A stretch of 64,000 bases of DNA from Rhodopseudomonas sp. BAL398. Its GTDB lineage: Bacteria; Pseudomonadota; Alphaproteobacteria; Rhizobiales; Xanthobacteraceae. The position numbers and the translations under genes were made by a program. Each line of letters begins with the position of its first letter. Position 1 is the stretch's first letter. A model generated the notes under the pieces. The model searched no databases. It had not been told where the DNA came from and saw only the letters and a program-made list of their open reading frames with translations. Of this stretch, positions 1 through 64,000 are shown one piece after another. The DNA lies in the NCBI RefSeq assembly GCF_033001325.1, contig NZ_CP133111.1, positions 1,798,001 to 1,862,000 on the forward strand, given 5' to 3'.

Positions 1-444
1 CTCAAGCTTGAGGCCGACCACGCTGGTCGAGAAGTTGATGATCCGGCCGCCGTCACGAAGCCGCTTGGCTGCCTCGCGCATGGTGTAGAGGCTGCCCTTC
101 AGGTTGATCGCGATCTGGCTGTCGATCAGCGCGTCATCGCCCTCGGCGATCTTCGCCAGCTTCATGATGCCGGCATTGTTCACCAGTACATCGACGCCGC
201 CGAAGGCCGCCTCAGCCGCGTCCCACATGCGGGCGACCGCCTTTGGATCGCTAACATCGGCTTGGGCCGTCAGCGCTTTGCCCCCGGCCTTTTCAATAGT
301 CTCGGCCAGCTTTTCGGCTTCGGTGACATTGCCAGCGTAGTTGATAACGACGGTGAAGCCGTCCTTGGCAAGGCGCTGCGCGGTCGCCGCGCCGATGCCC
401 CGCGAGGCGCCCGTCACGAGCGCAACCTTTGAAATCCCGGTCAT
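1..444 (-). CDS. SDR family NAD(P)-dependent oxidoreductase (partial, 3' end off window)
   Basis: The first 148 codons of a classical short-chain dehydrogenase/reductase, on the minus strand. Visible features are the Rossmann glycine motif TGASRGIG near the N terminus and the NNAG motif in the middle; the catalytic Tyr-Lys region lies beyond the window edge. The ATG at 444 is preceded by a good ribosome site (AGGAGA, about 6 nt spacing). It is transcribed divergently from a LysR regulator, the usual arrangement for a regulator and its target. The substrate cannot be deduced. Confidence 0.88.
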   Translation of the reverse strand, partial: MTGISKVALVTGASRGIGAATAQRLAKDGFTVVINYAGNVTEAEKLAETIEKAGGKALTAQADVSDPKAVARMWDAAEAAFGGVDVLVNNAGIMKLAKIAEGDDALIDSQIAINLKGSLYTMREAAKRLRDGGRIINFSTSVVGLKLE

Positions 445-533
445 GATGTATCTCCTGTTCAACCGCCACGTTGGCGACGAACGAGATGTGCCATCTGGAA
501 CCGGGAAGATAATCAGCCTATGTTCGCCATTAC

Positions 534-552
534 TGTTCCGCGACAACGAACA
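534..552. promoter_or_regulatory. Candidate LysR operator dyad
   Basis: TGTTC, 9 nt, GAACA lies in the SDR/LysR intergenic region just upstream of the LysR start. A wider TGTTCG/CGAACA pairing (521-526 with 547-552) overlaps it. Its length and its place between divergent genes fit a LysR T-N11-A-type site. This is inference only. Confidence 0.35.
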
Positions 553-563
553 ATGGACGCGCG

Positions 564-1478
564 ATGGATAAGCTCGATGCAATGCGACTCTTCACCAGAA
601 TTGTGGAACGCCGCAGCTTCACCGGAGCCGCGCATGACCTCGGAGTGCCTCGCTCGACAGTGACCACCATCATCAAGCAGATGGAGGAGCGGCTCGGTGT
701 CAGGCTGCTTCAGCGGACCACGCGCACCGTTCGGCCAACGCTCGACGGCGAGGCCTGGTATCGGCGATGCCTCGCCATTCTGGATGACATAGAGGATGCG
801 GAGGGAGCTTTCAGTGGAGCGGAACCGAAGGGCATGCTCCGGGTGGAAGTTCAGGGCACCATCGCGCGGCATTTCCTGATGCCGGCTCTCCCTGAATTTT
901 TCGCGCGTTATCCCGGAATCGAGTTGTCCATGAGCGAACGTGATCGCTGGATCGATCCGGTCCAGGAGGGCGTCGATTGCGTGCTTCGCTATGGGGAGTT
1001 GCCCGACAGCGATCTGATCGCCCGACGGGTCGCGATCCTCGACCGCGTCACGTGTGCAGCACCAGCGTATCTCGAACGATACGGCGTCCCTCAAACGATC
1101 GAGGACCTCGCGGCACATCGAATCGTCGGGATACGCCTCGTGAGTACCGGTAACCTGACGCCGGTCGAGTTTCATGTCGGAGGAGAACTTCGGCGCATCG
1201 ACATGCCTGCGCCCTTCTCCGTTACTGGGCCGGAGAGCTATCTGCTTGGAGTGCGCCTCGGGCTGGGACTTGCTCAGGTCCCGCGCTTCCATATCGAGCG
1301 CGACCTCGCAAGCGGCGCGCTGGTCGAACTACTCAATGATATGCCCGCGCCATCGGCTCAGGTCGCGCTACTTTACCCTCGGAGCCGTCAACTCTCGCCC
1401 CGGGTCCGCGTCTTTCTCGATTGGGCGGCAGGCGAGTTCGAGAAGCGCAACCGGCGGACGAACAGCGCGTCCGTGTGA
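564..1478 (+). CDS. LysR family transcriptional regulator
   Basis: A 304-residue LysR-type regulator of normal family length. The N-terminal winged helix (about residues 1-60) has the typical pattern MDKLDAMRLFTRIVERRSF followed by a conserved helix-turn-helix and a TRTVRPT wing. The rest is a substrate-binding-like co-inducer domain. The gene is divergent from the SDR at 1-444, separated by 119 bp that contain a small dyad, so it probably controls that SDR and itself. The inducer is unknown. Both genes are probably cargo of the guaA-linked island. Confidence 0.9.
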   Translation: MDKLDAMRLFTRIVERRSFTGAAHDLGVPRSTVTTIIKQMEERLGVRLLQRTTRTVRPTLDGEAWYRRCLAILDDIEDAEGAFSGAEPKGMLRVEVQGTIARHFLMPALPEFFARYPGIELSMSERDRWIDPVQEGVDCVLRYGELPDSDLIARRVAILDRVTCAAPAYLERYGVPQTIEDLAAHRIVGIRLVSTGNLTPVEFHVGGELRRIDMPAPFSVTGPESYLLGVRLGLGLAQVPRFHIERDLASGALVELLNDMPAPSAQVALLYPRSRQLSPRVRVFLDWAAGEFEKRNRRTNSASV

Positions 1479-1792
1479 GACCGCGGGTCCATATTAGTGC
1501 CCGACTGCTCTCAAATTGGAGCCTCGTGCAGAGCAATGCAGCGCTTCTTATGACACGGCACTTTGATGAGCAGGACAAACCACGGCCGACAGAAAGCCAA
1601 TGTCGAGGTTTTGGTGCGGTGGTCGGAACCGAACCGACCCATAAGCACCTGTTGCACCGTATGCGGCACAGCAGTCAGGAAGAACCCGCCGATGTGTACG
1701 CTATAGCCCGAAAATACCGCACGTAATTCCGAAAGGGCTTCCAGCATCAGTATCTATCAGTCTCAATCGCCCAGCAACGCAGGAGATTGAGC
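1479..1792. other. Intergenic stretch without a recognisable gene
   Basis: About 310 bp between the LysR gene and the AlpA-like gene. It looks less GC-rich than the chromosome around it. Open frames crossing it have no recognisable protein character, and no tRNA or copy of the guaA 3' end was found here. It is best regarded as island spacer. Confidence 0.5.
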
Positions 1793-2077
1793 ATGGCAAA
1801 CATCGAACCCACGCAAATTCGGAGAACAATCCGGCGGCAACAGTTAAGGGAGATGGTGCCGATGGCCGACAGCACGATTTATGAGATGGAGCAGCGTGGC
1901 GAGTTTCCCCGTCGATTTGCGCTCTCGCCACGTTGTATCGTTTGGGACTTGGCCGAAGTCGAAGCTTGGCTAATGGCACGGCGGGCTGCCCCGATCCGTC
2001 GGGCACAGCACCCTGACGTCACCAAGCGTAAAACCCGCCCCGTCAAAGGGCGGGATCAAGCTCCATCAGGGGCATAG
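1793..2077 (+). CDS. AlpA-family (MerR-like) excisionase/regulatory protein
   Basis: A 94-residue protein of the AlpA/phage regulatory type: a small winged helix with MVPMADSTIYEMEQRGEFP (the helix-turn-helix of AlpA proteins) followed by a W-x-x-xEVExW pattern. Such proteins act as DNA-binding activators or excisionases for P4-like integrases. The ATG at 1793 was chosen over an in-frame TTG at 1787 because AGGAG at 1781-1785 is ideally spaced for it. The 3' end overlaps the convergent integrase gene by 35 bp, supporting a functional pair. Confidence 0.8.
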   Translation: MANIEPTQIRRTIRRQQLREMVPMADSTIYEMEQRGEFPRRFALSPRCIVWDLAEVEAWLMARRAAPIRRAQHPDVTKRKTRPVKGRDQAPSGA

Positions 2078-3299
2078 CTTGCGGCAAAAGCGTGGGGGCA
2101 TACTTCCGGCCGTCGATCCAGGCGTCCACGGTGTCCGCCCACTGCTGCATCATATGCCGACGCTGCACCTCATACTCGGCCTTGTTGTAAACGCCGCGGG
2201 ATGAACGCCCGTCCTCGTGCGCGAGGCACTTTTCGATCCAGTCGCTGTTAAAGCCCAGCTCATTTAGCAGCGTCGAGCCCGTCCGCCGCAGATCATGGAC
2301 GGTGAATGGCTCCAGTGGCAGCCCCTCCTTTTTTGCCTGTTCGACGACGGCATAGGTGACCCGATTGAAGGTCGCGCGCGACATTGGCGCGTCCGCGTCG
2401 TAGCGGGACGGCAACAGATATCGGGAGTTGCCGGAGCAGGTCTTGAGCGCGATCATTATGTCGAGGGTCTGCCGGCACAGGTAGACGTTGTGCGGCTTCG
2501 ATCGCTTCATGCGCTCCTTCGGGATGGTCCAGACAGCGTTGTCGAAATCGATCTCGTCCCACACGGCGTCCTGCAACTCGCTCTTCCGGACCATGGTGAG
2601 GAGGTAGAGCTTCATACCGAGGCGGATAGTTGGCAACGTCGCGATATGCTCGAGTTGCTTGAACATGATGCGGATCTCGGCGGGTGAAAGCGCGCGGTCC
2701 TTCGGTGTAAAGGTGGCTATCGAGGCCGGACCGACGTCATCGGCCGGATTGGCGACCTTCTCGCCGTGCAGAATGGCGTAGCCGTAAATCTGCTTCAGTA
2801 TATCCCGCACATGAATGGCGGTGGCAGGAGCACCCCGTTCGACGATCTTGGCGCAGTGCGCGCGCAGATCATCGGGTGTTATCTCTGTCAGGAGTCGATT
2901 CCGCCAGACGGGCATGAGTTCGCGTTCGAAGATGGAGCGACGCATCGCGCGCGTGCTGTCGGCCATGGTCGCGTTGGTCAGCCATTTCTCGCCGAATTCG
3001 CCGAAGCTCTTTGCTTCCTTGATCCGGCGCTTCTCGCGCTGCTTCTCAATGGCGGGGGACCGCCCCTCGGCGATCGCACGCCGCGCGTCGATGCATAGCT
3101 CGCGAGCCCTGGCGAGCGATATTCCGTCACGGGCATATCTGCCGAGATAGACGGTCTCCCGCCTGCCGTTCAGCCGATAGTCGAGCCTGAACGAGATGGC
3201 GCCCGACGGCGCGACGCGCACGTACATGCCGTCACGGTCGGAAACCTTGTACATTTTGGCTTTTGGTTTCAAGCACTTGAGTGCTGCATCGGTCAACAT
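2043..3299 (-). CDS. P4-type tyrosine recombinase/integrase
   Basis: A 418-residue site-specific recombinase with an N-terminal DUF4102 arm-binding domain (about residues 1-95), a SAM-like core-binding domain (about 100-185) and a C-terminal catalytic domain (about 205-390). The catalytic set is visible: Arg238 in MVRKSE, His335 and Arg338 in HDLRRTGSTL, His361 and nucleophile Tyr371. It appears intact. Its 5' end points at the 3' end of guaA only 294 bp away, as expected for an island integrated in guaA with the integrase next to the attachment site. Confidence 0.93.
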   Translation of the reverse strand: MLTDAALKCLKPKAKMYKVSDRDGMYVRVAPSGAISFRLDYRLNGRRETVYLGRYARDGISLARARELCIDARRAIAEGRSPAIEKQREKRRIKEAKSFGEFGEKWLTNATMADSTRAMRRSIFERELMPVWRNRLLTEITPDDLRAHCAKIVERGAPATAIHVRDILKQIYGYAILHGEKVANPADDVGPASIATFTPKDRALSPAEIRIMFKQLEHIATLPTIRLGMKLYLLTMVRKSELQDAVWDEIDFDNAVWTIPKERMKRSKPHNVYLCRQTLDIMIALKTCSGNSRYLLPSRYDADAPMSRATFNRVTYAVVEQAKKEGLPLEPFTVHDLRRTGSTLLNELGFNSDWIEKCLAHEDGRSSRGVYNKAEYEVQRRHMMQQWADTVDAWIDGRKYAPTLLPQAMPLMELDPAL

Positions 3300-3316
3300 T
3301 TCGGGCCTCCTTGCGG

Positions 3317-3429
3317 AAAAGTACCGTCACGCGGTTTTTGGAGGCCAGTGGCGCTGAAAACGATTATATTTCAGAGCGTTAGTTCAAAAAAAGTACCGTC
3401 ATTGGCCTCATGTGACCTGACGGTACTTT
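3317..3429. repeat. Iterated AAAGTACCGTCA motif (two direct, one inverted)
   Basis: Copies of AAAGTACCGTCA begin at 3318 and 3390; an inverted copy, TGACGGTACTTT, is at 3418-3429. The last two form a perfect 12-bp stem with a 16-nt loop. The motifs sit between the integrase start and the guaA 3' end, which is where arm-type integrase or excisionase sites or an integrase operator would be expected. The function is inferred. Confidence 0.6.
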
Positions 3430-3593
3430 CGTTTTTCCGGTTGATCAATGGGGGCAAGGCCCGTCAGCGAGGCCGCCGGACATGATCTATGCCCACCGAT
3501 AGATGCCGATAGCTAAAGAAGGAATTTATTTTTGTTTTCAGTGGCTTAGAGTGTACCACAGCGTAAAATCGGCGGCGTTCGGATGGGCCTGAA

Positions 3594-5201
3594 TCATTCC
3601 CACTCGATCGTCCCTGGCGGCTTCGAGGTGATGTCGTACACCACCCTGTTGACGCCCTTCACCTCGTTGATGATCCGGGTCGCGGTTTCGCCGAGGAAGC
3701 TCATCTCGAACGAATAGAAATCCGCCGTCATGCCGTCGGTCGAGGTCACGGCGCGCAGGCCGACGACGTATTCGTAGGTGCGGCCGTCGCCCATCACGCC
3801 GACGGTCTTCACCGGCAGCAGCACGGCAAAAGCCTGCCAGATCTTGTCGTAGAGCCCGGCCTTGCGGATCTGGTCGATATAGACCGCGTCGGCATTGCGC
3901 AGGATTTCCAGCTTCTCCTGCGTGATCTCGCCCGGGCAGCGGATCGCCAGGCCCGGCCCGGGGAACGGATGGCGGCCGACGAAGATTTCCGGCAGGCCGA
4001 GTTCGCGGCCGAGTACGCGGACCTCGTCCTTGAACAATTCGCGCAGCGGCTCGACCAGCTGCATGTGCATGCGTTCGGGCAGGCCGCCGACATTGTGGTG
4101 CGACTTGATCGTCACCGACGGGCCGCCGGTGAAGGACACGCTTTCGATCACGTCGGGATACAGCGTGCCCTGCGCCAGATAGTCGGCGCCGCCGATCTTT
4201 TTCGCCTCGGCGTCGAACACGTCGATGAACAGCCGGCCGATGGTCTTGCGCTTGAGCTCCGGGTCGCTGACGCCGGCCAGCTCGCCGAGGAACAGTTTCT
4301 CTGCGTCCACATGCACCAGCGGGATGTTGTAGTGATGCCGGAACAGCTCGACCACCGTGGCCGCCTCGTCCTTGCGCAGCAGGCCGTGATCGACGAACAC
4401 GCAGGTCAGCTGATCGCCGATCGCCTCATGGATCAGCACCGCGGCCACCGCCGAGTCGACACCGCCGCTCAGGCCGCAAATCACACGGCCGCTGCCGACC
4501 TGGGCGCGGATTTTGTCGATCGCTTCCTCGCGGAAGGCCCGCATGGTCCAGTCGCCTTTGAGGCCCGCGACCTTGCGGACGAAATTGCGGATCAGCTTGG
4601 CGCCGTCCGGGGTGTGCACCACTTCGGGGTGGAATTGCATCGCGTAGAATTTGCGTTTGTCGTCGGCGATCACCGAGATCGGCGAGCCGGCGGCCTTGGC
4701 CACGCCGCGGAAACCCTCCGGCAGCTTTGTGACGCGGTCGCCATGGCTCATCCAGACGTCGTATTTGCCGCCCTTCTCCCAGACCCCGTCGAACAGCGCG
4801 CAATCATCGGTGATTTCGATCTGGGCGCGGCCGAATTCGCGGTGATGGCCGCCCTCAACGATGCCGCCGAGCTGCTTGGCCATGGTCTGCTCGCCATAGC
4901 AGATGCCGAGCACCGGCACGCCCGCATTGAGGATCGACAGCGGCGCCGACGGCGCGTCATCGTCCAGCACCGAGGCCGGGCCGCCGGACAGGATCACCGC
5001 CTTCGGCTTCATCGCGGCGAACGCGGCCTCGGCCTTGTTGAACGGCACGATCTCGGAATAGACCCCCTCCTCGCGCACCCGGCGCGCGATCAGCTGGGTC
5101 ACCTGGGAGCCGAAATCGACGATCAGAATCTTGTCATGCGCCGCGGCGACATGCGGCGACGGATCGGACGAGGAGGCGGAGATTGTGCTGGGTGCTGTCA
5201 T
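3594..5201 (-). CDS. guaA: GMP synthase (glutamine-hydrolysing)
   Basis: This enzyme converts XMP, glutamine and ATP to GMP, the last step of guanine nucleotide synthesis. The 535-residue protein has the normal domain order. The class I glutamine amidotransferase has nucleophile Cys101 in GICYGEQ and the His-Glu pair in QFHPEV. The ATP-pyrophosphatase follows with P-loop GLSGGVDSA, and the dimerisation domain ends in PPGTIEWE. The 3' end is intact even though an island integrase abuts it, as is usual for integration that regenerates the gene end. guaB lies 6 kb away on the same strand. Confidence 0.97.
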
Positions 5202-5290
5202 GGCGAGGAATTACGCGACTGCGCGACTTGCCGCAAGTGACTTGCCGCAAGTCTCGAACCGCGACTCAGCACCCACTGGCCAGACTTCTC

Positions 5291-5430
5291 CGTGTCCCGG
5301 ACGCGACGCAGCACGCAGTGCTGCTTCGCAGAGCCGGGACCCCGCTCCAGCGCCGACAAAGCCACCGGGGCCCCGGATCAGCAGCGCACCACGCCGCAAA
5401 AGCGGCGCGCTGCGCCGCATCCGGGGCACG
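5291..5430. repeat. Dispersed palindromic intergenic repeat, family A copy 1
   Basis: An approximately 140-bp element starting GTGTCCCGGACGCG and ending CATCCGGGGCACG, between guaA and rsmB. Two palindromic arms are visible (GCAGCACGCAGTGCTGC near the left end, GCGGCGCGCTGCGCCGC near the right). Four further copies occur in this window (24415, 27093, 27274, 45768). Confidence 0.85.
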
Positions 5431-5439
5431 ACGCACGGT

Positions 5440-6738
5440 TTAAGCCCTGCGCATCACGCTGACGAAAAACCCGTCCGTCCCGGTGCGGCGCGGGGTCATC
5501 AGCAGACCCTCGTCGGTCGGCCAGGTCGCGGCCAGGAAATCGTCGGCTCTGTCCCACAGCGCCGCGGCGACCTGCGCCGGCGGCACCACCGCAAACTCCG
5601 GATGCCGGGCGACGAAGCCGCGGATCTGGGCGCCATTCTCGGCGCCCAGCACCGAACAGGTCACATAGGCGATCCGCCCGCCCGCCTTGACCAGCGGCAC
5701 GGCGCGGTCCAGCACCGCGATCTGGTCGTTGCGCCGCACCTCCAGCGCGCCCGGCCGCATCCGCCATTTGGCGTCCGGGTTGCGGCGCCAGGTGCCGGTG
5801 CCGGTGCACGGCGCATCGATCAGCACCAGATCGGCGGAGGCGTAGATGTCGCTCAGCGTATCGTCCGGCCCCTTCGGGGTGCGGATGTCGCAATTATGCA
5901 CGCCGGCCCGCGACAGCCGCTCATAGATCGGCGCCAGCTGCCGCTTGTCGGAATCGGTAGCGATCAGCCGTCCCTTGCCCTGCATCATCGCCGCTAGCGC
6001 CAGCGTCTTGCCGCCGGCGCCGGCGCACAGGTCGATCACCTGCTCGCCCGGCTTGGCGCCGGACAGCAGTGCGGCGAGCTGCGAGCCCTCGTCCTGGACC
6101 TCGATCGCGCCCTTGATGAAATCCTCTTCGGAATGGATGCCGGGATTGCGGGCGTCGGCGCCGAGATCGATCCGCAGCCCCAGCGCCGACCACGGCGTCG
6201 GCGTGGCGCCGAGATGCTTGAGCGAACCGAGAATCTTGTCGCGCTTGGCCTTCAGCGTATTGACCCGCAGGTCGAGCGGCGCCCGGCTGGCCATCGCGGT
6301 GGCTTCCGCCACCCGCTCATCGCCGAACATGTCGGCCAAAGCGCCATCGAGCCATTCGGGATAATCGCCGGCGATATGCGGTGGCGCGTCATCGAGCGTG
6401 CGCGATGCCAGAGCGGCGTGCTCGGCGTCGGACAACGGCGCTGGCGCAAAGCGGCCGCCGTCGCACAAAGCCGCGATCGCCTCGACATCGACGCCGCGTT
6501 CGAGCTTGAGCATGCCGAGCACGCGCGCGCGCGGCGTGTCGGCCTCCATGATCCAGGCGCTGGAGGCGCGGCGACGCAGCACGTCCCAGACCAGGCCGGC
6601 GATCGCGGCGCGGTCGCCGGAGCCGGCATAGCGATGCGCGGTGCCCCACTCCTTCAGCGCCTTGGCGGCCGGAATCCGTTGGGTGTCGATGGCGTCGATC
6701 AGGTCGATGGCTGCGGACAGCCGGGCGGCGGGGGTCAT
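5440..6738 (-). CDS. rsmB: RsmB/NOP2-type RNA (cytosine-5) methyltransferase
   Basis: A 432-residue SAM-dependent m5C RNA methyltransferase. An N-terminal NusB-like RNA-binding region (about residues 1-130) is followed by the Fmu catalytic domain. Motifs seen are DLCAGAGGKT (SAM loop), DAPCTGTGTWRRNPD (motif IV Cys) and YVTCS (motif VI catalytic Cys). The likely target is 16S rRNA C967, as for E. coli RsmB, but close paralogues exist, so site specificity is inferred. A repeat element separates it from guaA. Confidence 0.9.
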   Translation of the reverse strand: MTPAARLSAAIDLIDAIDTQRIPAAKALKEWGTAHRYAGSGDRAAIAGLVWDVLRRRASSAWIMEADTPRARVLGMLKLERGVDVEAIAALCDGGRFAPAPLSDAEHAALASRTLDDAPPHIAGDYPEWLDGALADMFGDERVAEATAMASRAPLDLRVNTLKAKRDKILGSLKHLGATPTPWSALGLRIDLGADARNPGIHSEEDFIKGAIEVQDEGSQLAALLSGAKPGEQVIDLCAGAGGKTLALAAMMQGKGRLIATDSDKRQLAPIYERLSRAGVHNCDIRTPKGPDDTLSDIYASADLVLIDAPCTGTGTWRRNPDAKWRMRPGALEVRRNDQIAVLDRAVPLVKAGGRIAYVTCSVLGAENGAQIRGFVARHPEFAVVPPAQVAAALWDRADDFLAATWPTDEGLLMTPRRTGTDGFFVSVMRRA

Positions 6739-6772
6739 GAACGTCTTTCGGTGGAGCGGCGCGCGCGCCGGA

Positions 6773-7195
6773 TCAAATCAACAGCAGGATGCTGAGAGCG
6801 AAATAGAGCCACATCGCCAGCAGCACCAGGGCGCCGGCGAGCCACGCCAGCGAGCGCTGCCGCAGATCGTTGGAGGTGACAAAGATGCCGGCATGGACGA
6901 AGCGCGTCACCACGAACACCCAGCTCAGCAGCACCAGAACCAGATCGACATGGCGCAGCGGCAGCGCCAGCGCGATCAGCGCATAGAACAGCACCGGCAG
7001 CTCGAACTGGTTGCCATAGCAATTGCCCAACTGGGTGGCGCGTTGCGGCCAGTTCGGCTGTCCCAGCACGATGTCGCGGATCTTGGTCTGCCGCGACACC
7101 AGAGCCTGGCGTCGCGCCGCGAAGGTGGCCAGCAGCAGCGCGAAGCTCAGCCCGATCAGCACGAAGACCGGCAGCAGCACCATCTGAACCGACAT
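6773..7195 (-). CDS. MAPEG family membrane protein
   Basis: A 140-residue integral membrane protein with four hydrophobic helices and the MAPEG-like features R-x-x-A-x-x-N near the second helix (QRATQLGNCYGNQFELPVL). The family includes glutathione-dependent eicosanoid enzymes; bacterial members are mostly uncharacterised. The start at 7195 has a strong GGAGG site 5 nt upstream; longer in-frame extensions lack hydrophobic or family character. It ends 34 bp upstream of rsmB and may be cotranscribed. Confidence 0.82.
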   Translation of the reverse strand: MSVQMVLLPVFVLIGLSFALLLATFAARRQALVSRQTKIRDIVLGQPNWPQRATQLGNCYGNQFELPVLFYALIALALPLRHVDLVLVLLSWVFVVTRFVHAGIFVTSNDLRQRSLAWLAGALVLLAMWLYFALSILLLI

Positions 7196-7361
7196 TGAGG
7201 CCTCCCATGGCGGCGTTGCGGACCCCGCTATAGCGAGCCCGTCCGGCCATGACAATCGATCCGGCCCGGCCTGACCTGCTTTGCCGCGACTGAAACCGGC
7301 ACCGCCCTGCGGCAGGCTCGACGAGTTCCCGTCGAAGTACCGGTCGCGCAGCCGTCGCGCG

Positions 7362-8069
7362 CTAAATCCGGGCCCCAAAACTCTCGCGGAAGATGCGCTC
7401 GCCTTTTGGCGTAATCTGAACGGCGCGCGTCCCATCGAGCCGCCTGGTCCAGCCCTGGCCGAGACTGTGGGCGCAGATCGCGGCGCCCAATGCGCCGGCC
7501 AGATGCGGCCGCCGCTCGCTCCAGTCGAGGCAGGGCCGGCACAGCACGCGGCCGGAGTGCCGGGTGCGCCGCGCCAGCATTGGCGCGATGTCGAGCCCGA
7601 CGCCGCCGAGAAAATCCAAGCCGGCCTCGGTCAGTACGCCGGCATCGCCGGTCAACTCGACATGGCCGCGCGCGATCATGGCGTCGCTCAATGCGACGCC
7701 GAGCCGGCCGGCAAGATGGTCGTAGCAGGTACGGGCCTTGCGTAGCGCCGCGTCGCGCGGGCCGACAGCGAGCCGGGCCCGAACCGGCGCCAGATAGGCT
7801 GCGACCTGCATGATGCTTTCCAGCATCCGCGCCACCGAGGCCGTGGCCAGCCGGTGATAGCGGTGCCGGCCCTGCTGCTCGACGCTCAGCAGCCCGATCG
7901 ATGTCATCCGGCTCAGATGTCCGCTCGCGGTCTGCGGCGTGATCCCGGCTGCCTTGGCGAGCTCGGTCGCGGTCAGCGCGCGGCCGTCCATCAGCGCATG
8001 CAGCATGTGGGCCCGGGCCGGATCGCCAGACAGCGCCGCGATCTCGGCAAACATGGCATGGCTGGGCAT
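7362..8069 (-). CDS. ArsR family winged-helix transcriptional regulator
   Basis: A 235-residue protein with an ArsR-type winged helix at residues 1-90 (LSGDPARAHMLHALMDGRALTA, then a TPQTASGHLSRM recognition helix). The C-terminal half contains a CRPCLDWSERRPHLAGALG segment. It is longer than classical ArsR (about 100-120 residues), so the C-terminal domain probably senses something other than metal. It is divergent from an MFS transporter gene 135 bp away. The intergenic region has an interrupted TTCGG/CCGAA dyad at 8120-8135, a possible operator. Confidence 0.86.
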   Translation of the reverse strand: MPSHAMFAEIAALSGDPARAHMLHALMDGRALTATELAKAAGITPQTASGHLSRMTSIGLLSVEQQGRHRYHRLATASVARMLESIMQVAAYLAPVRARLAVGPRDAALRKARTCYDHLAGRLGVALSDAMIARGHVELTGDAGVLTEAGLDFLGGVGLDIAPMLARRTRHSGRVLCRPCLDWSERRPHLAGALGAAICAHSLGQGWTRRLDGTRAVQITPKGERIFRESFGARI

Positions 8070-8204
8070 CGCGCGAACCTTTCAGTGGCTTCATCCTATG
8101 CCAGATCGACGCCGGATGCTTCGGCCGCGACCGAAACATTCGGCGGATTTTTCGGCCATTGCTGCGCCCGACGGCATCGGGCCGGAACAAGGCGGGCAAT
8201 CAGC

Positions 8205-9401
8205 ATGACACACGGCACCAAGGCATTCCATGGCTGGCGCGTGGTCGCCGCGGCCTTCACGCTGGCGGTGTTCGGCTGGGGGCTCGGCTTCTACGGCCCG
8301 CCGATCTATCTACATGCGGTGCGGGCTGGCCGCGGCTGGTCGCTGGCGCTGGTCTCGGCGGCGGTCACCGCGCATTATCTGGTCGGGGCGATCGCGATCG
8401 CCAACCTCCCCGGCCTCTATCGCCGCTTCGGCGTCCCTCGCATCACCAAGGCCGGGGCGCTCGCGCTGGCGGTTGGGGTGGCGGGCTGGGCCTTGGCGCA
8501 GCAGCCGTGGCAATTATTCGCAGCGACGCTACTGAGCGGCGCCGGCTGGGTGGCGCTCGGTGCGGCGGCCGTCAACGCGATCGTCTCGCCGTGGTTCGTG
8601 CGCGGCCGCCCCGCGGCGCTGGCCGCGGCCTATAACGGTGCCAGCATCGGCGGCGTGGTGTTTTCGCCGCTGTGGGTCGCGGCGATCGGATGGTGGGGAT
8701 TTCCGCTGGCTGCGGCGGTGATCGGCGCGGTGATGGTCGTGGTGGTGTGGATTCTGGCGGATCTGTATTTCGCCAAGACCCCGCAGCAGATGGGGTTGGC
8801 AGCGGACGGCGATCTGCCGAATACGCAGGCGATCTCGGTCACCGCCGCGACAGCGCGGCCGCTGCCCGGCAAGACGCTGTGGCGCGATACCCAATTCATC
8901 ACGCTGGCGGTAGGCATGGCGCTCGGCCTGTTCGCGCAGATCGGCCTGCTGGCGCATCTGTTCTCGCTGCTGGTCCCGGCCTTCGGCGTGCAGCTCGCCG
9001 GCATTGCGGCCGGCGCGGCGACCGCGGCGGCGATCGCCGGGCGCTCGCTGGTCGGCTGGCTGATGCCGGCAGGTTGCGACCGTCGGCTGGTCGCCTGCGC
9101 CAGTTATGGCGTGCAGATCGCCGGCTCGGTCGCATTCCTGCTCGCCGGCGGCGACAATGTGCCGTTGCTGCTGCTCGGGATCGTGCTGTTCGGCGCCGGG
9201 ATCGGCAATGCCACCTCGCTGCCGCCTCTGATCGCGCAGGTCGAATTCGTCAAGGCCGACGTGCCGCGCGTGGTGCCGCTGATCGTGGCGATCGGCCAGG
9301 CGACCTACGCTTTTGCACCAGCCACATTTGGATTGATCCGCGAATGGCCGATGCGGGCGCGGCGGGAGCCGCGCCCTTGCTGTTCGTCACCGCCGCCGTG
9401 A
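8205..9401 (+). CDS. MFS transporter with frameshifted C terminus
   Basis: A major facilitator permease starting MTHGTKAFHGWRVV with about eleven hydrophobic segments. The frame runs to 9401, but its last residues after FGLIRE turn arginine/proline-rich (WPMRARREPRP). The reading frame -1 from about 9344 instead continues as a normal transmembrane helix and ends at 9451, sharing a CTAG with the stop of the convergent gene. One missing base near 9342-9346 would explain this. The divergent ArsR gene suggests it is a regulated exporter. Substrate unknown. Confidence 0.8.
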   Translation: MTHGTKAFHGWRVVAAAFTLAVFGWGLGFYGPPIYLHAVRAGRGWSLALVSAAVTAHYLVGAIAIANLPGLYRRFGVPRITKAGALALAVGVAGWALAQQPWQLFAATLLSGAGWVALGAAAVNAIVSPWFVRGRPAALAAAYNGASIGGVVFSPLWVAAIGWWGFPLAAAVIGAVMVVVVWILADLYFAKTPQQMGLAADGDLPNTQAISVTAATARPLPGKTLWRDTQFITLAVGMALGLFAQIGLLAHLFSLLVPAFGVQLAGIAAGAATAAAIAGRSLVGWLMPAGCDRRLVACASYGVQIAGSVAFLLAGGDNVPLLLLGIVLFGAGIGNATSLPPLIAQVEFVKADVPRVVPLIVAIGQATYAFAPATFGLIREWPMRARREPRPCCSSPPP

Positions 9402-9447
9402 TCCAGATGGCGGCGATCGCCGCCCTGCTGGCCGGCCGGCGAACGTC

Positions 9448-10473
9448 CTAGCTGTTGTCGGCGCCGACGCGGACCAGCTGCTTGCCGAAATTGGCGCCCT
9501 TCAACAGGCCGATGAAGGCTTCCGGCGCGCTGTCGAGGCCCTCGGTGACGAATTCGCGGTGCTTGACCTTTCCGTCGCGGACCCAGCCCGACATGTCGCG
9601 CAGGAAGTCGCCATGGCGCGACGCGAAATCGCTGACGATGAAGCCGCGGATCAACAAGCGCTTGGTCAGCACGTTGCGCATCATCGCGCCGGCCCATTTC
9701 GGCGAGGTCGAGACCGTGTCGTTGTATTGCGCGATCAACCCGCACACCGGCATCCGGGCGAAGCCGTTGAGCAGCGGGAATACGGCCTCGAAAACCGCGC
9801 CGCCGACATTTTCGAAATACACGTCGATGCCCTTCGGGCACGCCGCCATCAGCTTGGCGGCGAAATCCGGGGCGCGATGATCGACGCAATCGTCGAAGCC
9901 GAGCTCGTTCTTGACGTAGTCGCATTTGTCCTTGCCGCCGGCGATGCCGACCGCGCGCGCGCCCTTGATCTTGGCGATCTGGCCCACCGCCGAGCCGACC
10001 GCGCCGGAGGCCGCGGCCACCACCACGGTCTCGCCGGCCTTGGGCTGGCCGATATCCAGAAGGCCGGTATAGGCGGTCATGCCGGGCATGCCGAGCACGC
10101 CGACGGCGGCCGAGATCGGCCCCAGCGACGGATCGATCTTGCGCAGGCCCTTGCCGTCCGACAGCGCGTGGGACTGCCAGCCGGAATGCGACAGCACGAA
10201 ATCGCCCTTGGCGAAATTCGGATTGTTCGAGGCGATGACTTCACACACCGTGCCGCCCTCCATCACGCCGCCGATCGGCACCGGCGCCGCATAGGACGGG
10301 CCATCGCTCATCCGGCCGCGCATATAGGGATCAAGCGACAGCCACACGGTGCGTAGCAGCACCTGGCCCTCGGCCGGCTGCGGCGTGGCAAAGTCCTCGA
10401 TGCGAAAATCCGACGGTTTCGGTTCGCCCGCCGGACGGGCAGCGAGAACGACGCGCTTGGACAATGCCGACAT
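9448..10473 (-). CDS. NADP-dependent MDR-family oxidoreductase (zinc-free, CurA/PTGR-like)
   Basis: A 341-residue medium-chain dehydrogenase/reductase of the leukotriene B4 dehydrogenase/curcumin reductase type. Signs are the early LSLDPYMRGRM motif, MTAYTGLLDIGQPK and the nucleotide-binding AASGAVGSAVGQIAKI. There are no structural zinc cysteines. Members reduce the double bond of alpha,beta-unsaturated ketones or aldehydes with NADPH. The start at 10473 has GGGGA upstream. Its true substrate is unknown. Confidence 0.88.
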   Translation of the reverse strand: MSALSKRVVLAARPAGEPKPSDFRIEDFATPQPAEGQVLLRTVWLSLDPYMRGRMSDGPSYAAPVPIGGVMEGGTVCEVIASNNPNFAKGDFVLSHSGWQSHALSDGKGLRKIDPSLGPISAAVGVLGMPGMTAYTGLLDIGQPKAGETVVVAAASGAVGSAVGQIAKIKGARAVGIAGGKDKCDYVKNELGFDDCVDHRAPDFAAKLMAACPKGIDVYFENVGGAVFEAVFPLLNGFARMPVCGLIAQYNDTVSTSPKWAGAMMRNVLTKRLLIRGFIVSDFASRHGDFLRDMSGWVRDGKVKHREFVTEGLDSAPEAFIGLLKGANFGKQLVRVGADNS

Positions 10474-10522
10474 GTTGGTTTCCCCAGGTTGAGTGTTGGT
10501 TTTGGTTTTTTGCAGATAGTTA

Positions 10523-10543
10523 GCACGGCGCCAGGCGCCGTGC
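10523..10543 (-). terminator. GC-rich hairpin after the unknown gene at 10561
   Basis: GCACGGCG, loop CCAGG, CGCCGTGC forms a perfect 8-bp stem 18 nt beyond the stop codon on the minus strand. There is no U tract, so a factor-independent terminator is only possible. Confidence 0.4.
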
Positions 10544-10560
10544 CGCCGCCGGACGGCGTG

Positions 10561-11184
10561 TCAGGCGGTGATCTTCGCCAATGCGGCGTCGAATGCGGCG
10601 GCCGCGCTCGGCAGATCCTTGAACGACAGCGCTCTGTCAGCCGGCTGCTTTTGTTTCTCGGTGGCGCTTGGGCGCACCTGCGCGACCGGCTGGCCGCCGT
10701 CGAGGAACGCCTGCGGCGCGATCACCTGAAATTCATGATCCTCGATCGGCGCGTCCTTGGCCAGGAACACGCCGAGATAGACCGTGCCGTCGCCGCGCCG
10801 GTGCGAGATGTAACGTTCGATCGCCACCGAGCCATCGCGCTGCATGCCGCCGAGTTTGGCGAAGCCCTTGGCGTCGAGCAATTTGTGCGCCTTGAAGCCC
10901 TTGACGCCGACCGCGCCGGCCTTGGCGGTCTCTTCCGAGAGGTCGTATTTGGCCGCCATTTCGGTACCGACCGCGGCGAGTTCGCCCGCGATCTGGTGCT
11001 CGAATTCCTTGACCTCGGTGCGCGGCTTCGGCCCCTTGCGCGGCTTGGCGGCGTTGCGGCTCTCGAGCGCGGTCTGGCACTTCTCGATCACCTCGGTCGC
11101 GGATTTACGCTCGGCGTTGACCAGCAATGTCTTCAGATCCTTATCTGAAAGCGCGGCGATCCTGTCGTCTGTCCAATCGACCAT
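10561..11184 (-). CDS. Conserved protein of unknown function
   Basis: A 207-residue soluble protein with no signal peptide or membrane helix. It begins MVDWTDDRIAALSDKDLKTL, has a basic linker rich in Lys, Arg and Pro near residue 50 and a mixed alpha/beta middle containing AIERYISHRRGDGTVYLG. I do not recognise a domain. It lies 33 bp downstream of guaB on the same strand, so it may be cotranscribed with it. Coding character is good and the following hairpin supports a transcript end. Confidence 0.75.
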   Translation of the reverse strand: MVDWTDDRIAALSDKDLKTLLVNAERKSATEVIEKCQTALESRNAAKPRKGPKPRTEVKEFEHQIAGELAAVGTEMAAKYDLSEETAKAGAVGVKGFKAHKLLDAKGFAKLGGMQRDGSVAIERYISHRRGDGTVYLGVFLAKDAPIEDHEFQVIAPQAFLDGGQPVAQVRPSATEKQKQPADRALSFKDLPSAAAAFDAALAKITA

Positions 11185-11217
11185 GGTGATCCAATGTTTC
11201 TCGCTTAAGGAAAAGGC

Positions 11218-12726
<1,509 letters not shown>

Positions 12727-12886
12727 TCAGCGGCTGATCTGCCGCGCTGGACCTCATGCAATGGGCGGATCGTTCGGCGCCGCGAAGGCGTCGCCGTCGA
12801 ATCAAGGCCCATCGATGGGGTTGGCGGTGGTCGATAGCATGAGGATATGACGAATCAAAGCGTTTGATCGCCCAGCACCGCGATTT

Positions 12887-12920
12887 GAGCGGTCCACGCC
12901 GGATCAGGCGCGGACCGCTC
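12887..12920 (-). terminator. Strong hairpin after the SDR gene
   Basis: GAGCGGTCC pairs with GGACCGCTC, and the stem continues inward through CGCC/GGCG with one mismatch, leaving loop GGATCA. It begins 9 nt past the SDR stop. No U tract follows on either strand, so terminator function is inferred. Confidence 0.45.
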
Positions 12921-12929
12921 GTGATGCAA

Positions 12930-13760
12930 TCAATCGCTGGCGTCGGTCGACAGCGCGATCGCCTGCTGCGCGTCGAGCGCGGCGATCCGCTCTAATAATG
13001 CCGCGCGGATCGCCGCGTAGCTGCTCGACCCCATCACCAGCCGCCGCGGCGCCGGGGTGACATCGACGCATTCGATCATGGCCTGCGCCATCTTTCGGGC
13101 ATCGCCCGGCAGCGTGAACGCGCCGCTGGCGATCGCGCGGCGAACCTCGCCGGCCGGTGTGGCGTCATAGATCTCCATCTCGGGTGGCCGCACCAGGCCC
13201 CGGCCGAAATCGGTCTTCGACGCCCCCGGTTCGGCAATGGTGAAGCTGATGTTGAAGGGCGCGACCTCTTGGGCCACCGCCTCGACGAAGCCTTCGATCC
13301 CCCATTTGGTCGCGTGGTAGAGGCTGAAATTCGGATAGGCGATCTGCCCGCCCTCCGACGACACCTGCAGCACGCGGCCGCCGCCCTGCTGGCGCAGATG
13401 CGGCAGCGCCGCGCGGATCACCTGGATGGAACCGATCAGGTTGGTGTCGATCTGGCGCCGGATCTGCGCGTCACTGAGTTCCTCCGCGGCGCCGAACAGG
13501 CCATAGCCGGCATTATTGACGACGACGTCGATGCGGCCGAGCTCCGCAAAGGCGCGATCCAGCGTGGCGCGAACCGCCTCGGTGTCGGTGACGTCGAGCT
13601 TGGCGATCCACAGCCGATCGCCGTGCTGCGCCTTGAGGTCGTCCAGCGCGCCGTCCCTGCGCAGAGTTGCAGCCACTCGATCGCCGCGGGTCAGCAAGAT
13701 CTCGGTCATCGCCCGGCCGAAGCCGGAGGACGTCCCGGTGATGAACCAGGTCTTCTGCAT
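12930..13760 (-). CDS. SDR family NAD(P)-dependent oxidoreductase
   Basis: A classical 276-residue SDR: TGTSSGFGRA dinucleotide loop, NNAGYGLFG, and the catalytic Tyr-Lys in YHATKWGIEG. The ATG at 13760 (MQKTWFITG) has GGAGG just upstream; a longer frame to 13817 would add a proline-rich segment not typical of the family. It is divergent from a LysR gene 105 bp away with a large palindrome between them. The architecture matches the SDR/LysR pair at 1-1478, although the proteins differ. Confidence 0.9.
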   Translation of the reverse strand: MQKTWFITGTSSGFGRAMTEILLTRGDRVAATLRRDGALDDLKAQHGDRLWIAKLDVTDTEAVRATLDRAFAELGRIDVVVNNAGYGLFGAAEELSDAQIRRQIDTNLIGSIQVIRAALPHLRQQGGGRVLQVSSEGGQIAYPNFSLYHATKWGIEGFVEAVAQEVAPFNISFTIAEPGASKTDFGRGLVRPPEMEIYDATPAGEVRRAIASGAFTLPGDARKMAQAMIECVDVTPAPRRLVMGSSSYAAIRAALLERIAALDAQQAIALSTDASD

Positions 13761-13818
13761 TGGAACCTCCAAATTAGCCGCCGGCGGCGGCGTCATCATG
13801 GGATATGGGAGGTCCAAC

Positions 13819-13848
13819 TCATGCTATAATGACGTCATTCTTGCATGA
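13819..13848. promoter_or_regulatory. Nested palindrome, candidate LysR operator
   Basis: A perfect outer inverted repeat TCATGC (13819-13824) / GCATGA (13843-13848) encloses a perfect 10-bp palindrome ATGACGTCAT (13829-13838), with four bases on each side. It ends 17 bp before the LysR start and lies between divergent genes, so it is a good candidate for autoregulation and SDR control. Confidence 0.6.
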
Positions 13849-13865
13849 ACTGATGAGAAACAGCC

Positions 13866-14759
13866 ATGAATGATCGGCCGGATCTGAACGACCTCACGGC
13901 CTTCGCGGCCATCGTGGCGCATCGCAGTTTTCGCCGGGCGGCGGACGAGCTCGGCCTGTCACCGTCGAGCCTCAGCCACATGATGCGCGCGCTGGAAGCC
14001 AAAATCGGCGTCCGCTTGCTCAACCGCACGACCCGCAGCGTTTCGCCCACCGAGGCCGGCGAGCGGCTGTGCGCGCGGCTGCAACCGGTGCTGCGCGAAC
14101 TCGATGCCGCGCTCGGCGAGGTCGACGCCTTCCGCGACCGGCCGAGCGGCACGCTGCGCATCAACGCCAACGAGCCCGCCGCGCGGCTGTTGGTCGCCAC
14201 GGTGGTGCCGAGCTTTCTGGGGCGCTATCCGCAGATGGCGCTCGATCTCGTCACCGAAGGCCGGCTGGTCGACATCGTCGCCGAGGGGTTCGACGCCGGA
14301 ATTCGGCTGGGCGAAGCCGTGCCGCAGGACATGATCGCGGTGCCGATCGGCGGCGAGGCCCGCTTCGTGACCGTCGCCTCGCCGGACTATCTGCAACATC
14401 ACGCGGCCCCGTCCACGCCCGACGATCTGCGCCATCACCCCTGCATTCGCGTACGGATGCCGAGCGGCAAATTATATCGCTGGGAGTTCGAAAAGCGCGG
14501 CCAGGACATGGCGCTGGAGGTCACCGGCCCGCTGATCCTCGACAATATGGAACTGATGGCGCAGGCCGCGGTGGCCGGCATCGGCATCGCTTATGTGCCG
14601 CAGCAGGCAGCGCAGCGCTTTCTCGACAGCGGCGCGCTGGTCATCGTGCTCGACGACTGGTGCCCGCCGATCCCCGGCCTGTGCCTGTATTATCCCGGCC
14701 ATCGCCACGTGCCGGCGGGCCTGCGCGCCTTTATCGACGTGGTGAAAGAGCTGAGCTAA
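13866..14759 (+). CDS. LysR family transcriptional regulator
   Basis: A 297-residue LysR-type regulator. The N-terminal helix-turn-helix is typical ([20 protein letters not shown], then [15 protein letters not shown]), followed by a periplasmic-binding-like co-inducer domain with [10 protein letters not shown] in its second lobe. It is divergent from the SDR at 12930-13760 and probably represses or activates it from the palindrome at 13819-13848. The ligand is unknown. Confidence 0.92.
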
Positions 14760-14956
14760 CCCGGTCGATCTCGCGAACCGCCCGCGCTGGACGCCTCCAC
14801 ATCCGCTTCGCCTGCCATCGGCACCGCGACCAGCGCATAGGCCCTCGGCGCCACAGCATGGGGATTTGGCCGGCCGCCGGCTTTCCGTGATAGTCGCCGC
14901 CGATCCGGGGTGTTACAGCGCGAGTCCCGCCCCCCGCTGCAAAATCATAACATCGC

Positions 14957-16429
14957 ATGACCAAACAACGCCTGATCCCGCTGATCGTCGCCGCAGCCCT
15001 GTTCATGGAAAACATGGACGCCACGGTGATCGCGACCTCGCTGCCGGCGATCGCCGCCGATATCGGCACCAGCCCGCTCACCCTGAAACTGGCAATCACC
15101 TCCTATCTGCTGTCGCTGGCGGTGTTTATTCCGGCGTCGGGCTGGACCGCCGACCGCTTCGGCGCCCGCACCGTGTTCTCGGTCGCGATCGCCGTGTTCC
15201 TGGTCGGCTCGATCGGCTGCGCGCTGTCGTCCTCGCTCACCGATTTCGTCATCGCGCGAATCGTCCAGGGCATCGGCGGCGCGATGATGACGCCGGTCGG
15301 ACGATTGGTGCTGATGCGCTCGGTCGACAAGAGCGCGCTGGTCGGCGCGATGGCGTGGATGACGATGCCGGCGCTGATCGGGCCGGTGATCGGCCCGCCG
15401 CTCGGCGGCTTCATCACCACCTATTTCTCCTGGCACTGGATCTTCCTGATCAACATCCCGATCGGCCTGCTCGGGATCTTCCTGGCGCTGCGCTATATCG
15501 ACCCGATCCGCAGCGAAGTGCGCCAACGCTTCGACCTGGTGGGGCTGGTGCTGGCGGGAATTGGCCTGGCCGGGATTGCCTTCGGCCTGTCGGTCGCCGG
15601 CCTCAATCTGCTGCCCTGGCCGGTAGTCGCGGCCCTGATCGGCGTCGGCAGCGTCTCGATGACGCTGTACGTGTTCCACGCCCGGCGCACCGCCTCGCCG
15701 GTGCTGGATTTCTCCTTGCTGCGGCTGGCGACGCTGCGCGCCGCGGTGATCGGCGGCTTCCTGTTCCGGTTCGGGATCGGCGCGCTGCCGTTCCTGCTGC
15801 CGCTGCTGATGCAGATCGGCTTCGGGCTGACCCCGTTCCAGTCCGGCATGGTGACGTTCGGCTCCGCCGCCGGGGCGATGGGTATGAAGACGCTGGCGGC
15901 GCGGATCATCCGCACCTTCGGCTTCCGCAACATCCTGACCATCAATGCCGTGGTCAGCTCGGTGTTTCTCGCCTCCTGCGCGTTGTTCACCCCGGCGACG
16001 CCGCTGCTGCTGATCCTGATCATCCTGGTGGTCGGCGGCTTCTTCCGCTCGCTGCAATTCACCGCGATCAACACCGTGGCCTATGCGGAAATATCCGACG
16101 CCCAGATGAGCCGCGCCACCACGCTGCTCAGCGTCAATCAGCAATTGGCGATCTCCGCCGGCGTCGCGATCGGCGCGTTCTCGGTGGAATCGACGATGGC
16201 GTGGCATCACGCGACCGAGCTGAGCGCCCGCGATTTCAGCCCGGCCTTCATCGTCGTGGCGATCTTCGCGGCGATCTCGGCCTATTTCTTCTGGCAGATG
16301 CCCGACGATGCCGGACACGAGATTTCAGGCCGCAAGGCGCTCGAGATGTCGAGCCGCAAGGGCGCCGCCACGGCGGCCACCAAGGCGGCCAGCGAAGGCA
16401 CCCAGGACGCCCGCGATCAAAGGCTGTGA
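14957..16429 (+). CDS. DHA2-type MFS multidrug efflux transporter
   Basis: A 490-residue permease with about 14 membrane segments, the DHA2 layout. Motif A is GWTADRFGARTVF; the N-terminal MENMDATVIATSLPAIA and the motif-C-like GPVIGPPLGG are characteristic of EmrB/QacA relatives. The C-terminal 40 residues are a basic, Ala-rich cytoplasmic tail. Export of hydrophobic compounds by proton antiport is the family role. No adaptor (EmrA-like) gene is adjacent. It is convergent with rlmE. Confidence 0.9.
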   Translation: MTKQRLIPLIVAAALFMENMDATVIATSLPAIAADIGTSPLTLKLAITSYLLSLAVFIPASGWTADRFGARTVFSVAIAVFLVGSIGCALSSSLTDFVIARIVQGIGGAMMTPVGRLVLMRSVDKSALVGAMAWMTMPALIGPVIGPPLGGFITTYFSWHWIFLINIPIGLLGIFLALRYIDPIRSEVRQRFDLVGLVLAGIGLAGIAFGLSVAGLNLLPWPVVAALIGVGSVSMTLYVFHARRTASPVLDFSLLRLATLRAAVIGGFLFRFGIGALPFLLPLLMQIGFGLTPFQSGMVTFGSAAGAMGMKTLAARIIRTFGFRNILTINAVVSSVFLASCALFTPATPLLLILIILVVGGFFRSLQFTAINTVAYAEISDAQMSRATTLLSVNQQLAISAGVAIGAFSVESTMAWHHATELSARDFSPAFIVVAIFAAISAYFFWQMPDDAGHEISGRKALEMSSRKGAATAATKAASEGTQDARDQRL

Positions 16430-16440
16430 AATCGCCGCGA

Positions 16441-16459
16441 CCGCGGCGTGCCGCCGCGG
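16441..16459. terminator. GC hairpin between convergent MFS and rlmE genes
   Basis: CCGCGGCG, loop TGC, CGCCGCGG: a perfect 8-bp stem in the 31-bp gap between two convergent stop codons. It could serve both transcripts; no U tract is present. Confidence 0.4.
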
Positions 16460-16460
16460 A

Positions 16461-17171
16461 TCAGGAGCTCGGCGGGTCGGTGTCGGCGCCGCGGGCCACG
16501 CCGCGAAATCCCATCGCCAGCACGTAACGCTCCGAGGAATCCTTGCGGCTGGCGGCCGGCTTGACGTGTTTGACCGAGGTGAAGTCGCGCTTGAGCTGCA
16601 TCATCAGGGTGGCGTCGGCGCCGCTTTGGAACACCTTGGCGACGAAGGTGCCGCCCGGCTTCAGCACGTCGGCGGCGAAGGCCGCAGCCTCCTCGACCAG
16701 CCCGATGATGCGCAATTGGTCGGTCTTGCGGTGGCCGGTGGTATTGGCGGCCATGTCGCTCAGCACCACGTCGGCCTTGCCGCCCATCATCGCCAGCAGC
16801 TTGGCGGGTGCGCCGGTCTGCAGGAAATCCAGCTGCGCGAAGTCGACGCCGGGGATTTCCGGCATTTCCAACAGATCGATCGCCACCACCTGGCCACGGC
16901 CGTCGGCGGCGCCGATCCGCTTGGCGGCGATCTGGCTCCAGCCGCCGGGCGCGGCGCCGAGATCGACCACCGAGATGCCCGGTTTCAGGAAGTGGTGTTT
17001 GTCGTCGATCTCGATCAGCTTATAGGCCGCGCGCGAGCGCAGGCCGTCGCGTTTGGCCTTTTGCACGTAAGGGTCGTTGAGCTGGCGCTCGAGCCAGAGC
17101 TTCGACGACAGTTTCAGCCTGCCGGCGCTCTTGACCGTGACGCGCAGCCGTCCGGTGGTGTCTTTTGCCAT
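16461..17171 (-). CDS. rlmE: 23S rRNA (uridine-2'-O-)-methyltransferase
   Basis: RlmE (FtsJ/RrmJ) methylates U2552 in the A-loop of 23S rRNA. The 236-residue protein has the SAM loop VVDLGAAPGGWSQ, catalytic K-D-K-E tetrad regions (SRAAYKL, LSDMAANTTG, FVAKVFQSG) and a basic N-terminal arm. The start at 17171 (MAKDTTGRL) matches the family; the longer frame to 17402 has no family character. It follows ppx/gppA by 65 bp on the same strand, probably as an operon. Confidence 0.93.
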   Translation of the reverse strand: MAKDTTGRLRVTVKSAGRLKLSSKLWLERQLNDPYVQKAKRDGLRSRAAYKLIEIDDKHHFLKPGISVVDLGAAPGGWSQIAAKRIGAADGRGQVVAIDLLEMPEIPGVDFAQLDFLQTGAPAKLLAMMGGKADVVLSDMAANTTGHRKTDQLRIIGLVEEAAAFAADVLKPGGTFVAKVFQSGADATLMMQLKRDFTSVKHVKPAASRKDSSERYVLAMGFRGVARGADTDPPSS

Positions 17172-17236
17172 GATCTCTTGCTTGTGAACGGGAACCGGCG
17201 CGAGGCTTAGCACAGACGCAAGCCCAGCGGGCGGCT

Positions 17237-18301
17237 TTAAGCGTCCCCCATCACCCCGTCTTCGCGCATCATTTCCACCAGCATGCCCTCGCGCAGCCCG
17301 CGGTCGGCAACCCGCAGCCGCGGCAGCGGGAACGCGGCACGGACGGCGTCGAGAATGGCGCAGCCCGCCAGCACCAGATCGGCGCGTTCGCTGCCGATGC
17401 ATTGGTTCTGGGCGCGGTCGTGATAGCTCATGCCGAGCAGCCGGGCGATGGTGGCGTCGAGTTCGGCGGCGCTCATCCAGACCCCGTCGATCCGGCGGCG
17501 GTCGTAGCGCACCAGATCGAGATGCAGCCCGGCCAGCGTCGTCACCGTGCCGGAGGTGCCGAGCAGGTGCATCCCGGCCAGATCGCCACCATGCCGGGCG
17601 GCGAACGGCGCGACATGGGTGGTCACCGCGTCGACCATGGCCGCATAGGAGTCGGTGGTCACCACCCTGCCGCCGAACCGTTCGGCCAGCGTCACCACCC
17701 CGAGCGGGATCGACATCCAGGCCGCGATCCGCACCGTGCCGTCGGGATCACGCGCGATCCGCACCAATTCGCTGGAGCCGCCGCCGATATCGAACAGGAT
17801 CGCGCCGCGCCCATTGTGATCGATCAGCGGCGAACAGCCGATCACCGCCAGCTTGGCCTCGGTCTCGCGATCGATCACTTCGAGCGCGATCCCGGTGGCG
17901 TGCTGCACATTGTGACAGAACTCGTCGGCATTGGAGGCCGAGCGGCAGGCCTCGGTGGCGATCAGCCGCAGCCGCCGCGCCCGGCGCGAGCGGATCTTGT
18001 CGCGGCAGATGCCGAGCGCGGAGATGGCGCGCGCCAGCGCTGCATCGGAGATCCTGCCGGTCGCGGCCATGCCCTCGCCGAGCCGGATGATCCGCGAAAA
18101 CGAATCGACCACGCGAAAGCCGTCGCTGGTCGGGCGAGCGATCAGCAACCGGCAATTATTAGTGCCGAGGTCGAGCGCCGCATAGACACCGGTGCCGATC
18201 GGCGCCGCCATCGGCTGCTCATCCTCAGCGATCGTCACAATCGCTTGTTGCGGATCTTCGCGCGGCGCCAGGTCGCCGCGAAGCCGCGTATCGTCTTTCA
18301 T
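17237..18301 (-). CDS. Ppx/GppA family exopolyphosphatase/pppGpp phosphohydrolase
   Basis: A 354-residue member of the ASKHA phosphatase group: ALDLGTNNCRLLIA (phosphate-1 motif), then ATEACRSASNADEF and DIGGGSSELVRI (phosphate-2 motif). It hydrolyses polyphosphate or pppGpp; which one cannot be told from sequence. It is shorter than E. coli Ppx (about 510 residues) and lacks its C-terminal HD-like domain. The ATG at 18301 is used; an adjacent TTG at 18304 is the only alternative. It is upstream of rlmE in the same direction. Confidence 0.88.
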   Translation of the reverse strand: MKDDTRLRGDLAPREDPQQAIVTIAEDEQPMAAPIGTGVYAALDLGTNNCRLLIARPTSDGFRVVDSFSRIIRLGEGMAATGRISDAALARAISALGICRDKIRSRRARRLRLIATEACRSASNADEFCHNVQHATGIALEVIDRETEAKLAVIGCSPLIDHNGRGAILFDIGGGSSELVRIARDPDGTVRIAAWMSIPLGVVTLAERFGGRVVTTDSYAAMVDAVTTHVAPFAARHGGDLAGMHLLGTSGTVTTLAGLHLDLVRYDRRRIDGVWMSAAELDATIARLLGMSYHDRAQNQCIGSERADLVLAGCAILDAVRAAFPLPRLRVADRGLREGMLVEMMREDGVMGDA

Positions 18302-18509
18302 CAAAATCTGTCTTTCGGTGGCCGGCGGCCGACGTCAAAAATCCATTCACGGAAAGTTTAGCAGCGCATCGGCGCGGCGCAAGTCATCGCACACGCCGCA
18401 TGCCCAATCGTCCGTTGTCGTCGCGGTGCTGCTGCGTTATCTGGAGACAACAGTAAAAACCGCCGAATGACACGGCTTTTCGTAGAATTCCCAGCTTTTG
18501 GATTTGACC

Positions 18510-20882
18510 ATGCAGGATCACACCTCGGCTTCGTCCTTGGATAACGCCATCGCGCTGCAAAAATTCGGCGTCGGACAACCGGTTCGGCGCAAAGAAGATG
18601 ATACGCTGGTGCGCGGCAAGGGCAAATACACCGATGATTTCAACCTGCCCGGCCAGCTCTACGCCGCGATCACCCGCAGCCCGCACGCCCATGGGGTGAT
18701 CCGCGGCATCGACACTGCGGCCGCTTTGGCGATGCCCGGCGTGCGCGGGGTGTGGACCGGCGCCGATCTGGCGGCGGCAAATTACGGCCCGTTCACCTGC
18801 GGGTTGCCGCTGAAGAGCCGCGACGGCTCGCCCTTGAAGCAGACCAATCGGCTGCCGCTGATGACCGACAAGGTGCGATTTGTCGGCGATCCGGTCGCCT
18901 TCGTGGTCGCCGACACCATGGCGCAGGCCCGCGACGCCGCCGAGGCGGTCGAGCTCGACATCGAGCCGCTACCGGCGGTGACCGACGCCGCCGAAGCCGC
19001 ACAGCCCGGCGCGCCGCAGCTCTATGACCACATCGAAAACAACGTCGCGCTGGATTATCACTTTGGCGACGCCGACGCGGTCAACGCCGCTTTCGCTGCG
19101 GCGGCCCATGTCACAAAACTCGACATCACCAACACCCGCGTCGCGGTGGTGCCGATGGAGCCGCGCGCGGCGCTGGCCGCCTATGACAAGGCCTCCGAGC
19201 GCTTCACCATCCAGGTCCCGACCCAGGGCGTGTCCGGCAACCGCAACAATCTGGCCAAGAATCTCGGCGTGGCCAACGACAAGGTGCATTTGCTCACCGC
19301 CAATGTCGGCGGTTCGTTCGGCATGAAGAACGTCAACTATCCGGAATATATGTGCCTGCTATTCGCCGCCAAGGCGCTTGGCAAGCCGGTGAAATGGACC
19401 GACGAACGCTCCACCGCATTTCTGTCCGACAGCCACGGCCGCGGCCAGCAGATCCATGCCGAGCTGGCGCTCGATGCCAACGGCAAATTCATGGCGGTTC
19501 GGATTTCCGGCTATGGCAATCTCGGCGCCTATATCACCGGCGTATCGCCCTCGCCCTTGTCGCTCAACACCGGCAAGAACATCGCCAGCGTGTATCGCAC
19601 GCCGCAGCTTTCGGTCGACATCAAATGCGTCGTCACCAACACCTCGCTGATGGGCGCCTATCGCGGCGCCGGCCGTCCCGAGGCCAATTACTTCATGGAG
19701 CGATTGATCGACCGCGCCGCCGAGGAAATGAAGATCGACCGGCTGACGCTGCGCAAGCGCAACTTCATCAAATCATCGCAGATGCCGTTCCGGGCGGCGT
19801 CGGGCGTGACCTATGACAGCGGCGATTTCGCCGGCGTGTTCGCCAAGGCGCTGGAATTGGCCGACCATGCCGGCTTCGCCAAGCGCAAGAAGGACAGCCG
19901 CAAGGCTGGCAAGCTGCGCGGCATCGCGATCGGCTCCTATCTCGAGGTCACCGCCCCGCCCAGCCCCGAACTCGGCAAGATCGAATTCGAAGCCGATGGC
20001 GGCGTCAAGCTGATCACCGGCACGCTGGATTACGGCCAGGGTCACGCCAGCGCCTTCGCCCAGGTGCTGTGCGCCGAGCTCGGCGTGCCGTTCGACAGCG
20101 TCCGGCTCGAACAGGGCGACAGCGACCTGGTGCATGCGGGCAGCGGCACCGGCGGCTCGCGCTCGATCACCGCCACCGGCCAGGCGATCGTGGAATCCGC
20201 CGCGCTGGTGATCGCCAAGGGCAAGACCGCCGCGGCGCATCTGCTGGAAACAGCCGAGGCCGACATCGAATTCGCCGGCGGCCGCTTCACCGTCGCCGGC
20301 ACCGACCGCAGCATCGACATTATCGAACTCGCCAAGCGGATGCGCGAGGGCAAGATGCCGGACGGCGTGCCGTCGTCGCTCGACGTCGACCACACCGCCA
20401 CCGATATTCCCTCGACCTTTCCCAATGGCTGCCACGTCGCCGAGGTCGAGATCGATCCCGACACCGGCGTCACTTGCGTGGTGCGCTACACCGGGGTCAA
20501 TGATTTCGGCACCATCGTAAACCCGATGATCGTCGCCGGCCAATTGCATGGCGGCGTCGCCCAGGGCATCGGCCAGGCCTTGATGGAAAAGGTCAGCTAC
20601 GACGAATCCGGCCAGCCGATCACCGGCTCGTTCATGGACTATGCGATGCCGCGCGCCGAAGACATTCCGATGATGGCGATCGGCGATCATCCGGTGAAGG
20701 CCTTGTCCAACCCGCTCGGCACCAAGGGCTGCGGCGAAGCCGGCTGCGCCGGCAGCCTGTCCACCGTGGTCAACGCCGTGATCGACGCGCTGTCGGATTA
20801 CGGCATCAACCACATCGACATGCCGCTGACCTCGGAACGGGTCTGGCGCGCGATCCAGGACGCCAAGCAAAAGGTGGCGTGA
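18510..20882 (+). CDS. Molybdenum hydroxylase large subunit (xanthine dehydrogenase/form II CoxL-like)
   Basis: A 790-residue molybdopterin-cytosine-dinucleotide-binding subunit of the xanthine oxidase family. The N-terminal aldehyde-oxidase a/b hammerhead domain (about residues 20-140) is followed by the Mo-binding domain. The AYRGAGR motif at about residue 383 is the form II CoxL signature (form I has a Cys-containing loop). The C terminus has GEAGCAGS with the conserved catalytic-type Glu. No small (2Fe-2S) or medium (FAD) subunit gene is adjacent, so partners must be encoded elsewhere. The ATG at 18510 is preferred over a TTG at 18498. Confidence 0.88.
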   Translation: MQDHTSASSLDNAIALQKFGVGQPVRRKEDDTLVRGKGKYTDDFNLPGQLYAAITRSPHAHGVIRGIDTAAALAMPGVRGVWTGADLAAANYGPFTCGLPLKSRDGSPLKQTNRLPLMTDKVRFVGDPVAFVVADTMAQARDAAEAVELDIEPLPAVTDAAEAAQPGAPQLYDHIENNVALDYHFGDADAVNAAFAAAAHVTKLDITNTRVAVVPMEPRAALAAYDKASERFTIQVPTQGVSGNRNNLAKNLGVANDKVHLLTANVGGSFGMKNVNYPEYMCLLFAAKALGKPVKWTDERSTAFLSDSHGRGQQIHAELALDANGKFMAVRISGYGNLGAYITGVSPSPLSLNTGKNIASVYRTPQLSVDIKCVVTNTSLMGAYRGAGRPEANYFMERLIDRAAEEMKIDRLTLRKRNFIKSSQMPFRAASGVTYDSGDFAGVFAKALELADHAGFAKRKKDSRKAGKLRGIAIGSYLEVTAPPSPELGKIEFEADGGVKLITGTLDYGQGHASAFAQVLCAELGVPFDSVRLEQGDSDLVHAGSGTGGSRSITATGQAIVESAALVIAKGKTAAAHLLETAEADIEFAGGRFTVAGTDRSIDIIELAKRMREGKMPDGVPSSLDVDHTATDIPSTFPNGCHVAEVEIDPDTGVTCVVRYTGVNDFGTIVNPMIVAGQLHGGVAQGIGQALMEKVSYDESGQPITGSFMDYAMPRAEDIPMMAIGDHPVKALSNPLGTKGCGEAGCAGSLSTVVNAVIDALSDYGINHIDMPLTSERVWRAIQDAKQKVA

Positions 20883-20903
20883 GGGGCGGCATCCGTGCAG
20901 CTC

Positions 20904-21011
20904 CGTCATTGCGAGCCGAGGCCGGCGCGTAGCGCCGGACGACAGCGAAGCAATCCAGGGGCGTCATGTGCCGCCCTGGATTGCTTCGTCGCTACGCTCC
21001 TCGCAATGACG
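20904..21011. repeat. Palindromic intergenic element, family B
   Basis: A 108-bp element with perfect 12-bp terminal inverted repeats CGTCATTGCGAG/CTCGCAATGACG and an inner perfect stem CAATCCAGGG/CCCTGGATTG (20951-20960 with 20974-20983). It lies just after the Mo-hydroxylase gene. A 19-bp remnant of its left end occurs at 48791-48809. Confidence 0.85.
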
Positions 21012-21074
21012 ACATCGTGTGGCTGCGCGTAACTCGACCGTCAGGCCGCCGCCAATCGCAAACGCCGCGGTCCC

Positions 21075-21875
21075 TTACGCCGCCGCCTGCTCGCGCGGCT
21101 GGACGATCGCCACGTGATGGCAATGCGCCACCGCGCTGCCCTCACCGTTGACGATCAGCGCGTCGAGTTCGACGAAGCGGTGACCCTTCTTGTCGTAATT
21201 GCCGACCACTTTGGCCCGCGCGCTGAGCTGGTCGTCGCAGCTCGCGGCCGACAACAGCTGCATCCGCGAGCCGACGTGAATCCAAGGCCCCAGGATCGCA
21301 TTGTCGACCAGCACCTTGTTCATGATCCGTTGCAGCATGCCGGGATGCACAAGGTTGTCCGTGGCGAACAGCGCGTCGTCCTCGCGCACTTCCCACAGAT
21401 AATCGCGCGCCGCCTGCCCGGCCCAGTCGCGCGGCGCGGTGCCGAGCCATTGGCCGAGCTCAAAGGAGGAGGAATCGACCGGCCGCCTGGTCGCCACCGG
21501 CGCGGTCGCGATGTAATCGGCGACGCGAATCTGCGGCGCCTGCCCCGGCAATGACGCTGATCCGCTGGCGCAGACCTCGCGCCGGCTCTCGACGCCGAGA
21601 ACGAGCCCGTCGCCCACTTCAGCGCCGGTGACCAGCGCCTCCTCGCCGTCATAGACCGGCTTGACGAAGCGCGCCTCGATCAGCCCGCGCTCCAGGAACG
21701 CCCGGCCCCAGCGCTTGACCGGCAGGTGCATCATATAGGCCATCACGTCGACCCCAGGCACCAGCCCGCCGGAAAAGCCGAAGCGCCGCGCCACGGTATC
21801 GTCATGCATCTTGTTTTCGGACTGTTTGGCGGTGTTGTAGGCGCTGACGCGATAGGGTTCGAGCCGGACGGTCAT
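21075..21875 (-). CDS. MaoC-like hot-dog fold protein
   Basis: A 266-residue protein with two hot-dog-like halves. The first contains SENKMHDDTVARRFGFSGG, which resembles the hydratase motif of MaoC-type enoyl hydratases (Asp and His spaced by a few residues), followed by LVPGVDVMAYM. The second half has LVHPGMLQRIMNKVL. No signal peptide. It could be a hydratase or thioesterase acting on an acyl thioester; the substrate is unknown. Confidence 0.72.
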   Translation of the reverse strand: MTVRLEPYRVSAYNTAKQSENKMHDDTVARRFGFSGGLVPGVDVMAYMMHLPVKRWGRAFLERGLIEARFVKPVYDGEEALVTGAEVGDGLVLGVESRREVCASGSASLPGQAPQIRVADYIATAPVATRRPVDSSSFELGQWLGTAPRDWAGQAARDYLWEVREDDALFATDNLVHPGMLQRIMNKVLVDNAILGPWIHVGSRMQLLSAASCDDQLSARAKVVGNYDKKGHRFVELDALIVNGEGSAVAHCHHVAIVQPREQAAA

Positions 21876-21957
21876 GGTTTCTCCCTGAAGACTGCCAATG
21901 TTGTTGATCTTGCCGCAAGATGGTACGCAACGGCGCCAGCTTGAGCAATTGGGTGGA

Positions 21958-22050
21958 CCTCATGGTGAGGAAGCGCGTCTGCGCTGTCTCGAACCATGAG
22001 GATGCCTGCCTCATCCTGCGAGACGCGACCCGACCGGCCGCCCTCCGGAG
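21958..22050. repeat. Palindromic intergenic element, family C
   Basis: CCTCATGGTGAGG (21958-21970) with the inverted CTCGAACCATGAGG (21988-22001), followed by a second arm starting CCTCATCCTGCGAGACGC. It lies between the MaoC-like and YaiI genes. It shows that the open frame upstream of 22082 is repeat, not coding. The right boundary is approximate. Confidence 0.7.
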
Positions 22051-22081
22051 ACCCTGTCGCAGCAACAACGGAACGCGCTCC

Positions 22082-22567
22082 TTGAATCCACCCCGCATCT
22101 ACGTCGACGCCGACGCCTGCCCGGTCAAGGACGAGATCTACAAGGTCGCGGATCGCCACCGGCTGCCGGTCAGCGTGGTCGCCGGCAATTTCATCCGGGT
22201 TCCGCAGCATCCCTTGATCGAACGGATCGCCGCCGGTTCCGGCATGGACGCCGCCGACGACTGGATCGCCGAGCGGGCCGGCCCCGGCGACATCGTCGTC
22301 ACCTCGGATGTTCCCCTGGCCAGCCGCTGCGTCAAGGCCGGCGCCGAGGTGCTGGCGCCGAACGGCAAGCCGTTTTCCGAACAATCGATCGGCATGACGC
22401 TTGCGGTTCGCAACCTGATGACCGATCTAAGGTCCTCGGGCGAAGTCACTGGCGGACCGCGATCTTTCGCGCCGCGCGACCGCTCCGCGTTCCTCTCGGC
22501 CCTCGACACAACGATCCGCCGCATCCTGCGCGGACGCGCGAACACCATCGCGCAACAACCAGATTGA
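22082..22567 (+). CDS. YaiI/YqxD family protein (UPF0178/DUF188)
   Basis: A 161-residue member of the YaiI family, recognised by [17 protein letters not shown] near the N terminus and [17 protein letters not shown] in the middle; the conserved aspartates resemble a PIN-like nuclease fold. Biochemical role unproven. The start is a TTG at 22082 (MNPPRIYVD): upstream codons in the same frame fall in a family C repeat and are not family-like. It ends 11 bp before the ABC-F gene, so the two are probably cotranscribed. Confidence 0.85.
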
Positions 22568-22578
22568 ATTGAGCAATT

Positions 22579-24387
<1,809 letters not shown>

Positions 24388-24414
24388 GCTATTTGCCGAG
24401 AAGCGGTGAGACAA

Positions 24415-24550
24415 CGTGTCCCGGGCGCGGTGCAGCACGCAGTGCTGCTCCGCAGAACCGGGACCCCGGTTTTGCCACCGACAAAGCGGGACCCCGGATC
24501 AGCAGCGCACCACGCCGCCACGGCGGCGCGCTGCGCTGCATCCGGGGAAC
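24415..24550. repeat. Dispersed palindromic intergenic repeat, family A copy 2
   Basis: Starts GTGTCCCGGGCGCGGTGC and ends GCATCCGGGGAACG, in the gap between the ABC-F and aldolase-like genes. Same orientation and arm structure as copy 1 at 5291. Confidence 0.85.
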
Positions 24551-24602
24551 GCCGCGGCGTACCGCGTATTTTCAATTGCAAGCTTGTTGAGGATGACCCC
24601 GC

Positions 24603-25685
24603 ATGACCACTCCCCTCGCCGCCAAGATCGCCCGCGACATCGGCACGCCTTGCGTGGTGATCGACATGGACCGGGTCGAGGCCAATATCGCGCGGGTTCA
24701 GGCGCTGTGTGACGCCGCCGGCGTCGCCAACCGGCCGCATATCAAGACCCACAAATCGCCGCTGCTGGCGCAGATGCAGATCGCCGCCGGCGCCCGTGGC
24801 ATCACCTGCCAGAAGCTCGGCGAGGCCGAGGTGATGGTGGATGCTGGCATCGACGACATCCTGATCAGCTACAATCTGCTCGGCGAGCAGAAGATGGCGC
24901 GGCTCGGCGCGCTGCAGGCCCGCGCCAATATCATTGTGGCGGCCGACAATTCGGTGGTGATCGCCGGCCTGCCGCAGGCCGCCGCGATCGCCGGGCGCCC
25001 GCTTTCGGTGGTGGTCGAATGCGACACCGGCCGCAAGCGCGCCGGCGTCGAAACCCCGGCCGAGGCGATCCAGCTGGCGCGCGAGATCGCCGCCGCACCG
25101 GGCCTCTCCTTCGCCGGCTTCATGCTGTATCCGACCGAGGCCGGCTGGCCCGAGGCGCAGCGCTTCTTCGACGAAGCATTGGCCGGCATCCGCGCCGAGG
25201 GGCTCGACGCCGCCATCGTCTCCACCGGAGGCTCGCCCAACCTGCCCAATGTCGGAAGCCTCAAAGGCGCCACCGAACATCGCCCCGGCACTTATATCTA
25301 TAACGACCGCATGCAGGTCAAAGCCGGCGTCGCCAGCTGGGACGATTGCGCGCTGAACGTCTATTCAAGCGTGGTCAGCCGCGCCGGGCCGCAGCGCGGC
25401 ATTCTCGACGCCGGCTCCAAGACGCTGACCTCCGATAGCGGCGGCGGGCTCGACGGCTTCGGGCTGATCCTCGAGCACCCCGAGGCCAGCATCGCGCGCT
25501 TCGCCGAGGAGCACGGCTTCCTTGATCTGGCCCGCAGCAACACCCGCCCCAATGTCGGCGACGTGGTGCGCATCGTGCCCAACCATGTCTGCGTCGTCGT
25601 CAACATGGTCGACGAGGTGGTGATGGTGCGCGGCGACGAGATCGTTGGAATTCTGCCCGTCGCGGCGCGGGGCAAGCTGCGCTAA
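24603..25685 (+). CDS. D-threonine aldolase/D-serine dehydratase-like PLP enzyme (DSD1 family)
   Basis: A 360-residue fold-type III (alanine racemase-like) PLP enzyme. The Schiff-base lysine is in RPHIKTHKSP near residue 48. The C-terminal metal site characteristic of D-threonine aldolase and DSD1 is visible as PNHVC (His and Cys) within a beta domain. VVECDTGRKRAGV and STGGSPNLP are further family motifs. Likely reactions are retro-aldol cleavage of D-threonine or related D-3-hydroxy amino acids, or D-serine dehydration; the exact substrate is not assignable. Confidence 0.85.
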   Translation: MTTPLAAKIARDIGTPCVVIDMDRVEANIARVQALCDAAGVANRPHIKTHKSPLLAQMQIAAGARGITCQKLGEAEVMVDAGIDDILISYNLLGEQKMARLGALQARANIIVAADNSVVIAGLPQAAAIAGRPLSVVVECDTGRKRAGVETPAEAIQLAREIAAAPGLSFAGFMLYPTEAGWPEAQRFFDEALAGIRAEGLDAAIVSTGGSPNLPNVGSLKGATEHRPGTYIYNDRMQVKAGVASWDDCALNVYSSVVSRAGPQRGILDAGSKTLTSDSGGGLDGFGLILEHPEASIARFAEEHGFLDLARSNTRPNVGDVVRIVPNHVCVVVNMVDEVVMVRGDEIVGILPVAARGKLR

Positions 25686-25699
25686 CGCAGCCGAACGGC

Positions 25700-26872
25700 T
25701 TACGCCGCGATCAGATCGTCGTCGGCCGCGAAGGCGGCGTCGGCGATCAGCTCGTCGCAGAACAGGCTGGCCTCTTCGCGCGCCGATTCGGTGGCGAAGC
25801 GGCGCAGCAGCACCAGCAGCGGGCCGGCGGATTCGGCGCTGGTCTCGCAGCGCGTCAGCACCCGCTCGACCATGCGCCGGCGCAGCCTTGCGGCGCCGTT
25901 GACGGTGCCGATGAAGCCGGCCTCATGGACCACCTCGAGCGCGGCGCGGAACGCCGGGAATGTGGTTTCCGGCAGCCCGGCGCGCGCCAATAACGCGGTC
26001 AGGCTGGCGCCGCCGCGATCATAGAGCAGCGCCGAGACCCTGGTCTGCGGCAGGCCCGACAATTCCACCAGCGATTGTTCGAACAGCTCCATATTGCCCG
26101 ACAGCAGCGCGCGCAGGATCAGCCCGGCATTGAGCTGCTCGGTGGCGCGCAGATGCCGCATCAGATCGACCATGTCGTCGCCGCGCGAGCGCGCCGCGAC
26201 ATTGACGGTGGAACGGTCGAGCGCCTCGCCGACCGCGCGCGCGGCGCGGTCCGGGCTGAGCCAGCGCCGCGCCACCACGAATTGCGCCAGCGTGTCGGAG
26301 AGTTTGGCGATCAGCGCCAGCCGCGTCGCGGGCGGCAGATCTTCCAGCACCAGCATCGACTCGCGGATCGCCGCCAGATGGCCGTGGCGCTCGACGATGC
26401 GGTCCCAGGAAAACGGCGCGAGCTCGGCGTGCGGATTTTCGATCAGTTCGAGCGCCGCCGCCGGCGAGCCGACTTCGGCGATCGCCGCGCAGACCGAAGC
26501 CGGCAGCCGGGCGCGGCGCGCGATCGCGCATTGCGTGGCGCATTCGCCGGTGGCGACGATGTCGACCAGATCGGCGTCGATCAGCAGCGGGGAATGTTCG
26601 AGCACCGGCAGCGCCACCTGGGCCTGGTCGGTCGACAGCGCGCGGACGATCGCGGCGGGGGCGTCGACGCTGCGGGCGAACACTTCGGCCATCGCCTGGC
26701 GCACCAGCGGCGAGCGATCGTCGAGCAGCATCAGCAGCGCGCCCTCGGCGGCGGCGCGATCGTCTTCCGACAGATCCGACACCAGCCAGGCCCGCGCCAA
26801 TGAACGGGTGGCTTCCGCCCGCTCGCTGGCGGGCGCGGTCCGAACCCAATTAATGAACTGCCGAACGATCAT
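25700..26872 (-). CDS. DUF2336 domain-containing protein
   Basis: A 390-residue all-helical protein matching the alphaproteobacterial DUF2336 pattern: HEAT-like repeats in the first half (LLMLLDDRSPLVRQAMAEVF, VALPVLEHSPLLIDADLVDI). It has no signal peptide or membrane helix. The role of the family is unknown. A near-consensus CtrA box lies about 75 bp upstream, and the next gene on the same strand is a lytic transglycosylase, so cell-cycle or envelope-linked expression is plausible but inferred. Confidence 0.82.
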   Translation of the reverse strand: MIVRQFINWVRTAPASERAEATRSLARAWLVSDLSEDDRAAAEGALLMLLDDRSPLVRQAMAEVFARSVDAPAAIVRALSTDQAQVALPVLEHSPLLIDADLVDIVATGECATQCAIARRARLPASVCAAIAEVGSPAAALELIENPHAELAPFSWDRIVERHGHLAAIRESMLVLEDLPPATRLALIAKLSDTLAQFVVARRWLSPDRAARAVGEALDRSTVNVAARSRGDDMVDLMRHLRATEQLNAGLILRALLSGNMELFEQSLVELSGLPQTRVSALLYDRGGASLTALLARAGLPETTFPAFRAALEVVHEAGFIGTVNGAARLRRRMVERVLTRCETSAESAGPLLVLLRRFATESAREEASLFCDELIADAAFAADDDLIAA

Positions 26873-26946
26873 GTTTAAGCCGGCTTACGCAACGTGGAAC
26901 GACACCGTGACGCGATGCCACTGTCAGACAAAATAAACCATGACGC

Positions 26947-26961
26947 TTAACAAAGGGTTCA
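26947..26961. promoter_or_regulatory. Near-consensus CtrA box upstream of the DUF2336 gene
   Basis: TTAA-CAAAGGG-TTCA, one mismatch from the TTAA-N7-TTAA CtrA consensus, 75 bp before the minus-strand start at 26872. Weak alone; more notable because perfect and near-perfect boxes occur in the next divergent region. Confidence 0.35.
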
Positions 26962-27092
26962 CCATAACCGATTGGCTTTGTTGACGTTTCGTTAACGCCA
27001 AAAAGTGCGTAGCAAGATCCGAAGAACTACGCGCCTCTGTGCAGCCCGCCGGCGCGGCCGCAAATGATACGATTGGCTACCAATGCAGCCCG

Positions 27093-27228
27093 TTCCCGGA
27101 TGCTGCAAAACGCGCCGCACTGGCGGCGTGGTGCGCTGCTAAGCCGGGGCCCGCTGTCTTGTTGAGGCCGACAGCGGGGTCCCGGTTCTGCGAAGCAGCG
27201 CTTCGCGCTGCATCGCGCCCGGGACACG
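27093..27228. repeat. Dispersed palindromic intergenic repeat, family A copy 3 (inverted)
   Basis: Starts TTCCCGGATGCTGC and ends GCGCCCGGGACACGG, that is, in the opposite orientation to copies 1 and 2. It is the first of two copies in tandem within the 567-bp gap between the DUF2336 and transglycosylase genes. Confidence 0.85.
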
Positions 27229-27273
27229 GTGCCGCTGGCTCCGCGTGAATGAGACTTGCGACGAACGATGGCC

Positions 27274-27413
27274 CGTGCCCCGGATGCTGCGCAACACGCC
27301 GCGCTGGCGGCGTGGTGCGCAGCTGAGCCGGGGCCCCGCTATCTTGTTGAGGCCGAAAGCGGGGTCCCGGTTCTGCGAAGCAGTGCTTCGCGCTGCATCG
27401 CGCCCGGGACACG
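27274..27413. repeat. Dispersed palindromic intergenic repeat, family A copy 4 (inverted)
   Basis: Second tandem copy in the same orientation as copy 3, starting GTGCCCCGGATGCTGC and ending CGCGCCCGGGACACG. It shares long near-identical blocks with copy 3 (for example GGGTCCCGGTTCTGCGAAGC), suggesting recent duplication. It ends 26 bp before the transglycosylase stop codon. Confidence 0.85.
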
Positions 27414-27439
27414 AAGTCAGCCGACTACGCGCAACGGGA

Positions 27440-28474
27440 TCAGCCGCTGAAGGCGCCGCTGCGGTCGCTGAACAGGTCGGGCGTGGTGGGCGGGCGCACG
27501 GTCGGCGCGGTCTGCAGCGCGCCCACGGCGTTGGTCTTGACCCACAGGTCGCGGACCGCGGCCGACACCGGCTCGGAGCGGTCGCCGCCGAGAAACAGCG
27601 TGCGGAAGATCGGCTCGCTTTGCTGCGCGACAGTCGGCGACGCCGGGCTCGGCGATGCCGCAAATTGCAGCGCCGTGGTCTCGGTCGCGGATCGCGGCGC
27701 GCTCGACGATGACGCCATCCGGACATTGCGGATATCGGGGAAGCTCGACAGATAGGCGGCGTTGTCGATCGGCGCCGCCGCCGCGCTGCCCGCGCCGCCG
27801 ACGGCGGCCATCGCGGTCTGGGTGGCGGAGGATTGCGACGCGGCCTCGTAGCGCCGCGACAATTCGACATAGACGCCGGAGACGCTGCGCGCGGCGCCGC
27901 TGCGATCGTAGAAAATCGACTGGTTCGCCGCCGCGGCGCTGGGAAACAGCGCGGCGCCCGAGACGTTGGGCGTATCGACGGCTGCATTGATCAGCTTCGA
28001 GGCGCCGCCGACGCCCATGAAATGCGCCATATAGAGTTCGGCGTCGTTCGGCCGGCGGCCGATATTGCCGATCAGCTTGAAACTGTTGGACTGGGTCAGC
28101 ACCCCGGCCATCGCGGAGGCGGCGGCCGGATCGTCGCGCAGCTTCATGATCTCGGCCTTGGCCGCCGGATCGGCGACCGAATAGCTGCCCGAGGCCGATT
28201 TCTGGATCGCGGCGGCATATTGGCCATAGCCGAGCGCGGCCCCGGCTTCCTTGACGGTGCCGAGCCAGGTCTGGTCGATGAACTGAAACAGCCCGCCCGC
28301 CGACGAGGTCGAGGCCTTCGCCGAGGGATCGAAATTGGATTCCATCTTGGCGGTGGTCAGCAGATATTCGAAGCTGGTGCCGGTCTGGCCAGCCGCCTGC
28401 TGGATCGCGCCGGCGATCTGCGTCCGCGCCGAATCGGGCGAAACGGTTCGGTTCGTGATCATCTCGACCGACAT
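27440..28474 (-). CDS. Lytic transglycosylase domain protein
   Basis: A 344-residue protein with a goose-lysozyme-like SLT domain at about residues 20-160: EYLLTTAKMESNFDP contains the catalytic Glu, followed by SSAGGLFQFIDQTW and NDAELYMAHFMG. The C-terminal 180 residues are low-complexity Ala/Ser/Pro. No classical signal peptide, as in flagellum-associated transglycosylases exported with the rod. The start MSVEMITN at 28474 was chosen; an alternative ATG at 28546 adds 24 non-conserved residues and has no better ribosome site. A perfect CtrA box lies upstream at 28562. Confidence 0.85.
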   Translation of the reverse strand: MSVEMITNRTVSPDSARTQIAGAIQQAAGQTGTSFEYLLTTAKMESNFDPSAKASTSSAGGLFQFIDQTWLGTVKEAGAALGYGQYAAAIQKSASGSYSVADPAAKAEIMKLRDDPAAASAMAGVLTQSNSFKLIGNIGRRPNDAELYMAHFMGVGGASKLINAAVDTPNVSGAALFPSAAAANQSIFYDRSGAARSVSGVYVELSRRYEAASQSSATQTAMAAVGGAGSAAAAPIDNAAYLSSFPDIRNVRMASSSSAPRSATETTALQFAASPSPASPTVAQQSEPIFRTLFLGGDRSEPVSAAVRDLWVKTNAVGALQTAPTVRPPTTPDLFSDRSGAFSG

Positions 28475-28561
28475 CTGTGGGTGCCCCGCTCCCCGCGAAA
28501 CGCGCCTTGCGGCCTCAAGGGCACCGAGCGCCCAAGCTTTGGTCATCCTGGACGATCATGG

Positions 28562-28576
28562 TTAATCCGGCGTTAA
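28562..28576. promoter_or_regulatory. Perfect CtrA box (TTAA-N7-TTAA)
   Basis: TTAA-TCCGGCG-TTAA matches the full CtrA consensus. It sits 88 bp upstream of the chosen transglycosylase start, in the region shared with the divergent gene at 28728. CtrA control of flagellar and cell-cycle genes is established in alphaproteobacteria. Confidence 0.65.
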
Positions 28577-28622
28577 CGATTGCGCCAAGCCGCGACGCGC
28601 CATGCTCGTGCCGGACTGCTCA

Positions 28623-28637
28623 TTAGCACCGCCTTAA
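28623..28637. promoter_or_regulatory. Near-perfect CtrA box
   Basis: TTAG-CACCGCC-TTAA, one mismatch from consensus, 91 bp before the start of the gene at 28728 and 47 bp from the perfect box at 28562-28576. The pair suggests shared divergent control. Confidence 0.5.
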
Positions 28638-28727
28638 CCCTTGGTTGTTTCAATCGCCAACTGCATCCGGCGATTCACCCGCCCCGGCCCGAGACATCGC
28701 CCAGAAATTCGCCAGAGGCCATCTGCC

Positions 28728-29411
28728 ATGTCCGCCATTGCGACCAATCCGACGAAACCAGCCGCGACGAGTCTGCCCGCCATCATCGCCGGCACGGCTT
28801 CAACTCCAACGACCGGCACCAAGCCGGCGAATGCGACGGCAGGCCAGCCGACCGACAGCGTCGAATTGTCGGACCGCGCCAAGGCGATCCTCGCCAAATC
28901 CGCCGCCGACAAGGCCGCCACCGCCGATCTGTCGCTAACCTTCGACGAGATCCTGCAGAAGCGCAGCGACGCGCTGAGCAGCAAGCTGACCAAGGCGTTT
29001 CAGGGCCTCAACGTCAATCTCGACGAGGCCGTCCGGCTGCAGGTCGACAAATTCGGCAATGTCACCACCGAAGGGCCGTGGAAGAAGAAGATCGAGAAAC
29101 TGTTCGCCGACGACCCGGAACTCGCCAAGGAGTTCAAGGCGGTCGCCGGACTGAACGCGCTGAAAGCGGCTAATACCGCGCTCGAACTCTACAACAAGGA
29201 AAAAGGTTCGGTCGCCGGCAGCAAGGAGCAGCAGCAGGCCTGGACCCAATACAACATCCGCTCGATCAACATCCAGACGCTGTCGGGCGTGATGAGCCTG
29301 AAGGACGGCAGCCTGCGCTCGGCCGCGGTGGATTATATCGACACCATCGCCAAACCGCACGGCGACGGCAGCGTGGCGTCGCAAAAGGACATCGCCAACC
29401 GGCTGGCGTGA
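28728..29411 (+). CDS. Unknown protein, divergent from the lytic transglycosylase
   Basis: A 227-residue protein with an Ala/Thr/Pro-rich N-terminal 50 residues, a DSVELSDRAKAIL segment, and then a helical, lysine-rich body (FDEILQKRSDALSSKLTKAF). No signal peptide or membrane helix. The disordered N terminus and CtrA-box context recall proteins exported by the flagellar machinery, but this is inference. The ATG at 28728 has AGAGG upstream; the longer TTG frame from 28641 overlaps the promoter region. Confidence 0.72.
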   Translation: MSAIATNPTKPAATSLPAIIAGTASTPTTGTKPANATAGQPTDSVELSDRAKAILAKSAADKAATADLSLTFDEILQKRSDALSSKLTKAFQGLNVNLDEAVRLQVDKFGNVTTEGPWKKKIEKLFADDPELAKEFKAVAGLNALKAANTALELYNKEKGSVAGSKEQQQAWTQYNIRSINIQTLSGVMSLKDGSLRSAAVDYIDTIAKPHGDGSVASQKDIANRLA

Positions 29412-29448
29412 GCACCGCCGGTCGGCGTGAAGCCCGGCCACGGTCCCG

Positions 29449-29705
29449 CGTCATTCCGGGGCGCGAGCCCGCAGCGCGTTTACGCGCGTCTTCGTCGCGC
29501 TAGAGCAATTCCGGTTCTGATAGAATCAGAACCGGAGCTCTAGATTCTTGCTTTGACGCGTTTTCTTCACGCGAACCGGTATCCACTTCGCTCGAAAACG
29601 CGCTATGGGGCGAGCGAACCCGGAATCTTGCACAGCATGATGGGCAGCGATCGACCGCGAGATTCCGCGTTCGCTCACGGCTTCCCCTTCGCGCCCCGGA
29701 ATGAC
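29449..29705. repeat. Palindromic element, family D, interrupted by an inserted element
   Basis: Terminal inverted repeats of 17 bp are perfect: GTCATTCCGGGGCGCGA (29450-29466) and TCGCGCCCCGGAATGAC (29689-29705). Between them lies a second, unrelated repeat at about 29501-29600. Together they fill nearly the whole 309-bp gap between the unknown gene and hisI. Confidence 0.75.
29501..29600. repeat. Inner palindromic element, family E, nested in family D
   Basis: Begins with a perfect 11-bp hairpin CCGGTTCTGAT-AGA-ATCAGAACCGG (29511-29535) flanked by TAGAGC and GCTCTAG, then a second inverted arm: CGCGTTTTCTTCACGC and TCGCTCGAAAACGCGC. Boundaries are approximate. Confidence 0.7.
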
Positions 29706-29720
29706 CGCCGAGGCGATCGC

Positions 29721-30164
29721 TTACTTCTGATACATCTTCGCCGGATCGAACAAGCGCTCGGCATCGACCGGCGTCAGCAGCGGATGGCCAGCGGCATCGC
29801 GGTCGACGCGGCGATAGAAGCAGGATTTGCGCCCGGTGTGGCAGGCGGCGCCGACCTGCTCGACCCGGATCCACAGCGCGTCCTGATCGCAATCCATCCG
29901 CATCTCGACCACGCGCTGGACCTGGCCGGAGCTCTCGCCCTTGCGCCACAATCGGTCGCGCGAGCGGCTGAAATACCAGGCCTCGCCGCTGTCGATGGTC
30001 TTGCGCAGCGCCTCGTCGTTCATATGCGCGACCATCAGCACCTCGCCGCTGGCCACATCGGTGGTGACGCAGGTGATCAAGCCGCTGGCGTCGAATTTCG
30101 GACGCAGGTCGAGGCCTTCCTCGATCTCGGCGACGGCGTCTGCTGAGAGTTTTGAATCGGACAC
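29721..30164 (-). CDS. hisI: Phosphoribosyl-AMP cyclohydrolase
   Basis: The third step of histidine synthesis: opens the purine ring of phosphoribosyl-AMP. The 147-residue stand-alone enzyme has metal-binding MDCDQDALW and the [12 protein letters not shown] motif with the two conserved cysteines; there is no HisE fusion, as usual in alphaproteobacteria. The start is a GTG at 30164 with GAGGA 7 nt upstream. It follows folE by 93 bp on the same strand. Confidence 0.96.
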
Positions 30165-30257
30165 GGCAAATCCTCGGACAGACCTGATGCTGCAAATCGT
30201 GTGGCGAACATCCCTCCCCGCAAGGGGGAGGGAAAGAGCGGCGTCACGCGAACCGCG

Positions 30258-30980
30258 TCAGCGATGCCCCCGGACCATCGACATGAAGCGGGCCTGCTCG
30301 GCCGGATTGTCGCGGAACATGCCGGTGTAGCGGCTGGTGAAGGTCATCGCGCCCTGCTTGCCGATGCCGCGCACCGACATGCAGGTATGCTCGGCCTCGA
30401 TCATCACCGCGACACCGCGCGGCTTCAGGACCTCGTCGACCGCCGCGGCGATCTGCGCGGTGAGATGCTCCTGGGTCTGCAGCCTTCGGCCGAAAATATC
30501 GACCAGCCGCGCCAGTTTCGACAGGCCGACGACGCGCTCGACCGGCGTATAGGCGATATGGGCCTTGCCGTAGAACGGCATCACGTGATGCTCGCAATGC
30601 GAGGTGAATTCGATGTCGCGCACCAGCACGAAATCGTCATAGCCGGCGGTCTCGCCGAAGGTGCGGTTGAGCACCTCGGCCGGGCATTGGTGATAGCCCT
30701 GGAACAATTCGTCGTAGGCCTCGACCACGCGGCGCGGCGTATCCACCAGGCCCTCGCGTTCGACATTCTCGCCGATATAGGCCAGCAGCGTCTGCACCGC
30801 CTGCTCGGCCTCGCTGCGCGACGGGCGCGGCTGGTCGGGCGTAACGGCAGCGGCGAGGAATTCCGACGGATCGAGCTCCGCGGGCTGGAATCCGGCTAAT
30901 TTGGCGTCAGAGGCCTTGCCATCGGACGATTTTGTTTCGGGAGAGAGGCCCGCGCGAAGCGGCTTGATCACTGCGTCCAT
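30258..30980 (-). CDS. folE: GTP cyclohydrolase I
   Basis: Converts GTP to dihydroneopterin triphosphate, the first step of folate and pterin synthesis. The 240-residue protein has the zinc and active-site motifs [38 protein letters not shown] and [11 protein letters not shown]. The first 50 residues are a variable extension. Start at 30980 has GGAG 6 nt upstream. It lies upstream of hisI, in the same direction, and may share its transcript. Confidence 0.96.
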
Positions 30981-31184
30981 CTTTACTCCGTTCGACCGGC
31001 CTTGCGAGACCGGAGTGTCACCGGGCAGACGGGGCAGCCATCGCCACCGGTCGCCTGACGCTTGTTAACGCTGCATCCGGCCGGGCTGTATTTCGCCCGG
31101 CACCCCACCTATATAAGACGACCAACCGGAACCGCCAAGGGTGGGGTCCGGATCGGCCGAATTGGCTCAAACACCGTGAGTCCC

Positions 31185-31679
31185 ATGCTGAACGACATCT
31201 ATAACGCGCGCATCATCGAATTGGCCGGCAATATCCCGCGTCTCGGGCGGCTGCCGGACCCCGATGCCACCGCCACCGCCCATTCAAAACTCTGTGGCTC
31301 GACCGTGAAGATCGACCTCAAGATGGACGGGCCGGTGGTGACCGATTTCGCCCATGAGGTGAAAGCCTGCGCGCTCGGCCAGGCCTCGTCCTCGATCATG
31401 GCGCGGCATGTGGTCGGCTCCACCGCCAGCGAATTGCGCGAGTTGCGCGAGGCGGTGCGGCGGATGCTGAAAGAGAACGCCGCCCCGCCCGACGGCAAAT
31501 GGAGCGAGATCGCGATGCTGGAGCCGGTACGCGACTACAAGGCGCGCCACGCCTCTACGTTGCTGACCTTCGACGCCGTGGTCGATGCGATCGACCAGAT
31601 CGAGGCCAAGGAATCCGAGAAGGAATGCGACAAGGCCGCCGGGGAAGACGCATCGCCGCAGGCGGCCGCGCGGGGCTGA
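31185..31679 (+). CDS. Iron-sulfur cluster assembly scaffold-like protein (NifU/IscU N-terminal family)
   Basis: A 164-residue IscU/SufU-like protein. Two of the three cluster ligands are visible: Cys37 in HSKLCGSTVK and Cys62 in KACALGQASSS. The third, normally in an HC pair, is replaced: KARHASTLL has Ala123 after His122. Similar alphaproteobacterial relatives exist, but whether they carry a cluster is unclear. The start at 31185 (MLNDIYN) fits the family; the longer frame from 31062 overlaps promoter sequence. Divergent from folE. Confidence 0.85.
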   Translation: MLNDIYNARIIELAGNIPRLGRLPDPDATATAHSKLCGSTVKIDLKMDGPVVTDFAHEVKACALGQASSSIMARHVVGSTASELRELREAVRRMLKENAAPPDGKWSEIAMLEPVRDYKARHASTLLTFDAVVDAIDQIEAKESEKECDKAAGEDASPQAAARG

Positions 31680-31873
31680 GCCCGCTTGGGCGCGGACCGA
31701 CCCCACCGCGCAATGAACCGCGCGGCGCCATTCCGGCCGCCAGATATGCAGATACGAACGCCTCGCCTTGTGAGGCGTGGTCGTGCTAGGAAGGCTGATC
31801 ACCGCTCCGCCCTCGGCAAACGTCGGTGACTGAGAGCCCGGTCATGCTCCCGCCCACCAGGACTGGAGCGGCA

Positions 31874-32263
31874 GTGGAAAATTTCATCCGGGACGAGAAC
31901 ATCAAGCTCTATCGCCTCGCGCTGCTATCAAGCACCGACGACGGGCAGAAAGACGTGCTGCTGACCTTGCTGGGCATCCTGATGGCCAACGTCCCCGCCG
32001 CCGGGGCGGCAGCGGCAACCCCGGATTGGTCCGAAGCCCTGCCGACAGCGCAACCGCCAAGCCGGCAATGCGATGTCTGCCAGCGCGACATGAGCTATCT
32101 GGCCGAATTGCCGGCGACCCTCGCCCACGGCGTCACCTGCGTGTTTCGCTGCATGAATTGCAACGCCGTGGTTTCCACCGCGAAACCGCGCTGCAGCTGC
32201 GTCGACGAATGTCTCTCGCAGACCTATTGCGTTACGCCGGCGCACGCCGCCACGATCACCTGA
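31874..32263 (+). CDS. Unknown small cysteine-rich protein
   Basis: A 129-residue protein starting VENFIRDENIKLYRLAL, a segment resembling short helical leaders of small proteins of this bacterial group. The C-terminal half is Cys-rich (CDVC, then CVFRCMNC, then CSCVDECLSQTYC), spaced like a zinc-binding ribbon. The GTG at 31874 has GGAG 5 nt upstream and was preferred to GTG 31826 and ATG 31844. Function unknown. Confidence 0.65.
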   Translation: MENFIRDENIKLYRLALLSSTDDGQKDVLLTLLGILMANVPAAGAAAATPDWSEALPTAQPPSRQCDVCQRDMSYLAELPATLAHGVTCVFRCMNCNAVVSTAKPRCSCVDECLSQTYCVTPAHAATIT

Positions 32264-32385
32264 TCGGTTCGGCTTCGCCCGCAATCGCGCCGCGTCGGCA
32301 TCGGGCCTCCATCGAGCGCCGCGGCGAACCGGCTAGCGCAGGATAACTTATCTTCGAATCGTCATCCCGCTCCAGCATCTTGTTT

Positions 32386-32434
32386 GAGCATGATCTTTTC
32401 CGAAAACCGGGATCCACTTTTCGGGATCATGCTC
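32386..32434. repeat. Palindromic repeat, family F
   Basis: GAGCATGATC (32386-32395) pairs with GATCATGCTC (32425-32434) around an inner pair of related arms (TTTTCCGAAAACCGGGATCC, CACTTTTCGGG). This sequence type is widespread in this bacterial group. Its right end overlaps the stop codon of the minus-strand gene at 32434. Confidence 0.8.
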
Positions 32435-33360
32435 TAGCGCTGCGCCTGAACGGTCGGCGCCAGACCGGACGGCAACGCCTCCGCCGTCTGGGTGGGGGCA
32501 TTGGACCGCACGGGCAATCGCATGCCGATCATGTCGGCCTTGCCGCTGAGGAAGCGCTCCTGCAGCGGTTTGCGGTCGGCCGCGGCCACCGCCTTGGTGC
32601 TCGGCGCATTGGGCGGCGGCAACAGATCGGCGATGGTGGTGGTCGTCACCAGATTGGTCAGCCGCAATTCATGCGCCGACAATTCGTGTAGATCTTCCCA
32701 TGGCGGCACGTTGAGCGCGAGCGACAGCAGATCGCCGGTGCCGCCCATGTCGAATGTGTATTTGGCCAGCCGGCCGATATCGCGCTCGACGATCATCATG
32801 TCCTGCGCGGTGTAGTTCGATGCGCGGGCGTCCTCGGCGCGATCGCCCATCCAGATCTGATGCACCCGCACATGGGCCTGCCCGGGCACGTAGCGCGCAT
32901 TGCCGGCCAGCAGCAGGAAGACACACATCGATTCGCAATAGGCATCAGGCGAGATCGACGCCTGCGGTCCAATCGGCGTGGCGGTCTCGATGCTGGCGCC
33001 GACCGTGGTGGTGAGTCCCATCTGGCGCCAGCGCCGGCCCAGCGTAATGGCGTCATTGACCGAGCCGCCGCTGGAATCCAGCACCACGGCGGCGCCGCTC
33101 AAATGCCGGCCGCGGGCGAAATCGTCGAAATCCTTCGGGGTGTTGGCGGTGACGATGCCGACCGCTCCGATCCAGCCGCGGCAATTGGGCTCGCAGGCGA
33201 TCCAGCTGAAGCGCATCGGCAGTTTGCGTTCTTCGAGACTGCCGCCGGCCTGCGCCATGGCGGGAAGAACCGTCTGCATCAAGCCGGCGAGTGCGACGCC
33301 GAGCGTCGCCGTGCGCAACAGCGCCGATCCGATTCCTCTTGGCGAAATCATCAGTCTCAC
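32434..33360 (-). CDS. Secreted protein with ClpP/crotonase-like fold (COG3904-like)
   Basis: A 308-residue protein with an N-terminal signal peptide ending near AMAQA (about residue 37). The core has AVVLDSSGGSVNDAITLGRR, then CESMCVFLLLAGNARYV and HVRVHQIWMG, a layout like periplasmic relatives of ClpP and SppA where a Ser or Cys and a His sit in these loops. Peptidase activity is not proven. The C-terminal 60 residues are low-complexity. The start is a GTG at 33360 (AAGGGA upstream) with an alternative ATG at 33351. The TAG stop straddles the boundary of repeat family F. Confidence 0.75.
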   Translation of the reverse strand: MRLMISPRGIGSALLRTATLGVALAGLMQTVLPAMAQAGGSLEERKLPMRFSWIACEPNCRGWIGAVGIVTANTPKDFDDFARGRHLSGAAVVLDSSGGSVNDAITLGRRWRQMGLTTTVGASIETATPIGPQASISPDAYCESMCVFLLLAGNARYVPGQAHVRVHQIWMGDRAEDARASNYTAQDMMIVERDIGRLAKYTFDMGGTGDLLSLALNVPPWEDLHELSAHELRLTNLVTTTTIADLLPPPNAPSTKAVAAADRKPLQERFLSGKADMIGMRLPVRSNAPTQTAEALPSGLAPTVQAQR

Positions 33361-33613
33361 TTTGGTCCCTTCTTCCTCCCGGCACGGGCGGCGGTCACGG
33401 TTCCCAGCTCAACGATCCGATTCTGTCATTCATCCGTTATCTATTCGTTATCAAAATGGTAACTTTGATTAAACGCAAGGGTCTACAGGTTCTTGCTGCA
33501 GTGCAGTCACATTAGTGCGATATTTCGGGCGCTGTGGCTCATTGCCCACACAGCAGCCGGGGCATTGCACCGGAACCAGGCAAACGTTCGCCCACGATTT
33601 TAGCAAGACGCCC

Positions 33614-33970
33614 ATGAACCCATCAGAGCTCTGCGCCGATTGCGCCCGGATGCTGCAGCGCGCACCGCGCAACGCCGGCCGCGGCATGATCTGGCTATAT
33701 CGGCACTCACTGTCGCCGCTGGTCGGCGCCAATTGCCGGCATCTGCCGAGTTGTTCGGTCTATGGCGACGAGGCCATCGGGCGATTCGGGCTGTGGCGCG
33801 GCGGCTGGATGACGCTGGCGCGGCTGCTGCGCTGCAATCCCTGGGGCACCTCGGGCATCGACAATGTGCCGCTCACCGCCCCGCCCGGCGCGACCTGGTA
33901 CTTGCCCTGGCGCTACGCACGCTGGCGCGGCGTCAACGGCCCGGACGGCCCCTCCGCGCCGGCGTCCTGA
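33614..33970 (+). CDS. yidD: Membrane protein insertion efficiency factor YidD
   Basis: YidD assists YidC/Sec-dependent insertion of inner membrane proteins. The 118-residue protein has the family core: YRHSLSPLVGANCRHLPSCS with conserved cysteines, then YGDEAIGRFGLWRGGWM and LLRCNPWGTSGIDNVP. The start at 33614 gives a typical short N terminus; a longer frame from 33515 has no family character. Its 3' end overlaps the convergent AraC gene by 58 bp. Confidence 0.92.
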   Translation: MNPSELCADCARMLQRAPRNAGRGMIWLYRHSLSPLVGANCRHLPSCSVYGDEAIGRFGLWRGGWMTLARLLRCNPWGTSGIDNVPLTAPPGATWYLPWRYARWRGVNGPDGPSAPAS

Positions 33971-34911
33971 TCGCGCCAGCGCGTCGGCGAGACGCCGAAC
34001 TCCCGCTTGAATGCCCGGCTGAAGGCCTCCTCGGAGTCGTAGCCGACCTCGTGGGCGACTTGACTGACGCTCCTGCCGGACTCGCGCAGATTGAGCTTCG
34101 CGGTGCGTAACCGCCACATCGTGAGATAGCGGATCGGCGGCATGCCGACCAGCGTCCGGAATCGATCCATGAACGCGCTGCGCGACAGCGCCACCTCGCG
34201 GGCGAGCGAGTCCGCGGTCCACGGCGCCGCGATCGTCCGGTGCATCAGCGCCAGCGCCCGGCCGACTTGCGGATCCCGCAGCCCCTTCAGCCAGCCCAGT
34301 TCGTCGCTGCCCAGCGTCGCGGAGTAGTGGCGCACGGCTTCGACGAACAACAGCTCCGACAACCGCGACATCACGCTCGACGACGCCAGTCGGCCTTCGA
34401 CCAGTTCGCCGGCGGCAAACCGCACCGAGGCTTCGATCCAGTCGCGCGCGGTGCCGTCGCGGATATCGAGCTTCATCACCCGCGGCAGGGTTTCGATCAG
34501 CGGATTATAGGCGTCCTCGCTGGCGAGAAAGCCGCAGACGATATGCGTCGCCGCGCCGCCGCCGCCGTGTCGAATACGCATCAGCCCGCCGTCGCCGGCG
34601 GGCAGGATCAGGTCCTGGGCGTTCAGCGGCTTCAACCCGGTCACGCTCGACAGCGTGTGCACTTCGTTGCGCGGCACCAGCACGATCTCGCCGGCCATCA
34701 CCTCGATCGCCGCCTCGCCTTCGACCGACAATTGCAGCCGGCCGGCGATCACCACGTGATAGGCGATAATTTGCGCCGGCGCCGCCAGATAGGGCTCGCA
34801 ATATTCAGCCGTCGTCTGCGAATTGATCGACCAGGGCGCCGTGAACCGGGCGTCGAGAAACACGCCGCCGGTCAGGCGCACCGAGCGAAGCACATCGGAC
34901 AGAGCATCCAT
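33913..34911 (-). CDS. AraC family transcriptional regulator with cupin sensor domain
   Basis: A 332-residue AraC/XylS regulator. The N-terminal cupin_6-type sensor (about residues 5-180) includes GEIVLVPRNEVHTLSS. The C-terminal double helix-turn-helix (about 225-325) has LAREVALSRSAFMDRFRTLVG and SVSQVAHEVGYDSEEAFSRA. The ATG at 34911 (MDALSDVL) matches related proteins better than GTG 34923. Divergent from the methyltransferase at 35115, which it may control. Confidence 0.9.
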   Translation of the reverse strand: MDALSDVLRSVRLTGGVFLDARFTAPWSINSQTTAEYCEPYLAAPAQIIAYHVVIAGRLQLSVEGEAAIEVMAGEIVLVPRNEVHTLSSVTGLKPLNAQDLILPAGDGGLMRIRHGGGGAATHIVCGFLASEDAYNPLIETLPRVMKLDIRDGTARDWIEASVRFAAGELVEGRLASSSVMSRLSELLFVEAVRHYSATLGSDELGWLKGLRDPQVGRALALMHRTIAAPWTADSLAREVALSRSAFMDRFRTLVGMPPIRYLTMWRLRTAKLNLRESGRSVSQVAHEVGYDSEEAFSRAFKREFGVSPTRWRDQDAGAEGPSGPLTPRQRA

Positions 34912-35114
34912 CGTGGTCGCCACCCTGGTGATTTGGACGCGCGGTCAGGTGATCCGGCGGCACGGTCATTCATCGAACCGCCGCCCGCGCCTACAAACAG
35001 CAGCACCGGACGGCAGCATACTCGCCGCCGGCGCGTTGCGGCAGCGGCATTTTTCCGCGCCGGCAACGGATCTCCACCGACGATATCCAACAGGTCATTT
35101 GAAAGGGCACCGCC

Positions 35115-35948
35115 ATGGATATGATGACAGGAGTACAAAATAAAGGCAGCGCGCCGGACTACGCGGCGATCAAGCAGCGGCAACAAGCAACTTGGGCGGC
35201 CGGCGACTACGCCGTGATCGGCACCACGCTGCAGATCGTCGGCGAGCGGCTTTGCGAGGCGATCGATCTGCGCCCCGGCGAGCGGGTGCTCGACGTCGCC
35301 GCCGGCAACGGCAACGCCACGCTGGCCGCGGCCCGCCGCTTTGTCGACGTGACCTCGACCGACTATGTCGGCGCCCTGCTAGCTCGCGGCAAGGAGCGCG
35401 CCGACGCCGACCGGCTGCCGGTGACTTTCCAGCAGGCCGACGCCGAGGCACTGCCGTTTGCGGACGGCCGTTTCGACGTCGCGGTGTCGACCTTCGGGGT
35501 GATGTTCGCGCCGGACCAGGACAAGGCGGCGCAGGAACTGACCCGCGTGGTCCGCGGCGGCGGCCGCATCGGGCTCGCAAACTGGACGCCGGACGGCTTC
35601 ATCGGCCAGCTGTTCGGGATCGTCGGCAGCCACGTGGCGCCGCCGGCCGGGGTCCGCTCGCCGGGGCTGTGGGGCACCGAGCCGCGGCTCGGCGAGCTGT
35701 TTGCCGGCCACCGCGTGACTGCGACCAAACAGGTCTTCATGTTTCGCTACAAGTCGCCAGCGCATTGGCTGGAGATCTTCCGCAGCTATTACGGCCCGGT
35801 CAACCGCGCCTTTGCCGCGCTCGACGCCGCCGGCCAGGCGGCGCTGGAGGCGGATATCACCGAGCTGCTGTGCCGGATGAATCGCGGCGGCGGCGAGTCG
35901 CTGCTGGTGCCGGGCGATTATCTCGAAGTGATCGTGACCAGACGATAG
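35115..35948 (+). CDS. Class I SAM-dependent methyltransferase
   Basis: A 277-residue UbiE/Methyltransf_11-type enzyme: SAM motif I VLDVAAGNGNATLAAAR, acidic loop TSTDY, motif ADAEALPFADGRFDVAVS and post-motif GRIGLANWTPDGFI. Small-molecule substrate unknown. It is divergent from an AraC regulator with a 203-bp intergenic region, a typical inducible-gene arrangement. AAAGGG lies upstream of the ATG. Confidence 0.88.
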   Translation: MDMMTGVQNKGSAPDYAAIKQRQQATWAAGDYAVIGTTLQIVGERLCEAIDLRPGERVLDVAAGNGNATLAAARRFVDVTSTDYVGALLARGKERADADRLPVTFQQADAEALPFADGRFDVAVSTFGVMFAPDQDKAAQELTRVVRGGGRIGLANWTPDGFIGQLFGIVGSHVAPPAGVRSPGLWGTEPRLGELFAGHRVTATKQVFMFRYKSPAHWLEIFRSYYGPVNRAFAALDAAGQAALEADITELLCRMNRGGGESLLVPGDYLEVIVTRR

Positions 35949-36029
35949 CGACATTCGATCGACCGATGGCCCGATTGCGCAGCGCCGCCCGGTGCGGCCG
36001 GCGCTGCATTCTTCATTATGGAGCGTGTC

Positions 36030-36110
36030 ATGTTTGGAGATATCAATTTATTGCTGACGCTGTGCCGCGCATTGGCGGTCTATATCCGAACATCCTGGCG
36101 CCAGCTGTGA
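36030..36110 (+). CDS. Possible 26-residue small protein
   Basis: ATG at 36030 with GGAG 6 nt upstream opens a frame to TGA at 36108 encoding a hydrophobic then basic peptide (MFGDINLLLTLCRALAVYI, then RTSWRQL). An in-frame ATG at 36018 also exists. It sits between the methyltransferase and a convergent lipoprotein gene. Very short, so a chance frame is quite possible. Confidence 0.25.
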   Translation: MFGDINLLLTLCRALAVYIRTSWRQL

Positions 36111-36121
36111 GCGCCGCGATG

Positions 36122-36565
36122 CTAGAAGCTGACGCAAGCGCTGCGCAATGTGGTCAGCACCGATTGCTGTTTGAACCGCGCCTTGTAGGCCTGCGCGATC
36201 GCGGCCAGCGCCGCGCGCTTTTCGGTGCTGTCGTCGAAGGCGATCAGCACCAGCTTGCTCGGCTCGCGCACCAGCGCGCCGCGCTCGGTATCGCGCCACT
36301 GTCCGTTGGCATCGATCACCGTCAATCCGTCCGGAAACCGCGGCGTGATCTCGCGCGCGGTGAAATCCGCGAAGGCCTTGTCGCTGACGCCGAGGCGGTC
36401 GGCGATGTTGCGGCCGAATAATAGTTCGGCCGAGGCCATCAGCCGCGCCGGCGGCACGCAGGCTTGCGGCAGGCTGGCGCACCCGGATAGCGCGACCGCC
36501 AACAGCGCCGCGACGGCCAGCGATCCCCTCAAGTTTGATCTGCCGTCCACCTTGCTACCGGACAA
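36122..36565 (-). CDS. DUF3574 family lipoprotein
   Basis: A 147-residue predicted lipoprotein. The N-terminal hydrophobic segment ends in a lipobox (ALSGCA, Cys29). The mature part has SAELLFGRNIADRLGVSD, FADFTAREITPRFPDGLTV and KLVLIAFDD, the DUF3574 pattern. Function unknown. Its start overlaps the end of the upstream gene by 11 bp, so translation is probably coupled. Confidence 0.85.
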   Translation of the reverse strand: MSGSKVDGRSNLRGSLAVAALLAVALSGCASLPQACVPPARLMASAELLFGRNIADRLGVSDKAFADFTAREITPRFPDGLTVIDANGQWRDTERGALVREPSKLVLIAFDDSTEKRAALAAIAQAYKARFKQQSVLTTLRSACVSF

Positions 36566-36965
36566 TGACGGTGAAGTAATCCGTCACCGATCTTCTCGGC
36601 AACGTGTATTCGATGACAAAGCTGTCCTCGCCGCGATAGCCAGGCTCGGACCGATAATTGACCCTGAACCCGTTCAGCTGGGCGCCGACGCAAGCGTCCT
36701 CCGGATTGAAGCGATTGCGCTTCAGGGTCGAGACCTCGCGGCCTGGTATCAGCCTGCCATGTTGCGGTTTGGTGACCACCCTGATCACGCCGGCCTTCTC
36801 GCTGCAGTCGCGCCGATGCGCGTGATACGAAAAGACCTTGGTTTCAACACCCGACCTGACATTCCGAACGAAGGAATCGGCGCTTGCTGCATTCGGGAGA
36901 AACACAAGCAGGAGGACGATCCCATAGCGAGAGAACGCCCTGCCCCACCCGGCCGCATCTGCCAT
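36555..36965 (-). CDS. Secreted protein with Ig/cadherin-like beta repeat
   Basis: A 136-residue protein with a signal peptide (cleavage near AASA, about residue 29). The mature part contains VVTKPQHGRLIPG and FRVNYRSEPGYRGEDSFVIEY, resembling the PxHG...GxDSF pattern of bacterial cadherin-like or Ig-like modules. Start at 36965 has GGGGGA 7 nt upstream; the longer frame is not supported. It overlaps the DUF3574 lipoprotein gene and probably forms a two-gene operon with it. Confidence 0.72.
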   Translation of the reverse strand: MADAAGWGRAFSRYGIVLLLVFLPNAASADSFVRNVRSGVETKVFSYHAHRRDCSEKAGVIRVVTKPQHGRLIPGREVSTLKRNRFNPEDACVGAQLNGFRVNYRSEPGYRGEDSFVIEYTLPRRSVTDYFTVIVR

Positions 36966-37070
36966 TCCGCAATCCCCCGATCGCAATCGACGCCTCGAGC
37001 GTAGCGCACGATCCTCGTCTTGCTAAGCGGAATTTCGCCCTGACCGCCCAGATGCGCTTCGGGATGGCCC

Positions 37071-38531
37071 TCAGCGCTTGAGCAGGTTCTCCTCGGATTC
37101 CGGCGCCTTGCCTTCGGATTGCTCGCTGACCTCGATGGTCTCGTTGCGCAGATTGCCTTCGCCGACACTGACCGGGCTGCGCTCGTGGTCGACGACGGCC
37201 TCGCCGAGCCCACCAGGCCGCGCGCTTGTCGCCGCGCGATCGTCGTGGCGGATGATCGGGACGCCGTGGGGAAACACCACTTCGCGGGCGGCGTCGGGCA
37301 ATTCGATCCCGCCGCTGAGCAGCGCGTCCTTGGTCAGGCGCAGCAGCGCCGAATTGATCTTGGCCGGCGAATAGGTGGCGCTGGCGAACCAATAGAATAC
37401 CCGCAGATTGACGGTCGCAGCGCCCAGCTCCTCGACCAGCACCAGCGGTTCGGGCGTATCGAGCACGGCCGGATGCTGCGCCAACACATTGGCGATCAGC
37501 GACTGCGCCTTGGTGGTGGAAGAATCATAGCCGATCCCGACCGCGAAGGTCGCCTGCCGGCTTTGCGAGGCGCTGTAATTGGTGATCGTGCTCTTGAACA
37601 CGATGGCGTTCGGGATCTGCACATAATTGCCGGCCAGCGTCAGCAGCACGGTGGTGCGCACATTGAGGTTCTGGACGATGCCGGTGTTGCCGTCGACCTC
37701 GATCAGATCGCCGGTGCTGAACGGATTGCGGACGCTGAGCAGGATGCTGGCGAGAAAATTCTCGGCGATGTCGCGAAACGCGAAGCCGATGATGATGCCG
37801 AACAATCCGGTGCCGCCCAGCACGGTGATGGCGAGCCGCGTGAGGCCCGCCACTTGAAGCACGAAGTAGATGCCGAGCAGAAACACGGGAATTGAAAACG
37901 CCTGGACAACGACGCTGGCCAGCAGCGACGACGACACCCGCCGCGCGACCAGGCGTCGAACGACGAACGCGACCAGCCGCGCCAGCAGCCAGGTGACGAA
38001 GATGATGACGCATGCCAGCAGGATCCAGGGCCATGTCTGCAGCGCCTGGCGATACAGCCGGGCGAATTCGTCGCCGGCGCGACCGAAGGTCGATCCGACG
38101 TCGGCCTCGACCTCGATCCGGTTGACCACCGCGACGGTGCCTTGGGTGTTCTGCGCCAGCGTCCCGGCCCAGCGCAGATGCTCCTGGGTCTGGGTCTTGC
38201 CGTCCATGAAGACGATGCCGTCGCGCACCGCGACCTTGGGGCTGACAAACCAGTTTGTCGACTGCAGAATGCGCTCAATGCGATTGGCGATCGCCGCGTC
38301 ATCGGCGGTCGGCTTGACCTCGACGGGCTTCGACACCGCGTTGTCGCTTTGCTGGCTCGGCAGCGCGGCGGGTGGCGCGGTCTGGGCCAGAGCGTCGGGC
38401 ACCGCGACGCTCAGCAGGACGAGCCACAGCACCGCCAGGAGCGACGCGCGCGACGTCGCCGTCCGGATTGCGCGGCCGCCCGCACCGCGCGTGGCAAACC
38501 GCACCGCGTGGCGCAACAGCGAACGAATCAT
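37071..38531 (-). CDS. Mechanosensitive ion channel, MscS family, with N-terminal BON domain
   Basis: A 486-residue membrane protein. A signal-type hydrophobic segment (ending near DALAQT) is followed by a BON-like domain (about residues 75-145, DGIVFMDGKTQTQEHLRWAG). Then come three or four membrane helices and the MscS beta and alpha/beta domains (GIIIGFAFRDIAENFLASI, NPFSTGDLIEVDGNTGIVQ). MscS channels release solutes on hypo-osmotic shock; the periplasmic BON may bind envelope lipid. The ATG at 38531 has AAGGA 6 nt upstream. Confidence 0.88.
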   Translation of the reverse strand: MIRSLLRHAVRFATRGAGGRAIRTATSRASLLAVLWLVLLSVAVPDALAQTAPPAALPSQQSDNAVSKPVEVKPTADDAAIANRIERILQSTNWFVSPKVAVRDGIVFMDGKTQTQEHLRWAGTLAQNTQGTVAVVNRIEVEADVGSTFGRAGDEFARLYRQALQTWPWILLACVIIFVTWLLARLVAFVVRRLVARRVSSSLLASVVVQAFSIPVFLLGIYFVLQVAGLTRLAITVLGGTGLFGIIIGFAFRDIAENFLASILLSVRNPFSTGDLIEVDGNTGIVQNLNVRTTVLLTLAGNYVQIPNAIVFKSTITNYSASQSRQATFAVGIGYDSSTTKAQSLIANVLAQHPAVLDTPEPLVLVEELGAATVNLRVFYWFASATYSPAKINSALLRLTKDALLSGGIELPDAAREVVFPHGVPIIRHDDRAATSARPGGLGEAVVDHERSPVSVGEGNLRNETIEVSEQSEGKAPESEENLLKR

Positions 38532-38675
38532 CGAGGTCCTTACGCGCAACGAGAGAGCTTCCTTCGCCAACCCAGCTGGAACCGGTTGGTTCCATTGCGG
38601 CAGCCGCAGCGGCGCTGTCGCGGGTCGTTGCGGCCAACGATCGGTTCTCGCCCTGCCCGGCCGACATCCTGCGGC

Positions 38676-39458
38676 TCAGAACAGCCCGGGCAGCAGCATC
38701 GCCACCTGTTCGCGATATCTGCGGTAGCGATCGCCGAACACCGACACCAGATCGCGTTCCTCGAGCCGGATCCCGACGAAAATGTAGGCCGTGGTGACCG
38801 CGGCAAACAGCAGATGTCCCACGGTCATGACCGGCGTCGACCAGAAGGCGATGATGAAGCCGAGATAGATCGGATGCCGGATCAGCCGATACAGGCCCGG
38901 GGTCTTGAATTTGGCCGGAGCCGCGAGGCGTCCGGCAAAATGCGCGATCACCTGGGTCAGGCCGAACAGCTCGAAATGGCTGATCAAAAACGAGCTATAG
39001 ACCACCATCAGCCAGCCCGACATCCCGGACGCAGTCGCGAGGGCGGCGAGCGCCGGGGTTTCAATGCGCCATACCACGTTCGGAATCGGCACCCACTGCC
39101 ACAACAGCAGAAGCAGCGTCAGGCTCGCGAGCAGAATATAGCTCGACCGCTCGATCGCCGCGGAGGCATGCCGCGCGAACAGTCGTTTGAAGCGCTGCCG
39201 CGCCATGCCGCTGTGCTGAATCGCGAAGATCGACAGCAACAGCAGATCGATCAGCAATGCCTTCGACATCGGCGCGGCCGCGCCGTCGTTGATCGCCTTC
39301 GGCACGATATATTCGGCGACGAAGCCGAATGCATAGAGCAGGGTCGCGAGGCAGACCAGGTAGGCCGTGCCCCCATAGGCAACGACCAGGCCCCTCATGA
39401 TCCGCAAATGCCACGAAATCAGCTCAGCGCTCCGGTCATCTTCCATTGCAGTTGGCAT
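38676..39458 (-). CDS. mddA: Probable methanethiol S-methyltransferase
   Basis: A 260-residue membrane methyltransferase of the isoprenylcysteine-methyltransferase/NnrU-like group. Features matching MddA are IFAIQHSGMARQRFKR, an IERSSYILLASL helix, ISHFELFGLTQV and the SAM-binding TPGLYRLIRHPIYLGFIIAF, ending LEERDLVSVFGDRYRRYRE. MddA methylates methanethiol to dimethyl sulfide. Other members of this group have different substrates, so the name is likely, not certain. Start MPTAMEDD at 39458 has AGAGG upstream. Confidence 0.72.
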   Translation of the reverse strand: MPTAMEDDRSAELISWHLRIMRGLVVAYGGTAYLVCLATLLYAFGFVAEYIVPKAINDGAAAPMSKALLIDLLLLSIFAIQHSGMARQRFKRLFARHASAAIERSSYILLASLTLLLLLWQWVPIPNVVWRIETPALAALATASGMSGWLMVVYSSFLISHFELFGLTQVIAHFAGRLAAPAKFKTPGLYRLIRHPIYLGFIIAFWSTPVMTVGHLLFAAVTTAYIFVGIRLEERDLVSVFGDRYRRYREQVAMLLPGLF

Positions 39459-39507
39459 GCTCGCCTCTTGACGGTTGTGTCGGGTTTCCATTTCGGTCTG
39501 CATCGCA

Positions 39508-39762
39508 TCACGATTTCGGCAGGCAGCGCAGCCAGGACCACGCCGCCCGTTCGGCAGCGCTGTCGACCTGGCCGTGATGGGGGGTGATATCCTGCGGTCC
39601 CCGGCTAACCCACCGGCGCAGCGCCGCGCGGCGTTGGTGGCGGACGATGGCGGCAGCGACCCGGCCGTTCACCAGCCGTCTTAATCCAGCCGCGATCAGC
39701 ACAAGCCGCCCGCAGGCGGATCGCGTTGTCGGCAGTAACAGCAACGTCAAAAATATGGTCAT
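39508..39762 (-). CDS. Small hypothetical protein, possibly DUF1127-like
   Basis: An 84-residue protein with a short hydrophobic N terminus and then a basic helical region (RLVNGRVAAAIVRHQRRAAL). The ribosome site GAGGA is 8 nt before the ATG. The basic helix plus the DIT motif vaguely resembles DUF1127 proteins, but the match is degenerate. Divergent from the SARP-hydrolase gene at 39913. Function unknown. Confidence 0.5.
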   Translation of the reverse strand: MTIFLTLLLLPTTRSACGRLVLIAAGLRRLVNGRVAAAIVRHQRRAALRRWVSRGPQDITPHHGQVDSAAERAAWSWLRCLPKS

Positions 39763-39912
39763 GGAAATTTCCTCGCTTCGGCGCTCGATTGCGCGTGGTC
39801 ATTTCCTAAATGTCAGGGGTCAGCAGGCCGTCAGGGCGGGCGTGAAAAAATCGTCAAAATGCCCGCTTCGAGTTGATAGGATGGACGCCGCTTCGACATC
39901 GAGAGGGATGCA

Positions 39913-41559
39913 ATGCCGCGATTGGGGTTGCTCGGCGGATTCTCCGTTGAACGGATTGGACCTGTCGCCTTGCGCAGCAGGAAACCGCAAGCCCTTGTGG
40001 CATTTCTGGCGTTGGCGCCCGGCGTCGCCCATGTCCGGGAGCGGCTGGCGACGCTGCTCTGGCCGGATAGCAGCGACGACGCGGCGCGACAGAGCCTGCG
40101 CCAATGCATCAGCAAGCTGCGCCGCGATGTCCCCGAGCTGCCGCTGTCATCCGAGAGCGATCTGATCGGCTTCGAAATCGGCGCGATCTCCACCGACGTC
40201 GCGGAGTTCGGCGCCGCGCTCGCCGATCCCACCCTTGCCAACCTCAGGCGCGCGGCCGCGCTCTATCGCGGCGACTTGCTGGAGGGGTTCGACGCAAGAT
40301 CCGACCTGTTCGAGGAATGGCTGCTGGGCGAGCGGGACCGGCTGCGCGCCGCCGCGATCTCCGGCTTGCGCGCCTTGATGCTGGAATTGCAGCGCGGCGG
40401 GGCGCAGCAAGAGGCCATCGCTGTGGCGCTGCGCCTGCTGGCGATTGATCCGTTGCAGGAGGACGTCGAGCGCGCGCTGATGCGGCTCTATGCCGACCAG
40501 GGCCAGACCGCGCTCGCCCTGCGACGCTACAAGCGCTGCGAAGCGTTGCTGCGCAAGGAGCTCAATGTCGAGCCCGATCAGGCGACCAAATCGCTGTATC
40601 AGGACCTGCTGCGCTACCGGACGCGGCGCAAGGCCAGCGACCAAAGCGCCATTTCGTCAGCTTCGGAACCGGCGCCGCCGTCGCTGCGGCAGACGGTGCG
40701 GACCTGCACCACCCAGGACGGGGTGCGGATCGCCTATGCGTCGGTGGGGTCCGGGCCGCCGTTGGTGAAGGCCGCCAATTGGCTCAACCATCTGGAGTTC
40801 GATCTCGAGAGCCCGGTGTACCGACACTGGATCGAGGCGCTGAGCCGCGACCATACCTACCTGCGATACGACGAACGCGGCACCGGGCTGTCCGATTGGG
40901 ACGTTTTCGATTTCTCCTTCGATGCTCTGCTACGCGATCTCGAAACCGTGGTCGAAGCCGCGAGGCTCGACCGTTTTGTCCTGCTCGGCGCATCCCAAGG
41001 ATGCGCGATTTCGATTGCCTATGCGGTGAAACATCCCGAGCGCGTCAGCCATCTCGTGCTCTATGGCGGCTATGCCAAGGGTTGGATCCATCTCGACGAT
41101 CCCGCCGAAAAGGCGCGACGCCAGGCGCTCGCCACATTGGTGCTCGAAGGCTGGGGACAGGAAAACCCGGTATTCCGCCAGATCTTCACGTCGCTGTTGA
41201 TTCCCGGCGCCAATGACGAGCAGATCCGCTGGTTCAACGATCTGCAGAAGCTCACGACGTCACCGGAAAATGCCCACAAGCTGGTCCAGGAATTTGGCGC
41301 GATCGATGTCCGTCACCTGCTCAAGGACGTTCGTGTGCCGACGCTGGTGCTGCACGCGCGCCAAGACGCGCGGGTGAAATTCACCGAGGGACAGGAACTC
41401 GCAGCCGGCATCAAGGGCGCGCGGTTCGTGCCGCTCGACAGCAGAAACCATGTGATTCTGGAAAACGAACCGGCATGGTCGGTGTTTGTCAGCGCAGTCC
41501 GAGCCTTTCTCGCAGGATCGGATCGACCACAGCCGCCTCTCCCGCCGGGCTCGGCCTAA
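39913..41559 (+). CDS. SARP-type (BTAD) transcriptional regulator fused to alpha/beta hydrolase
   Basis: A 548-residue two-part protein. Residues 1-75 form an OmpR-like winged helix (LLGGFSVERIGPVALRSRKP) and about 95-235 a helical BTAD domain, the SARP layout. Residues about 260-540 are an alpha/beta hydrolase with a complete triad: Ser361 in GASQG, Asp485 in HARQDARV, His513 in SRNHVILENEP. An intact hydrolase on a DNA-binding activator suggests either ligand sensing by the hydrolase fold or a real enzyme. It ends 4 bp inside the convergent nitroreductase. Confidence 0.88.
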   Translation: MPRLGLLGGFSVERIGPVALRSRKPQALVAFLALAPGVAHVRERLATLLWPDSSDDAARQSLRQCISKLRRDVPELPLSSESDLIGFEIGAISTDVAEFGAALADPTLANLRRAAALYRGDLLEGFDARSDLFEEWLLGERDRLRAAAISGLRALMLELQRGGAQQEAIAVALRLLAIDPLQEDVERALMRLYADQGQTALALRRYKRCEALLRKELNVEPDQATKSLYQDLLRYRTRRKASDQSAISSASEPAPPSLRQTVRTCTTQDGVRIAYASVGSGPPLVKAANWLNHLEFDLESPVYRHWIEALSRDHTYLRYDERGTGLSDWDVFDFSFDALLRDLETVVEAARLDRFVLLGASQGCAISIAYAVKHPERVSHLVLYGGYAKGWIHLDDPAEKARRQALATLVLEGWGQENPVFRQIFTSLLIPGANDEQIRWFNDLQKLTTSPENAHKLVQEFGAIDVRHLLKDVRVPTLVLHARQDARVKFTEGQELAAGIKGARFVPLDSRNHVILENEPAWSVFVSAVRAFLAGSDRPQPPLPPGSA

Positions 41560-42230
41560 TCGAACCCGACGAAGCGGGCTGCCTCGTCGACGGTTTTGCG
41601 TTCCGAGACCACCGCATTGGCGGGGAAACTGTCATCCGGCCAGCCCAGCGCGATGCTTTTCATGATGATCTGATCGTCGGGGATTTTTGCGTGCTCGCGC
41701 ACCACCGGCGACTGCATGATGCCCTGGCTGTTGATCACGGCGCCGAGCCCACGCGACCAGGCGGCATTGACCAGAGCGGTCGCCACCGCGCCGCAATCGA
41801 ATGGCGTATCGTCGCTGCCGTCGAGCACGCGGTCATAGGTCACGATCACGCAGACCGGGGCGTCGAATTGGCGGAAGCCGCGCAGCACCCAGTCCTGGCG
41901 CATCTCCTTGTCGTCGCGCGCGATCCCCATCGCGGAAAACAATTGCTTGGCGACGCCGACCTGACGGTCGCGATGCGCACCTACAAAAGCCTGGCCGGTG
42001 CGGAATTCGCGCGATTGCGGCACGCCCGCCACCATCCGCTCGGTATTGCCGGCGCGGATCTTGTCCAGCGGCTCGCCGGTGACGACGGTGAAATTCCACG
42101 GCTGGGTGTTCATCGACGACGGCGCACGCATCGCCAGCGCGATAATTTCCTCGATCAATTTCCGCGGCACGGGATCGGGCTTGTAGCCGCGGATACTGCG
42201 TCGGCCAAGAATGACGTCATCGAACTGCAT
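41556..42230 (-). CDS. Nitroreductase family protein
   Basis: A 224-residue FMN-dependent nitroreductase-like enzyme: RRSIRGYKPDPVP at the N terminus (FMN phosphate contacts), MRAPSSMNTQPWNF, and a C-terminal LGWPDDSFP. Members reduce nitro compounds, quinones or enones with NAD(P)H. The natural substrate is unknown. It overlaps the convergent SARP-hydrolase gene by 4 bp and has GGGGA upstream. Confidence 0.9.
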   Translation of the reverse strand: MQFDDVILGRRSIRGYKPDPVPRKLIEEIIALAMRAPSSMNTQPWNFTVVTGEPLDKIRAGNTERMVAGVPQSREFRTGQAFVGAHRDRQVGVAKQLFSAMGIARDDKEMRQDWVLRGFRQFDAPVCVIVTYDRVLDGSDDTPFDCGAVATALVNAAWSRGLGAVINSQGIMQSPVVREHAKIPDDQIIMKSIALGWPDDSFPANAVVSERKTVDEAARFVGFD

Positions 42231-42307
42231 GTGGTTGGGATTCCCCGTTCGTTTCCTCGATCGGACAATCGCGGTTTAGCGGCCTTGGCGCAAGACCTCG
42301 GGATCTG

Positions 42308-43486
42308 TCACGCGCCTTCCCCGGGCGCGCGCCGCACGGCCCGCGTCATCACCACCACCGTCGCCAGCGCCAGCGCGATGAAGGCCATCGCCACATAGCC
42401 GGTCTGGCGCAGATAGCCGGCCGCGAACAGCGTGCCGCCCAGGGCCGAGCCGACCGCCTGGCCGATATAGAGGACCGAGGTGTTGAGCGAGACGGTGGCG
42501 CTGGCAAGAAGCGGATCGGCGCCGACCAGGCGCACCTGCTGCATCGAATTGGTGGCGGCGAAGCCCAGCCCCCAGATCCCGACGCCGGTCGCCATCACCG
42601 CCAGATGCCCGGCGCCGAGCGCCCAGACGCTGGCCCCCAACAGCAACACCGAGATGAACAGCAGCGAGGTCCGGTAGGCGCCCCACAGATCGACGATCCG
42701 GCTGGCGATCATGTTGCCGATGAAGCCGAACACGCCATAGACCGCGAACACCAGGCCGATCACCTGCGGTCCGGCGTCGGCCAGCCGCTTCAGCAACGGG
42801 CCGAAGTAAGTGAAGACGGTGAATTGTCCCGAGGTCAGCAAGGTCGAGACCAGCAGCAGCATCAGGATCAGGCGGCTGCGCCCGATGGCGGCCCAGGTCT
42901 TCAGATTGACCGGCACCCCGGTCAGACCGCGCGGCAGCCACCATACCAGCAGCGCGAAGCTCACCGCGCCGATCAGCGCGACGCCGCCATAGGCCGCGCG
43001 CCAGCCATAGTGGCCGGCGATCAGGGTCACCAGCGGCAGGCCGAAGGCGATCGCCAGCGACCAGCCGAGAAACACATAGGCCATCGCGCCGCCGCGCTTG
43101 TCCACCGGCACCACCAGCGCCGCGGTGCCGGCCGCCTGCGGGGTATAGAGCGCGCCGACCGACAGCATGATGAGCCGGATGATCAGCAGCACGGCGTAGC
43201 TCGGCGCGAAGGCCGAGGCCAGATTGCCGAGCGCCAGCACCGCCAGCGTGGCGCCGAGCAGTGTGCGGCGTTCGATTCGGGAAGTCAGCCACGCCGACAG
43301 CGGCGAGCCGATGCACAGCACCACGGCGCCGAAGGTGATCAACAGCCCGGCGTCACGGATCGTCACGCCGAGGCCGGCGGATAATTCGCCGAGCATCCCG
43401 GCCGGCGCCAGAATGGCGGTGCCGGTGACGAAATTGCCGAGCATCAAAGCGGTGGGGGCGAAGGCGGGGGCGGCGGGACGGGACAT
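42308..43486 (-). CDS. MFS transporter
   Basis: A 392-residue, 12-helix permease: LMLGNFVTGTAILAPAGML at the N terminus, a motif-A-like loop SAWLTSRIERRTLLG between helices 2 and 3, and LVGADPLLASATVSLNTSV in the C-terminal half. It resembles arabinose/sugar-efflux and drug-proton antiporters (DHA1 type). The start at 43486 (MSRPAAPAF) is chosen over 43510; neither has a convincing ribosome site. It is upstream of the nitroreductase in the same direction, 77 bp away. Substrate unknown. Confidence 0.86.
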   Translation of the reverse strand: MSRPAAPAFAPTALMLGNFVTGTAILAPAGMLGELSAGLGVTIRDAGLLITFGAVVLCIGSPLSAWLTSRIERRTLLGATLAVLALGNLASAFAPSYAVLLIIRLIMLSVGALYTPQAAGTAALVVPVDKRGGAMAYVFLGWSLAIAFGLPLVTLIAGHYGWRAAYGGVALIGAVSFALLVWWLPRGLTGVPVNLKTWAAIGRSRLILMLLLVSTLLTSGQFTVFTYFGPLLKRLADAGPQVIGLVFAVYGVFGFIGNMIASRIVDLWGAYRTSLLFISVLLLGASVWALGAGHLAVMATGVGIWGLGFAATNSMQQVRLVGADPLLASATVSLNTSVLYIGQAVGSALGGTLFAAGYLRQTGYVAMAFIALALATVVVMTRAVRRAPGEGA

Positions 43487-43714
43487 CGCCTCGTGTAACA
43501 CGAAGATCATGCACTTGCATTTAATTTCGCGCCCCCCGCGGATCGCGATCGCAAGGCGGCGATCCGCGCGCGCGATCGGCGCTGGCGCGGCAAAAACCGG
43601 CCGCGATCGCCGCAGCGCGACGTTTTCCGCCGTTGCAACGCCCGATTCCGCTGCTATACCGCTGCAATCCGCTTACCTGCGCTCGTTCGCAGGAGTGAGC
43701 CACAGGAGACCAAA

Positions 43715-45757
43715 ATGCCTGACAAATCGACGCCCGCATCGGGATTCCAATTCGGCCTGTCCAATCTGAAGCCGGTCACGGCGACCCACATCTCCCTCAC
43801 CTTCCCCAATGGCGACCGTCGCGATTATCCGCGCGGCTGCACCGGACTCGAGATCGCCAAGGGGATTTCGCCGTCGCTGGCCAAGCGCACCGTCGTCATG
43901 GCGCTCGACGGAATCGTTACCGACCTCGCCGATCCGATCGATCATGACGCCAAGATCGAATTCATCAGCCGCGACGACCCGCGCGCGCTGGAGCTGATCC
44001 GCCACGACGCCGCCCATGTGCTGGCCGAGGCGGTGCAGGCTTTGTGGCCCGGCACCCAGGTCACGATCGGCCCGGTGATCGAGAACGGCTTCTATTACGA
44101 CTTCTTCCGCAACGAGCCGTTCACCCCGGAGGATTTCGGGGCGATCGAAAAGAAGATGCGCGAGATCATCGCCCGCGACAAACCCTTCACCAAGGACGTC
44201 TGGGACCGCGAGAAGACCAAGCAGGTGTTCGCCGACAAGGGCGAAAGCTTCAAGGTCGAGCTGGTCGATGCGATCCCCGGCACCGAGCCGATCAAGATCT
44301 ATTACCAGGGCGACTGGTTCGATCTGTGCCGCGGCCCGCATATGACCTCGACCGGCAAGATCGGCAACGCCTTCAAGCTGATGAAGGTGGCCGGCGCCTA
44401 TTGGCGCGGCGATTCCAACAACCAGATGCTGACGCGGATCTACGGCACGGCGTTCGCCAAGCAGGACGAGCTCGACGCCTATCTGCACCAGATCGAGGAG
44501 GCCGAGAAGCGCGACCACCGCAAGCTCGGCCGCGAGCTCGATCTGTTTCACTTCCAGGAGGAAGGCCCCGGCGTGGTGTTCTGGCACGCCAAGGGCTGGT
44601 CCATCTTCCAGGAATTGATCGCCTATATGCGCCGCCGTCTGACCGGCGATTACCAAGAGGTCAACGCGCCGCAGATTCTCGACAAGTCGCTGTGGGAGAC
44701 CTCGGGCCATTGGGAGTGGTACCGCGAAAACATGTTCGCGGCGCAGTCGGCCGGCGACGAGGCCGAGGACAAGCGCTGGTTTGCGCTGAAGCCGATGAAC
44801 TGCCCCGGCCATGTGCAGATCTTCAAACACGGCCTGAAAAGCTACCGCGACCTGCCGCTCAGGATCGCTGAATTCGGCATCGTGCATCGCTATGAGCCGT
44901 CCGGCGCGATGCACGGGCTGATGCGGGTGCGCGGCTTCACCCAAGACGACGCCCATGTGTTCTGCACCGAGGCGCAGCTCGCCGACGAATGCCTCAAGAT
45001 CAACGATCTGATCCTGTCGACCTATGCGGATTTCGGCTTCGAGGGCGAACTCACGGTCAAGCTCTCGACCCGGCCGGAAAAGCGCGTCGGCACCGACGAG
45101 ATGTGGGACCATGCCGAGCGGGTGATGGCCACGGTGCTGTCGCAGATCGAATCGCAGGGCCACAACAACATCAAGACCGCGATCAATCCCGGCGAAGGCG
45201 CGTTCTACGGGCCGAAATTCGAATATGTGCTGCGCGACGCGATCGGCCGCGACTGGCAGTGCGGCACCACCCAGGTCGACTTCAACCTGCCGGAACGGTT
45301 CGGCGCGTTCTACATCGACGCCGACGGCTCCAAGAAGGCCCCCGTGATGGTGCATCGCGCGATCTGCGGCTCGATGGAGCGCTTCATCGGCATCCTGATC
45401 GAGCACTTCGCCGGCAACTTCCCGCTGTGGCTGGCGCCGACCCAGATCGTCGTCACCACCATCACCTCCGAAGGCGATGACTACGCCAAGGTCGTGGCGG
45501 CCGCCGCGCGCCGCGCCGGGCTGCGGGTCGAACTCGATCTGCGCAATGAGAAGATCAACTACAAGGTGCGCGAACATTCGCTGATGAAGATCCCGGTGAT
45601 GCTGGTGGTCGGCAAGAAGGAAGCCGAGAACCATTCGGTCTCGATCCGCCGCTTCGGCAGCGAGGGCCAGACCGTGATGGCCACCGCCGAGGCGCTCGCC
45701 GCTCTGGTCGAGGAAGCCACGCCGCCCGACGTCAAGCGGGCGCGGGTGGAGGTGTAA
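43715..45757 (+). CDS. thrS: Threonyl-tRNA synthetase
   Basis: Charges tRNA(Thr) with threonine. The 680-residue protein has a TGS domain (about residues 27-85), an editing domain with [10 protein letters not shown], a class II catalytic core with zinc ligands in PMNCPGH and [12 protein letters not shown] plus motif 2/3 elements, and a C-terminal anticodon-binding domain ([12 protein letters not shown]). The N terminus is about 20 residues longer than typical. ATG at 43715 has AGGAGA 5 nt upstream. Confidence 0.97.
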
Positions 45758-45767
45758 GCAGTCGATC

Positions 45768-45905
45768 GTGTCCCGGGCGCGATGCGGCATCCTTCATGCC
45801 GCATCGCAGAATCGGACCCCGGTTCACGACCTGCAAAAAGCGGGGCCCGGCGCTGCAGCGCACCACGCCGCAAGGCGGCGCGGTGCGCTGCGTCCGGGCA
45901 CGGGA
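45768..45905. repeat. Dispersed palindromic intergenic repeat, family A copy 5 (diverged)
   Basis: Starts GTGTCCCGGGCGCGATGC and ends GCGTCCGGGCACGGG, just after thrS. Orientation as copies 1 and 2, but the left arm has changed to GATGCGGCATCCTTCATGCCGCATC, a longer palindrome, so it is the most diverged copy here. Confidence 0.8.
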
Positions 45906-46045
45906 CGAATTGCAGCCGACCATGCCTGACGAAGTCGCCGCGTCGCGCCTCGGCGCGCGACGAGGCCGCCTGACGCCTATCGACATTGCCGCGTCGGAGT
46001 GCGAGACCCGTAGGACGAAGCATTCACTCAAGGAAAAGAAAGAAA

Positions 46046-46762
46046 ATGCGAAGATTGGCCGCGGAATTTGTCGGTACGTTCTGGCTGGTGTTTGGGGGAT
46101 GCGGCAGCGCCGTGCTGGCGGCGGGCTTTCCGCAATTCGGCATCGGCTTTGTCGGCGTCTCGCTGGCGTTCGGCCTGAGTGTGCTGACCATGGCCTATGC
46201 GGTGGGGGGCATCTCCGGCGGCCATTTCAACCCGGCGGTATCGCTCGGATTGGCGATCGCCGGCCGTTTCGAATGGCGCGACGTCATCCCCTATTGGATC
46301 ACGCAGGTGATCGCGGGATTGTGTGCGGCGGGGATTCTTTACGTCATCGCATCCGGTGCGCCGAATTTTTCTGCCGGCGGCTTCGCCTCGAACGGATACG
46401 GCGACCTGTCACCAGGCAAATATTCGATGACCGCCGCGCTGGTCGCCGAAACCGTGCTGACGGCGGCGTTCCTGATCATCATCCTCGGCTCGACCTCGCG
46501 CGCGGCACCGGCGGGTTTCGCACCCATCGCGATCGGTCTCGGCCTGACCCTGATCCACCTGATTTCAATTCCGGTGACCAACACGTCGGTCAACCCTGCC
46601 CGGTCGACGGCGGTGGCTTTCTTCGCAACAACAGGGGCGCCCGGACAACTCTGGTTGTTCTGGGTTGCGCCGCTGTTGGGCGCGGCGATCGGCGCGGCCA
46701 TCTACAGGTTTGTGCTGTCACCGGGTGAATCACCCGGACAGATCGGCCGCGAGCCGAAATAA
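46046..46762 (+). CDS. aqpZ: Aquaporin Z
   Basis: A 238-residue aquaporin with six helices and both NPA boxes ([11 protein letters not shown] and [13 protein letters not shown]). The second box is preceded by IPVTNTS and followed by the Arg of the selectivity filter. The sequence is close to bacterial water channels rather than glycerol facilitators. Start at 46046 ([12 protein letters not shown]) fits the family; an AAGGAAAAG stretch is just upstream. The upstream repeat (family A copy 5) is non-coding. Confidence 0.95.
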
Positions 46763-46769
46763 CCTATCC

Positions 46770-46795
46770 GCCCGCCGCCGCCGCGCGCGGCGGGC
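46770..46795 (+). terminator. GC-rich hairpin after aqpZ
   Basis: GCCCGCCGC (46770-46778) pairs perfectly with GCGGCGGGC (46787-46795), loop 8 nt, starting 8 nt after the aqpZ stop. No U tract follows, so its function as a terminator is inferred. Confidence 0.4.
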
Positions 46796-46868
46796 ACTCT
46801 CGCCAATGCACCGGCGAACGCGTTAAGACCAGAACCAAAATAGAATCAGCAACGTCCAAGGATGACAG

Positions 46869-47066
46869 ATGACCGACGAACAGGAATTGCCGGCCTATCC
46901 GATCCGGGCCTATCAGCTGATCCCGGACCCGAACCAGCCCCATGTGGTGGCGCTGGCGATCGAGACCGATCTGGGCCACAGCCTGTTTCTGGCGACCCGG
47001 CAGATCCTCGAGGATCTCGGCAAGGATCTGCTGGATCGCGCCGGCAAAATGCCGGCGAAGGGATAG
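46869..47066 (+). CDS. Small conserved-looking protein of unknown function
   Basis: A 65-residue acidic protein (MTDEQELPAYPIRAYQLIPD, then a helix ending LEDLGKDLLDRAGKM). AAGGA lies 6-8 nt before the ATG. No signal peptide or motif is recognised. It ends 7 bp from the convergent dehydrogenase stop. Probably real because of the ribosome site and coding-like composition. Confidence 0.65.
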   Translation: MTDEQELPAYPIRAYQLIPDPNQPHVVALAIETDLGHSLFLATRQILEDLGKDLLDRAGKMPAKG

Positions 47067-47073
47067 CCCGCCA

Positions 47074-48021
47074 TCAGGCCGGCTCGACCGGAGTCAGGAC
47101 CGGACGCCCGGCAAAATGCGCCGCGAGGTTTTCGATTGCCAGCGTCGTGGTGGCGGCGACCGCCTCCGGCGAGCGACCGGCGATATGCGGCGTCAGCACC
47201 ACATGGCCGAGTGACAGCAGGCCCTCCGGCACCACCGGCTCGCCTTCGACGACGTCGAGCGCCGCGCCGGCGATCCGGTGCTGCCTCAGGGCATCGATCA
47301 GCGCCACGGTATCGACCACGCTGCCGCGCGCAATGTTGACGAGAAAACCGTCGGGGCCAACCGCGGTCAGCACCGCCGCATCGACCAGATGTCGTGTCGC
47401 CGGCCCACCCGGCGTGGCGATGATCAAGTAGTCGCACCAGGCGGCAAGCGCGGCCGGCGATGGCCGATAAAGATAATCGACGTCGTTGCGCGGTTTGCGA
47501 TTGTGATAGGCGACCTGCATCTCAAAGCCGCGATGAGCGCGCCTCGCGATCTGGTCGCCGATGTTGCCGAGACCCAGAACGCCGAGCTTCTTGCCGAACA
47601 GCAGCGGCCGCGGCGTGCGAATCTCCTTCCATCCGCCACGCCGCAGCGTGGCATCCGCATTCGGAATGCCGCGCACCACCGACAGCAACAGCGCCATGGC
47701 GTGATCGGCGACCGAGGCATCATTGGTGCCGGCACCATTGGTGACCACGATGCCGCGCGCGCCTGCCGCCACCAGATCGATGTTTTCGTAGCCGGCACCG
47801 AGCGCGCAGACGATCTCGAGACGGGGCAGCCTCGCGATCTCCTCGGCCCGAAGCCCGGTCGATCCATTGGTCAGCACCGCGCGGATGTTGTTTCCCGCTT
47901 CGGACATCCTGGCGGCGCGCTCGGCCGGCGTCAGCGCCAGATCAACGTGAAACCCGGCGGCCTGAAACCGCGCGAGATTTTCCGGCAACAATTCGACGAG
48001 AACCAACAATTCGCATGCCAT
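47074..48021 (-). CDS. D-2-hydroxyacid dehydrogenase (NAD(P)-binding)
   Basis: A 315-residue member of the D-isomer 2-hydroxyacid dehydrogenase family. The nucleotide loop is GVLGLGNIGDQIARR, and the catalytic set is Arg in NIARGSVVD, Glu in VVEGEPVVP and His in LTPHIAGRS. Relatives reduce glyoxylate, hydroxypyruvate or 2-ketogluconate; the substrate is not assignable. The start at 48021 has GAGG 8 nt upstream. Confidence 0.92.
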   Translation of the reverse strand: MACELLVLVELLPENLARFQAAGFHVDLALTPAERAARMSEAGNNIRAVLTNGSTGLRAEEIARLPRLEIVCALGAGYENIDLVAAGARGIVVTNGAGTNDASVADHAMALLLSVVRGIPNADATLRRGGWKEIRTPRPLLFGKKLGVLGLGNIGDQIARRAHRGFEMQVAYHNRKPRNDVDYLYRPSPAALAAWCDYLIIATPGGPATRHLVDAAVLTAVGPDGFLVNIARGSVVDTVALIDALRQHRIAGAALDVVEGEPVVPEGLLSLGHVVLTPHIAGRSPEAVAATTTLAIENLAAHFAGRPVLTPVEPA

Positions 48022-48195
48022 GTCGGCGACCTCGTCCGGAGATGAATTTCATCGTATATCGAGCGGTGCCGCACCGGGCGCAAGTATTTGGCCCGCAATG
48101 CAGCGTTGCGATCAGGCGTTTCGCATAATCAATCCAAAGTCGCGCCGCCGGCCTCGTGGCGGTGAGGCTTGCATGCTAGGTTGGGCAACATCGCA

Positions 48196-48777
48196 ATGGA
48201 CAACGAGATCGCCGTGCCCGACACCATCGAATTCCTGAAAACCCGCCGCTCGGTGAAGCCGCGCGAGATGACCGAACCCGGCCCCTCCCCGGCCGATCTC
48301 GACACCATTCTGACTCTGGGCGCGCGGGTGCCGGATCATGGCAAGCTGGCGCCGTGGCGCTTCATCGTATTTGAGGGCGAGGCGCGCGCGCGGGCCGGCG
48401 AGTTGATCGGCAAAGTGTTCGCGGCCAAAAACCCCGCCGCGCCGCAGGCCGATATCGACGCCGAAAAGGGCCGGCTGCTGGAGGCGCCGCTGGTGATCGC
48501 GGTGGTCAGCTCGATCAAGCCGCACCCGCAAATTCCGCCGTGGGAGCAGGAATTGTCGGCCGGCGCCAGCGCCTCGGCGCTCGTCACCGCCGCCACCGCG
48601 CTCGGCTACGGCGCCAACTGGCTGACCGGCTGGTTCGCCTATGACCGCGAGGTCCTTGCCGGTCTTGGCCTGGCGCCCGAGGAGAAAATCGCCGGCTTCA
48701 TCCATATCGGCACCAAGTCGCGCACGCCCAGCGAACGCCCGCGTCCGACGCTGGCAGATATCGTCACGCGGTTTTAG
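48196..48777 (+). CDS. Nitroreductase family protein (YdjA-like)
   Basis: A 193-residue compact nitroreductase with TIEFLKTRRSVKPREM at the N terminus, RVPDHGKLAPWRFIV (FMN contacts) and GYGANWLTGW. This short form resembles E. coli YdjA. The start at 48196 (MDNEIAVPD) is preferred to a TTG at 48169. Substrate unknown. The 3' flank carries a remnant of repeat family B at 48791-48809. Confidence 0.88.
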   Translation: MDNEIAVPDTIEFLKTRRSVKPREMTEPGPSPADLDTILTLGARVPDHGKLAPWRFIVFEGEARARAGELIGKVFAAKNPAAPQADIDAEKGRLLEAPLVIAVVSSIKPHPQIPPWEQELSAGASASALVTAATALGYGANWLTGWFAYDREVLAGLGLAPEEKIAGFIHIGTKSRTPSERPRPTLADIVTRF

Positions 48778-48790
48778 GTTCGGCGTCTTG

Positions 48791-48809
48791 GCGAGCCGAG
48801 GCCGGCGCG
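48791..48809. repeat. Remnant half of repeat family B
   Basis: Nineteen bases identical to the left arm interior of the element at 20904-21011 (GCGAGCCGAGGCCGGCGCG, there starting at 20911). The other half and the inner stem are missing. Confidence 0.55.
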
Positions 48810-48851
48810 CCGCGCGGTCTTTTGCGTCAAACTCCGAGAGCCAAAACCGCG

Positions 48852-49916
48852 CTAGCGCGCCAGCACTTCGACTTCGCCGTCGACGCCGTTGACGACATTG
48901 AAGCCGCGCTCGAACATCTTGCCTTCGTTCTTGGCGATGGCGCGGTATTCGCCCTCCGACAGCACCACGCGGGGAAACGCGCCGATCGATTCTTTGATGA
49001 CGTCGCCGCCCGGCGTGATCACCGACCAGGCGGTGTTGGCCAGCGCCTCGCCGCCCTTGTCGCTGACCAGCTTCAGGGTGATGACGGCGGCGCGGTGGGT
49101 GACGATCACGTCGGTCAGTTTGCCGGCCTGAACGCGGATGTCGGAGCGCACCACCGAATTGGCGTCGCCATAATTGGAGACGATGTAATAGGTCCCCTCC
49201 GGCACCAGCACGACGTCGCCGGCCGCAACATTGGGCACCAGCGGCGGACGCTGATTGCCGTCGAACTGGCTGCCCTTGTAGATGGCGAATGAAATCTGGT
49301 TCTGCGGAATCTTCGAGGTGCCGACCCGCCCCTCGAGGCGCAACCCGCCGGCGGGCAACACGAAGGCTTCGCGTTCGGTCTCGGCCTTCAAGGTCACCGG
49401 CCGCACCGCGCTGACCAGACCCAGAGCGACGTGAACCACATAGTTTCCCGGCGGCAACACGATGTTGGGGGTCGCGCCGTGATCCTCGCGGACCAGCTTG
49501 AAGGCACCGGTGGTGTCCGGGCGATCGGAATAGACCCGCCAGATCAGCCCGCCATTGATGACCGGCAGATCGTTGCCGTAGCGCGCGGTCAGCGCCAGCA
49601 CGCCCTGGCTCGCCGGCGGCGGCGTGGTGGTGAGCGGTGGCGCGGCCGGCGGTGTCACCGCCGAGACCGGCGGCTGCGTCAGCGGCGCCGGCAAGGTCGG
49701 GGACGACGCCGCACCCGATGGCGGAGCCAGGCTGATCGCACCGCCCGACGGCACGTCCGGGACCAGGCCTGGCGGTACCGGGGGCGGACGATCGCCGAAC
49801 AATTGCGCCGATGCCGGATTTGTGACGAATGACAGCGCCAGCAAGGCCAGCGCAAGCACCAGCTTCAGGCCGCCTCGCTGCCCCTTTTTGTTGTCATCGT
49901 TACCGCTCGAAACCAT
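48852..49916 (-). CDS. Secreted proline-rich protein of unknown function
   Basis: A 354-residue protein with a signal peptide (hydrophobic LKLVLALALLALSFVTN, cleavage near ASA). A 60-residue Pro/Ala/Thr-rich linker follows, then several beta-rich repeats: GNYVVHVALGLVSAVRPVTL, EGTYYIVSNYGDANSVV and EGEYRAIAKNEGKMF each look like one transthyretin-like or carboxypeptidase-regulatory-like unit. Function unknown. The ATG at 49916 is the most plausible start although no good ribosome site is seen. Divergent from the patatin gene at 50214. Confidence 0.72.
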   Translation of the reverse strand: MVSSGNDDNKKGQRGGLKLVLALALLALSFVTNPASAQLFGDRPPPVPPGLVPDVPSGGAISLAPPSGAASSPTLPAPLTQPPVSAVTPPAAPPLTTTPPPASQGVLALTARYGNDLPVINGGLIWRVYSDRPDTTGAFKLVREDHGATPNIVLPPGNYVVHVALGLVSAVRPVTLKAETEREAFVLPAGGLRLEGRVGTSKIPQNQISFAIYKGSQFDGNQRPPLVPNVAAGDVVLVPEGTYYIVSNYGDANSVVRSDIRVQAGKLTDVIVTHRAAVITLKLVSDKGGEALANTAWSVITPGGDVIKESIGAFPRVVLSEGEYRAIAKNEGKMFERGFNVVNGVDGEVEVLAR

Positions 49917-50213
49917 GGCGATGGTTTTCACTGAAAACGAGGCAAATTCAAGCCTATGGTCGAATATGTCGAAGCCGGAAACTGGCCGTGAATCGGACAT
50001 CGCGCGATCGATTCGCCGCACCGTCATGATTCCCGCGTAGGTGGACAGGTATCCAAGGAGGGTTTGGCGCCGCCATGGCATTAATCAAGCGTTTGAAGCG
50101 ATGTGGCACGATCCCCGCAAGCGCGCTTAAATCGTTCCCTGGTGTGCGATTCTCGGCGCTGGCTTCGGCGAGATTCTTCGCAATTGCCGAATATCAGGCC
50201 GAGGAGGCCCGCA

Positions 50214-51251
50214 GTGCTGGATAATCTGATCGGACGCAGTCCGAACCAATCGCCCGCTCGGGCCAATGTCGGGCTCGACAGCATCCGGCGGCCGGTGATC
50301 GGCCTGGCGCTGGGCGGCGGCGCCGCGCGCGGCTTCGCCCATATCGGCATCATCAAGACCCTGCTCGCCAACGGCATCGTGCCCGACGTCGTGGTCGGCA
50401 CCTCGATCGGCGCGGTGGTCGGCGGCGCCTATGTGGCCGGCCATCTCGACACGCTGGAGCAATGGGCCTGCAGCCTGCAGCCGCGCAATATCCTGAGCTA
50501 TCTCGACATCCGCCTCAATGGCTCCGGCCTGATCGGCGGCGGCAAGCTCGCCGCCCAGCTCGAGGCCACGCTCGGCCAGGTCCAGATCCAGGACCTCACC
50601 CAGAAATTCGCCTCGGTCGCCACCGAGGTTCGCACCGGCCACGAGATCTGGCTGACCCAGGGCCGCGTCGTCGACGCGCTGCGCGCCTCCTACGCGCTGC
50701 CCGGAATTTTCGCCCCGGTGCTGATCGGCGATCGCTGGCTGGTCGACGGCGCCCTGGTCAACCCGGTGCCGGTCTCGGCGGCGCGCGCGCTGGGCGCCGA
50801 AATCGTCATCGCGGCCAATGTTTCCAGCGATGTGTTCGGACACGGCACGACCATCTTCGCGCATGGGACACCGATCGAAGAAGAGGTTGAGCCGGTGGTC
50901 GAGCCTGCGCCGGCAAGACGCGGAATTGGCAGGTTTTTTTCGCCTGAGCGAATCGTCAAGCAGGAGATTTTCGGCAGCAATGGACGGCCCGGGATTTCCA
51001 AGGTGATGATGGATGCGTTCAACATCATGCAGGATCGCATCACCCGCGCGCGGCTGGCGGGCGATCCGCCCGACCTGCTGATCTCGCCGCGGGTCGGCAA
51101 GATCGGATGGTTCGACTTCCATCGCGCCGAGGAAATGATCGGTCACGGTGCCCGCGCCGCCGAGCGCGCCATCGAATCGATCCGCGAAGCCATCGAGATC
51201 GTGGGCCCCGAAGCCGGCGAGCCGAACGCCAAGATCGAGTCCGCGGGGTAG
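50214..51251 (+). CDS. Patatin-like phospholipase (RssA-like)
   Basis: A 345-residue serine lipid hydrolase: oxyanion loop GLALGGGAARGFAHIG, nucleophile Ser64 in GTSIG, and catalytic Asp178 in WLVDGALVNP. Family members deacylate phospholipids. No signal peptide, so it is cytoplasmic or peripheral. The start is a GTG at 50214 with GGAGG 7 nt upstream; the longer frame to 50103 is Arg-rich and unlike the family. The C-terminal 90 residues form a helical extension. Confidence 0.92.
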   Translation: MLDNLIGRSPNQSPARANVGLDSIRRPVIGLALGGGAARGFAHIGIIKTLLANGIVPDVVVGTSIGAVVGGAYVAGHLDTLEQWACSLQPRNILSYLDIRLNGSGLIGGGKLAAQLEATLGQVQIQDLTQKFASVATEVRTGHEIWLTQGRVVDALRASYALPGIFAPVLIGDRWLVDGALVNPVPVSAARALGAEIVIAANVSSDVFGHGTTIFAHGTPIEEEVEPVVEPAPARRGIGRFFSPERIVKQEIFGSNGRPGISKVMMDAFNIMQDRITRARLAGDPPDLLISPRVGKIGWFDFHRAEEMIGHGARAAERAIESIREAIEIVGPEAGEPNAKIESAG

Positions 51252-51293
51252 CGGGCGCACCCGCATTCCCCGCCCTCGCAAACCCGGACGCAG

Positions 51294-51767
51294 TCAGCCG
51301 CGACGCGCCGCCGCGATCGCAGCGACGTCGATCTTGCGCATCGTCATCATCGCATCGAACGCGCGCTTGGCTTGGTCGCCACCGGCCGCCAGGGCCTCGG
51401 TCAGCACACGCGGGGTGATCTGCCAGGAAATGCCCCATCTGTCCTTGCACCAGCCGCACGCGCTCTCCTGGCCGCCGTCGCTGACGATGGCGTTCCAATA
51501 GCTGTCGGTCTCGGCCTGATCCTCGGTGGCAATCTGAAACGAGAACGCTTCATTGTGCTTGAAAGCCGGACCGCCGTTGAGGCCGAGACACGCGACCCCG
51601 GCGACGCTGAATTCGACCGTGAGCACGTCTCCCTCCTTGCCGGATGGGTAGTCACCCGGCGCACGGTGGATCGCCCCCACGCTGCTGTCTGGAAACGTCT
51701 TTGCGTAAAACCGGGCCGCCGCCTCGGCCTCCTTGTCGTACCACAGACAAATCGTGTTCTTCGCCAT
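51294..51767 (-). CDS. VOC family (PhnB/3-demethylubiquinone-type) protein
   Basis: A 157-residue glyoxalase-fold protein with the typical start ICLWYDKEAEAAARFYAKTF and FKHNEAFSFQIATEDQAETD, then CGWCKDRWGISWQITPRVL. The family is structurally known but mostly of unknown activity. The start at 51767 has AGGA 7 nt upstream; a longer in-frame start at 51800 is possible. It lies upstream of nothing else on its strand until the patatin. Confidence 0.85.
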   Translation of the reverse strand: MAKNTICLWYDKEAEAAARFYAKTFPDSSVGAIHRAPGDYPSGKEGDVLTVEFSVAGVACLGLNGGPAFKHNEAFSFQIATEDQAETDSYWNAIVSDGGQESACGWCKDRWGISWQITPRVLTEALAAGGDQAKRAFDAMMTMRKIDVAAIAAARRG

Positions 51768-51834
51768 TGCATGTCCTATCGTTTCGACCGCGTTGCTCAT
51801 TGTCGTCCGCCGCCGCAGCGGCCGCACGCGGCGA

Positions 51835-52194
51835 TCACATGCCGCCCATCGGCTTCACCAGCATGACTTCGATCGATGACTGCGGAATTTGCAGATGCGG
51901 GTGATCCTTGAAGGCCAGCGCTGCGGCCTCGTGGGACTGAGCTTCGACGAATGAATACAGCATGATGTCGTTGCTGATGTCCGAGACCCCGCTCGCAGTG
52001 ATGCGCTTGGTCTTGCCGCCGACCTCCGTGCCGACGATCATGGCGGCATGTTCGCCCATCCATTTTCCCCACGCGGCCTGCATCTTCTGTTCTTCGGGTT
52101 CCCTGATCGCAGGGTCGGTCTTCACCCAGTCCGCCACGACCGCGGCGGGAATGAGATAGAGGACGAGAAACTTCTGTTTGGTCGCGTCGGTCAT
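51835..52194 (-). CDS. YCII-like/DGPF-like small protein
   Basis: A 119-residue protein (MTDATKQKFLVLYLIPAAVV, SFVEAQSHEAAALAFKDHPHL, and SSIEVMLVKPMGGM at the end) resembling YCII-domain ferredoxin-like proteins, whose activity is unknown. AAGGA is 6 nt before the ATG at 52194; the longer frame upstream has no family features. It is adjacent to the VOC gene on the same strand, separated by 67 bp, and may be cotranscribed. Confidence 0.72.
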   Translation of the reverse strand: MTDATKQKFLVLYLIPAAVVADWVKTDPAIREPEEQKMQAAWGKWMGEHAAMIVGTEVGGKTKRITASGVSDISNDIMLYSFVEAQSHEAAALAFKDHPHLQIPQSSIEVMLVKPMGGM

Positions 52195-52435
52195 GGTTTT
52201 TCCTTCGGCTCGCACGCTGGTTTCGATCATGCGCGAAGGACGAAGCACGCCGAGGCCAGCCGACATCACCCCAAGTTTTTTTCGATACGATCGCCCGGCG
52301 GTCAGGACCGGCGGGCTTGGTCCTGCCGCGACCGACTCCGCCACGCCGTCAACCGCGGTCACAGCGCAGCGGCGCCACCGCCGCCGGGATCGGAAAACAG
52401 GCGCGGGTCGCGACCGCGCGCCGCAGACCAGCCGC

Positions 52436-52864
52436 TCAGGCCGATTTGATGTAGTCGTGCAGCGCCTGCTGCTCGCTCTCGAATTCGCGCAGCCGCCATT
52501 TGACGACGTCGCCGATCGAGATCAGCCCGATGATGTTGTCGTCTTCGATCACCGGCAGATGGCGGAATTTACCCGACGTCATCATCTCCATGATGGCGCC
52601 GACGCTGTCGCCCGGCCGGCAATTGATCACCTTGCGGGTCATCACCGCGCTGACCGGCTGCTCGAGCACCGCGGCGCCGCGTTCGCCGAGCACGCGCACC
52701 ACGTCGCGTTCCGACAGGATGCCCTGGATGCGCCGCTCGCTCAGCACCAGCACCGCCCCGATCCGACGCTCCGCCAGGATCGTCACCGCGGCCGACAGCC
52801 AGGTATCCGGCTCGACACTGACGATGTGGTGGCCCTTGGACTCAAGAATGGCACGGACTGTCAT
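52436..52864 (-). CDS. Tandem CBS domain protein
   Basis: A 142-residue protein consisting of two CBS domains: residues about 8-60 (TWLSAAVTILAERRIGAVLV, GILSERDVVRVLGERG) and about 75-130 (GDSVGAIMEMMTSGKFRHLPV, GLISIGDVVKWRL). CBS pairs bind adenine nucleotides and regulate partner proteins. The partner is unknown and no effector gene is adjacent. Confidence 0.9.
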   Translation of the reverse strand: MTVRAILESKGHHIVSVEPDTWLSAAVTILAERRIGAVLVLSERRIQGILSERDVVRVLGERGAAVLEQPVSAVMTRKVINCRPGDSVGAIMEMMTSGKFRHLPVIEDDNIIGLISIGDVVKWRLREFESEQQALHDYIKSA

Positions 52865-53075
52865 GGTCGCCTCCCAAAGTTCGCACGCCCGTTGCGGGCA
52901 CGGTCTCTTATTGTCGAGTCGTCAACCAACTGATCAGTTTCAAATTCGGCTGCGCGTGCGATCCGGCGCATTCGGCAGGCGCACGCGGCGCTGGGTGCGA
53001 TCACCCCAGATGCAAATGATACCGATTAATGATGACTGAAACCGGTCCGCGCCGCAAGCGCCGCGGAGTTCGGAC

Positions 53076-53840
53076 CTACAATCCCGGCACGGGGCGGTCG
53101 TCGTGGTTGGCCGGGACCGGGTCGAATAGCGAGAACAGCAACAGGCCGGCGACAAACCCGCCGATATGCGCCTGCCAGGCCACGCTGACGCCCTCGGTGC
53201 CGATCGCAATCGAGCCGATCCCGAACACGATGTTGATGCCGAACCAGACCGCCAGAAACCCCAGCACCCGCGGGTCGCGCAGCGCGCGCGACAGCGACAG
53301 CGCTGGCACCCGGGCCGCCGCGTCGGCGTCGCCGCGGCGCAGCGACAGAAAACTGCCCTTGACGAAGGCAAAGCGGATCGCCGCCGCCATCGCGCCGGAC
53401 ACCGAGGCCGATGCGCCGATCATCGGCGCCATCGCGTGTTCATGGGTCAACAGATGGGCCAGCGCGCCGGCGGCCGCCGTCACCGCCATGAACAGGAAGA
53501 ACCGCACCGCGCCGAAGCGGCGCGCCAGCGCGCTGCCGAACGGCAGCAGCCACAGCACGTTGAACACGATGTGGCTGAGATTGGCGTGCAGCAGCGAATA
53601 GGTCAGAAAGGTCCAGACCTTGGCGCCGTCGCCGCCGGGAAACGGCAGCGACAGCAGGGTGGTATCGTAGCGTTTCGGAATGAAGCCGAACACTTCGATG
53701 GTCCAGTATTCCAGATCGGGCGGCAGCAGAACGCGCAAGTGAACGACGGCCAACAGCGCCACATAGGCCGTCAGGGCGCCCGGAATGGTCAGGATCGGTT
53801 CGCGCGGCGGCTCCGGGGGCAATTCGAGCGAAGATTCCAA
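53076..53840 (-). CDS. Rhomboid family intramembrane serine protease
   Basis: A 254-residue membrane protein with six or so helices. HANLSHIVFNVLWLLPFG is the helix-2 H-x-x-x-N element, GASASVSG contains the likely nucleophile Ser144, and AHIGGFVAG carries catalytic His225. The Gly after the Ser in the usual GxSG motif is Ala here. Rhomboids cleave membrane-anchored substrates within the bilayer; no substrate is evident. A terminator-like hairpin and candidate small RNA follow further upstream at 53963-54064. Confidence 0.88.
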   Translation of the reverse strand: MESSLELPPEPPREPILTIPGALTAYVALLAVVHLRVLLPPDLEYWTIEVFGFIPKRYDTTLLSLPFPGGDGAKVWTFLTYSLLHANLSHIVFNVLWLLPFGSALARRFGAVRFFLFMAVTAAAGALAHLLTHEHAMAPMIGASASVSGAMAAAIRFAFVKGSFLSLRRGDADAAARVPALSLSRALRDPRVLGFLAVWFGINIVFGIGSIAIGTEGVSVAWQAHIGGFVAGLLLFSLFDPVPANHDDRPVPGL

Positions 53841-53962
53841 GGGCCACGACCTGATACGAGCGGCTCACGCGAGCGACACGACCAAATAGGCGGCTTGGCA
53901 GGGCGGCGCAAGCCAAGGATCGGACCGGGTGCGGGTTCCAGGACCACCGACCCGCCCCCACG

Positions 53963-53993
53963 AAAAAGGGGAAGGCTCTGAGAAGCCCTCCCC
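53963..53993 (-). terminator. Rho-independent terminator (minus strand)
   Basis: Stem GGGGAGGGCTT/GAGCCTTCCCC (with two wobble pairs) and loop CTCA, followed by U5. No annotated minus-strand gene ends directly upstream of it: the nearest, a Crp-type gene, ends about 870 bp away beyond a plus-strand gene. Confidence 0.65.
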
Positions 53994-54064
53994 TGGTCGA
54001 TACCGGTCTTTCGCGCAGGAGTCCCCACCCCTCCCCTCGCGACGACCAGCTTGTTTTGCAGCCA
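53963..54064 (-). ncRNA. Candidate structured small RNA with rho-independent terminator
   Basis: On the minus strand this 100-nt stretch folds into nested stems CTGGTCG/CGACCAG (53993-53999 with 54043-54049) and TCGCG/CGCGA (54011-54015 with 54038-54042), around a G-rich loop. It ends in an 11-bp hairpin (53968-53993) followed by five U residues (53963-53967). A TAATAC -10-like box lies at 54069-54074. No coding frame or known family is recognised. Confidence 0.4.
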
Positions 54065-54154
54065 CCCTGTATTAGCGGCGTCGATGCCTGGAGAACACCG
54101 GCGCCGTGGACCCGCGCAACCTAGCCGCCCGGCGACGGCTCGCAAAGCTGATAG

Positions 54155-54169
54155 TTAATTTAACGTTAA
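54155..54169. promoter_or_regulatory. Perfect CtrA box (TTAA-N7-TTAA)
   Basis: TTAA-TTTAACG-TTAA matches the CtrA full-site consensus and lies 156 bp before the PAS protein gene. The core includes overlapping TTAAC repeats. The rest of 53841-54325 holds the small RNA candidate and no other gene. Confidence 0.6.
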
Positions 54170-54325
54170 CGCCATCCAGTCGCGGCCGCCGGGGGCAAAA
54201 CCCGCTTGCGGCATGGACGGTGCAAGTCCCGTTGAGCAAAACTGCATTGCGGACCAAAGCTGCGCAAAACCGGGACACACCTGTCCCCAAAACCGCGCTG
54301 CCAGGTCAAGGGCGAGTAACGGGTC

Positions 54326-54883
54326 ATGAAACATCCCTCCAACCGCGCATTTTTCGCCTATTGGGACGACAAGCGCTGCGGCGGCGCCGCGCCCGAGCGC
54401 AGCGAGATCGAACCCAGCGAAGTGCGCGACCTGCTCGCCGATATTTTCGTGCTGTCCTACGACGCCGACACCTACCCGTTCCGGGTGGCGGGCACCCGGG
54501 TCTGCGCCCTGCTCGGCCGCGACCTCAAGGGCCAGGGATTTGCCGCGCTGTTCGCGCCCGACAGTCGCAGCGAGGTCGCGGATATTCTGGGCATCGTCGC
54601 CGAGGACACGCTCGCGGTCATTGCCGGCATCGTCGCCAAGACGACGCGGGGAGACACCGTCAACCTGGAATTGCTGCTGCTGCCATTCAACACCCGCCCG
54701 CACACCCCGCTCAGCCTGACCGGCTTGCTGGCGCCGTTCGGCGAGCCCGGCGCCGGGACGCTCGGGGAATTCACGCTGACATCGTGGCGCACGATCGGCC
54801 AGCAACCGCGCCGCTTCACGCCGCGGGCACTGCGCAAATGGTCGGTGGTGCAAGGCCTGACGGTCTATGAGGGGCTGCGCTGA
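54326..54883 (+). CDS. PAS domain-containing protein (PAS_5 type)
   Basis: A 185-residue protein with a single PAS-like domain (about residues 25-130: IFVLSYDADTYPFRVAGTR, LLGRDLKGQGFAALF). This PAS_5 type is typical of alphaproteobacteria; ligand unknown. No output domain is fused, so it probably modulates a partner. A perfect CtrA box lies 156 bp upstream. Its 3' end overlaps the convergent Crp-type gene by 19 bp. Confidence 0.82.
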   Translation: MKHPSNRAFFAYWDDKRCGGAAPERSEIEPSEVRDLLADIFVLSYDADTYPFRVAGTRVCALLGRDLKGQGFAALFAPDSRSEVADILGIVAEDTLAVIAGIVAKTTRGDTVNLELLLLPFNTRPHTPLSLTGLLAPFGEPGAGTLGEFTLTSWRTIGQQPRRFTPRALRKWSVVQGLTVYEGLR

Positions 54884-55632
54884 GCCAACCCATCGTCGAA
54901 ACGGGAATGACGTCGCGGCTGCGGATCGTTGCAAACGAGATCGTGGCTGATGTGATCGGCCATGGAGCACTCGCATGAGCGCCGGATCAGACCGGCCAGA
55001 TCGGTGATTTCGAGATCGCCCCGGCTGTAGCGGATCACGCCTGCGCGCCGCAACGCATGCGCGACCAGCGAGATCGTATTGCGTTGCACCGCCAGCATCT
55101 GAGCCATCGCCTCCTGGGTCAGCGTCATCCGCCCGCTGCGGGACAATTCGCGCAGCTGCAATAGCCGGCGGCACAGCCGGGCCTCGACGCCATGCGAGGC
55201 ATTGCAGGCGGCGATCTGCTCGGCCTGCATGATCTGGGTAGATAGGTGCTGCATCAACGCGGCGCGCAAGGCCGGGCTGCTGTCAGCCGCCGCACGAAAA
55301 TGCCCGACATCGATCACCGACGCCCGTCCCGGATAGCGCATCATTGCCGACGTCAACGACAGCTCGCCGAACAATGCGGAGGCGCCGAACACCCCGTCGC
55401 GGCCGATCATCGCCACCTCGACAAGGTCGCCCTGGCCCACACTGATCATGCTGGAGATGACGCCCTGGTGGGGGAAATAGACCCGCTGCAACGGCCGCCC
55501 GGCCTCGATCAGCACCTGCCCGCACAGCAGATCGATCGGCCTGAGATGCCCGAGCAACAACGCGTAATCCTTCGCCGGCAGCGAATCCAGCAAGCCATTC
55601 GGTGATTGGCGGATCATCGGCATGACATCCAT
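54865..55632 (-). CDS. Crp/Fnr family transcriptional regulator
   Basis: A 255-residue regulator. An N-terminal cyclic-nucleotide-binding fold (about residues 15-150: LIEAGRPLQRVYFPHQGVIS, VAMIGRDGVFGASALF) is followed by a C-terminal winged helix (TQEAMAQMLAVQRNTISLVA). The FNR Cys cluster is absent, so it is not a classical oxygen sensor. The recognition helix VQRNTISLV differs from Crp and Fnr. Start MDVMPMIRQ at 55632 is a choice; MPMIRQ at 55623 is also possible. Paralogue of the next gene. Confidence 0.85.
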   Translation of the reverse strand: MDVMPMIRQSPNGLLDSLPAKDYALLLGHLRPIDLLCGQVLIEAGRPLQRVYFPHQGVISSMISVGQGDLVEVAMIGRDGVFGASALFGELSLTSAMMRYPGRASVIDVGHFRAAADSSPALRAALMQHLSTQIMQAEQIAACNASHGVEARLCRRLLQLRELSRSGRMTLTQEAMAQMLAVQRNTISLVAHALRRAGVIRYSRGDLEITDLAGLIRRSCECSMADHISHDLVCNDPQPRRHSRFDDGLAQRSPS

Positions 55633-55901
55633 TCCGGCCAAAATGGCGGGGCTATCGAAGATCGCGGTGGCGGCTAAGTCGTCAGAGCTGAGGCGCCGGG
55701 CGCCGAACCCACAAGACGCAAAACTCACGAGTCCGTCACGGCAAAACATCGCGCAGGTCGCGGCAACTAATCTACTTGGTATTACTACGCGGTCCTTCGC
55801 TATATTGATCAATATTGCTCATTTCATTATCAAGCCGATCGCCGTGCACCGATCCGATTGCCGCGGCGGACACAGGCGTTGAATGGCAGAGCGGCTGAAT
55901 A

Positions 55902-56633
55902 TCAGAAGCGTTGAATGCGAGAGGTGACGCCGGCTCCCAGCAGCGCGCCGTGATCCGGTTCGACGGGCTGATAACATGTGCAGGATCGCTCGGTCAGTCC
56001 GTCGACATCGAGGATCTCCAGATGGCCGCGGCTATAGCGCAACAGGCCAGCCTGCTGAAGCGCGATCGCGACCAGAGAGATGCTATTGCGCTGCACACCG
56101 AGCATCTGCGCAACGACGTCCTGGGTCAGCGGCAATTTATCGCTGCGGGCCCGCGCGCGGAACATCAGCAACTGCCGACAAAACCGGGCTTCGATGCTGT
56201 GCGCCGCATTGCACGCCGCGGTGCGCTCTGCCTGCATCAGGTATCGCCATTGGCACTGCATCAACGCCGCGCGTAGCGGTTCGCTTTGCGCGCAAATCGC
56301 CTGAAACCGCTCGACCTCGATGACCGAGGCCGTTCCGGGAAAGCGCACGATCCCCGTGGTCCGCGACAATTCGCGCTCATCGCCGGCAGCTGCCCCGAAC
56401 ACGCCTTCGCGGCCGATCATCCCCACCTCGACGGAATCGCCTTGCGCCAGACTGACAAGCTTGGAAATCACGCCGCTATGCGGAAAGTAGATCAGCCGCA
56501 GCTGCGCCCCCGCCTCCACCAGGATATCGCTGAGGACAAGGTCGACGGTACGGCAAGCCGCGCCGAGCTGCTCGAACGTGGCTTCGGGGAGCGAAGCCAG
56601 GAGGTCATTGGGTGACTGCCGAAACGAAGCCAT
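55902..56633 (-). CDS. Crp/Fnr family transcriptional regulator (paralogue of 54865)
   Basis: A 243-residue regulator of the same subfamily as the gene downstream. Shared features are LIYFPHSGVISKLVSLAQGD, MIGREGVFGAA, ACNAAHSIEARFCRQLL and the recognition helix MLGVQRNSISLVAIAL. The Cys residues are not arranged like FNR. Start MASFRQSPND at 56633 has a GGGAGAG site. It is divergent from the response regulator at 56889, so the pair and the kinase module face each other. Confidence 0.88.
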   Translation of the reverse strand: MASFRQSPNDLLASLPEATFEQLGAACRTVDLVLSDILVEAGAQLRLIYFPHSGVISKLVSLAQGDSVEVGMIGREGVFGAAAGDERELSRTTGIVRFPGTASVIEVERFQAICAQSEPLRAALMQCQWRYLMQAERTAACNAAHSIEARFCRQLLMFRARARSDKLPLTQDVVAQMLGVQRNSISLVAIALQQAGLLRYSRGHLEILDVDGLTERSCTCYQPVEPDHGALLGAGVTSRIQRF

Positions 56634-56888
56634 CTGCTCTCTCCCAACCCGCGTAACGGTGGCCGGACCCAGCAGCGGCGTCACCCGATCAAACGTGGGC
56701 GCCTAGCAGGCGCGGTCGAAGATACGATCTGACGACGCCACAACAAACATAAAACACCTACCATGACGCGCAACCTCGCCGGTATTCCCGAATTCTGGCA
56801 GACAAGTCTCGCTGATCGAGCGGAGGATCGGCAGCGGGTGGCGATTCGCGAGCCATTGAAAGGTCAGCAGCAAATCCAAGGGTGGAAT

Positions 56889-57305
56889 ATGCCGAGAATT
56901 CTTCTTGTCGACGATGATCCACTGATCAGAGGTGCGGTAAAGATCTGGCTGGAGAACAATGGTCACGAAGTGGTGACGGCGGAATGCGGCGTGACCGGAT
57001 TGAACGCCCTCCAGCGCGCCACCTTTGACCTGATGATCATCGACATCTTCATGCCGAACATGCGCGGCTTCGAATCGATCCGGGTCTTCCATCAGAACGC
57101 GCCGGCGACGCCACTGATCGCCATTTCCGGCTATGTCTTCGCCGAGAACAGGGCCCCGGCCCCCGATTTCCTGAGGATGGCCCTGGATTTGGGCGCTTCG
57201 CGCTGCCTTCGCAAACCATTCACGCCTTCCACGCTGATGACGGTGGTCGACGTCTGCCTCTCGGAACGATCGGTCCCGGCCGCCAGTAGCGCCATTGCGA
57301 GGTAG
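56889..57305 (+). CDS. Single-domain response regulator
   Basis: A 138-residue receiver domain without output domain: acidic pocket Asp8-Asp10 region (ILLVDDDPL), phosphoacceptor Asp52 in LMIIDIFMPN, Ser80 in LIAIS and Lys109 in CLRKPF. Such CheY-like proteins act by interaction or as phosphorelay intermediates. It ends 9 bp before the hybrid kinase start, so the two are almost certainly cotranscribed. The GTGGA preceding the ATG at 56889 acts as the ribosome site. Confidence 0.9.
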   Translation: MPRILLVDDDPLIRGAVKIWLENNGHEVVTAECGVTGLNALQRATFDLMIIDIFMPNMRGFESIRVFHQNAPATPLIAISGYVFAENRAPAPDFLRMALDLGASRCLRKPFTPSTLMTVVDVCLSERSVPAASSAIAR

Positions 57306-57314
57306 TGTGTTCAC

Positions 57315-59621
57315 ATGATCCAAGAGCAACCTGAAGCCAACTGGCTGCAGGCAACCCCATCGGCAACGATCGACGGGATACTGCTGATCGATTCCGATGA
57401 ATCCATCCAGCTGTTCAATCAGGCCTGCGAGAAGCTGTTCGGCTATGCCCCCGAGGAGGCGATCGGCCAGAACGTTCGGTTGCTGTTGCCAGCCTGGAGC
57501 CCCGACTGGCTGGAACGCATAGCCGACTATCCCACCTCGACCGAGCATGGGCGACGCAAGGACGGCACGATCTTCCCGATGGAACTATCGATGGGACGGA
57601 CCAGGCTCGACGGCAAGCCGGTTTTCGTCTGCGTCACCCGCGACCTGACCGAGGGCCACCGTGTCCATCAGGCGACGCGCGAAAGCGAGCGCAACTATCG
57701 GCTGCTGGTCGAAGGCGTCACCGACTATGCCATCTACATGCTCGATGTCGGCGGCCACGTCACCAGTTGGAACAGCGGCGCCAAACGCATCAAGCAATTC
57801 GGCGCCGAGGAAATTCTCGGCCAGCACTTCAGCAGATTCTATACTGAGGAGGCGCTGCAGCGCGGTGAGCCGGAAGCCAATCTCGAAATCGCCAGACGCA
57901 CCGGACATTACGAGGCGAAGGGCTGGCGGCGGCGCAAGGACGGCAGCCAGTTCTGGGCCCACGTCGTGATCGAGCCGCTGATGAACGAATACGGCGAGTT
58001 GATCGGCTTCGCCAAGGTGACCAGCGACATCAGCGAAGGCCGGCGCGTCGAACTGGCCGTCAGCGAGGCCGACGAACGGATCAACGCCCTGATCGAAACC
58101 ATGGTCGATGGCGTCATCCTGATCGACGCCGAGGGCACCATCCAGACCTTCAACCGGGCCTGCCAGACCCTGTTCGGCTACGCCAAGGAGGAAGTGATCG
58201 GCCACAACGTCAAGATGTTGATGCCAACAGAATACCGCGAAGCGCACGATGGCTATCTCGGCAATTATCATCGAACCGGGGTCCGCAAGATCATCGGTAT
58301 CGGCCGCGAGGTGAAGGGCCAGCGCAAGGACGGCTCGGTCTTTCCGATGGAGCTATCGGTGGGCGAAACCCGGCGCGACGGCGAGCCGCTGTTCGTCGGG
58401 GTGATTCACGACCTCACCGAACGCAAACGAATCGAGGCGCAACTGGTCCAGGCGCAGAAAATGGAGACCGTCGGGCAGCTCTCGGGCGGCATCGCGCACG
58501 ACTTCAACAACCTGCTGACCGTGATCGTCGGCAATGCCGAATTCCTGAGCGAACAGCTCATGGCGCGGCAGGACCTGCGCAATTTGGCCAACGATATCGG
58601 CCGGGCCGGCGAACGGGGTGCCGAATTGACGCAGCGGCTGCTGGCCTTCAGCCGCCGGCAAAACCTGATGCCGGTCGGAATCGACTGCAATGAATTGCTG
58701 GATTCGATGCACAAGCTGCTGCGGCGGACCCTGCGCGAGAACATCACGGTCAAGGCCAACTATGAGCCCGCGCTGCGCACAACCTTCGCGGATCGCGTAC
58801 AGCTGGAATCCGCGATCATCAACATTGCGCTCAATGCCCAGGACGCCATGCCGAACGGCGGCATACTCGGCATCGCCACATCCAACGTGTCGCTCGACGA
58901 TCCCTATCAGTTCCAGCACCCGGAGGTGCGGCCGGGGCAATATGTGCTGCTCGCCATTACCGACAACGGCGACGGCATGTCGCAGGAGACCCTCAACCAC
59001 GCCTTCGAGCCATTCTACACCACCAAGGACGTCGGCAAAGGCAGCGGCCTCGGGCTCAGCATGGTCTATGGATTCGTCAAGCAATCCAACGGCCACGTCG
59101 CCATCTATAGCGACCCCGGCTTCGGCACCACGATCCGGATCTATCTGCCGGCGCAGCGCGGGGACGCGGAGGCGTCGCCGGGGCAGGCCCCAATTGCCCA
59201 GAGCTACGCCTGCGGCGACGAGGTGGTGCTGGTGGTCGAGGATGATCCTTTCGTGCGGTCTTACGCGGTGATGTGCCTGCGCAGCCTCGGCTACATCGTG
59301 ATCGCTGCCACCGACGGCGTCGATGCGCTGCGAAAGCTCGGCGCCGACGTCAATATCGACGTGCTGTTCACCGACGTCGTGCTGCCGGGCAGCATCGACG
59401 GCTTTGAGCTTGCCAATCTGGCGCGCAGCCAACGCCCGGATTTGCGTGTGCTGCTGACCTCCGGCTATGCCCATGATAGCACCGCCACCAGCTTGCGGAC
59501 CGACGATGCGGTGCTGCTCAATAAGCCCTACCGCAAAGAGGATCTCGCCCAGCGGATGCGTGATATCGTCGATAGCGGCAGAGCACCGCAACCGGTCGGG
59601 CCAGCGCTAACCGGCCGTTAA
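57315..59621 (+). CDS. Hybrid histidine kinase with three PAS domains (FixL-like heme PAS)
   Basis: A 768-residue cytoplasmic sensor: PAS1 (about residues 15-110), PAS2 (about 125-240), PAS3 (about 258-370), a HisKA domain with His395 in GGIAHDFNN, HATPase with Asn507 and DNGDGM, and a C-terminal receiver with Asp687 and Lys737. PAS3 closely resembles the FixL heme domain. His311 in EAHDGYLG matches the proximal heme ligand and Arg331 in GIGREV the distal Arg, with the same 20-residue spacing. PAS1 lacks the His. No Hpt domain or gene is nearby. Confidence 0.9.
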
Positions 59622-59676
59622 CTGTACGCGCCGTAGGGTGAGGGTGACTACGGGCCCGGCCGACCGGCGGATATTG

Positions 59677-60288
59677 ATGGCGTTACACAATCTTTCAGTT
59701 CAGCCGACCGCGGTGGAGCGACGACGCTTCCAGCGGGTGAAGGTTCATCTGCTCGGGCGCTATATGCTGCCCGACCGCCGTGAGTTTCCCTGCCAGATCA
59801 TCAACATGTCGCCCGGCGGCCTGGCTATGCTGGCGCCCGGGATCGGCAATGTCGGCGACCGGGTGATCGCCTATCTCGACCATATCGGCAGGGTCGAAGG
59901 CAAGATTACCAGGATCATCGACAACGGCTTTGCGATGAATCTCGGCGCCACGCCGCGCAAGCGCGACAAGCTCGCCGCTCAGCTGACCTGGCTTGCCAAT
60001 CGCGACATTCTCAACCTGCCGGAAGACCGCCGTCACGATCGAATCGTGCCGCGCAATCCGATCTGCGTGCTCACGCTGGAAGACGGCAGCACGATGAGTT
60101 GCCGGATCATCGATTTGTCGCTGTCGGGCGCGGCGATCGCCGCCGAGCGCCGGCCGCCGCTGCAGTCGCAGGTGGCGCTCGGCCGGGTGCAGGCCCGCGT
60201 GGTCCGAAATCTCGAAGACGGCTTCGCGCTGGAGTTCGTGCACGAGCAGCTCGCCGAGACACTCGAAGACAGCGTTACCGCCCGGTAA
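59677..60288 (+). CDS. Double PilZ domain protein
   Basis: A 203-residue protein made of two PilZ domains, the usual c-di-GMP receptors. The first has RRRFQRVKVHL with NMSPGG, the second RRHDRIVPRN with DLSLSG, so both keep an RxxxR and a [D/N]xSxxG motif. ATG at 59677 (MALHNLSVQ) has GGCGGA 6 nt upstream. It follows the hybrid kinase by 55 bp on the same strand and is probably part of the same signalling operon. Confidence 0.85.
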   Translation: MALHNLSVQPTAVERRRFQRVKVHLLGRYMLPDRREFPCQIINMSPGGLAMLAPGIGNVGDRVIAYLDHIGRVEGKITRIIDNGFAMNLGATPRKRDKLAAQLTWLANRDILNLPEDRRHDRIVPRNPICVLTLEDGSTMSCRIIDLSLSGAAIAAERRPPLQSQVALGRVQARVVRNLEDGFALEFVHEQLAETLEDSVTAR

Positions 60289-60449
60289 AGCGTTTTCTCC
60301 TGCCATCAGCCGATTTCCGACCGATCAGCACGCCTCCCCCCGCGCGCGACGCCGCGTCGTCGCCCCGCGCCGCGCACCGTTCGCGGTTAACGCGCCCGGC
60401 ATTCGCGGCAAAACTGCGCGTCCCGCAGGCCTTGCGGCGTTAACGCATC

Positions 60450-60512
60450 AAATTTGAATCAATTGCCGATCATTCAAATTTTAGACGAATTCGATTCAAT
60501 CAAGATTCAAAT
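60450..60512. promoter_or_regulatory. AT-rich dyad region upstream of the BTLCP gene
   Basis: A perfect 10-bp inverted repeat AAATTTGAAT / ATTCAAATTT (60450-60459 and 60472-60481, 12-nt spacer) is followed by ATTCAAT (60494-60500) and another ATTCAAAT (60505-60512). The region is far more AT-rich than its surroundings. It probably contains promoter and regulator sites for the gene at 60618. The rest of 60289-60617 has no gene. Confidence 0.5.
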
Positions 60513-60617
60513 CGCGCGGCGTTTTTACTTGTATTTGCTTCAATTGTACTTGTGCCACTTAGCGGCCGCGAAAATTCCCTGTGCAAAACATGGTCCCAAC
60601 AAGAAGCGGGGACCACA

Positions 60618-61250
60618 ATGTTTGGTAGCAGGGGATTTGTTAGCAGCGGCTCGGGGTTCGCAGTTGCCGTTGCAATGCTGACGATGGCGGCGACGGCCCA
60701 GGCCGGCCAGCCGGCACGCTACGCCAGCGTCGGCGAGAATACACGGGCGCCGATCGGCTGGATCGAACTCTGCGCCGAGACGCCTGGCGAATGCCGCGGT
60801 GGCGACACTCAGCCGCGCGACATTGTTTTAACGCAGACCGCATGGACCGATCTGCTACGGATCAACCGCTGGGTCAACGACCACATCAAGCCGATGACCG
60901 ACATGGATCATTGGGGCGTGGTCGAAAAATGGTCGCTGCCGACCGACGGCTACGGCGATTGCGAAGACTACGTGTTGTTGAAACGCAAGATGCTGATCGA
61001 CTCCGGTTGGCCGCGCGAGGCGTTGCTGATCACCGTGGTCCGCGACAAGCAAAATGACGGCCACGCCGTCCTGACGGTGAAGACCGACAAGGGCGAATTC
61101 ATTCTCGACAATCAGAACGAGGAAGTCGTGGCCTGGACCGAAACCGGCTACCGCTTCGTCAAGCGCCAGTCGCAGAGCAATCCGAATATCTGGGTCGCCT
61201 TGGGCGACGCCAAACCGTCGATGGCCACGGCCACCGCACAACGACGCTAA
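60618..61250 (+). CDS. Transglutaminase-like cysteine protease (BTLCP family)
   Basis: A 210-residue protein with a signal peptide (hydrophobic GFAVAVAMLTMAATAQA) and a papain-like BTLCP domain. The triad is visible: Cys115 in GYGDCEDYVLL, His149 in NDGHAVLTV and Asp164 in FILDNQ. LapG-type relatives cleave surface adhesins under c-di-GMP control; whether this one does is unknown, although a PilZ gene lies just upstream. The ATG at 60618 has GGGGA 5 nt upstream. A rho-independent terminator follows. Confidence 0.9.
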   Translation: MFGSRGFVSSGSGFAVAVAMLTMAATAQAGQPARYASVGENTRAPIGWIELCAETPGECRGGDTQPRDIVLTQTAWTDLLRINRWVNDHIKPMTDMDHWGVVEKWSLPTDGYGDCEDYVLLKRKMLIDSGWPREALLITVVRDKQNDGHAVLTVKTDKGEFILDNQNEEVVAWTETGYRFVKRQSQSNPNIWVALGDAKPSMATATAQRR

Positions 61251-61320
61251 TAGCGGCACCAATCAGGAGCTACGCGACCCGGTCGAATCCCCACCCCTCC
61301 CCGTCCAGACCGGATCGTGC

Positions 61321-61358
61321 GCGGCCAGCTCTCCCCCAAGAGCTGGCCGCAACTTTTT
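61321..61358 (+). terminator. Rho-independent terminator
   Basis: A perfect 12-bp stem GCGGCCAGCTCT/AGAGCTGGCCGC with loop CCCCCA, followed by AAC and five T residues, 70 bp after the BTLCP stop. On the plus strand it terminates that gene. Confidence 0.85.
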
Positions 61359-61414
61359 GCGCGGCCGCGTGGCGAATGCCGTGGCCACAGGCGGCCTGGT
61401 TTGGATGGTTCGGC

Positions 61415-61966
61415 TCAGCTGTCGTCGGTGACGCGCTGAATCGCGACCTTGGTTCGCCGCTTCAGCGCCTCGAGCTTGTCCTTGACGTCGTGCAACTCAT
61501 CGCGGTCGAAGTCGCGAAAGATGAAGCTGTGCAGCGCGTTCCAGCGCGGCCTCAACTCGTCGATCCGCTGCCGCGCGCGATCCGACAGCGACATCAGCAC
61601 CACCCTGGCGTCGGTGGTCGAGGAAACCCGGTTGAGCAGACCGAGACGCTCCAGGATTTTGGTCTGGGTCGTCACGAAGGTCGAGACCGCGTGAACCTTC
61701 TGCGAGACGTCACTGACCGAGACGCCCTCGCCCTGATCGAGATCGCTGATTGCCATCAGAATCAGCCATTGCGAACCGCTGATGCCAAACATCTTCGCCC
61801 AGCAACGGCGCATGTCCTCCAGATTGTTGCTGATCGACACGAAATCCCAGATGATTTGATGAGAAATCTCGAATTCGTGGTGAGATTCGGGCGCCGCGCC
61901 GGCGTCGGCCGCGGTCCCGGCGACTGCGCCTGTGTGCTGTGCTGTGGCGTCGCGCCGATCCGACAT
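61415..61966 (-). CDS. MarR family transcriptional regulator
   Basis: A 183-residue winged-helix regulator. The first 30 residues are an Ala-rich, disordered extension; the MarR core (about 40-180) has GISGSQWLILMAISDLD, VSVSDVSQKVHAVSTFVTTQ (recognition helix) and the wing LNRVSSTTDARVVLMSLSDRA. Start at 61966 (MSDRRDAT) has GAGAGGA upstream. It is divergent from the porin fragment and could regulate it or itself. Ligand unknown. Confidence 0.88.
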   Translation of the reverse strand: MSDRRDATAQHTGAVAGTAADAGAAPESHHEFEISHQIIWDFVSISNNLEDMRRCWAKMFGISGSQWLILMAISDLDQGEGVSVSDVSQKVHAVSTFVTTQTKILERLGLLNRVSSTTDARVVLMSLSDRARQRIDELRPRWNALHSFIFRDFDRDELHDVKDKLEALKRRTKVAIQRVTDDS

Positions 61967-62158
61967 TCCGCGTCCTCTCCCTTTCGCATCAGAGGCCGCT
62001 TTCGGCACTCGATACTCACCCAGACCGTCACTCCCCAACAGCCGCGTGTTCTTTTATTATCTATTTAGCAGACAAGTCCCCGGCATCGGAAGTAAAACCC
62101 GCACCGCTGGATTTCCCACCTCCGCATACCGCGGCCAAATTCTCACAAATTCAACGCG

Positions 62159-63490
62159 TTGGCTGGCTTTAACCGGTACGGCGCGGGCTTCTATTACATC
62201 CCGGGCACCGATACCTGCATCAAGCTCGGTGGCTATCTCCGTGCCGAAGTCAACTTTGACGCCGGTGGCAGCCACACCCCGTATTGGAGCGGCACTGGCG
62301 GCTTGAATAACCGTCTGGGCAACGACTACACGTTCCGCACCCGCGCGCTGACCTCGATCGACACCCGCACCGCCACTGAATATGGCGTTGTCCGCACCTA
62401 TGCCGAGCTGGTCAATCAGTGGACCACTGGCACCGACGGCGTCGGTGGCGGCACCACCGCATTGTACAATGCCTTCATTCAGTTCGCCGGCTTCACCTTC
62501 GGTAAAGCGCAATCGACGTTCGCAGCGCCGTGGAACAACTATCCGGGCAACCTCGGCGGCTTGCTCGGTGGCGACGACAGCTCCACCGCCCAGAACCAGA
62601 TCGCCTATACCGCCCAGTTCGGCAACGGTATTTCCGCGAAACTGGCCCTGGAAGATCAGTCCGGTTACCGCTCCGCCTCGCTCTACAACGTGGACGTGGT
62701 CGGCACGAATGCCGCCACTGCGTTCTTGAGCCAGTCTCAGACGTCTGCATACGGCGGCACGTCTATTCCCGATATCGTCGGCCAGGTCCGTGTCGATCAG
62801 GCCTGGGGTCTGTTCCAAGTGACCGCCGCGGCGCATGACATCCGTGCCAGCTACTACAACCCGGGCGACGAGACCACCGGTCATCCGGATGACAAATACG
62901 GCTTTGCGGTTCAGGCCGCGTTGTCGCTGAAGAACCTGCCGACGGGTCCTGGCGACAGCCTCAACGTCAGCGCAGTCTACACCGACGGCGCAACCAAGTA
63001 CGCGGTGTTCGCCGGCGGGCCGTTCGTCCATTACAATTCCAGCGACGTCGCCTACCAGGGCATCGCGTCTCTGTCGAATGCGGACGGTATCTTCCAAACG
63101 GGCGGTGACATTAAGACCGTCACGGCTTGGGGCATGAACGGCGCCTTCAACCACAACTGGAATCCGTACTGGACCACGTCGCTGTTCGGTTCGTACACCA
63201 AGGTTGATTTCGGCGATGCTGCCGGCATCTATACCGCCGCACTTCGTCGCGCGGTTGGTGGCACCTTTACTGGCAGCCCGAACTACAACATCGCCCAGAT
63301 CGGTACCCGTACCTCCTGGACGCCCGTCAAGAACCTGACCTTCACCGGTGAAGTCACCTACACCAACCTCGATCAGGATTACAGCGGCCTGACCGGATCG
63401 GTTAAACCCACCGGCAAGCCTACCGCTACTTACGAGTTCAAGGATCAGCAGATCTGGAGCGGCATCGTCCGCGCTCAGCGCAACTTCTGA
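62159..63490 (+). CDS. Porin (Porin_2 type), 5'-truncated, probable pseudogene
   Basis: A 443-residue frame encoding an outer-membrane porin beta-barrel: YGAGFYYIPGTDTCIKLGGY, LTSIDTRTATEYGVVRTYAE and terminal IWSGIVRAQRNF with the C-terminal Phe. Family members start with a signal peptide and about 40 residues before YGAGF; here the frame begins at a TTG and continues upstream only as unrelated sequence, with a stop at 62093. Without a signal it should not be exported. Homology begins near 62175. A strong terminator follows, as after an intact porin gene. Confidence 0.8.
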   Translation: MAGFNRYGAGFYYIPGTDTCIKLGGYLRAEVNFDAGGSHTPYWSGTGGLNNRLGNDYTFRTRALTSIDTRTATEYGVVRTYAELVNQWTTGTDGVGGGTTALYNAFIQFAGFTFGKAQSTFAAPWNNYPGNLGGLLGGDDSSTAQNQIAYTAQFGNGISAKLALEDQSGYRSASLYNVDVVGTNAATAFLSQSQTSAYGGTSIPDIVGQVRVDQAWGLFQVTAAAHDIRASYYNPGDETTGHPDDKYGFAVQAALSLKNLPTGPGDSLNVSAVYTDGATKYAVFAGGPFVHYNSSDVAYQGIASLSNADGIFQTGGDIKTVTAWGMNGAFNHNWNPYWTTSLFGSYTKVDFGDAAGIYTAALRRAVGGTFTGSPNYNIAQIGTRTSWTPVKNLTFTGEVTYTNLDQDYSGLTGSVKPTGKPTATYEFKDQQIWSGIVRAQRNF

Positions 63491-63540
63491 TCTAAATCAC
63501 CACGAAAGGAGACTTTCCTCTCTTCTGTAAACCTCCAAGG

Positions 63541-63575
63541 AACCTCCGGCGATGCCCCGCCGGAGGTTTTTCTTT
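63541..63575 (+). terminator. Rho-independent terminator of the porin gene
   Basis: Perfect 11-bp stem AACCTCCGGCG/CGCCGGAGGTT (63541-63551 and 63558-63568), loop ATGCCC, followed by TTTTTCTTT. It starts 50 bp after the porin stop. Confidence 0.9.
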
Positions 63576-63644
63576 GTCTGATTGACGTCGCCGGGAACGA
63601 TCGTCGGCCCTGATGATTGACGTCACGCAGAACCGGGATCATTG

Positions 63645-63902
63645 ATGCGAAAACTGATCGCATTCGACGACGACACTTTGGATCGGCTGAAACTGCTGGG
63701 CCGCGATCGCATGGCGACGCTGCAGGAGCTGGCAGACGAAGCCTTCGCCGATCTGCTGAAGAAACACGGCGTTCCGATCGATCTCAAGGACGCATTGCGC
63801 AAAAGCGCCAGGCCGGCGAGTTCCCCGCCCAAGCCGGCGACGAGCAGCCGTTCCCGACGCCCTCCGACCAGAAAGGCCAGTCATGCCAGCCGATCCGTTT
63901 GA
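63645..63902 (+). CDS. Small protein of unknown function
   Basis: An 85-residue protein: an N-terminal helical part (MRKLIAFDDDTLDRLKLLGR, then LQELADEAFADLLKKHG) that resembles ribbon-helix-helix or antitoxin-like sequences, and a basic Ser/Pro/Arg-rich tail. ATG at 63645 is preferred to TTG 63642, with GGGA upstream. The last 20 bp overlap the next gene, so translation is probably coupled. Confidence 0.62.
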   Translation: MRKLIAFDDDTLDRLKLLGRDRMATLQELADEAFADLLKKHGVPIDLKDALRKSARPASSPPKPATSSRSRRPPTRKASHASRSV

Positions 63903-64000
63903 ACAGGGTGAAAGCGCCGCCCGCAAGTCGATCCCCGCCGAGGCCAATCCGTATCAAGACGGCAGCGAAGAACATGCCTTGTGGGCCGCCGGACATGAGC
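63883..64000 (+). CDS. Ribosome modulation factor-like protein (partial, 3' end off window)
   Basis: The first 39 codons of a small protein: MPADPFEQGESAARKSIP, then AEANPYQDGSEEHALWAAGH. The run NPYxxGSEEHxLWxxGHE recalls the RMF domain of small ribosome-associated proteins. AAAGG lies 7 nt before the ATG. It overlaps the preceding small gene by 20 bp and continues beyond the window. Confidence 0.68.
   Translation, partial: MPADPFEQGESAARKSIPAEANPYQDGSEEHALWAAGHE

Follow-up and report, generated by a model that had tools for sequence, protein, structure and literature searches.

The closest described relatives of the kinase considered here are heme-based sensors of the FixL type. FixL of B. 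japonicum and S. meliloti is a non-hybrid kinase that is paired with FixJ. Binding of O2 to the heme leaves FixL inactive (PMC13327599). The hybrid form hFixL, from Rhizobium, Sinorhizobium and Agrobacterium, belongs to the hFixL-FxkR-FixK system, carries a C-terminal receiver behind its heme PAS and HisKA-HATPase, and is described as an O2 sensor active at low O2 in PMC7888657. The heme PAS fold is also shared by E. coli DosP, which has a phosphodiesterase output. At the level of titles and the start of abstracts, the open-licence literature yielded no published work on the kinase branch described below or on such FixL-like hybrids, and none was found there on its pocket residues.

The window, i.e. 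the whole stretch of 64,000 nucleotides that was analysed (C1:1798001-1862000), comes from a host genome (G000) of 6.2 Mb in four contigs. Its 57315-59621 kinase is, with a probability of about 0.7, a soluble heme-PAS O2-sensor hybrid kinase that forms a separate family branch beside genuine FixLJ and relays to its own and/or an adjacent receiver. PAS3 of this protein would bind heme b through His311. With O2 bound to the ferrous heme and stabilised by Arg331, the adjacent HisKA/HATPase kinase would be off, and loss of O2 would switch it on; release of O2 from PAS3 is the likely on-signal, since O2 shuts FixL down and hFixL is active when O2 is low.

Domain layout and heme pocket

Three PAS domains precede the kinase domains, and a receiver domain closes the protein (window positions, followed by residues of the product):

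57315..59621, + strand: hybrid sensor histidine kinase of 768 aa, PAS1-PAS2-PAS3-HisKA-HATPase-REC by Pfam, open reading frame intact
57354..57653, + strand: PAS1, residues 14-113, a heme-type PAS relative without the heme motif, fast evolving
57687..58034, + strand: PAS2, residues 125-240, another PAS type without the heme motif, retained in three-PAS orthologues
58068..58424, + strand: PAS3, residues 252-370, a FixL-type heme PAS whose top fold matches are FixL
58245..58247, + strand: codon of His311, by homology the putative proximal ligand of the heme; the model puts it on the F helix
58263..58265, + strand: codon of Asn317, where BjFixL and RmFixL have Arg
58287..58289, + strand: codon of Lys325, where BjFixL has His and RmFixL has Arg
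58305..58307, + strand: codon of Arg331, aligned to the FixL pocket Arg
58473..58664, + strand: HisKA (Pfam), residues 387-450, in which the His of HDFNN is assumed to be the phosphorylated residue
58791..59156, + strand: HATPase_c (Pfam), residues 493-614, catalytic boxes seen by eye
59226..59558, + strand: C-terminal receiver domain (Pfam Response_reg), residues 638-748

The kinase and receiver domains of the 768-aa protein exceed the Pfam cut-offs, and inspection by eye shows the catalytic motifs in both. No membrane helix was found in the protein (highest 19-residue Kyte-Doolittle mean 1.44), and the kinase is best read as soluble and cytoplasmic.

The alignment of PAS3 to RmFixL and BjFixL is gap-free across the pocket, at 52% and 44% identity, respectively. 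Residues 311, 317, 325, and 331 of the kinase are His, Asn, Lys, and Arg, and the corresponding BjFixL residues are taken here to be His200, Arg206, His214, and Arg220. Against the BjFixL pocket stretch HDSYISRYRTTSDPHIIGIGR, His311 falls on the FixL His and Arg331 on the Arg of both BjFixL and RmFixL. The pocket Arg lies 20 residues beyond His311 and is accompanied by the IIG stretch (KIIGIGR), which bears out the claim of the sequence-only reading that PAS3 keeps these two residues at FixL spacing. The proximal-side residue of a FixL-type heme PAS may be Arg or His; the window kinase has Asn317 at this position, that of Arg206 in BjFixL. This does not disqualify the domain, since Asn is also found in one of five hFixL-type proteins (see below).

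Comparison with the RmFixL structure 1D06 by phmmer gives E = 1.5e-34. An AlphaFold2 model of residues 244-384, built on an alignment with 12 homologues, has a mean pLDDT of 89.0 and places His311 in the F helix (model residues 62-78, i.e. 305-321). Among the less reliable regions of this heme-free model are the last part of the F helix and the loop behind it (block means 77 and 75). The first 20 Foldseek matches of the PAS3 model in the PDB are all FixL; the heme PAS of DosP comes next, at 27-32% identity in the fold alignments. PAS3 thus resembles FixL in the sequence of the heme PAS, in its fold, and in the spacing of His and pocket Arg. Its assignment as a FixL-type heme PAS is well supported by sequence, and heme binding is predicted from homology and the model.

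A search of the genome with PAS3 returned 18 PAS matches. The pocket could not be read from all of them, as the rows L196 and L211 fall again on a PAS next to the one sought, and L203, L205, L208, and L210 stop short of the pocket; all 18 stretches were therefore scanned for the motif. The alignment to the FixL pocket omitted rows that start beyond query residue 290. In the six-frame DNA scan around the 18 matches, the full FixL-type motif occurs at two sites only, PAS3 (scan rows L194 and L196, which are the same domain of the 57315-59621 kinase) and the genuine FixL. The His...Arg pair at FixL spacing is not unique to these sites and is also present in L198 and L016, where the remaining motif is missing.

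PAS1 and PAS3 share 49% identity, and the motif with the His is missing from PAS1, in agreement with its earlier description as a similar domain without the His. A PAS tree computed without the motif columns places it within a large heme-type group (support 95/96), so PAS1 is most simply a copy that lost the motif; with 90 columns and a long branch for L015_pas1of2, this tree is weak on deep forks.

The kinase beside FixL and hFixL

The host genome encodes a FixLJ pair of its own. The genuine FixL scores 881.7 bits (cut-off 850) and FixJ scores 337 bits (cut-off 255); the two are clustered in their own locus, where they stand together with a lone receiver and a Crp/Fnr protein at C1:3114928-3118437. 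FixJ (C1:3116453-3117055) adjoins this FixL and not the window kinase; the FixL and FixJ genes at C1:3114928-3117067 leave the kinase outside fixLJ, as had been proposed. The Crp/Fnr protein of the fixLJ locus is likely FixK; its identity is not settled, because its score of 231.5 is below the cut-off of 300 of the Caulobacter FixK model. Since the genome also has ccoN and nifH, both above their cut-offs, O2 control is physiologically sensible. Two nifH-related proteins (G000:C1:2743316-2744101 and 2769818-2770585; 232 and 201 bits) fall below the nifH cut-off. They are perhaps BchL and BchX, which would hint at photosynthesis genes.

A displaced FixL was rejected as identity of the window kinase, which reaches 282.4 bits against the FixL equivalog NF041777 (cut-off 850), has no FixJ alongside, and belongs to another clade. 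The kinase also differs from FixL in its hybrid build, in Asn317 for Arg, and in Lys325 for His or Arg.

By tblastn against plasmids, hybrid kinases were found that are about 49% identical over PAS3, kinase, and receiver. Five rhizobial hybrids among the relatives examined (49-51% identity to the window kinase over 503-510 residues) are assigned here to the hFixL type from their gene neighbours, their database records being without that name. A Crp-family gene (by Pfam) is near all five, ccoNOQP near three, and an OmpR-type regulator near two, and such neighbourhoods fit hFixL as described in PMC7888657 and PMC4999443. The five proteins keep the His, have Arg at both the 325 and 331 positions, and have His, Arg, or Asn at the 317 position.

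In the kinase-receiver tree, the window kinase lies in an 18-row clade of its own bacterial family (support 100/99). The five hFixL-type proteins and two further rows form a clade apart from it (support 100/100), and hFixL identity was rejected on these separate, supported clades. The window kinase shares with hFixL the heme PAS followed by HisKA-HATPase and a C-terminal receiver, and in both a Crp-family gene is close by. In contrast to hFixL, PAS1 and PAS2 precede the heme PAS, the neighbour is a lone receiver instead of an OmpR-type regulator, and ccoNOQP is not alongside; neither an FxkR (OmpR-type) partner nor a fixK neighbour was found at the window locus. The earlier statement that the kinase is hybrid and in this unlike FixL is correct as to the architecture, but the architecture does not set it apart, as the hybrid hFixL is already a known O2 sensor. 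Judged by sequence and analogy, the window kinase should work like hFixL and FixL while being a member of neither.

Relatives of the kinase were collected from 391 genomes drawn from a larger group (E ≤ 1e-140, best two candidates scored per genome), which gave at least 63 matches in 53 of the genomes; 63 is a lower bound because of this scoring and sampling. Among the 63 matches listed, 17 (window included) have at least one FixL-type motif, and in each of these the PAS that precedes the kinase domains carries it; nine of the 17 have two motifs and one has three. A raw count of His plus Arg had given 18 of 63, from which L099 was removed because its gap-free reading gives Val at the His column and His one residue later.

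The counts bear on the two pocket residues that had been singled out as unusual. At the Asn317 position, the 17 motif-bearing members have Asn (12), Arg (2), Ser (2), or His (1), and at the Lys325 position Lys (14) or Arg (3), so Asn/Lys is the usual pair of motif-bearing relatives and not a peculiarity of the window. The Lys at the distal-His position is real in comparison with BjFixL. It had looked more unusual than it is because BjFixL alone was used, and an altered distal pocket was rejected as its meaning: RmFixL and the five hFixL-type proteins have Arg here, and His occurs in none of the 17. Asn317 is a genuine difference from FixL, both FixL proteins having Arg, and may matter; it is no oddity, being the commonest state among the motif-bearing relatives. 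It is the part of the altered-sensor idea that keeps its weight. The Arg206 of BjFixL is presumably the proximal arginine of structure 2CMN.

This residue is the starting point of an alternative that appears unlikely, in which heme is bound but the ligand is NO, CO, or the heme redox state, with Asn317 weakening O2 switching. The title of PDB entry 2CMN ('A Proximal Arginine Residue in the Switching Mechanism of the FixL Oxygen Sensor') lends weight to the position, FixLJ already covers O2 in this genome, and FixL itself binds NO and CO going by the PDB titles of 1DP8, 1LSV, and 1XJ4. Arg331 and the IIG stretch are retained, however, the Asn/Lys pair is the usual one and its Asn recurs in an hFixL-type protein, and no NO-related domain was found among the nine locus proteins scanned. 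O2, NO, and CO are not separable by sequence; by analogy with FixL and hFixL, O2 is most likely the ligand of PAS3.

Some relatives are built differently. FixL-type heme motifs are present in different PAS domains of the same hybrid kinase in L101 (three motifs) and in L104-L112 (two). In 40 of the 63 matches listed (L115-L119, L121-L145, and L147-L156, mostly g24), a CGxTH motif before the kinase suggests an ethylene-receptor-like N-terminus; in L116, on which Pfam was run, this N-terminus matches ETR1_N (E = 5e-39). The ethylene-receptor-like hybrids resemble the window kinase in clade and at 53-60% identity, but they differ from it in the ETR1_N membrane domain (L116) and in the heme motif, which is absent from 38 of the 40 and kept in L115 and L116. 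The tandem-heme and ethylene-receptor-fused relatives suggest that one heme-PAS kinase core was rebuilt repeatedly.

Loss of the heme motif at a conserved locus

G001, G046, and the five g28 genomes that gave a match (G140, G214, G237, G206, and G107) share with the window the gene order CBS, rhomboid, PAS_5, Crp/Fnr, (receiver), kinase, PilZ, BTLCP, MarR, porin, within the limits of the stretches compared and with a few members absent from some genomes. The downstream genes for PilZ and a BTLCP/LapG-like cysteine protease (59638-61250) are 73-93% identical in the syntenic genomes and are better kept than the kinase. The receiver gene is present in G046, and none was seen in the g28 syntenic stretches.

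The syntenic kinase of G001, which is of the same genus, retains the motif. In G046 and the five g28 genomes, which represent two other genera, the His at the 311 position and the IIG stretch are gone, while the Arg is kept, as are the kinase and receiver domains; G140 has a His one residue later. In the tree, the kinases of the window and G001 group with those of g28 to the exclusion of G046 (support 97/88), which implies at least two heme losses, or one loss and one regain. Since these syntenic orthologues lost the His, heme sensing seems dispensable for the locus in some hosts. FixL-type heme sensing and the hybrid hFixL are known, and the more interesting part of the present case is the apparently repeated loss of heme in place, which offers the heme-less orthologues as natural controls for the contribution of heme to such a kinase.

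The losses raise the question of whether the pocket is a relic in the window as well, so that PAS3 would bind little or no heme and would relay signals within the dimer, as it presumably does in the heme-less orthologues. The motif is absent from 46 of the 63 relatives listed, and the heme label needs seven changes over the kinase-receiver tree, at least four of which are forced by well supported branches; both fit a relic. The checkable pocket landmarks of PAS3 are intact, however, and many His-less relatives also have a shortened stretch (L117, L099, and L100 keep its length). PAS3 furthermore has the lowest dN of the domains compared between G000 and G001 (103/119 residues identical, dN 0.069, dS 0.380), followed by the kinase core (199/241, 0.104, 0.549), PAS2 (92/116, 0.109, 0.505), PAS1 (64/100, 0.220, 0.449), and the receiver domain of the kinase (82/121, 0.245, 0.677). 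Once synonymous change is corrected for, the constraint on PAS3 equals that on the kinase core and is no stronger (dN/dS 0.18 and 0.19, both well below the 0.49 of PAS1). Constraint on a par with that on the kinase itself counts against a relic and leaves it very unlikely.

The adjacent receiver and Crp/Fnr genes

Three regulatory genes lie upstream of the kinase:

56889..57305, + strand: stand-alone receiver, 138 aa from the ATG common to its relatives (open reading frame from 56763), ending 9 bases short of the kinase
55902..56684, - strand: CrpB, a Crp/Fnr-family regulator divergent from the receiver gene
54865..55812, - strand: CrpA, a second, tandem Crp/Fnr-family regulator

In the favored O2-sensor reading, phosphate would pass from the kinase to its own receiver and/or to this stand-alone receiver, and from the receiver to an output that possibly involves the divergent Crp/Fnr-family regulator. 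The single receiver had been named as the likely partner of the kinase. Its gene is indeed next to the kinase, and the partnership is plausible: it adjoins the kinase in G001, G046, G253, and G188, in the latter two without the other flanking genes. Among the motif-bearing kinases, it adjoins 4 of 17 (window, G001, G253, and G188), whose gene neighbourhoods are of at least two different kinds. The other 13 have no adjacent receiver in the stretches read, which contain two weak receiver matches (42% and 28%).

The receiver could act as a FixT-like inhibitor of the kinase instead of accepting phosphate. FixT, itself a single receiver, blocks the autophosphorylation of FixL, and the 4-Cys motif is reportedly absent outside Caulobacter (PMC7078487), so its absence from the window receiver is not decisive. 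A lone receiver also lies 3′ of fixJ in the same genome, which would suit such a role. But the window receiver differs from that protein by extra residues after ISGY, and its acceptor residues are present by eye, which makes inhibition quite unlikely. A second copy of the lone receiver, 57% identical, is found at G000:C1:174397-174780.

The receiver might also belong mainly with the divergent Crp/Fnr regulator, so that kinase and receiver would be neighbours without direct signalling. The receiver family occurs in at least 108 of the 391 genomes (E ≤ 1e-35, 10 candidates scored per genome) and is thus more widespread than the kinase with its 53 genomes, at unlike thresholds. Among 20 other receiver places, picked by hand mostly from the better matches and including second copies from G000 and G001, 10 have a CrpB homologue nearby and six a kinase homologue, one place counting in both groups; several of these stretches are cut off by the end of a contig, and the matches to Crp in L250 and to the kinase in L255 are partial. 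When the five kinase-adjacent places are added, however, the kinase (11 of 25) and CrpB (13 of 25) are about equal as neighbours, and the 9-base spacing and the recurrence of the pair in four other genomes, two of them without other flanking genes, likewise speak for a link. A receiver tied mainly to Crp/Fnr is accordingly rather unlikely. L181 and L013 in the receiver alignment are not orthologues of the receiver. L253 and L255 each show two tandem receiver copies beside a Crp/Fnr gene.

Because the window has both the kinase and CrpB beside the receiver, output through Crp/Fnr is a reasonable guess. No FixK model is among the NCBIfam matches of CrpA and CrpB. The tandem pair (54865-56684) is 66% and 73% identical to its G001 counterparts, whereas the g28 loci and G046 show one such gene.

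If the O2-sensor reading is true, an organism with nifH, a cbb3 oxidase, and FixLJ has a further O2 kinase of the FixL type whose output is a different one, and O2 regulation in this family would therefore not be a matter of FixLJ alone. A broader proposal can be put forward tentatively, as a possibility that is less likely than not: the kinases would form a third lineage of FixL-like O2-sensing hybrids, belonging to this bacterial family and distinct from FixLJ and hFixL-FxkR, that signals via a single receiver and a non-FixK Crp/Fnr protein and has lost its heme sensor several times in the same chromosomal place. Such a lineage would supply a natural series in which to follow the change from a heme-sensing to a heme-independent kinase.

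The regions upstream of the receiver and the kinase contain no FixK-like box, the one nearby site with one mismatch (57000) being inside the receiver gene, and the intergenic alignment between Crp and receiver (three genomes) shows no clear palindrome by eye or by pattern script. The search for an FxkR-type box gave one two-mismatch site, at 59682 downstream of the kinase; at least one such site appears in 33 of 100 shuffles, so that a single site is compatible with chance. In the window as a whole, TTGA-N6-TCAA with up to one mismatch occurs at 21 sites against 10.5 expected, a number reached in 1 of 100 shuffles.
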